Source of the DNA: an uncultured Bacteroidota bacterium
Lineage (GTDB): Bacteria; Bacteroidota; Bacteroidia; Chitinophagales; Chitinophagaceae
Assembly: GCA_903916555.1 (NCBI GenBank)
Contig: CAIWXG010000039.1
Location: forward strand, 1 to 33,326
Length of the DNA stretch: 33,326 nucleotides
Direction: 5' to 3'
The notes under the pieces are model-generated. The model was given only the letters and a program-made list of their open reading frames with translations. It had not been told where the DNA came from and did no database searches. Shown one piece after another: positions 1 to 33,326 of this stretch (the stretch's first letter is position 1; the number at the start of each line of letters is the position of its first letter). Position numbers and translations under genes: made by a program.

Positions 1-225
1 ATAGATTTTATACTACATAAAGAGAAAGAATGACCTTCAAACTGCCCTACAAAACACAAAAAACACAGCCTAGTTACTAGTCTATAAATCTTTTCTCAGC
101 ATCGCACTAACTCTGCTCTAAGTTATACCGTTAAAAACAGTAAGCTTTATTTCACCGTCCCCACCACCATTGACTTCATTCCGTATTTTCGCAGAATCAC
201 CTGATAACCTGTACGCTGCTTTCTC

Positions 226-262
226 TTAGATGTGCCACACCTCAAAGGTGTGGCACATCTAA
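226..262. terminator. Perfect 17-bp inverted repeat just past the stop codon of the minus-strand NHL/T9SS gene; likely terminator hairpin
   Basis: TTAGATGTGCCACACCT-CAA-AGGTGTGGCACATCTAA at 226-262; gene stop at 268. Confidence 0.6.
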
Positions 263-267
263 AAAAA

Positions 268-2988
268 CTATTTCATCTTCACTAATTTCTTTACAAGTTC
301 CCCACCTTCGCCCTTGAACGTAACATAATATAGCCCTGTAGCTAAATTACTGATGTTTACTTTGGTAGTTGCAGTTGTTAGGGTTTGGTGCAGTTGTTCT
401 TGCCCCATAATATTGCTTATTGTAAAGGTTGTAAAAGCAGTTGGGTCTGTTTTTATTATCAGTTCATCGGTGGCAGGGTTGGGGTATAGCTCTGCCTGGG
501 CTGTTGGGGCTTTAGCGGTATTTAGTGTACCGCAACCAACAGTGTTGGCAATATAATTGGTCATTACTACCGGGTTGTCGTCAAAGAAGATGCCTGCATG
601 GTTACTGATAGTTGTACCTGCACTTAAACCACTGTTGGTATTGATTGTAAAGAGTACCATACCATCGCAGAAGCCGTGGTGGCTACTGTCTAACAGGTTG
701 ATACCCGGGAAATCAAATTTAATGATGTTATGATGAATGCTTGTATCATACCACCTGCTGGTGTTCATGGTGTGCGATGCAGCTACAATTCGTATGGAGT
801 GGGAAGCTAAATTATCACTTAGTGTATCCATAACATATATGTTATGTGCAGTATCGTTACCCGTATTCTCGAATAGTATAGAGTATTGCAAATTAGTAAC
901 TGTACTTGCAGGTATGCAACCACTTGGCAACACCGCAATTTCATTAGGGTCGAAAGAAGATTTTACAGTATCTACCCGGTTTATATGGTTATTGGTGCTG
1001 TCATAATCGCCAATAGTAGGTGTTATTACCGCATTACTCATTATGGTATCCCCGGGTAGGAGCCATGCTCCCGGCACTTCAAGATGCACATACATTAATT
1101 GTGGTGAGTTAATATAAGAAAGAGAACTCATATCCCAAGTAACAGTATTGCCAATAACAGATGTTGGGGTAGGTACTCCATAACTAAAATGATAGTTTGG
1201 GCTAAAATTGAAACTTAAAGCAGATATTTCGGGAGTACAAAAAGTATTGCCTGTAATTAAATTGATTACTTGTTGATGCCTGCCGGTACGAGTACAAGCA
1301 TTTACCCATAAATTAAAATTGGCAACCGTATCGCAATTAACAGCAAAATACTTGGTTGTCTCTGTTCCAATAAACAATGTATCGAAAATAACAGATGTAG
1401 ATGGGCAAGTAACATGCGTACCGGTAGTTGTATTCAAAACTCTAAAAGAATAGATATCTCCCGGATTACCATAAGCTACATAACTAAAGCCGGAAGTAGA
1501 TGAAACTGTATCAACTGCAATTCCATTAGAATCAATTTCTGTTAAAGCGCTCAGTCCAAAAAAGTTTTCTGAACTATCTTTTACACAATCCCCATTAACG
1601 TCAAAATAGAATTTAATATTAAAATTTTGACAAGGGGTGAAATTGTGGGAGTAAGTAATGCTGTCTATAGCTACAGAACCATTATACAATACATGTTTTA
1701 TAGTATAAGTACCTGAAGATGAATAATTCTCTGTAAAAAATGCAAGTCCGGTGCTACCATAAGCACTGGTTAAGGTATCTAAATGTTGCCCATTACCAAA
1801 ATAGGTAATAAAATGTTGCCCGGCAGAATAGTGATTGGTACTCATATTGAAATTAATTCCAGAACACATGTTAGCAATATTAACCGAAAAACTATCAGCA
1901 ATTGCAACAGAAATATCTAAATCAACTCTTCGGATACGGTTATTATTCAAATCAGCAATGTGGATATGATTAATATGGTCTATAACAACACCGGAAGGAC
2001 TACTTAACTCTGCCGCAGTTGCATTGCCTCCATCACCACTAAATCCTGCAATACCATTACCGGCAATTGTGCTAATTATCCCACTATAATTTACTTTACG
2101 AATACGGTTGTTATATTCGTCAGCAATATAAACATTCCCCAATGCATCAGTTGTTATACCTATTGGGTTATTAAATCTTGCAGCAGTTGCCGGACCTCCA
2201 TCTCCGATATAACCGCCACCTACAATCCCAGCAAAAGTACTGATGATACCACTACTATTTATTTTACGAATGCATTGATAACTAGCATCGGTAATAAATA
2301 TATTTCCAATTCTATCAATTGCAATACCTGCAAGTGGACCTAATTCTGCTGCCGTTGCCGGACCTCCATCTCCACTATAACCAGGAGTTCCATTACCTGC
2401 AATTGTAGTAATTATCCCGCTACTATTTACTTTGCGAATCACTCCGAAATCTGCAATATAAAGATTCCCACTTCCATCAAATGCTAAACCTTGAGGTTGA
2501 TTTAAAGTCGCGGCTGTTGCCTGTCCGCCATCTCCACTGTAACCAGTTGTCCCATTACCTGCAAATGTGCTAATGAAACCAGTATGGTTTACGATGCGAA
2601 TTACAGCATTGGTGATGTCAGCAATATAAACATTTCCGAATCCATCAACGGCTATACCAACGGGTAGATTTAGTTCAGCAGATACTGCAAGTCCACCGTC
2701 ACCACTATACCCTGCTGTTCCATTACCTGCAAAAGTACTAATTACGCCACTGCTATTAATTTTACGAATAATATTATTATATGCATCAGCAATATACATA
2801 TTACCACTACTATCAAATGCTGCTGCTACTGGTTGGTTTAAACTTGCAGCTGTTGCCGAACCGCCATCACCGGAGTAACCAGATGTACCATTACCGGCTA
2901 TAGTATTAATTATTCCTAATTGTGCTTGTGCATAAAAACCACTAAACAAGTTGCAAAATAACAGAACTAAAGAAGCGATATTTTTCAT
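268..2988 (-). CDS. NHL-repeat beta-propeller protein with C-terminal T9SS type A sorting domain
   Basis: Signal peptide; six G[YF]xGDGGxAxxAxL / NxYIAD..NxIRKV units; C-terminal AELYPNPATDELIIKT...LVKKLVKMK. Confidence 0.9.
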   Translation of the reverse strand: MKNIASLVLLFCNLFSGFYAQAQLGIINTIAGNGTSGYSGDGGSATAASLNQPVAAAFDSSGNMYIADAYNNIIRKINSSGVISTFAGNGTAGYSGDGGLAVSAELNLPVGIAVDGFGNVYIADITNAVIRIVNHTGFISTFAGNGTTGYSGDGGQATAATLNQPQGLAFDGSGNLYIADFGVIRKVNSSGIITTIAGNGTPGYSGDGGPATAAELGPLAGIAIDRIGNIFITDASYQCIRKINSSGIISTFAGIVGGGYIGDGGPATAARFNNPIGITTDALGNVYIADEYNNRIRKVNYSGIISTIAGNGIAGFSGDGGNATAAELSSPSGVVIDHINHIHIADLNNNRIRRVDLDISVAIADSFSVNIANMCSGINFNMSTNHYSAGQHFITYFGNGQHLDTLTSAYGSTGLAFFTENYSSSGTYTIKHVLYNGSVAIDSITYSHNFTPCQNFNIKFYFDVNGDCVKDSSENFFGLSALTEIDSNGIAVDTVSSTSGFSYVAYGNPGDIYSFRVLNTTTGTHVTCPSTSVIFDTLFIGTETTKYFAVNCDTVANFNLWVNACTRTGRHQQVINLITGNTFCTPEISALSFNFSPNYHFSYGVPTPTSVIGNTVTWDMSSLSYINSPQLMYVHLEVPGAWLLPGDTIMSNAVITPTIGDYDSTNNHINRVDTVKSSFDPNEIAVLPSGCIPASTVTNLQYSILFENTGNDTAHNIYVMDTLSDNLASHSIRIVAASHTMNTSRWYDTSIHHNIIKFDFPGINLLDSSHHGFCDGMVLFTINTNSGLSAGTTISNHAGIFFDDNPVVMTNYIANTVGCGTLNTAKAPTAQAELYPNPATDELIIKTDPTAFTTFTISNIMGQEQLHQTLTTATTKVNISNLATGLYYVTFKGEGGELVKKLVKMK
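1930..2910 (-). repeat. Six tandem NHL-type repeat units (about 55 codons each) inside the CDS
   Basis: Recurring translated motif AGNGTxGYSGDGGxATAAxLNxPxGIAxDxxGNxYIAD. Confidence 0.75.
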
Positions 2989-3126
2989 AAAAACTAGCAG
3001 ATTTTATGTTAATAATAATTGATTTCTCAAATATAAGTACATTTTTTGGAGTTTTTATATTAATTTTTAGTTTTTTTTTGTTTATGCTTAGTAATTGAAA
3101 AGAATGGAAAAAGCCCAATAGAAGAG

Positions 3127-3284
3127 CGTCATTTCGCAATGCAGCCCCTTTTTCAGGGGCGAAATGGAGAAATCTGCCTAATGTTAGTAATGACTTAAAT
3201 AACAAGTTCTATCACCGGGCAGATTTCTACATTTCATTGCGTCCCGAAGGAAAAATCGGGTCTTCATTTCATTGCGAAATGACG
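3127..3284. repeat. Foldback/palindromic intergenic element with 15-bp perfect terminal inverted repeats and nested inner inverted repeats
   Basis: CGTCATTTCGCAATG (3127-3141) vs CATTGCGAAATGACG (3270-3284); inner GAAATGGAGAAATCTGCC (3161-3178) vs GGCAGATTTCTACATTTC (3218-3235), one mismatch. Confidence 0.75.
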
Positions 3285-3412
3285 GCTATGTGGGGCTTTT
3301 TTTGTGGTTTTCAACGCCTAATCAACAAGCGTCATTCCTCATTTCTTATCAATATTAGCTATGTCTTATCCTTTTTGATTTTTTTTCAAAATAGTACTAT
3401 TACCTTTACATT

Positions 3413-4213
3413 ATGAATGGTAGCCAAATAACAGATAATATTCGTAAAAAGCAATCGTTGCTTTGCATAGGCTTAGATACTGATATTCATAAAATTCCAA
3501 AACATTTATTAAGGGAAGCAGACCCTGTTTTTGAATTTAATAAAGCACTAATTGATGCTACTAAAGAATTTGCAGTAGCCTATAAACTAAATACTGCTTT
3601 TTACGAGGCCCAAGGTATTAATGGGTGGATTAGTTTAGGCAAAACATTAGAATACATTCCTAAAGATATTTTTACTATTGCCGATGCCAAAAGAGGCGAT
3701 ATAGGCAATACATCAGAACAATATGCTCGTACTTTTTTTTATACCTATCCGTTCGATAGTGTTACTGTAGCACCCTATATGGGCAGAGACAGTGTGGAGC
3801 CGTTTTTACAGTTTGAAGATAAATGGGCTATTGTATTAGGTTTAACTTCTAATGCCGGCAGTGCCGATTTTCAATTGTTGGAATGTGGAACAGAATTTTT
3901 ATTTAGCAAAGTATTGCAAAAAGTAGCTACTTGGGGTACTATAAATAATACTATGTTTGTTGTAGGTGCTACACGAAGCACACAACTAAAAGAAATAAGA
4001 CAATTATTACCCGAGCATTTTTTTCTAATACCGGGTGTTGGGGCGCAAGGTGGCGATTTAGATTCGGTATGTAGAAATACATTAAATAAGGATGCCGGAA
4101 TACTTATTAATGCATCAAGAAATATTATCTATGCCGGTAATGATGAATATTTTGCTGAAGCAGCAGCAAATGAAGCCTATAAATTGCAAAAAGAAATGAA
4201 ATTATATCTATAA
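3413..4213 (+). CDS. pyrF: Orotidine 5'-phosphate decarboxylase
   Basis: LCIGLDTD, DAKRGDIGNTSEQYA motif, VGATR and PGVGAQGGD motifs. Confidence 0.95.
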   Translation: MNGSQITDNIRKKQSLLCIGLDTDIHKIPKHLLREADPVFEFNKALIDATKEFAVAYKLNTAFYEAQGINGWISLGKTLEYIPKDIFTIADAKRGDIGNTSEQYARTFFYTYPFDSVTVAPYMGRDSVEPFLQFEDKWAIVLGLTSNAGSADFQLLECGTEFLFSKVLQKVATWGTINNTMFVVGATRSTQLKEIRQLLPEHFFLIPGVGAQGGDLDSVCRNTLNKDAGILINASRNIIYAGNDEYFAEAAANEAYKLQKEMKLYL

Positions 4214-4348
4214 CATAAAAAGCAAATGAGTATAAAACGGAAAATTACTTTTTTCATTTTACATAAATTCCTTTAAGTTTGTACTATAAGCTGTTTTGTT
4301 GGTAATTAAATTACCGGAGTGTGCTTATATCAATAGCAACAAATAAAA

Positions 4349-6118
4349 ATGAGTGAAAATTATATAGTATCAGCCCGTAAATACCGCCCGCAAACTTTTG
4401 ATACAGTTGTAGGGCAAGGGCATATTACTACTACTTTAAAAAATGCTATTAAAAACCAGCATCTGGCACATGCTTATTTGTTTTGCGGGCCACGTGGTGT
4501 AGGTAAAACAACCTGTGCGCGTATATTAGCAAAAACAATAAATTGCGAACATCCCACAGCAGATATGGAGGCTTGCGGGGTATGTGACCCATGTATGGGT
4601 TTTAAAAACAATAATTCTTTTAATGTATTTGAATTAGATGCTGCCAGTAATAACTCTGTTGATGATATACGAGAATTAACTAATCAGGTAAGATTTGCAC
4701 CCCAACAAGGTAAATACAAAGTATATATAATAGATGAGGTTCACATGTTGAGTGCGCAGGCGTTTAATGCCTTCCTTAAAACATTGGAAGAACCACCACC
4801 CTATGCTATTTTTATTTTAGCCACTACCGAAAAACATAAAATACTACCTACAATACTTAGTCGTTGCCAAATTTTTGATTTTAAGCGGATAACTACACAC
4901 GATATTGTTGAACATTTGCAAAGTATAGCCGGCAAAGAAGCTATTATTGCCGATGAGGCCGCTTTACATATAATAGCCCAAAAAAGCGAAGGCTGTATGC
5001 GCGATGCATTGTCTATGCTTGACCGCATAGCCAGCTTCACAAACGGCAAAATGACGTATAGTAACACAATGGAACATTTAAATTTGCTTGATGCAGATTT
5101 TTATTTCCGAGTTACAGACGCTTTACTTTCTCAAGATGTGGCAGGCACTTTATTATTATTAGACACTGCATTGGAAAAAGGTTTTGAAGGTGATGTTATT
5201 ATTAGCGGCTTAGCCGAACATTTTCGTAATTTGCTTTTATGTAAAGATATAAGGATGGCAAAATTATTGGATGTACCTAACGACCACAAACCTATTTTCT
5301 TTGAAAAAGCCAATCAGATACCACCATCATTTATTATTTCTTCATTAAGTGTTATAAATGATAGTGAATTAGAATATAAAAATGCAACCAATAAACGTTT
5401 ACATGTAGAAATGTGCCTTATTCGACTGTGTTATGTATTGCAAGCTACAAAATCAGGTAATCTGCTAACAACGGATGACGTAAAAAAAAACTCTGATAAT
5501 ATAGCAACTATACAACCTGCTGTAGTTGAAAGACAGGCTATTGCGACAAACAATATAAATAGTACACCGCAGATAAACAATAACATAAAACATAATGAAC
5601 CTGTAGCTACTACTATTGTGCCAGTGCAGCTGGTTAACATACCTGCTGCAGTACCAAGCGGTAGGCGTTTAAGCTTAAATATGTTGACAGATTTAGACAC
5701 AATTGTCAATCAAACAAACACTATAAAAGTAGCTGAAAAGAAAGAGTTTACACCAGAAATTGGAATTGAAATATTTGAAAAATACAAACAAAAATTACAC
5801 AACGAAGGCAAAACAATGTTGTATTCGCAGTTTTGCCAAATGAGAATTGAAGTATTACCACCCGATGAAGTACGCCTAATAACTACAAACGAACTTACTG
5901 AAACGTATGCTAAAGACCAGCGTAGCTCGCTAATAGATTTTTATAATGATGAAACACAAATGCAGGTACGCATTACGACTGTTATAATTGAAGATAAAAA
6001 TGAATTGGAATCTAAAGTTACAGTATTAAGTAAAACAGAAATATTTGCAGAAATGATAAAAAAAAATCCCCAAATTCTTCGGTTGAAAGATACTTTGAAT
6101 TTACAAATTGAATATTAA
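4349..6118 (+). CDS. dnaX: DNA polymerase III subunit gamma/tau
   Basis: ARKYRPQTFDTVVGQ, Walker A GPRGVGKTT, zinc-binding cysteines, IDEVHMLS, SRCQIFDFKRI. Confidence 0.97.
   Translation: MSENYIVSARKYRPQTFDTVVGQGHITTTLKNAIKNQHLAHAYLFCGPRGVGKTTCARILAKTINCEHPTADMEACGVCDPCMGFKNNNSFNVFELDAASNNSVDDIRELTNQVRFAPQQGKYKVYIIDEVHMLSAQAFNAFLKTLEEPPPYAIFILATTEKHKILPTILSRCQIFDFKRITTHDIVEHLQSIAGKEAIIADEAALHIIAQKSEGCMRDALSMLDRIASFTNGKMTYSNTMEHLNLLDADFYFRVTDALLSQDVAGTLLLLDTALEKGFEGDVIISGLAEHFRNLLLCKDIRMAKLLDVPNDHKPIFFEKANQIPPSFIISSLSVINDSELEYKNATNKRLHVEMCLIRLCYVLQATKSGNLLTTDDVKKNSDNIATIQPAVVERQAIATNNINSTPQINNNIKHNEPVATTIVPVQLVNIPAAVPSGRRLSLNMLTDLDTIVNQTNTIKVAEKKEFTPEIGIEIFEKYKQKLHNEGKTMLYSQFCQMRIEVLPPDEVRLITTNELTETYAKDQRSSLIDFYNDETQMQVRITTVIIEDKNELESKVTVLSKTEIFAEMIKKNPQILRLKDTLNLQIEY
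5482..5499 (+). promoter_or_regulatory. dnaX: Candidate slippage site in dnaX: A9 run followed by TGA TAA in the -1 frame
   Basis: GTA AAA AAA AAC TCT GAT AAT; the -1 frame reads AAA CTC TGA TAA and the +1 frame reaches TAG within a few codons. Confidence 0.55.
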
Positions 6119-6120
6119 TA

Positions 6121-6954
6121 TTATTTTCCACATATTTCTTTAATGTAATTTGCCGCCTGGGGATTATGCATTTTATCGGCATATCTAAATTGAAGACAGG
6201 CACTATCTTTAATATTTAATTTATTATAAATAACGCCCTTATAAATGTATGCCTGAGACCAAGTAGGGTCTATATTTATTGCCGTGTTTATATCTAATAA
6301 AGCACTACGATAATTTTTTATTTCGGCATAAGCAAATGCTCTATTTATATAACCTAGTACATGCGTTGGCATAGTTTTAATTTCTAAATCGAAATCTGCA
6401 ATTGCTCCGGTATAATCTTTTAATTTAAATCTACTGGAACCCCTCATGCTGTAAAGCATATAAAAATCAGACCTTAAATTAATAGCATCTGTTAAATCAT
6501 CAATAGCTTGTTTGTAATTACCTTTCCCATATTCCATTTGCCCTTTAAAATAATAGGGCATAAAAAAATCTTTTTTGTTTTCTATTGTTTTTTTAAAATC
6601 TCTCACGCAAGCCTTTTCATCTCCTAACTGCGATTCTAAATTTGCACGACTTAAATAAGCCATTGTGAATTTGGGATTTAATTCTATAGCTTTGGAATAA
6701 TTTAAAAGTGCACCTCTAAAATAACCCAAATATTGTAGTGTACCGGCTAACCCAAAATATGCTTTATAATTATTTGTATCAGCTTTTATGGCTAATTCAT
6801 ATTCTTTTTGTGCGTTTATAAAATCTGCTTGTATCTGGTAATTTGTTGCCAAAATAATATGCTCTTCACTAGCATTCATTTTTACTTCTTTTTGTTTACA
6901 TGCATTCAATATCCCGAATAACAGTATAAATAATAGCAAATATTTTTTAGTCAT
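6121..6954 (-). CDS. TPR-repeat lipoprotein
   Basis: Lipobox LNAC after a hydrophobic N-terminus; repeated A..Y..RA....Y..A..D...AI..... units. Confidence 0.88.
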   Translation of the reverse strand: MTKKYLLLFILLFGILNACKQKEVKMNASEEHIILATNYQIQADFINAQKEYELAIKADTNNYKAYFGLAGTLQYLGYFRGALLNYSKAIELNPKFTMAYLSRANLESQLGDEKACVRDFKKTIENKKDFFMPYYFKGQMEYGKGNYKQAIDDLTDAINLRSDFYMLYSMRGSSRFKLKDYTGAIADFDLEIKTMPTHVLGYINRAFAYAEIKNYRSALLDINTAINIDPTWSQAYIYKGVIYNKLNIKDSACLQFRYADKMHNPQAANYIKEICGK

Positions 6955-7048
6955 ATTCCTTAATTTTGTTGAAACTTAAACTTAGAGAAACAATTTTACA
7001 CTATTTTTTTGAATTAAATAGTAAGCTTATAAATTTAATTAAATTAGA

Positions 7049-7270
7049 ATGGAAAAAATAGGGTTAAAAATAATAAGTATTGGTATTTTTATTATTGTTG
7101 CAGGTGTTATTATCTATTTTTTTGGTAACAAACTACGTTTTTTAGGCAAACTGCCAGGCGATATACAGATTAAAACAGATAATGTACAAATCTATTTCCC
7201 GGTAGTTACTATGTTGTTGGTAAGCATTTTATTATCCTTTTTTATGTGGCTTTTCAATAAATTTAAGTAA
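7049..7270 (+). CDS. DUF2905 family small membrane protein
   Basis: Two TM segments flanking FLGKLPGDIQIKTDNVQIYFP. Confidence 0.85.
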   Translation: MEKIGLKIISIGIFIIVAGVIIYFFGNKLRFLGKLPGDIQIKTDNVQIYFPVVTMLLVSILLSFFMWLFNKFK

Positions 7271-7351
7271 CACAACTGATAAATTTAAAATTGTACTTTT
7301 TAAATAACACTAATTTAATACACTTAAACACGGTTAATGTTTGTTTTAAAG

Positions 7352-7359
7352 TAGTTTTG
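7352..7359 (+). promoter_or_regulatory. Bacteroidetes-type -7 element (TAGTTTTG) upstream of the S1/P1 nuclease gene
   Basis: Exact match to TANNTTTG; no clear -33 element at standard spacing. Confidence 0.35.
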
Positions 7360-7366
7360 TAAACTT

Positions 7367-8143
7367 ATGAAAAAAACAATTTCTCTTCTTTTATTAATTA
7401 GCTTTATAGCTTTTCTACCTATTATTTCATTTTCTTGGGGTAAAAAAGGTCATTCACTTACTGCTGAAATCGCATTCTATTTCTGCGATAGCATAACTAA
7501 AGAAAGGGTACAGAATTACTTGGGCGATATGACAATAGAACAAGCCGGTAGTTGGATGGATGAAATGCGAAGTGATCGCAAATTTGACTATATGAAACCA
7601 TGGCATTATGTAAATGTAGAAAAGGGAACTAGCTATGAGGCAAATAAAGACGAGAATATCATTAATGAATTAACTAAAGCCATAACCGCATTACAAAATA
7701 AAGACAAGAACAAATTAAGCAAAGAAGACATTAAAAGGAATATACTTATACTATTTCATCTTTGCGGAGACCTGCACCAACCATTGCATGTAGGTTATGG
7801 GGTTGATAAAGGTGGCAATACTATAGATGTTAAGTACCTTACAAAAGAATCTAATTTACACCGTGTTTGGGATAGTGAAATTATTGAAGGTGAAAAAATT
7901 ACAATAAATGATTGCTTAAAACATTATACATCGTTTGACAAAAAAATGATTGAACAATTAAAAGTAATTGATGTTGAAAATTGGATGCACGAACCACGTG
8001 CTCAATTAGGTAATGTATATAATTTTAAGGACAACACTATTGATCAAAAATACATTGACAAAAACAAAAAAATTATTGAAGAGCAATTATTAATAGGTGG
8101 AATTAGATTAGCAGCTATTCTACAAATGGCATTTAGAGCCTAA
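7367..8143 (+). CDS. S1/P1 family nuclease
   Basis: Signal peptide, then WGKKGHSLTAEIA; HLCGDLHQPLHVGYGVDKGGN; NLHRVWDSEII. Confidence 0.92.
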   Translation: MKKTISLLLLISFIAFLPIISFSWGKKGHSLTAEIAFYFCDSITKERVQNYLGDMTIEQAGSWMDEMRSDRKFDYMKPWHYVNVEKGTSYEANKDENIINELTKAITALQNKDKNKLSKEDIKRNILILFHLCGDLHQPLHVGYGVDKGGNTIDVKYLTKESNLHRVWDSEIIEGEKITINDCLKHYTSFDKKMIEQLKVIDVENWMHEPRAQLGNVYNFKDNTIDQKYIDKNKKIIEEQLLIGGIRLAAILQMAFRA

Positions 8144-8279
8144 TATTTATTGTTGGGAATAAAGTATGAAATAGCTTTATCCAATTTCATTCTTCCTTAA
8201 GTTATCAACAGTTGTGTAATAATAAAAAAAGGGGGTAAGACCTAATTTTATTAAATTGCAGGTAATTTAGAACAACAAT

Positions 8280-8918
8280 ATGGAAATAGAACAATTAATG
8301 CCACATGCCGAAGCTCTTATTTTTGCAAGTGAACGCCCGGTAAATAAAAAAGAAATAGTAGAGTTATTAAGTAATGTTTTTGATGATAATATAGAATCTG
8401 ATTGTATTAATATATGTCTGTCTGCAATTAAAGAAAAATACGATGCTTCATTTTATCCATTTCAATTAACCGAAACAGGAGGTGGTTATCAGTTTTTAAC
8501 TAAAAAAGCGTTTCATAAAACTGTTTTACAACTAAATGGAGATAAACACATAAAAAAATTATCGGTTGCTGCTATGGAGACTTTGTCTATAATTGCCTAT
8601 AAACAGCCTGTAACTAAAAGCGAAATAGAATTAATACGGGGTGTAAGTGCTGATTACAGCATTCAAAAATTATTAGAAAAAGAATTAATTATTATTTCCG
8701 GCAGAAACGAAAATATGATAGGGAAGCCATTAATCTATTCTACATCTAAACATTTTATGGATTATTTGGGCATTAATTCACCAACACAATTACCTTATCT
8801 AAAAGACATTACAGACAAAGAAATTATATTTCCTATTAACGGTATTGAGGCTGTGCCGGTTAGTCATAAACCTATTTTGCAAGTAACCGAACCCGAAAAT
8901 CTAAAACAAGCATCTTAA
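8280..8918 (+). CDS. scpB: Segregation and condensation protein B
   Basis: AEALIFASERPVNKKEI; LSVAAMETLSIIAYKQPVTKSEIELIRGV. Confidence 0.95.
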   Translation: MEIEQLMPHAEALIFASERPVNKKEIVELLSNVFDDNIESDCINICLSAIKEKYDASFYPFQLTETGGGYQFLTKKAFHKTVLQLNGDKHIKKLSVAAMETLSIIAYKQPVTKSEIELIRGVSADYSIQKLLEKELIIISGRNENMIGKPLIYSTSKHFMDYLGINSPTQLPYLKDITDKEIIFPINGIEAVPVSHKPILQVTEPENLKQAS

Positions 8919-8953
8919 TTTTACGATTACATACTTTCATTCAATATTTTTTA

Positions 8954-9015
8954 TATACAAATAAAATAAGGTTACTTTACTTAAAGAAGTTTAGTAACCT
9001 TATTTTATTTGTATA
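8954..9015. terminator. Perfect 23-bp inverted repeat between scpB and the kinase gene
   Basis: TATACAAATAAAATAAGGTTACT (8954-8976) / AGTAACCTTATTTTATTTGTATA (8993-9015). Confidence 0.7.
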
Positions 9016-9053
9016 ATCTATTGTTTTTTTTAATAAATATTATGCCGATAGTT

Positions 9054-9061
9054 TAATTTTG
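9054..9061 (+). promoter_or_regulatory. Bacteroidetes-type -7 element (TAATTTTG) upstream of the kinase
   Basis: Exact match to TANNTTTG, 16 nt before the ATG. Confidence 0.4.
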
Positions 9062-9077
9062 TAGAAGAAATAAAACA

Positions 9078-11027
9078 ATGACTGTAACAGGTATTAACAA
9101 CGAAAAATATGAAATAGGCAACGAAATAGGGCGTGGTGGGGAAGGTATTGTATTTGATGTTATTAATAAAAATAATATTGTATTTAAAAAATATATAGAA
9201 CGGCTTAGTACTACTAAAATAGACAAACTATGTTATATGGTGTCTATAAAAAATGCAGTATTAGAGGCTTATTCCGCATGGCCAATTGATGTTGTTAGGG
9301 ATGAAACAGGAGTACCTTGTGGTTTTATAATGAAAAAACTAAAGGCGTTTGTTCCTCTACATGTCATCTTTAGCCCAATGGACCGAAAAAAATATTTTCC
9401 GGATAAGGGATATAATTTTTTGGTTCATGTGGCTCGAAATTTGTCAACTGCATTTTATCAGCTACACGAAGCCGGTGTAATAGCAGGGGATGTAAATGAA
9501 GGTAATATTTTAATAAATACAAATGGGCTTGTATCATTTATTGACTGTGATTCTTTTCAGATAAAAGACACAAAAAATAATTATTTTTTATGCGAAGTTG
9601 GCGTACCAAGATATACACCGCCAGAATTATTAGAACAAGAGTCGTTTACACAAATTATACGAACCGTAAATACAGATAGTTTCTCTTTAAGTGTATTAAT
9701 TTTTCAATTACTGTTTTTAGGTAGGCATCCTTTTGCCGGTAAAAACAATACACAACATGATATAGATGAGGAAACAGCAATAAGACAACATGAATTTGCT
9801 TATTCGCTCGAAAAAAAGAAAAAAAAACTATTGCCACCCAATAATAGTTTACCCATTACAAGTTTGCCTGCAACAGTAGTCGATTTGTTTCACAGAGCAT
9901 TTGAGCAAGAAACAAGACCCGATGCCGCAGAGTGGGTTAAGGCATTAGACAGCTTACTGGCAGAAATGACAACATGTACAATTTCAAGAATACACTCCTA
10001 TCCTGCACAATTAGATAGTTGCCCTTGGTGCGATTTTAAAGCTAAACAAGGCATACTCTTCTTTATAGACAATAGTTATTTGCATACACAAAATGCGCTG
10101 CATGATATTGAAAGTTTTGTACAGGGTTTTGTTGTTGAAAAAATGTTGTTGAAAAAATGGAATGAAACTTTTAGTTACCCTGATATAAAACCAAATATCA
10201 TTCATAAAAAACTACAGCAATCAGCCCTTTTAAAGAAATGGATGGAGCCCATTTTAATAGTTTTGGTAGAATTGCTGCTTTTCTTTTGCTTTCAAACAAA
10301 TTATTTTTTTCTATTTACTATTGTTTTTGGTGCAATTGTTTATTGGGGTCGCAAATATTTCCCATGGCGACAACTATTAATTATAGAACAGGAACGAAGG
10401 AAACAAGAATTGAAACAATTTAAAGAAAGACTATATCAATCTATTAATAGTTATAATCAATCGCAGGATGTTTTAAATTATGAAAAACAGCTAAGTAGTT
10501 TTCAAGAGTATATAACAGCATTTAAAAGCTTACCGGATACTTATATTAAATTAAAGAATACAAAGGAGGAATCTATTTATAATGAACAATTGGCTACCTA
10601 TCTTAAACTATTTGCAATAAACGACTATACAATACCAACTATAGGCTCCGTTAAGAAAACAACCCTTTCTAATTTCGGTATTCAAAATGCTGCAGATATA
10701 TATAAGTTAAGTACCACTAAAATACCTACTATCGGGCCAAAAAATATACAAACATTATTAAGTTGGCAAAGGCAAATGGGTTCCGGCTTTGTTTATATAC
10801 CCGATGCTTACAGAATAGCAATAGGAATGCAGGATGTAGATAAAGAAATAAATAGAATAAAAGCAGATTTAGAAATGAATATAAGAAATGAATATAAATC
10901 GTTGAGTTATTTTAAAGCTACAATTTCTAATCGTTCTACAATTCTGGAAATTCAGATACGGGATTTAGGAAGAAGAGCCTATCAAGCTGAAATTGATTGT
11001 ACTGCTTTTGAAAAAATTGCAGCATAA
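9078..11027 (+). CDS. Protein kinase domain fused to TM region and helix-hairpin-helix domain (YegI/COG4248-like)
   Basis: Gly-rich loop IGRGGEGIVF, catalytic GDVNEGNILI, FIDCDSFQI in the DFG position, CPWC pair, TM pair, HhH-like IPTIGSVKKTTLSNFGIQNAADIYKL and IPTIGPKNIQTLLSW. Confidence 0.88.
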   Translation: MTVTGINNEKYEIGNEIGRGGEGIVFDVINKNNIVFKKYIERLSTTKIDKLCYMVSIKNAVLEAYSAWPIDVVRDETGVPCGFIMKKLKAFVPLHVIFSPMDRKKYFPDKGYNFLVHVARNLSTAFYQLHEAGVIAGDVNEGNILINTNGLVSFIDCDSFQIKDTKNNYFLCEVGVPRYTPPELLEQESFTQIIRTVNTDSFSLSVLIFQLLFLGRHPFAGKNNTQHDIDEETAIRQHEFAYSLEKKKKKLLPPNNSLPITSLPATVVDLFHRAFEQETRPDAAEWVKALDSLLAEMTTCTISRIHSYPAQLDSCPWCDFKAKQGILFFIDNSYLHTQNALHDIESFVQGFVVEKMLLKKWNETFSYPDIKPNIIHKKLQQSALLKKWMEPILIVLVELLLFFCFQTNYFFLFTIVFGAIVYWGRKYFPWRQLLIIEQERRKQELKQFKERLYQSINSYNQSQDVLNYEKQLSSFQEYITAFKSLPDTYIKLKNTKEESIYNEQLATYLKLFAINDYTIPTIGSVKKTTLSNFGIQNAADIYKLSTTKIPTIGPKNIQTLLSWQRQMGSGFVYIPDAYRIAIGMQDVDKEINRIKADLEMNIRNEYKSLSYFKATISNRSTILEIQIRDLGRRAYQAEIDCTAFEKIAA

Positions 11028-11042
11028 AAAATCAGAAAGGCA

Positions 11043-11240
11043 TCACTTTAATTTGCCGGCATTTTTTAATTTCTCAATTATTTTTTCGATAGGTGTTTTT
11101 TCTTCTTTTTTTCTTATCTCTAACATTAGTTCGTATAATAGATTTTCTATTTGAACATAGTTTTCTTCTAATGTTAAAAGTTCCAATACGATAGCTTTTT
11201 TTTCGTTGTGTTCGTCGGCAATATAGCTTACTCCTTTCAT
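11043..11240 (-). CDS. Small hypothetical protein (65 aa), possibly antitoxin-like
   Basis: MKGVSYIADEHNEKKAIVLEL start resembles Phd/YefM-like or RelB-like small proteins; charged helical C-terminus; no adjacent toxin. Confidence 0.55.
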   Translation of the reverse strand: MKGVSYIADEHNEKKAIVLELLTLEENYVQIENLLYELMLEIRKKEEKTPIEKIIEKLKNAGKLK

Positions 11241-11575
11241 GTAAATTGTTTATAATTCTGAATTTTTTGCAAATGTATTAAAATGAAATCACTATACAAT
11301 ATTTTAGCTTTTATTTAACATTTATATTGTACAATAGATGGGTGTATTCACAATTTTTTGTTAACAATAATAGGTATTGGTGTATCTTAGTCAAAATTTA
11401 TCATTTCACCCGTACCAATATTGCTGAAAATAAGATTATACTAATAAATAATCATTTTTTTTTGGTAAAATTTAATCATATTTGTACTTTAAAAAACCTG
11501 TCGTCATACAATAATGGAATTTATTGTTTACTTTCAATTTTTAAATAGCTATAAAATACATTTAAAATAGCATAT

Positions 11576-13462
11576 ATGAAACACGCAAAATATATTTTTT
11601 TAATTCTGTTTTTTTTTAATTGCATAAGTGTAAATGCACAAAGTTACGACCCCTATATTGGTATTATTCCGGCTCCGGTATCTGTAAAGCAAAATACAGG
11701 TGTATTTAAGTTAACACCCGAAACATTTATACTCGTTGATGCACCGGATGACAAAGCGGTATTATTTTTTAAAGAATATATAAAAAAGGCAGGGTACGGC
11801 AATGGTTTTACCGACATTTCTAATATTGACAAAAAAACAGGACTGACAAATTCAATAAAAATTTTAACAAATTTCAAATCTACTATACCAAATGATGGAT
11901 ATGAGTTGACTGTTACCGAAAATCAAATTACACTTAGTGGCAAAGGTGCCGGTCTTTTTTACGGAATCCAAACACTTATACAACTAATGGATAGCAAAAA
12001 AGCAGGTTATGCAACCTTGCAATGTGCTATAATTAAAGATAATCCTCGTTTTGCATACAGAGGTATGCACCTTGATGTAGCCCGACATTTTTTTGATGTA
12101 AATTTTATTAAGAAATATCTTGATGTAATGGCAGCCTACAAGCTCAATTATTTTCATTGGCACTTAACCGACGACCAAGGGTGGCGAATAGAAATAAAAA
12201 AATACCCAAAACTAACAGAAATTGGCAGCAAAAGAGCCCAAACTAAAGTTGGAAACGCTATTGGTAATGACTCTGATTTATATGATAATATCCCATATAG
12301 TGGTTTTTATACGCAAGAAGAAATTAAAGATATTGTAGAATATGCTGATAAGAGATATATTACTATAGTACCCGAGATTGAAATGCCCGGGCATTCTTTA
12401 GCAGCAATAGCATCTTACCCCGAAATGAGTTGCCACCCAAATATACCCTATAAAGTTGGTGAAAACTGGGGGGTTACCACAGATGTGCTTTGCCCCAATG
12501 ATGCTACTTATAGAATATTACAAGATGTACTTTCTGAAATTGTGGGTTTATTTCCGGGCAAGTATGTACATATTGGTGGCGATGAGTGCCCTAAGGATGC
12601 TTGGAGAGCATCTGAATTTTGTCAGCAATTGATTAGAGACCAAAGATTAAGAGATGAAAACGGATTGCAAAGTTATTTTATACAGCAAATACAAAAATAT
12701 CTAAATGCACGAAGCAGAACTATAATAGGGTGGGATGAAATTTTAGAGGGTGGTTTGGCATCTAATGCAGTAGTTATGAGCTGGCGAGGCGAGGCTGGTG
12801 GAATTGCCGCTGCACAATTAAACCATGATGTAATAATGACACCTAATAGTGGAGGTTTGTATTTTGACCATTCCCAGTCAAAATCTCAACAAGAGCCATT
12901 ATCAATTGGCGGCTACTCACCATTATGGAAAATATACAATTACGACCCTGTACCCACTGCATTAAATGCAGAGCAACAAAAACATGTTATAGGTGTACAA
13001 GCAAATTTGTGGACAGAATATATTGCAACAAATGCAAAAGCAGAATATATGCTGTTACCTAGAATGTTGGCACTTGCAGAAATAGCCTGGTCTCCTAAAG
13101 CAAACAAAGATTACATAAATTTTTCGGAGCAAAGGGTAGCAAGACATTTACCCCGTTTAGATGCACAAGGATATGATTACCGAGTGCCGGAAGCAATTGG
13201 TGCTGATGACACTACTTTATATGGAGAAACGTTTAAAGTTGTACTTAAAGAACCAGTGCAAGGAGCTAAAATTTATTATACAATTGATGGTTATACACCT
13301 CGCGAAACAGATTTCTTATATACAAAACCTATTACTATTGCTGTACCAAAAAAGAAAAGAATTGACCTGCAAACAATTACAATAACAACTACAGGCAAAA
13401 GAAGTAACGTTACACATACTTATCTTGAAAATGGAGTTGTGCCGGATTTTGGTGATAAATAA
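11576..13462 (+). CDS. Beta-N-acetylhexosaminidase (GH20) with C-terminal chitobiase-type domain
   Basis: GMHLDVARHFF, LNYFHWHLTDDQGWRIEIKKYP, catalytic HIGGDECPKDAW, signal peptide. Confidence 0.95.
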   Translation: MKHAKYIFLILFFFNCISVNAQSYDPYIGIIPAPVSVKQNTGVFKLTPETFILVDAPDDKAVLFFKEYIKKAGYGNGFTDISNIDKKTGLTNSIKILTNFKSTIPNDGYELTVTENQITLSGKGAGLFYGIQTLIQLMDSKKAGYATLQCAIIKDNPRFAYRGMHLDVARHFFDVNFIKKYLDVMAAYKLNYFHWHLTDDQGWRIEIKKYPKLTEIGSKRAQTKVGNAIGNDSDLYDNIPYSGFYTQEEIKDIVEYADKRYITIVPEIEMPGHSLAAIASYPEMSCHPNIPYKVGENWGVTTDVLCPNDATYRILQDVLSEIVGLFPGKYVHIGGDECPKDAWRASEFCQQLIRDQRLRDENGLQSYFIQQIQKYLNARSRTIIGWDEILEGGLASNAVVMSWRGEAGGIAAAQLNHDVIMTPNSGGLYFDHSQSKSQQEPLSIGGYSPLWKIYNYDPVPTALNAEQQKHVIGVQANLWTEYIATNAKAEYMLLPRMLALAEIAWSPKANKDYINFSEQRVARHLPRLDAQGYDYRVPEAIGADDTTLYGETFKVVLKEPVQGAKIYYTIDGYTPRETDFLYTKPITIAVPKKKRIDLQTITITTTGKRSNVTHTYLENGVVPDFGDK

Positions 13463-13506
13463 AGGTTTCAGTTTTTTATAACTTTAATAATTTATTTCTA
13501 TTTGCG

Positions 13507-15603
13507 ATGTATAATACTATAAACGAAAAACGACTTTATGAACTTGCAAAAAAATTATTGCAAAAAGAGGTTTTAGATGTACAAATAGCTGTAAACCAGT
13601 TGCGTGAAGTAATTAATTATGCCGATTGGAAATACTATGTGCAGAGTGAGTCGGTAATTGCCGATTTTGAATATGATGTTTTATTGAAGCTACTAAAAGA
13701 GCTAGAAGAAAAACGCCCCGATTTACTTAGCCCCGATTCCCCTACTCAGCGAATTTCAGCAGGGTTAAGCGAGCGTTTTCCAGCTGTAAGCCATTTAGTA
13801 CCCATGCTTAGTTTAGATAATACTTATAATGCAGACGACCTAAATGACTGGGACAAAAGATGCCGCGAGTTTATTGATGAAACAGAAGTAATAGAATATT
13901 GTGTAGAACCTAAATATGATGGTGCAAGTATTTCGTTGATATACGATAATGGTTTATTGTTGCGCGGTGCCACAAGAGGCGATGGAGTTATGGGCGAAGA
14001 GGTAACCTTAAACATACGACAGATAATGTCTGTTCCTCTTTCTGCCGATTTTATAAAACAAGGTATAAACCAGATTGAAATAAGAGGCGAAATTGTTATA
14101 CATAAAGACAAATTTGAGGCTTTTAATAAACAACGTATTTCCGAAGGGCTTGCTCCTTTGGCAAATCCTCGCAATGCCGCATCGGGTACGCTAAGAATGT
14201 TAGACCCTGCCGAAGTGCGTAAAAGAGGTTTAAGTGCTTTGCTGTATCATGTAAGTTTTTATTCAGTTACGGCAAATAAAGAAAAACCATACCAATTAAA
14301 TACGCACTACGATACACTGCAATGGCTATATACTTTAGGATTTCCAACTCCTGCAAAGGAAATGAAAGTTTTTAAACATATAAATGAAGTAATAGCGTAT
14401 TGTCATGAATTTGAACAGCATAGGGACGAGTTACCATTTGAAGTTGATGGGCTTGTAATAAAGGTAAATAATATTGCTATGCAAGAAAAAATGGGCATGA
14501 CAACCCATCATCCCCGTTGGGCTGTGGCATATAAATTTAAAGCCAGGCAAGCCACAAGCAAATTATTAAAAGTAGAATTTCAGGTAGGACGCACAGGTGC
14601 AATCACCCCTGTTGCTAAAATAACCCCTGTGCCGATAGGCGGTGTTACTGTTTCTTCTATATCTTTATTTAATGAAGATGTGGTGAGAGAAAAAGATGTA
14701 AGAATAGGCGATACCGTTTTGGTGGAAAGAGCAGGCGATGTAATACCTTATATTGTAAAACCATTAATAGAATTACGAACAGGTGAAGAAGAAGAAATAA
14801 AATTTCCTGTAAATTGCCCTGCTTGTAATGGCTTACTTGAAAAACAGCCCGATGAAGCAGCTTGGCGTTGTATAAATAGGAGTTGCCCGGTACAAGTAAT
14901 AGAAAAACTAATACACTTTGCAAGTAAAGACGCAATGGATATTAGAAATATGGGAACTGCTAATGTACAGAAATTCTTTGATTTAGAATTACTTAAAGAT
15001 ATACCGGGCATCTATACAATTGATTGGGATAAGATAAAGATGATGGGTGGTTTTGGTGAAAAATCGGTTACTAACTTGCAGCAAGCAATAGAAAACTCTA
15101 AAAAACAGCCGTTAAACAGAGTAATTTATGGTTTAGGCATTCGGTATGTAGGCGAAAATACATCTAAAATATTAGCTTCTGCCGTAGCAAATATTCGAGA
15201 ACTCTATGATTGGGATATTGAAAAATTAACTACTCTTGGCGATGTTGGTCCTAAAGTAGCCACATCGGTTGCAGACTTTTTTAGCCGTATAGAAAACCGT
15301 AATACAATTGATTTGCTAGAAGCTGCCGGAGTAAATATGATTAATGAGCATAAATCGCAACCAAAAACCGAAGGTGCATTAAATGGCAAGTCTTTTTTGT
15401 TTACAGGCACATTGGCAAAACTAAAAAGAAGTAATGCAGAAGCAATGGTTGAAGAAAAAGGCGGAACGATATTAGGTGGAGTAAGCAGTAAATTAAATTA
15501 TTTAGTAGTTGGTACTGATGCGGGGTCTAAATTAGAAAAAGCTAAGAAATTAGGAACAGTAAATATTTTAACGGAAGATGAGTTTTCAGAACTAATTCAA
15601 TAA
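13507..15603 (+). CDS. ligA: NAD-dependent DNA ligase
   Basis: VEPKYDGASISLIY, ATRGDGVMGEEVT, zinc-finger cysteines, HhH repeats, BRCT C-terminus. Confidence 0.98.
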   Translation: MYNTINEKRLYELAKKLLQKEVLDVQIAVNQLREVINYADWKYYVQSESVIADFEYDVLLKLLKELEEKRPDLLSPDSPTQRISAGLSERFPAVSHLVPMLSLDNTYNADDLNDWDKRCREFIDETEVIEYCVEPKYDGASISLIYDNGLLLRGATRGDGVMGEEVTLNIRQIMSVPLSADFIKQGINQIEIRGEIVIHKDKFEAFNKQRISEGLAPLANPRNAASGTLRMLDPAEVRKRGLSALLYHVSFYSVTANKEKPYQLNTHYDTLQWLYTLGFPTPAKEMKVFKHINEVIAYCHEFEQHRDELPFEVDGLVIKVNNIAMQEKMGMTTHHPRWAVAYKFKARQATSKLLKVEFQVGRTGAITPVAKITPVPIGGVTVSSISLFNEDVVREKDVRIGDTVLVERAGDVIPYIVKPLIELRTGEEEEIKFPVNCPACNGLLEKQPDEAAWRCINRSCPVQVIEKLIHFASKDAMDIRNMGTANVQKFFDLELLKDIPGIYTIDWDKIKMMGGFGEKSVTNLQQAIENSKKQPLNRVIYGLGIRYVGENTSKILASAVANIRELYDWDIEKLTTLGDVGPKVATSVADFFSRIENRNTIDLLEAAGVNMINEHKSQPKTEGALNGKSFLFTGTLAKLKRSNAEAMVEEKGGTILGGVSSKLNYLVVGTDAGSKLEKAKKLGTVNILTEDEFSELIQ

Positions 15604-15618
15604 TAACGGTGTTGCTTT

Positions 15619-16077
15619 TCATCTCACAAAATTATAATTGCAATATTTCTGTGATAAAATATGTAATTTAGATTTTGATAATGTACCGGAAACAACCTGA
15701 ATATTTATGGGGTTTGATTGATAAATAATACCATCAGCATCTTTGGCTACAGCAGGCAAAATGATAAATGAACCTTCGTGCTTAGGACGCAAAATGTATG
15801 TAAGAGATACATTGTGCGAATTAATTGTCTTATCTCCTATCGTAGCAGAATGGAAGCTTTGAGACTGAAACGGACCTTGCACAACAATAAAATCGTTACT
15901 TATAGCAGGTGTAATACTTATTAATTTATGGACATCTGTTACCGTATAATCAAGTTGAAATTCGTCATCCAAACCTAATTTAGTTGTAGAAGGTGTAACC
16001 GTAAAAACAACATTTTGAGCTAAGATATCGCAATGGATAGTACATAACAACAAATAAATTAAGCCAAAGCGCCACAT
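15619..16077 (-). CDS. Short BatD-like protein (N-terminal domain only; possibly truncated)
   Basis: Signal peptide, then VVFTVTPSTTKLGLDDEFQLDYTV...FIVVQGPFQSQSFHSATIGDKTINSHNVSLTYILRPKHEGSFIILPA, typical of the BatD N-terminus; the ORF stops at 152 aa. Confidence 0.75.
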   Translation of the reverse strand: MWRFGLIYLLLCTIHCDILAQNVVFTVTPSTTKLGLDDEFQLDYTVTDVHKLISITPAISNDFIVVQGPFQSQSFHSATIGDKTINSHNVSLTYILRPKHEGSFIILPAVAKDADGIIYQSNPINIQVVSGTLSKSKLHILSQKYCNYNFVR

Positions 16078-16601
16078 ACTTTTTCTATAATTTTAGATAC
16101 ATACAAAAGTATAAGTAAATAAGATTAGAGAAAAAAACGGAGGTTAAATCTGCGTTAAAAAGCCTTCTTGATATTCACATTTAACAGGTTGCAAAATACG
16201 AAATCAAGTTTTTAACCGAAATACCTGTATTGTCAATGGTTTAGGAAGATAAAGAGGTGAAAAAAGTAATAATTAGGTAACAAGTTTTACATATACAGAC
16301 CTAAATTGTTGCAAATTTTGTTTGGGTGGGAAGCAGTTAGTTTTTGTTATTCCTTTTTACATGGCAGTATTTCAAAGAAGTACGAATTAAATCTAATAAA
16401 TTTCGTGCTGTTATAAGAGAAATAAAGTTTTAATAACTCTTTTGTTTTTTTAGTTGAAAAAATAGCCTTTTGGGGTAGTGCTGCCTTGTAATTATTATTT
16501 TCACATAAAACAAGCAAATTCAAGTCCGTAAGTGTTTTGGATAAAAGAAAGAGCATAAAATTAAATATTTTATATTTGGCAAAACAGGCTACTAAAAATA
16601 A

Positions 16602-17546
16602 ATGCCTAAATTTGCAAAAGATACAAATAAACGGATAATGGCAAAATATATAGACATCTTTACAGATTATGGGTTTAAGAAGATTTTTGGGGAAGAGGCA
16701 AATAAGAATTTCCTTATTGATTTTCTTAATTCCTTATTGCCTGATGCACCTATTAAAGACTTAACTTTTAAGAACACAGAGCAATTACCCGTAACACTCA
16801 TTGAACGTAAAGCGGTTTATGATATCTATTGCGAAAATGAACTAGGTGAAAAATTTATTGTAGAGCTACAAAAAGCCAAGCAGAATTATTTTATGGAGCG
16901 CACCATATATTATTCTACATTCCCTATTAGTGGGCAGGCACTAAAGGGTGAGTGGGACTATAACCTGAAAGCCGTTTATTGTATTGGTATATTGGATTTT
17001 AAATTTAGTCCCGATAACTATCGGGATACAAATGAAGGGGAAATGGGCGAAGTTGTACATACACATACCCTAAAAAACCAAAATAATAGGCAGGTATATG
17101 ACAAGCTAACCTATATTTATTTAGAAATGCCCAATTTCTGTAAAGAGGAGCATGAGTTGAAAACCCGTCTTGACCAATGGCTTTTCTTTATCAAAAACCT
17201 TGAAACTTTTACAGTGATACCGGAAATATTTAAAAATGATGGTGTATTTATAGAGGCTATAGAAAAAGCAGAACTATCAAAGATGAGCGAGGAGGCGCAG
17301 GCAATCTATTTTGCAGGGCTGAAAGCCTACCGCGACAATTACTCAATTATGAAAACCGCAATGAGTGAAGGTATGGAAAAAGGCATTGAAAAAGGCGAAG
17401 CAAACAAAGAAAAATATGCAGAAGAAAAAGCGAAGGCAAAACAGTTGGAAATGGCAAAAAACTGCCTAAAAAATGGTTTGAGCATAGAAATGACAGTAAA
17501 ACTAACTGGTCTTACCGAGGATGAAATTAAGGATATTGCTATATAA
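16602..17546 (+). CDS. Rpn family recombination-promoting nuclease / PD-(D/E)XK putative transposase
   Basis: YIDIFTDYGFKKIFGEEANKNFLIDFLNSLL; DIYCENELGEKFIVELQKAK; Lys/Glu-rich tail ending in LTGLTEDEIKDI; real start may be the in-frame ATG near 16638. Confidence 0.92.
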   Translation: MPKFAKDTNKRIMAKYIDIFTDYGFKKIFGEEANKNFLIDFLNSLLPDAPIKDLTFKNTEQLPVTLIERKAVYDIYCENELGEKFIVELQKAKQNYFMERTIYYSTFPISGQALKGEWDYNLKAVYCIGILDFKFSPDNYRDTNEGEMGEVVHTHTLKNQNNRQVYDKLTYIYLEMPNFCKEEHELKTRLDQWLFFIKNLETFTVIPEIFKNDGVFIEAIEKAELSKMSEEAQAIYFAGLKAYRDNYSIMKTAMSEGMEKGIEKGEANKEKYAEEKAKAKQLEMAKNCLKNGLSIEMTVKLTGLTEDEIKDIAI

Positions 17547-17629
17547 CCCTGTTTATATTTGTGGGTTTAAAAATTAGGCTCATAAAGAAAGGATTTTGAT
17601 TCATGAGTGAGATGCTTGATTTCTTTATT

Positions 17630-18199
17630 TTATTTAGATGCAAATTCAACCAATTCTTTCAACATATCTTTCACTTTTATTTGCCATTCCTCTTGTTTTT
17701 CCTTGTTACGGGAGTGGTTGGTTTCAAGGTCATATTGAGTATCAAAGTTTACTTTTTCTGCAAATAAGGTGCTGAAAATTTGCTTAATTTCGGCAATTGC
17801 ATTTTCTGAATTTGCATTTTCTTTTAAGTATTTTGCCATTACTTGTCTTGCTTTTCTTGCATACAGCTCTGTAATATCAAAATGTAATTGTTCGTGTGTG
17901 AGTATATATGCATTTACGACATCTTTCTTTTTCCACGATTTACTTTTTATAAAGCTGCAATTCACCTTAATAGTTTGTTTGCCATTCTCGTCCGAAACAT
18001 AGCTATAATTTAATTTAGAATAGGTAGTGGCAGCATGTGGCGACGATTTATCAGGTAGTGCTTTAAAATCTGTCCATTTAAGCTTTAAATCTGCTTTCCA
18101 CTTTAATTCATCTCCATTTGTTTGTGCATAGACTTCGGTATGCAAAATCTGAAATAAGATTATAAATAATAGAAAGTATAAGTTGTGTTTTTTTGTCAT
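17630..18199 (-). CDS. DUF922 domain protein, putative secreted Zn-dependent protease
   Basis: Signal peptide; LKWTDFKALPD; HEQLHFDITELYARKAR metal-binding-like motif. Confidence 0.85.
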   Translation of the reverse strand: MTKKHNLYFLLFIILFQILHTEVYAQTNGDELKWKADLKLKWTDFKALPDKSSPHAATTYSKLNYSYVSDENGKQTIKVNCSFIKSKSWKKKDVVNAYILTHEQLHFDITELYARKARQVMAKYLKENANSENAIAEIKQIFSTLFAEKVNFDTQYDLETNHSRNKEKQEEWQIKVKDMLKELVEFASK

Positions 18200-18287
18200 T
18201 TATGTATCTCTTTGGTAATTGGAATTCTAAAATATGCAAAAATAGTAACTATTCAGATGTGCAAAAAAATATTATTATATTACATCT

Positions 18288-18449
18288 AATCCCGTAGGGA
18301 TGATATTATTATAAAAAAGGTGTAATTATGATAAAACCCTGAAAGGGTGGTATTGTTTTTCAGCATAATAGAATAATGTTACCCATTCAGGGTTTTAGGA
18401 TTTTTTAGTGCAAATTTGCTATACTAATATCATCCTTTCAGGATTTTTT
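18288..18449. repeat. REP-like cluster of four short GC-richer palindromic units in nested inverted arrangement
   Basis: AATCCCGTAGGGATGATATT (about 18289), AAAACCCTGAAAGGGT (18333-18348), ACCCATTCAGGGTTTT (18381-18396), AATATCATCCTTTCAGGA (about 18426). Confidence 0.7.
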
Positions 18450-18505
18450 TTACTTACTTGAATAGTTGCTATATATAATTTAATTTTCAGTTTTGTACGC
18501 TCAAA

Positions 18506-19033
18506 TCAATCTATTTTTAAATGTTGTTTTAAAATAAGAAACGTTTGTTCGCTAAACCCATATAATTCTTTTAAATCATTAATGTTTTTAAACTTGCCTT
18601 TTGTATTTCTTCTTAAAATTATTTTAGATGCAATTGCCGGTCCTATTCCTTTTAAGCGTACTAAAGTAGCCGAATCGGCAGTATTTATACCAATGATAGC
18701 AGGCATTGGTAACGGATTATCATCAAATGCATCTTCATAATCATTTTTATTCTCTGTAATTTCTTCCTCCGGTTTCCGGTAGGTTTCATTTTTTTTGAAA
18801 GCCGCCCATGCTATGCGTAATTTACTTTCTTTATCTGTTTCTAATTTTGGGTGCACCCAAATAGATATACTTAATCTAACCACAATTAATATAAATAGTA
18901 TTGTGCATAAAACAATTAATCCCATACGTTCGCTACGAGTAAAGTTTATGTATGATTTTACTATTTGTGATAATTGTTTCAATATGTTTTGGTTGTACCT
19001 TATTGTGCAAGCCAGTATTTTCTTAATAACCAT
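18506..19033 (-). CDS. ComEA-like helix-hairpin-helix protein with N-terminal TM segment
   Basis: IGINTADSATLVRLKGIGPAIASKIILRRNTKGKFKNINDLKELYGFSEQTFLILKQHLKI. Confidence 0.9.
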   Translation of the reverse strand: MVIKKILACTIRYNQNILKQLSQIVKSYINFTRSERMGLIVLCTILFILIVVRLSISIWVHPKLETDKESKLRIAWAAFKKNETYRKPEEEITENKNDYEDAFDDNPLPMPAIIGINTADSATLVRLKGIGPAIASKIILRRNTKGKFKNINDLKELYGFSEQTFLILKQHLKID

Positions 19034-21051
19034 TCAACTACTGCAACTAACAAAATAAGGAAGAAATACCATTTACGTTCCACTAATGGTATTGTCTCGG
19101 TATTTGAACGTATAATAGGTTTTATTTTTTCATTATGAATAATACTATCATATAGACTTGCAATTTGTGTAGCCGGGACGAATGCTCCATTGTATTTTTT
19201 TGCAATGCCATATAATAATGGGTAGTCAGCCCCTGTTTCCATAAACTCCAAAGGTGTGTTTTCTACAACAATAGTTCCGTTTGCATTATAATTTATACTG
19301 TTGTAATTGGTATGTGCTGAATAGGTATAGGTTCCGCCTGCCCATACACCTATATTTAAATTATATGCAGAGCCTGCTTTTTCAAAAGAAAAATTTTGTT
19401 TATGTCTGGTACTGTCTGTAATTGTAATTTGCACATCAGGTGTATTTATAGATTCATGATTTGAATTATACAAATGTGCAACCATGTTTATAGCTTCTTG
19501 GTCGCTCCATACATATTTAGGTAGTGATACATTAAAAGGTTTCTCATTAGTATTTGCACATAAAAAAGCTACTGTTTGCCTTATACACTCATCTATTACA
19601 TTGTGATTGCCAAAATTTTTATATTCATACATTCTCCAACGCCATATACCTTCACCTAAAAGAAATGCAGAAGGTATATTGCCTTGTTGCAAAACCCAAA
19701 CAGGCGTTTGACCTTCGCCCACACCGGTTTTTTGATTCAGAAATGCCGTAGTACCCGGTGCAGCCAAAATGTTGTTTACATTAGCCGATAAGGGAGGCAT
19801 TTTATCTATAATTGTTTGTATGTCTTTAGGTACAATAAAAGAATTAAATGCAGGTGAATAGACCGGTAAAATAGTATGTGCTATAGCCGGTGAAACCGTG
19901 GTGTGTGTAATTGTTCTTAAATCATTTAGAATTTGGTATCCTGTTTGATTGGTAAGAATAAGCCATACCGGCTTTTTAGCAGCTACTAGTTGCGGATTGA
20001 AATTATATCTAATTGATGGCAACCCATGCATAATAATTGCATTGTATGCAGAAAGTGATTTGGGGAAGTTATCAGCTGTACAAATAGTAACTTTATAGGT
20101 TTCAAGCCCTGTAAGAGCTTCTTTTATAGCATTTACATCTGGATGTGGTGCCGCAGAAACAATAAGTATATTTTTCTTTTCGTCTATAACTTCAACAAAG
20201 ATGTCTTTTCTATTATTAATTGTATTTTTTTCACCTTCAGCAACAGGTATTTCAATTAAATAATGATGCAACCCTGCTTTTTCGGCTTTTAATGTAAAAG
20301 AAACAGGACGGTCGTATCTATTAGAATTTACAGAGATAATTATATTAGATAAAATCTTTCCATCTTCTTTTAAGATAATACCATTATTATATCCTGCACA
20401 TAATTGGGCAATTATATCAGCTCGTATTTCAAAATTATTATTTAATGTAACTACTTTATTGGCAAATATACCGGCTATTTTTATGTCTTTTTGCAGCGAA
20501 CTATCACCAATTGCTACTGTATAAACAGGATTATGTAGTCCTAATTCCTGAAATAGAGGATTTATACCTTCATTATACCTGCCGTCGCTTGCCAAAATTA
20601 CAGCCCCGAGATTTTGCATGCCATAAAAATCTTGCATTTTGGCTAATGCAGAAGAAATATCTGTTGTTGATTGATAGTAATTAAAGATGCTGTCATTATC
20701 AATTTTATGTCCAAAACCACGATTAATAACTTTGTAATTTAAAGAGAGTTTTGCATTTAGCTCATTTATGTTTTTTCTGTAATTAGCGGTGTCTGCACCT
20801 AATGCATTAGCAATAGAACGAGAATTATCTTGCAGAAGAACAATAATAGGTTTTTCTGTAACATTTACTACTAATGTAATAGTAGGCATAAGCACTAATA
20901 ATAAAGTAAGAAATACAACTATGCTACGCAATAGTGCCACAATCCAAGGATAAGGAACAGCCCGTTTTTTATCTCTTCTAAATACAGCATAACCGGCAAA
21001 TGCCGATACAATAATTGCTAAAAGCCAGAATATTATTTGCATTGGCAGCAA
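19000..21051 (-). CDS. vWA-like membrane protein (Bacteroidetes BatA/glutamine-amidotransferase-like architecture)
   Basis: N-terminal TM helices, IIVLLQDNSRSIANAL vWA-like strand, AVILASDGRYNEG, C-terminal TM. Confidence 0.8.
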   Translation of the reverse strand: MLPMQIIFWLLAIIVSAFAGYAVFRRDKKRAVPYPWIVALLRSIVVFLTLLLVLMPTITLVVNVTEKPIIVLLQDNSRSIANALGADTANYRKNINELNAKLSLNYKVINRGFGHKIDNDSIFNYYQSTTDISSALAKMQDFYGMQNLGAVILASDGRYNEGINPLFQELGLHNPVYTVAIGDSSLQKDIKIAGIFANKVVTLNNNFEIRADIIAQLCAGYNNGIILKEDGKILSNIIISVNSNRYDRPVSFTLKAEKAGLHHYLIEIPVAEGEKNTINNRKDIFVEVIDEKKNILIVSAAPHPDVNAIKEALTGLETYKVTICTADNFPKSLSAYNAIIMHGLPSIRYNFNPQLVAAKKPVWLILTNQTGYQILNDLRTITHTTVSPAIAHTILPVYSPAFNSFIVPKDIQTIIDKMPPLSANVNNILAAPGTTAFLNQKTGVGEGQTPVWVLQQGNIPSAFLLGEGIWRWRMYEYKNFGNHNVIDECIRQTVAFLCANTNEKPFNVSLPKYVWSDQEAINMVAHLYNSNHESINTPDVQITITDSTRHKQNFSFEKAGSAYNLNIGVWAGGTYTYSAHTNYNSINYNANGTIVVENTPLEFMETGADYPLLYGIAKKYNGAFVPATQIASLYDSIIHNEKIKPIIRSNTETIPLVERKWYFFLILLVAVVEWLLRKYWLAQ

Positions 21052-21145
21052 GCTAAAGAAAAATTCAGGAAAAGGATTACAAAAAAAATATAAAATCTTA
21101 ACTTTATAAAGAATTAATGAACTTTACCCCTTAAAGTACTGATTT

Positions 21146-22069
21146 ATGAACAAAAATAATTTAATTATTACATTTTTAATTGTTCCGTTTTTATTCTTAA
21201 GTTTTAATTTAACAGGTAAGGAAAAAGTAAAAAATAAAGCAAAAAAAACAACTCCAACTTCAAATACCCAAATACAAAAAAACGAAAAGTCCAATAGCGA
21301 TATAAGAAATAAAATAATACCGGCAACAAAATATAAACTTTTTGCTACCCCTTACGATGGATGGAAGCCGAAACCACATTTTCTGTTTTTTTATCCTTGG
21401 TCTAATTTTACTTTCTATGGCATAAATAATAATCAACCTTCCAATTTTCCGAATGAAACCGTTGGTAACCCTAATATAAATTATGATAACACAAAATATG
21501 AAGAAACACCATTTGAAGGAAATATAATTTATAATAAGGATACAATTTGGGGTAATATAATGTTTAATAGAAAAACAATAAATATAGAATATAATATAGA
21601 CTGCCCGGTGGAAAAAAATTACCAATACAATATTAAAAATGAAAGTTTAAAAATGATAAATAGAAAAACAATAAATATAGAATACAATATAGACTCCCTG
21701 GTAAGCAAAAATTGCGAATACAATATAAAAAACGAAAGTTTAAAAACAATAACTGTACGCAATCTTGATGAAAAACAAATGACACTTACCCGATTGAATG
21801 AAAATAAAAAAAGATTATGGAGGCTTTTGCATGTAGGTAAAGTAACTTTTTATGACAATGGTAAAAATTTTATATATTATCCGTATGAAATTGATAAAAA
21901 CTATCTGAAAATTGTATATGGCACACAAATAAAGACAATACATACCCCATTTAAAAAGCATAATAAAAAGAAATTAATAAATATTATAAATAATGTTTAT
22001 AGTTTAGAAATAAAACCAAACGACTATTCTTGGGATGAATTGTTTATATATATTGATAAATTAGATTAA
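21146..22069 (+). CDS. Hypothetical secreted protein with internal tandem duplication
   Basis: N-terminal hydrophobic signal; NRKTINIEYNID...YNIKNESLK present twice. Confidence 0.75.
   Translation: MNKNNLIITFLIVPFLFLSFNLTGKEKVKNKAKKTTPTSNTQIQKNEKSNSDIRNKIIPATKYKLFATPYDGWKPKPHFLFFYPWSNFTFYGINNNQPSNFPNETVGNPNINYDNTKYEETPFEGNIIYNKDTIWGNIMFNRKTINIEYNIDCPVEKNYQYNIKNESLKMINRKTINIEYNIDSLVSKNCEYNIKNESLKTITVRNLDEKQMTLTRLNENKKRLWRLLHVGKVTFYDNGKNFIYYPYEIDKNYLKIVYGTQIKTIHTPFKKHNKKKLINIINNVYSLEIKPNDYSWDELFIYIDKLD
21566..21751 (+). repeat. Two tandem copies of a 93-bp (31-codon) in-frame repeat
   Basis: AATAGAAAAACAATAAATATAGAAT begins at 21566 and again at 21659. Confidence 0.9.
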
Positions 22070-22175
22070 AATTGAGAATATTTCCATTCTTTTATTTTTT
22101 ACTACTATTTTTTACTAAAATAATTTGAAAATAAAATTGTATTTTGCCAAACCATTTAGATACTATTAATTACAA

Positions 22176-22802
22176 ATGAAAATCATCGTTATATCAGACA
22201 CGCATGGCAAGCATAGAAAGCTAAATATGCCCAAAGGTGATATGCTAATACATGCAGGTGATGTTTCGATGGAAGGCAAAACAGAAGAAGTAATCGATTT
22301 TTTAAATTGGTTTGGAGAACTTCAATATAAATATAAAATTATGATTGCCGGTAATCATGATTATTTCTTTGAAAAAATAAACAAACAAGAATTAGATACT
22401 ATCATACCACAATCTGTTATATATCTAAATGATAGTGGAGTTACAATTGAAGGTATTAATATATGGGGTTCGCCGGTAACACTTTGGTACGAAAACTGGG
22501 CTTTTAATAGACATCCCGGTAAGGATATTAGCAAACATTGGGAATTAATACCTAAAAACACAAACTTACTTATTACACATAGCCCCGTATTTGGTATATT
22601 AGATAAACTTGAAATGGGTTTGCAGATTGGTTGTCCTAATTTATTAAAAAAAGTAAATGAAGTAATACCAAGACTTCATATTTTTGGGCATGTACATGAA
22701 GCTTATGGTGTAATAGAATCGAAGGATACTACTTTTATTAATGCTTCTTCTTTAAATAGTAAGTATGAATTGCAAAATAAGCCAATAGAATTTATTTGGT
22801 AA
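22176..22802 (+). CDS. Calcineurin-like metallophosphoesterase
   Basis: VISDTHGKH, HAGDVSMEG, IAGNHDYFF, LLITHSP, IFGHVHEAYG. Confidence 0.95.
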   Translation: MKIIVISDTHGKHRKLNMPKGDMLIHAGDVSMEGKTEEVIDFLNWFGELQYKYKIMIAGNHDYFFEKINKQELDTIIPQSVIYLNDSGVTIEGINIWGSPVTLWYENWAFNRHPGKDISKHWELIPKNTNLLITHSPVFGILDKLEMGLQIGCPNLLKKVNEVIPRLHIFGHVHEAYGVIESKDTTFINASSLNSKYELQNKPIEFIW

Positions 22803-22815
22803 TTTCAACCTTATT

Positions 22816-23274
22816 TTATATAAATTTCATATTAGTAGCAACTAAATTACTATTACCCCTTGCTAATAATTTATCTGCATTGTTATAAACAAAGCATTCT
22901 ACATTTATTATTTTCTTGCCTGTCCTTAATACATTCGCAATAGCTTTTAGTTTTTCTCCTTCTTTTATAGCATATAAAAAATCTACATTTAGGCTTAATG
23001 TGGTATAATGTTGTTCGGATTCTAAGCTATAAACTGCCCATCCAATTGTTTCATCTATCACCATACTCATCATACCGCCATGTATATTGCCATAAGGGTT
23101 TGTCATTTCTTTTATTACTGTTAAACTAAGTATAGCCTTTCCGTGTTCTATTTGTTCTAAGGTAAACCCCAGCCAATTGCCTGCGGATGATTTGGAATTT
23201 TCTACTTTTTTCCCTTCAAAAGTCTGCTTAATTTCTATTAAAGTATGCCTATTTGTATTTTTTTTATCACCCAT
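22816..23274 (-). CDS. PaaI-like hotdog-fold thioesterase
   Basis: MTNPYGNIHGGMMSMVIDETIGWAVYSL; TTLSLNVDFLYAIKEGEKLKAIANVLRTGKKI. Confidence 0.92.
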   Translation of the reverse strand: MGDKKNTNRHTLIEIKQTFEGKKVENSKSSAGNWLGFTLEQIEHGKAILSLTVIKEMTNPYGNIHGGMMSMVIDETIGWAVYSLESEQHYTTLSLNVDFLYAIKEGEKLKAIANVLRTGKKIINVECFVYNNADKLLARGNSNLVATNMKFI

Positions 23275-23426
23275 TTGGTTCTATTCTAAGCAAAATTACA
23301 ATTATAAACTGCTGCTTAAACATTTCTAAAAGTTAATAGTCTAATTGCACTATTGATTCTACCTATGACCAAAAAATTGACAATAAAATAATCTTACAAA
23401 AATATTTACCTTTAAAAAAAAATTCA

Positions 23427-26033
23427 ATGACAAAACGTCTCCTTTTTTCAGCTTGTATCATTTTGTGTACTGCTTTAATTTCAACAGCACAAACCATAAG
23501 CAAAGGCAGAGAAACAAAAAAAACGGTTGTAAATGTTTCTGAGCTAAGTAACTATTATAAAGAACATCCTGAAAATATAGTTCGTAAACCTTTGTTTGAT
23601 GAAGATGAACACGAAGAAAGACATCCGGGAATTCCAGACCCTTCTTTAGTACATTATAGAACCAACAATACTACCGAACAGAGAGCTGCTCATAGTGCAT
23701 TATTACCTGCTTCACCTGCACCTAACGATACGTTTGAATCTACACCAAGTAACTTGTCATCTATACCACCGGATACACATGGTGCTGTAGATTCTCAATA
23801 TTGCATTACAGCAATTAATACGGCAGTACATATACAATCAAGAACAGGAGCTACTATTATGAGTTTCGGTATCGATGGTTTTTGGTCTTCCTTACTTACG
23901 GCAGGGCCGGGAGCTTTTGACCCACGTGTGCATTACGACCCTTTTTATAAAAGATGGATTATGGTATGCGATGCCTATGGACAGTCTGCCAATTCACAGA
24001 TAATGATTGCTGTTTCGCAAACAAATGACCCAACCGGACTTTGGAACATGTATGCGGTAACAGTAGATGGTACCGGTGCCTATTGGCTGGATTTCCCTTG
24101 TGTGGGTTTTAATAAAAAATGGATTACAGTTACAGGCAATATGTTTCCTAATTCTACAGGTGGTGGTGGCCCTGCTGTAGTATATGTATTTGATTATGCA
24201 AGTATAATGGCGGGTACGGGTGCGCCCTATACAAAATTTACACAAACAAGTTCTTTTACTATTTGCCCCGCATTAACTTACGATACTACACAAAATAGTA
24301 TGTTTGCTGTTGAAATACACGATAATACTGCAGGTACTCTTAAGCTGTGGAAAATATCTGGGGCTGTAGGGTCTGAGACCATGAGTGTTGTGGGCTATCC
24401 GGGCACATCGCAACATTGGAGGTCTAATGCACCCGGCTATGGCGATTTTACACCACAAGTAGCGTCAACACACAAAATGGATGCCGGCGATGATAGAATA
24501 ACAAGTTGCACCTATAGAAATCATAAGATATGGTGTTCGCATACCGTATTTTTGCCTGCAACAGGTACTGCAAATAGATGCTCGGTTATGTGGTGGCAAG
24601 TAGATACGGCAGCTCACCCATTACAAACCGGCTTAATTGACGACCCTTCGCATACTAAATTTTATGATTATTCTTCTATTGCTGTCAATAGAAATGATGA
24701 TGCTTTAGTAGGTTTTGGTTGCTTCTCTTCTTCGTTGCACCCAAGTGCAGGTTATGCCTTACACATGCATACCGACCCGACAGACTCTATTCGTCCGGTG
24801 GTTATATTCAGACATGGCTTAGCCCCCTACTACGAAACATTTGGCGGAACACTTGATAGATGGGGCGACTATTCTAATACGTGTATAGACCCAAGAAACG
24901 ATTCTGATTTCTGGACGATACAAGAAAGCTCAACCGTTGGTAGCTCGCCTAATTGGGATACTTGGTGGGCTAATGTGCAAATATGTTCTAAACCAAATGA
25001 GCCTGTAATGGCTTATTCTAAAACAAGCATTTGTAGCCGTGATACCGGTAATTATATTATAAACAGTATTCCCGGTGCTACAAGTTATATGTGGTATGTT
25101 ACCGGTACAGGTTGGGGAATAGCCTCCGGTTTATACGATACATCTATTTTGCTTATTGCCGGTACCGGTGTAGCCACTATTACGGTTTTAGCCTATAATT
25201 CTTGTGGCGAAGGTGCTGCCCATACTTTTACAATTTCTCCTTTTACATTCCCGGTTGCACCAACGGTAGCTACCTATTCACCTGCATGTGTAGGGTCTCC
25301 TACAGCCATTTTTACTGTTACTTCTATAGGTGCAAGTTCTTATTCATGGGCTGCTTATGGTACCGGTTGGTCGGGTACAAGTTCTTCAACCTCTTTTACT
25401 GCGGGGGTTGGGACAGGTACGGGTATAATTGTTTGCACACCTTATAATTTCTGTGGTATGGGTACGCCCGATACTTTATTGGTTACACCCGGTATTTATC
25501 CTGTTGCCTCATTTGCCGAAGCCTTGCATTCTACGCTAACAGCAATAAATGATACAATTACCTTTACAGGTACCGTTACGGGTACATGCACCTACAATTG
25601 GAATTTTGGTGGCGGTGCAGGTACGCCGGGTACAGGGGCAGGCCCTCAAATTGTTCATTGGTCAATACCGGGTTTAAAAACCATAACCCTAACTGTAGAT
25701 AACAATGGCTGCACGTCTAATGTTTATACCGATACAGTGTTAGTGTTACAAAATACAGGAGTATCAATTATAAATAACGATAATTCTGAAATTACAATTT
25801 TACCTAACCCTAATGACGGTATCTTTCAATTGAATTTTGGCAAAGAATTAAATACAACTATTGAGGTTAAATTAATTGATTTACAAGGCAATACCGTTTA
25901 CAGTAATAAATTTAATGGTACAATTAATCAAAAAATTGCAGTAAATACCGTGCATGTAGCTACCGGCATATATACATTACTAATTATTGCAGACGAAAAG
26001 ACAGTAACTAAGAAGATAGATATAATAAAGTAA
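23427..26033 (+). CDS. Secreted multidomain protein with PKD-like domains and T9SS type A sorting domain
   Basis: Signal peptide; TYNWNFGGGAG...TITLTVDNNGC PKD-like; ITILPNPNDGIFQLNFG...VTKKIDIIK sorting signal. Confidence 0.9.
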   Translation: MTKRLLFSACIILCTALISTAQTISKGRETKKTVVNVSELSNYYKEHPENIVRKPLFDEDEHEERHPGIPDPSLVHYRTNNTTEQRAAHSALLPASPAPNDTFESTPSNLSSIPPDTHGAVDSQYCITAINTAVHIQSRTGATIMSFGIDGFWSSLLTAGPGAFDPRVHYDPFYKRWIMVCDAYGQSANSQIMIAVSQTNDPTGLWNMYAVTVDGTGAYWLDFPCVGFNKKWITVTGNMFPNSTGGGGPAVVYVFDYASIMAGTGAPYTKFTQTSSFTICPALTYDTTQNSMFAVEIHDNTAGTLKLWKISGAVGSETMSVVGYPGTSQHWRSNAPGYGDFTPQVASTHKMDAGDDRITSCTYRNHKIWCSHTVFLPATGTANRCSVMWWQVDTAAHPLQTGLIDDPSHTKFYDYSSIAVNRNDDALVGFGCFSSSLHPSAGYALHMHTDPTDSIRPVVIFRHGLAPYYETFGGTLDRWGDYSNTCIDPRNDSDFWTIQESSTVGSSPNWDTWWANVQICSKPNEPVMAYSKTSICSRDTGNYIINSIPGATSYMWYVTGTGWGIASGLYDTSILLIAGTGVATITVLAYNSCGEGAAHTFTISPFTFPVAPTVATYSPACVGSPTAIFTVTSIGASSYSWAAYGTGWSGTSSSTSFTAGVGTGTGIIVCTPYNFCGMGTPDTLLVTPGIYPVASFAEALHSTLTAINDTITFTGTVTGTCTYNWNFGGGAGTPGTGAGPQIVHWSIPGLKTITLTVDNNGCTSNVYTDTVLVLQNTGVSIINNDNSEITILPNPNDGIFQLNFGKELNTTIEVKLIDLQGNTVYSNKFNGTINQKIAVNTVHVATGIYTLLIIADEKTVTKKIDIIK

Positions 26034-26087
26034 AATACATAAAAGCGGATTAGAAGCAAAAATAGATTATAGATTTCCAAGAGTAGT

Positions 26088-26133
26088 AACCCATTAGTTC
26101 TTTGAATAGTTATTTTCAAAGAACTAATGGGTT
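26088..26133. terminator. Perfect 19-bp inverted repeat downstream of the T9SS gene
   Basis: AACCCATTAGTTCTTTGAA (26088-26106) / TTCAAAGAACTAATGGGTT (26115-26133). Confidence 0.75.
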
Positions 26134-26144
26134 GCTAAATTTAC

Positions 26145-26319
26145 GCCTTTGTTGGGTGTTTTCACCAACAAATAGTTTGTTCTTCAGATGACGAAAACAA
26201 TCCATTTTAACTACTATACGTTTTTGTTGATAAAAATACAAACAAAGACACTGTAAAGATAAAAAAATTAGCTATCTTGGGTTATGATGTTGTTTGTCGG
26301 TGAAAACACCGACAAAGGC
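26145..26319. repeat. Cassette-bounding structured repeat, copy A (175 bp)
   Basis: GCCTTTGTTGGGTGTTTTCACCAACAAATAG...GTCGGTGAAAACACCGACAAAGGC; roughly 92% identical to copy B by eye. Confidence 0.92.
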
Positions 26320-26337
26320 ACAAACGTAAACCCTTTT

Positions 26338-26664
26338 TTACGGAATATCTTTCAAAAGTAATTGAATTTCTATGTCTGAAATATTTTCCTTTTCATTTTT
26401 ATCAAATATAGTTAGCAGATAAACAGCATCTTCAGTGATTTTAAAACAAGTAATAACTCTTGCACCTCCCGATTTACCTTTGCCTTTTGAGGCAATGGCT
26501 AAACGAATTTTAAAACAATTGTTGCCGAGCCCGATACCTTGCATTGGATTTTGTTTTAATCCATTAACCATTTCAATATATTCATTTTTTAGCGACTGGT
26601 ACTTTTTCACTAAATGTTTTAATTCTTTTTCGAATTTAGGGATTGATATTACTTTATAGCTCAT
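26338..26664 (-). CDS. RelE/ParE family toxin
   Basis: IPKFEKELKHLVKKY, KSGGARVITCFKI, VYLLTIFDKNEKENISDIE. Confidence 0.9.
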   Translation of the reverse strand: MSYKVISIPKFEKELKHLVKKYQSLKNEYIEMVNGLKQNPMQGIGLGNNCFKIRLAIASKGKGKSGGARVITCFKITEDAVYLLTIFDKNEKENISDIEIQLLLKDIP

Positions 26665-26860
26665 TAAATAAATCTTCGGCGTTACGACCTTTTAATTTCC
26701 CTACATTTATTAATTTCATTTCCTCAACTGCTTCTTTTATATCTTCTAAAACCTTTGCTTTATAATCGCTGAGGGGTTTAGCTTTTACAAAAGAGAAATT
26801 TTTTAGTAATTCAATAAAAAAGTCGGCTTTACTATCTTTTACATCCAATAATATTTTCAT
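26654..26860 (-). CDS. Cognate antitoxin (68 aa) of the RelE/ParE toxin
   Basis: Immediately upstream of, and overlapping, the toxin; MKILLDVKDSKADFFIELLKNFSFVKAKPLSDYKAKVLEDIKEAVEEMKLI. Confidence 0.85.
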   Translation of the reverse strand: MKILLDVKDSKADFFIELLKNFSFVKAKPLSDYKAKVLEDIKEAVEEMKLINVGKLKGRNAEDLFNEL

Positions 26861-26964
26861 GTATCTGTCTTTTAAAGAAATATAAAGTGCAAAAATATAA
26901 TGAATATAAACATAAAAAAGGCAATAGAACTATTTGTCAATATTCTATCTTTTATAGCTTTTAC

Positions 26965-27140
26965 GCCTTTGTTGGGTGTTTATACCAACAAATAGTTTGT
27001 TCTTCCGATGACGAATACACTCCATTTTAAGTACTATAAGTTTTTGTTGATAAAAATACAAACAAAGACATTCTAAAGATAAAAAAACTTAGCTATCTTG
27101 GATTATGATGTTGTTTGTGGGTGAAAACACCAACGAAGGC
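26965..27140. repeat. Cassette-bounding structured repeat, copy B (176 bp)
   Basis: GCCTTTGTTGGGTGTTTATACCAACAAATAG...GTGGGTGAAAACACCAACGAAGGC. Confidence 0.92.
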
Positions 27141-27164
27141 ACAACGGAAGATTAAATTAAAGAA

Positions 27165-27743
27165 ATGAAAACATTGGGTGAAATTATTTTTAATATACCC
27201 AATTTTTTCGTAATTTTGGGTGTGTTTAATAAAGGTCGTCTATCAGATTTCATTATAGATAAACTTACTAATTCTATAGAAAATGTTGAAACTGGAGAGG
27301 TTTTTGATACTGATATTAATAAGCTTACTACTGCAACATTAAAATTAATTGTAAAGTCGCAATGGCAATTTGATTGGAGAAAAGAAATTAATGATACTAC
27401 AAAATTAGTGTATAAGCTTTCAACAACTAAAAATGATAAAATAATACAAGGACTTGTAAGTATTGAAGATAAAGAAGACCACATTTTTCTTCACCTTGTA
27501 GAAAGTGCAAAATTCAATAAGGGAAAAGAAAAAGTTTATTTGGGAGTACCCGGTAATTTGGTAGCCTTCGCATGCCAACAATCCATTGAGAAAGGCTATA
27601 ATGGATTCGTAGCTTTTGATGCAAAAACAATTCTGATTGAACATTATAAGGCATCGCTTGGGGCAATACACATGGGTGGCAAAAGAATGTATATTAATGA
27701 TAAGGGTGCAAACTTGCTTATAGAAAAGTATTTTAAACAATAG
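27165..27743 (+). CDS. GNAT-like acetyltransferase-fold protein
   Basis: YLGVPGNLVAFACQQSIEKGYNGFVAFDAKTILIEHYKASLGAIHMGGKRMYI resembles the GNAT acetyl-CoA region and C-terminal 'hYxxhGF'-like segment. Confidence 0.65.
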   Translation: MKTLGEIIFNIPNFFVILGVFNKGRLSDFIIDKLTNSIENVETGEVFDTDINKLTTATLKLIVKSQWQFDWRKEINDTTKLVYKLSTTKNDKIIQGLVSIEDKEDHIFLHLVESAKFNKGKEKVYLGVPGNLVAFACQQSIEKGYNGFVAFDAKTILIEHYKASLGAIHMGGKRMYINDKGANLLIEKYFKQ

Positions 27744-27751
27744 AAAATAAT

Positions 27752-27958
27752 ATGAAGCTAATTAAAGAGCCGGTTGATGTTGATTTTATAATAGAATCGA
27801 AACCTTGGTCGGAAAGCGAGGTAAATGAACTGAGACTAATAATGAGAAAAACGAAGGCTGATGCTACAAAGAAAATAAAAAAAAAAACAAAAGAAAACAA
27901 ACTCAGTGCTGCCCATAGTCAAAATGTTTCAGTAAATACTGCAAGGCAATTATTATAG
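27752..27958 (+). CDS. Small charged protein (68 aa), putative partner of the GNAT-like protein
   Basis: Starts 9 nt after the upstream stop; MKLIKEPVDVDFIIESKPWSESEVNELRLIMRKTKADATKKIKKK; stop lies 10 bp before repeat copy C. Confidence 0.65.
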   Translation: MKLIKEPVDVDFIIESKPWSESEVNELRLIMRKTKADATKKIKKKTKENKLSAAHSQNVSVNTARQLL

Positions 27959-27967
27959 GATTGCTTA

Positions 27968-28127
27968 GCCTTTGTTGAATAGTTTGTACTTCCGATGACG
28001 AATACAATCCATTTTAACTACTATAAGTTTTTGTTGATGAAAACACCAACAAAGACATTGTAAAGATAAAAAAACTTAGCTATCTTGGATTATGATGTTG
28101 TTTGTGGGTGGAAACACCAACGAAGGC
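27968..28127. repeat. Cassette-bounding structured repeat, copy C (160 bp; left hairpin deleted)
   Basis: GCCTTTGTTGAATAGTTTGTACTTCCGATGACG...GTGGGTGGAAACACCAACGAAGGC. Confidence 0.9.
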
Positions 28128-28300
28128 ACAAAAAGGTAAATGATAAAAAGAATAAAGGTTTAACGGATGCAGAATTGATTGCTAAGTATGGGAATGAAAC
28201 ACCCCAAAAATCTTTTAAAGAAATGATTACTGTCCTTTTGTCTGTTAGGAATTTAAAAGTTCCTACAAGGAATAAAAGGCACTTATCTATAAATGAGTGA
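28085..28300 (+). pseudogene. Possible remnant of a third small cassette ORF; the track ORF begins with TTG inside repeat C
   Basis: VNDKKNKGLTDAELIAKYGNETPQKSFKEMITVLL resembles a small antitoxin-like protein but has no in-frame ATG near its expected start. Confidence 0.4.
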
Positions 28301-28618
28301 TTATTTAAATATAGCCTAAATAGCTATTATTAGGTAATTATCATATTTATTATTTATCTTGTGCATTCTGCTATGTCATTACCATATTTTATAGCCTTAC
28401 TTGCCAAAAGATGCATTTGTTTTTAATATTCTTAGCTGCGTTTCTTTTCATTTTGCATTAGTTCAATGAATATGTTCATAGAACGGTTTTATTTATACTT
28501 CCTGATTCCCTGCGGAAAATCAGGAAGAACGGATGTGTATGGTAGTATTTAAGTTATATAAAATAAATACATTGATAATAAATCAGTATTTTTGTCTATT
28601 TTTCAGACTAATTAAAAT

Positions 28619-29620
28619 ATGAAATATCTTTTTATTGTTTTCCAATTATTGTTGTTCCATTCTGTTTTTTCTCAAGTCAAAGAACAAGCTGAAGTAGATA
28701 GAAATTCAGCATTAATTGGATATTATAACTTAGATGAATTACACAATAAACTGGCAATAAAATCTTATTCCGATTCAGAAAAAGTAAGGTCATTTTATTA
28801 TTGGATAACCCAACACATAAGTTATGATGTATCAGAATTTCATTGGTCAGGATATGTTGCACCAAGACATTTACAATCAACAGATAGCTTAGAAAGGGTA
28901 AAAGTACATTTAAATGATTATGGGGCTTATGTTCTTAAAAGAAAGAAGGGAGTTTGTGAAGGCTACGCAACTATTTTCAAGCTGTTGTGCGACCGTTCTA
29001 AAATTGAGTGTGTTATAATACATGGGTGCGGAAAAACAGATGTAAGTTCTATTGGACAATCGCTAACAGAAAATCACGCATGGAATGCAGTTAAAATTAA
29101 AGGGAAATGGCTATTGATAGACGTTTGCTGGGCAAGTGGCTATTGCGACAATATGGTAACCAAGTTTACAAAACAACTAAATGAAAATTATTACCTTACA
29201 CCACCGGATAGGCTAATATATGACCATTATCCTACAGATACTCAATGGACATTGTTGGTAATACCTCCTTCAAAAAAAGAATTCGAGAATTTTCCTGTTC
29301 TTTTTTCTAGAAAAAACAAAGTCAAAATTGATTCATCTAGCCTAAATGGAAATGTAATTGCACATTTAGGCGATACCTTAATACTAAAAGTAGAGATTAT
29401 ATCAGAAACCATTACTCAAGGCAATTATATTCCATGTATTGATGTGTATGATGAACAAGGTGAAATGCTTCCACGTTCAACTAATTCTACAAATCAGACT
29501 TTCAATAAAGACGGAAATAAACTTACTTATACTTATTGCATTGGGTCTAAAAATAGTTGCCGGCTTTATTTGGCTTATGGTTCAGAATACGTTGCAGCAT
29601 ATAGACTACAGGTTAAATAA
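28619..29620 (+). CDS. Secreted transglutaminase-like (cysteine protease fold) protein
   Basis: Signal peptide; KKGVCEGYATIFKLLCDR, NHAWNAVKIKGKWLLIDVCWASG (Cys-His-Asp). Confidence 0.9.
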   Translation: MKYLFIVFQLLLFHSVFSQVKEQAEVDRNSALIGYYNLDELHNKLAIKSYSDSEKVRSFYYWITQHISYDVSEFHWSGYVAPRHLQSTDSLERVKVHLNDYGAYVLKRKKGVCEGYATIFKLLCDRSKIECVIIHGCGKTDVSSIGQSLTENHAWNAVKIKGKWLLIDVCWASGYCDNMVTKFTKQLNENYYLTPPDRLIYDHYPTDTQWTLLVIPPSKKEFENFPVLFSRKNKVKIDSSSLNGNVIAHLGDTLILKVEIISETITQGNYIPCIDVYDEQGEMLPRSTNSTNQTFNKDGNKLTYTYCIGSKNSCRLYLAYGSEYVAAYRLQVK

Positions 29621-29641
29621 GTATCACTAATTGCTACTACA

Positions 29642-29674
29642 AACTAAAACCCACTACTACAGCGGGCTTTAGTT
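29642..29674 (+). terminator. Imperfect hairpin downstream of the transglutaminase-like gene
   Basis: AACTAAAACCCACT-ACTAC-AGCGGGCTTTAGTT, two mismatches. Confidence 0.55.
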
Positions 29675-29731
29675 AAAATTATATGGAACGATTGCTGAGA
29701 TTTAAATTTTATATTGAAAACCCGTAAAAGT

Positions 29732-31195
29732 TTAATAATTATTTTTTGGTATTCGTTTTAAAGTCTCTAATAAATAGCTCCAGAATTTTTGCACAGAGGA
29801 TATTTGTACGCATTCGTCCGGTGAATGAGGCCCATTAATATTGGGACCAAAAGAAATCATTTGCACATCAGGATAATTAGTACCCAAGATACCACATTCA
29901 AGACCGGCATGTACTGCATTTACATGAGCGGATTCGTGAAATAATTCCATATAAAGCTCAGACATGATTTTTACAATTGGAGCATCAGTTCTTGGCTGCC
30001 AGCCTGGGTAAGAACCGCTCAAATTCACGTTTGCATCCATCAATTCAAAAGTACTGGTAATGGCACTTGCTAAGTCTTGTTTTTCACTATCAACAGAGCT
30101 ACGTGTTAGGCATTGCATATTAAAAGTACCTGCTGCAACCAAAATACGAGCCAAATTATTAGAACTTTGCACCAGTCCGTTAATTTCAGGACTCATGCGG
30201 TAAATACCATTAGGGCAGGCATAAACGGCACGTAATAATTTTTGTTGAAACGCTGTCTCCATTACATTTTCAGGTGTCGGAGCTCTATCAATCGTTATAA
30301 TAAGTTTAGGGTCTGTAACTTTATATTCGTCTTTTAAAATAGTGGCAAGTGTTATGAAGGTTTCCTGCATCTTTGCTGCTTTTGTATCATCTGCTACAAT
30401 CACTGCCACCGACTCTCGAGGTATGGCATTGCGTAGGCTGCCACCATTAATACTCGCAATGTTAATGCTATATTCATTGGTAAGATTCAACAATATTCGA
30501 TTCATTATTTTGTTGGCATTACCCCTACCCAAATGAATTTCTGCACCTGAATGCCCACCTGTAAGACCCTTTACCGATATGGTGAAAGCAGACCCATTTC
30601 CAGATTTTACTTGACTATAGTTACCTGTTGCTGTAATATCAATGCCGCCGGCACAGCCTATAGTAAGTTCATTATCTGCTTCTGTATCTAAATTCAGTAA
30701 TATTTTACCTGCCAGTAAGCCGCCTTTTAAAGATAATGCTCCGGTCATTCCTGTTTCTTCATCAATGGTAAACAGAGCTTCAATTGCAGGATGCGGAATA
30801 TCTTTGGCTGCTAATAAAGACATAATAGACGCAACACCAATCCCATTGTCGGCACCAAGAGTAGTTCCCTTTGCTTTAACCCAGTCGCCGTCAACAAACA
30901 TCTCAATTCCTTGTATGTCAAAGTTGAAGTTTGTATCACTATTTTTCTGGTGTACCATATCCAGGTGGCTTTGCAGCACCACTGTTTGGCGTTCTTCCAT
31001 ACCGCTTGTAGCAGGTTTTTTAATAATTACGTTTCCTACCGCATCTACAGAAGTTTCTAATTTCAATCCTTCCCCAAAAGCCTTCATAAAAGCGATTACT
31101 CTTTCTTCTTGCTTGGATGGTCTAGGTACTGCATTCAAATCTGCAAAATGGTTCCATAAAACCATTGGTTCTAACAATCTTATTTGTTTGTTCAT
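29732..31195 (-). CDS. pepD: Aminoacyl-histidine dipeptidase / cytosol nonspecific dipeptidase
   Basis: VVLQSHLDMVHQKN, KGTTLGADNGIGVA, TIDEETGMTGA, LTGGHSGAEIHLGRGNA. Confidence 0.96.
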   Translation of the reverse strand: MNKQIRLLEPMVLWNHFADLNAVPRPSKQEERVIAFMKAFGEGLKLETSVDAVGNVIIKKPATSGMEERQTVVLQSHLDMVHQKNSDTNFNFDIQGIEMFVDGDWVKAKGTTLGADNGIGVASIMSLLAAKDIPHPAIEALFTIDEETGMTGALSLKGGLLAGKILLNLDTEADNELTIGCAGGIDITATGNYSQVKSGNGSAFTISVKGLTGGHSGAEIHLGRGNANKIMNRILLNLTNEYSINIASINGGSLRNAIPRESVAVIVADDTKAAKMQETFITLATILKDEYKVTDPKLIITIDRAPTPENVMETAFQQKLLRAVYACPNGIYRMSPEINGLVQSSNNLARILVAAGTFNMQCLTRSSVDSEKQDLASAITSTFELMDANVNLSGSYPGWQPRTDAPIVKIMSELYMELFHESAHVNAVHAGLECGILGTNYPDVQMISFGPNINGPHSPDECVQISSVQKFWSYLLETLKRIPKNNY

Positions 31196-31382
31196 GTTTA
31201 ATGAGTTTCGGGGTCAAAAGTAAGCATTAATAATAAGCCTACATAGTGTGTGCGAAAGGTGGGGGAGTAGTGATTTTGGATTTATAGGTTAGAACATTGT
31301 ATTATAATTAGTAATGCTACCTGAAAACGATTTCATTTACCATAAAATTTGTTGTTATTATGCCCACAACAGAAGAATATAT

Positions 31383-31421
31383 AAAAAACAAAGACTACCC
31401 AATAGATAGTCTTTGTTTTTT
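31383..31421 (-). terminator. Rho-independent-like terminator downstream of pckA
   Basis: Perfect 15-bp AAAAAACAAAGACTA (31383-31397) / TAGTCTTTGTTTTTT (31407-31421), just past the pckA stop. Confidence 0.8.
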
Positions 31422-31447
31422 ATATATATAATATTTTAATAAACTAA

Positions 31448-33061
31448 TTATACATTTTCCATAACCTTTGGTGCTGCAGAACGAATTTCTTCGTTGGCAT
31501 GTGATGCGTATTTCTCAAAGTTCTTATTGAATAATTGAGCAAGTTCATTTGCTTTTTTATCATAAGCTTCTTTGTCGGTCCATGTATTTCTTGGCATTAA
31601 GATTTCATTTGGTACATCGGGTACTGTTGTAGGCATTAATAAACCGAAAACTGAATGTGGATGATAAGTAACATCGTTTAATGCACCGTTCATAGCTGCA
31701 GTAATCATAGAACGTGTATATTTTAATTTCATTCTGCTACCTGTTCCATAAGCACCGCCGCTCCAGCCTGTATTAATTAGCCACACATTTACATGTGGAT
31801 TTTCGTCTAATTTTTTGCCTAATAATTCAGCATATTTTGTTGGGTGCAATGGTAAAAATACACGACCAAAGCAAGCTGAGAATGTTGTTTGTGGTTCTAA
31901 AATACCAACTTCGGTACCTGCAACTTTTGCTGTATAACCACTAATAAAGTGGTACATAGCTTGTGCTTTGGTTAATTTAGAAATTGGAGGTAAAATACCG
32001 AATGCATCGCAAGTAAGGAAGAATACATTCTGTGGTAAGCCACCATAAGAAGGCTCTTTGGCATTACTTATATAATCGATAGGATATGCGGCGCGTGTAT
32101 TTTCTGTAATGCTTGCATCGGTATAATCTACTGTGTTAGTACCCGGTTGGAACTTAGTATTTTCTAATAATGTACCTGCTTTTATGGCAGCAAAAATTTG
32201 AGGTTCTTTTTCCTCAGTCAAATCAATACATTTAGCATAGCAACCACCTTCGAAATTAAAAACGGAATGTGTAGCCCATCCATGCTCATCATCGCCTATT
32301 AATGCACGGTCAGGGTCAGCACTTAATGTTGTTTTTCCGGTACCGCTTAAACCAAAGAAAAGGGCTACATCGCCATTTTTACCTTCGTTAGCAGAGCAAT
32401 GCATACTTAATACATCGTGGTTGTGTGGCAAAATGAAATTTAAAACACCAAAAATGCCTTTTTTCATTTCACCGGTATAAGCCGAACCGCCAATTAATAT
32501 TACTTTTTTAGTAAAGTTTACGATTGTAAAATTACCTTGACGAGTACCATCTATAGCAGGGTTTGCAAGAAAACCGGGTGCTTGTAATATTAACCAATCG
32601 TGATTTTGCGTTTCAATCTCTGCATCTGTAGGACGTAAAAATAAATCATTACAGAATAAATTAGCCCAAGGCGTTTCGTTTATTACGCGTACATTTAATC
32701 TGTATTCCGGGTGTGCACATGCATAGCTGTCGCGAACCCATATTTCTTTGCCATCTAAGTATTTGCATATCTTATTGTAAAGATTGTCGAATGCTTCTGG
32801 CGATATTGGGATATTAACATCACCCCAGTCAACACTTTTTTCTGTAATAGCATCTTTTACAGTAAATTTATCTTTAGGCGACCTACCGGTAAATTTTCCT
32901 GTATTTACACATAAAGCTCCGGTATCATTAAGAGTACCTTGCCCTAATTTTAATGTTTGATTTACTAATTCAGTGGGATCGAGATTCCAATGTGCTATCC
33001 CTGCGTTTATGCCCAAGTCTGATAATTGTACTTGGGGGTTCTTTTTACCAAATTCCTGCAT
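31448..33061 (-). CDS. pckA: Phosphoenolpyruvate carboxykinase (ATP)
   Basis: GRSPKDKFTV, GGSAYTGEMKKGIF, FFGLSGTGKTTLSADPDR, LIGDDEHGW. Confidence 0.98.
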   Translation of the reverse strand: MQEFGKKNPQVQLSDLGINAGIAHWNLDPTELVNQTLKLGQGTLNDTGALCVNTGKFTGRSPKDKFTVKDAITEKSVDWGDVNIPISPEAFDNLYNKICKYLDGKEIWVRDSYACAHPEYRLNVRVINETPWANLFCNDLFLRPTDAEIETQNHDWLILQAPGFLANPAIDGTRQGNFTIVNFTKKVILIGGSAYTGEMKKGIFGVLNFILPHNHDVLSMHCSANEGKNGDVALFFGLSGTGKTTLSADPDRALIGDDEHGWATHSVFNFEGGCYAKCIDLTEEKEPQIFAAIKAGTLLENTKFQPGTNTVDYTDASITENTRAAYPIDYISNAKEPSYGGLPQNVFFLTCDAFGILPPISKLTKAQAMYHFISGYTAKVAGTEVGILEPQTTFSACFGRVFLPLHPTKYAELLGKKLDENPHVNVWLINTGWSGGAYGTGSRMKLKYTRSMITAAMNGALNDVTYHPHSVFGLLMPTTVPDVPNEILMPRNTWTDKEAYDKKANELAQLFNKNFEKYASHANEEIRSAAPKVMENV

Positions 33062-33326
33062 AATTTTTTATTTTATTTAGTGGAAATTGCCTGCAAAAAT
33101 AACACATAAACTTAAAAGTAAAGATTATTTTGAAAAAGTATTCTTTATTTTTATTAAATTATATTTAAGCTACAACTGTAAGTTATTGTATAAGAAAAAT
33201 ATAGACAATATAGCTAAGTTATTTTAATGTTTATTTTTTTGAATGATTTTAGAGTTTTTAATTAAAATGTTTATTTGCGTTTTGCAAAATCAGTTTTTTT
33301 ATACTAATACACATTTAAATAATTTG

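Follow-up and report, generated by a model that had tools for sequence, protein, structure and literature searches.

The repeats that bracket two compact gene pairs in the window (the whole stretch of 33,326 nucleotides analysed here) are built of hairpins that, in other Bacteroidota, lie on both sides of genes for a particular clade of REP-associated tyrosine transposases (RAYTs). The explanation that we consider likely is that they are composite REP/REPIN-type elements, spread by this RAYT clade, whose direct copies then came to serve as recombination sites at which small modules are moved. The comparisons mainly involve three genomes, namely that of the window itself (G000, a 4.1-Mb assembly in 494 contigs), a congener about 91% identical to it (G002, CAIYTT01 contigs), and a Parafilimonas MAG of the same family and another genus (G016, CAIRZB01). 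G000 and G002 are fragmented MAGs and several of their contigs end in the repeat, so that some of the breaks in synteny described below could be assembly joins.

Structure of the repeat and of the enclosed gene pairs

Repeat A (26145-26322, plus strand) is a composite REP element formed by three hairpins (left, approximately 26145-26171; middle, approximately 26220-26250; right, 26293-26319) with terminal inverted repeats. Repeat B (26965-27143, plus strand) and repeat C (about 27968-28130, plus strand) are composite REP elements in the same direct orientation as A, and the similarity of the three is far above chance. Most of the 5' hairpin of repeat C has been lost, leaving it degenerate, so that clear homology starts only at 27978. 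With pairwise identities of 92% (A/B) and 95% (B/C), the three direct copies seen in the preliminary description to bracket two compact gene pairs are real; on the multiple alignment the corresponding values are 93% and 88%. The ends of the approximately 178-bp repeat read GCC-TTTGTTGGTG-TTTT-CACCAACAAA and its reverse, with the third hairpin between them. When folded as single-stranded DNA, repeat A gave z = -5.6 and the copy on contig C412 of G000 gave z = -7.7, 0 shuffles being equally stable in either case.

The foot of the hairpin is usually GCC, followed by a TTGTTGGTG/CACCAACAA stem. The GTAG or GTGG guide tetranucleotide is absent from the foot, where GCC takes its place, and the repeat is therefore classed as a variant and not among the canonical GTAG REPs. 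G000 also has a second type of hairpin (GCCTTTGCAGGTGTTTTCACCTGCAAA), with the foot and the loop unchanged and the stem altered. At the two free stem positions of the search pattern the bases are complementary in 80 of 94 matches, with six types of pair, and these pairs are compensatory changes. Copy counts, folding and compensatory changes in the stem thus all agree with what defines a REP hairpin, that is, a short hairpin with numerous copies between genes. A scan of the window against Rfam at the gathering thresholds returned no family. Just before repeat A, at 26085-26137, there is a near-perfect inverted repeat (AACCCATTAGTTCTTTGAA...TTCAAAGAACTAATGGGTT), 97.5% conserved in G002, which is likely to be the terminator of the gene for an 868-aa protein. 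One frame of the right hairpin reads FVGENTNKG, and the small ORFs that it seeds (MMLFVGENTNKGTK..., at L051:5734-5874, L055:4807-5007 and L058:5791-5922) are probably spurious and could pollute annotations.

Between repeats A and B, the gene of a 108-aa RelE-family toxin (26338-26664, minus strand) ends with its stop codon approximately 16 bp from repeat A. The match to Pfam RelE (E 6.6e-10) is above the cut-off, in agreement with the RelE/ParE call made earlier. The gene of a 68-aa putative antitoxin (26654-26860, minus strand), which overlaps it, has no significant family match in Pfam or NCBIfam; a RelE toxin gene with an adjacent, overlapping upstream small gene of no named family is the arrangement of a RelE toxin-antitoxin (TA) pair. 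The tail of this first cassette, from the antitoxin gene to repeat B (26895-26959), has a 92% match in G002. Between repeats B and C lie the genes of a 192-aa protein of an unnamed family (27165-27743, plus strand) and of a 68-aa partner (27752-27958, plus strand). The 192-aa protein has no match in Pfam or NCBIfam, and none in the PDB with a 4-sequence profile. Its predicted fold, of low confidence (pLDDT 38), has an order of strands and helices compatible with GNAT, so that the protein may possibly be one, and the GNAT-like label initially attached to it is not borne out by these searches. Plasmids of Paenibacillus and Treponema carry relatives of the protein, the best being 42% identical across 85% of the query, and on three plasmids a small gene lies immediately downstream of these relatives, the alignment between its product and that of the 68-aa gene being weak. 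Since the plasmid relatives also precede a small gene, the pair looks like a real and widespread two-gene module, and the two-gene arrangement first described for this cassette is conserved. Running out of repeat C, an ORF for a small charged protein with no Pfam match (28085-28300, plus strand) is perhaps a truncated small gene, the 5' part of which has been replaced by the repeat. This ORF, the hairpin build of the repeats and a second dispersed repeat at 28385-28533 had escaped the first reading.

Distribution of the hairpin and its linkage to RAYT genes

G000 contains 13 matches to the repeat, about six of them long, and G002 contains 21; two other congeners have no match, and G016 has only the terminal hairpin in common with the approximately 178-bp element. 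A census of the hairpin in 121 relatives gave 22 copies in G000, 47 in G002, 26 in G016, one or two in each of six others and none in the rest, with 0 matches for the reversed pattern used as a control. When one genome per species was scanned for the exact pattern, at least 80 stretches were found, nearly all of those listed coming from Bacteroidota groups with a name, for instance Mucilaginibacter, Rufibacter, Runella, Niabella, Taibaiella and Cytophagales MAGs. The repeat has no match in phage and plasmid collections, and no published description of this Bacteroidota hairpin repeat was found in the literature searched. Another dispersed repeat, of approximately 260 bp, is present in about 20 copies in G000 (L051:4361-4813).

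When the ORFs within 1.5 kb of the hairpin were clustered (80 loci with 33 organism labels, among the matches listed), the only cluster found in more than three organisms was that of the RAYTs, in seven. In a tree of 27 RAYT sequences, for which an independent collection was made with Pfam Y1_Tnp and a profile built from three RAYTs, two clades are resolved with 100/100 support (A, n = 14; B, n = 13). In clade A, 12 of the 14 loci have hairpins with a TTGTTGGTG/CACCAACAA or closely similar stem next to the gene, and in two of them (L117 and L173) the called ORF and the second hairpin overlap; matching hairpins on both sides occur in 0/13 clade-B loci. Five of the 12 hairpin-bearing clade-A loci had been found through the hairpin itself, and the fair count is that of the loci found through the protein, of which 7/9 in clade A and 0/13 in clade B have hairpins on both sides (Fisher p about 2e-4, calculated by hand). 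The hairpins flanking clade-A genes have genome-specific loops (TTGT, TTCTT, TCCCT, TCCT and others) on a constant stem, which fits the coevolution expected of REP elements and RAYTs. On these sequence grounds the hairpin family, which flanks RAYT genes in other Bacteroidota, is assigned to one clade of REP-associated tyrosine (HUH) transposases in this phylum. With the NCBIfam model REP_Tyr_transpos, two clade-A members score just below the cut-off and one clade-B member above it.

A transposase co-occurring with the repeat, as sought in the preliminary description, is therefore found for the repeat family in other genomes, but not in the two that carry the full repeat: a search of G000 with Y1_Tnp gave no match, and in G002 only clade-B RAYTs were found. 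In these fragmented assemblies the transposase presumed to be cognate is absent, lost or not assembled. One of the clade-B RAYTs of G002, on contig C74, was considered as the cognate enzyme and rejected, having a copy of the first hairpin on one side only and other inverted hairpins adjoining the gene. Genomes that bear REPs but have lost the RAYT have been described (PMC3733652), so that a cognate RAYT is a common rather than a strictly defining feature of REP elements. The second dispersed repeat of the window (28385-28533) has more than 30 matches in G002; since a clade-B RAYT gene on contig C224 of that genome (L202) has inverted copies of this repeat on either side, the repeat looks like another REP family.

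Modules and gene order at the repeat copies

Five intervals between neighbouring copies are available, A-B and B-C in the window, one on contig C412 of G000, and one each on contigs C36 and C25 of G002, and in 5/5 the two flanking copies have the same, direct orientation. The copies of such a pair also resemble each other more than random pairs do (mean identity 0.945; permutation p 5e-5, from as few as n = 5 intervals), and this suggests that the gain of a module was accompanied by local duplication or by gene conversion. TA, candidate-defence or TA-like pairs occupy 4/5 of the intervals. Besides the RelE TA pair (A-B) and the 192/68-aa pair (B-C), the contents are a three-gene operon on C412 (L014:5629-8396) with the PADLOC candidates PDC-M29A (E 5e-176) and PDC-M29B, a gene for an NHL-repeat protein plus a fragment on C36, and a PDC-S45-like gene for a trypsin-fold protein plus an unknown gene on C25. 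An unnamed 324-aa gene precedes the PDC-M29A/B genes in the C412 operon and may be a third component.

Of the 50 genes that flank longer copies of the repeat in the two genomes G000 and G002, approximately nine appear TA-like (with Pfam support from RelE, ParE, HicA, NTP_transf_2, HTH_3 and a DUF2281/PIN pair) and the rest mostly ordinary. Compared with the background, the neighbours differ significantly neither in size (p = 0.37) nor in the share of genes under 130 aa (p = 0.11), so that an enrichment for small genes beside the repeats is not seen. In G016, which does have a clade-A RAYT, 0/12 REP loci bracket such a module (as judged by eye), with ordinary genes around them. Most copies are solitary or lie beside ordinary genes and behave like ordinary REPINs. 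The idea of a dedicated cassette system, with 'repeat + two-gene module' as its unit, accordingly gives way to one of REP/REPIN-type elements.

The earlier proposal that the repeats are sites of difference in gene content and order is, by contrast, supported by the comparison of G000 with G002. The left flank of the window (21659-26210) aligns with G002 up to a point approximately 66 bp into repeat A, this first part of the repeat being conserved at the orthologous left flank, and the right flank (28550-31248) matches a different G002 contig. On contig C411 of G000, a ParE pair adjoins a shortened repeat and a tRNA/uridine-phosphorylase region, and in G002 the same pair (92.6%) adjoins a full repeat at a different locus. 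The C411 repeat and its right flank match a third place, on another G002 contig; the alignment breaks at the edge of the repeat, and the shared TA block ends within a member of the second REP family. One TA pair is thus found beside the repeat at two loci. Near pyrD in G002, the 65-bp tail of the first cassette (26895-26959) comes directly after an A-type repeat, the TA genes being absent, and in G000 a 47-bp TA remnant (96%) adjoins pyrD. Tail and remnant together fit a TA pair that was once near pyrD and is now intact only between repeats A and B. On contig C83 of G002 the repeat adjoins an antitoxin-like module; on contig C365 of G000 this module is free of repeats at its edges, which counts against a strict cassette unit. 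Contig C115 of G002, compared as a candidate empty site of the C412 defence module, ends inside the repeat. Gene order also breaks at a place with no visible REP (window, approximately 31248-31387), and the loci compared were chosen for carrying the repeat, the association of breakpoints with it thus being one without an unbiased control.

Alternative explanations and relation to known systems

From these data, the RAYT-linked hairpins would probably have spread in the ancestor of the genus by means of a clade-A RAYT, and the three-hairpin version of approximately 178 bp would then have multiplied in this genus. The dispersed direct copies would most likely act as ordinary sites of homologous recombination, where crossovers, deletions and local duplications may lead to the gain, loss and relocation of small TA or candidate defence modules. 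Both the past mobilisation by a RAYT in this lineage and the role of homologous recombination, rather than of the transposase, in moving the modules are what we infer from the hairpins, the flanking copies and the breaks in synteny. It is unlikely, though worth some weight, that the association is a coincidence, with REPINs and TA or defence modules settling in the same variable gaps and the repeats having no causal role. The neighbouring genes that are not significantly smaller than the background, the ordinary surroundings of the REPs in G016 and the module that is repeat-free in G000 would agree with it, but not the close relationship and invariably direct orientation of flanking copies, nor the alignments that break inside repeat A and at the edge of the C411 repeat. 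Improbable, to a greater degree, is a composite REPIN transposition, in which a direct REP pair and the module between form one long element that is moved single-stranded by a RAYT acting in trans. The outer hairpins do retain the polarity of a single long element, and the relatedness of flanking copies, the TA pair next to the repeat at two loci and the gene content of 4/5 intervals would all be expected; however, no module with both flanking repeats has been seen at two loci, the C365 module has no repeats at its edges, no clade-A RAYT was detected in G000 or G002, and homologous recombination accounts for the same facts. If true, RAYTs moving REP-bracketed TA or defence modules would be an integrase-free route for the spread of defence genes.

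An integron-like array, with the repeats as attC-type sites and the gene pairs as cassettes moved by a tyrosine recombinase, is hardly credible. Chromosomal integrons contain TA cassettes, and in their arrays, too, repeated structured sites separate small modules, some of them TA pairs, so that direct repeats at every boundary, compact modules and TA content speak for it. Against it, no match to integrase_gron (TIGR02249) over the cut-off was found in G000 (a MAG, from which the contig could be missing), weak matches (best, 69 bits versus 265) occurring also in all 14 control genomes; no ordered pair of RYYYAAC and GTTRRRY boxes is present on either strand in nine copies; most copies are dispersed and solitary; the hairpins belong to RAYT loci; and, unlike in integron arrays, the modules consist of one to three genes in either orientation. 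TA 'cassettes' bounded by repeats need not, therefore, imply an integron. Recombination between dispersed direct REPIN copies, the explanation preferred here, would offer a concrete route for the exchange of TA and candidate defence modules within a genome.

The closest known systems are the REPtrons, composed of REP, BIME or REPIN elements and RAYT (TnpA_REP) transposases (PMC6006769, PMC3733652), in which there are likewise dispersed short intergenic hairpins with a conserved foot, often in inverted pairs, flanking the RAYT gene and varying in stem and loop between genomes. The elements described here differ from classical REPs in the GCC foot in place of GT[AG]G, in the unit, which in this genus is the three-hairpin element of approximately 178 bp, and in occurring in genomes with no detected cognate RAYT and sometimes as direct pairs around accessory modules. 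Bacteroidetes TnpA_REP of subclass 2.6 (RAYT group 5) have been described with atypical, non-GTAG structures on their flanks, further copies of which occur at other places in the genome (PMC6006769). Clade A resembles this subclass as a group of Bacteroidota RAYTs with non-GTAG flanking structures and an NH[LIV]H motif, but most of its members have WE rather than the WQ given for subclass 2.6, and Y[IV]HxNP, which is looser than YIH[QN]NP; clade B is the closer fit. With clade A, a widespread Bacteroidota hairpin repeat is tied to a specific RAYT clade by conservation of the stem and variation of the loop.

Two sets of tandem units are present elsewhere in the window. The gene of a 906-aa protein contains six tandem units of 156-168 bp (1951-2940) encoding NHL-like repeats with the motif GDGGxATAA, and that of a 307-aa protein contains two tandem units of 93 bp, 86% alike (21559-21744), which are a recent in-frame duplication.
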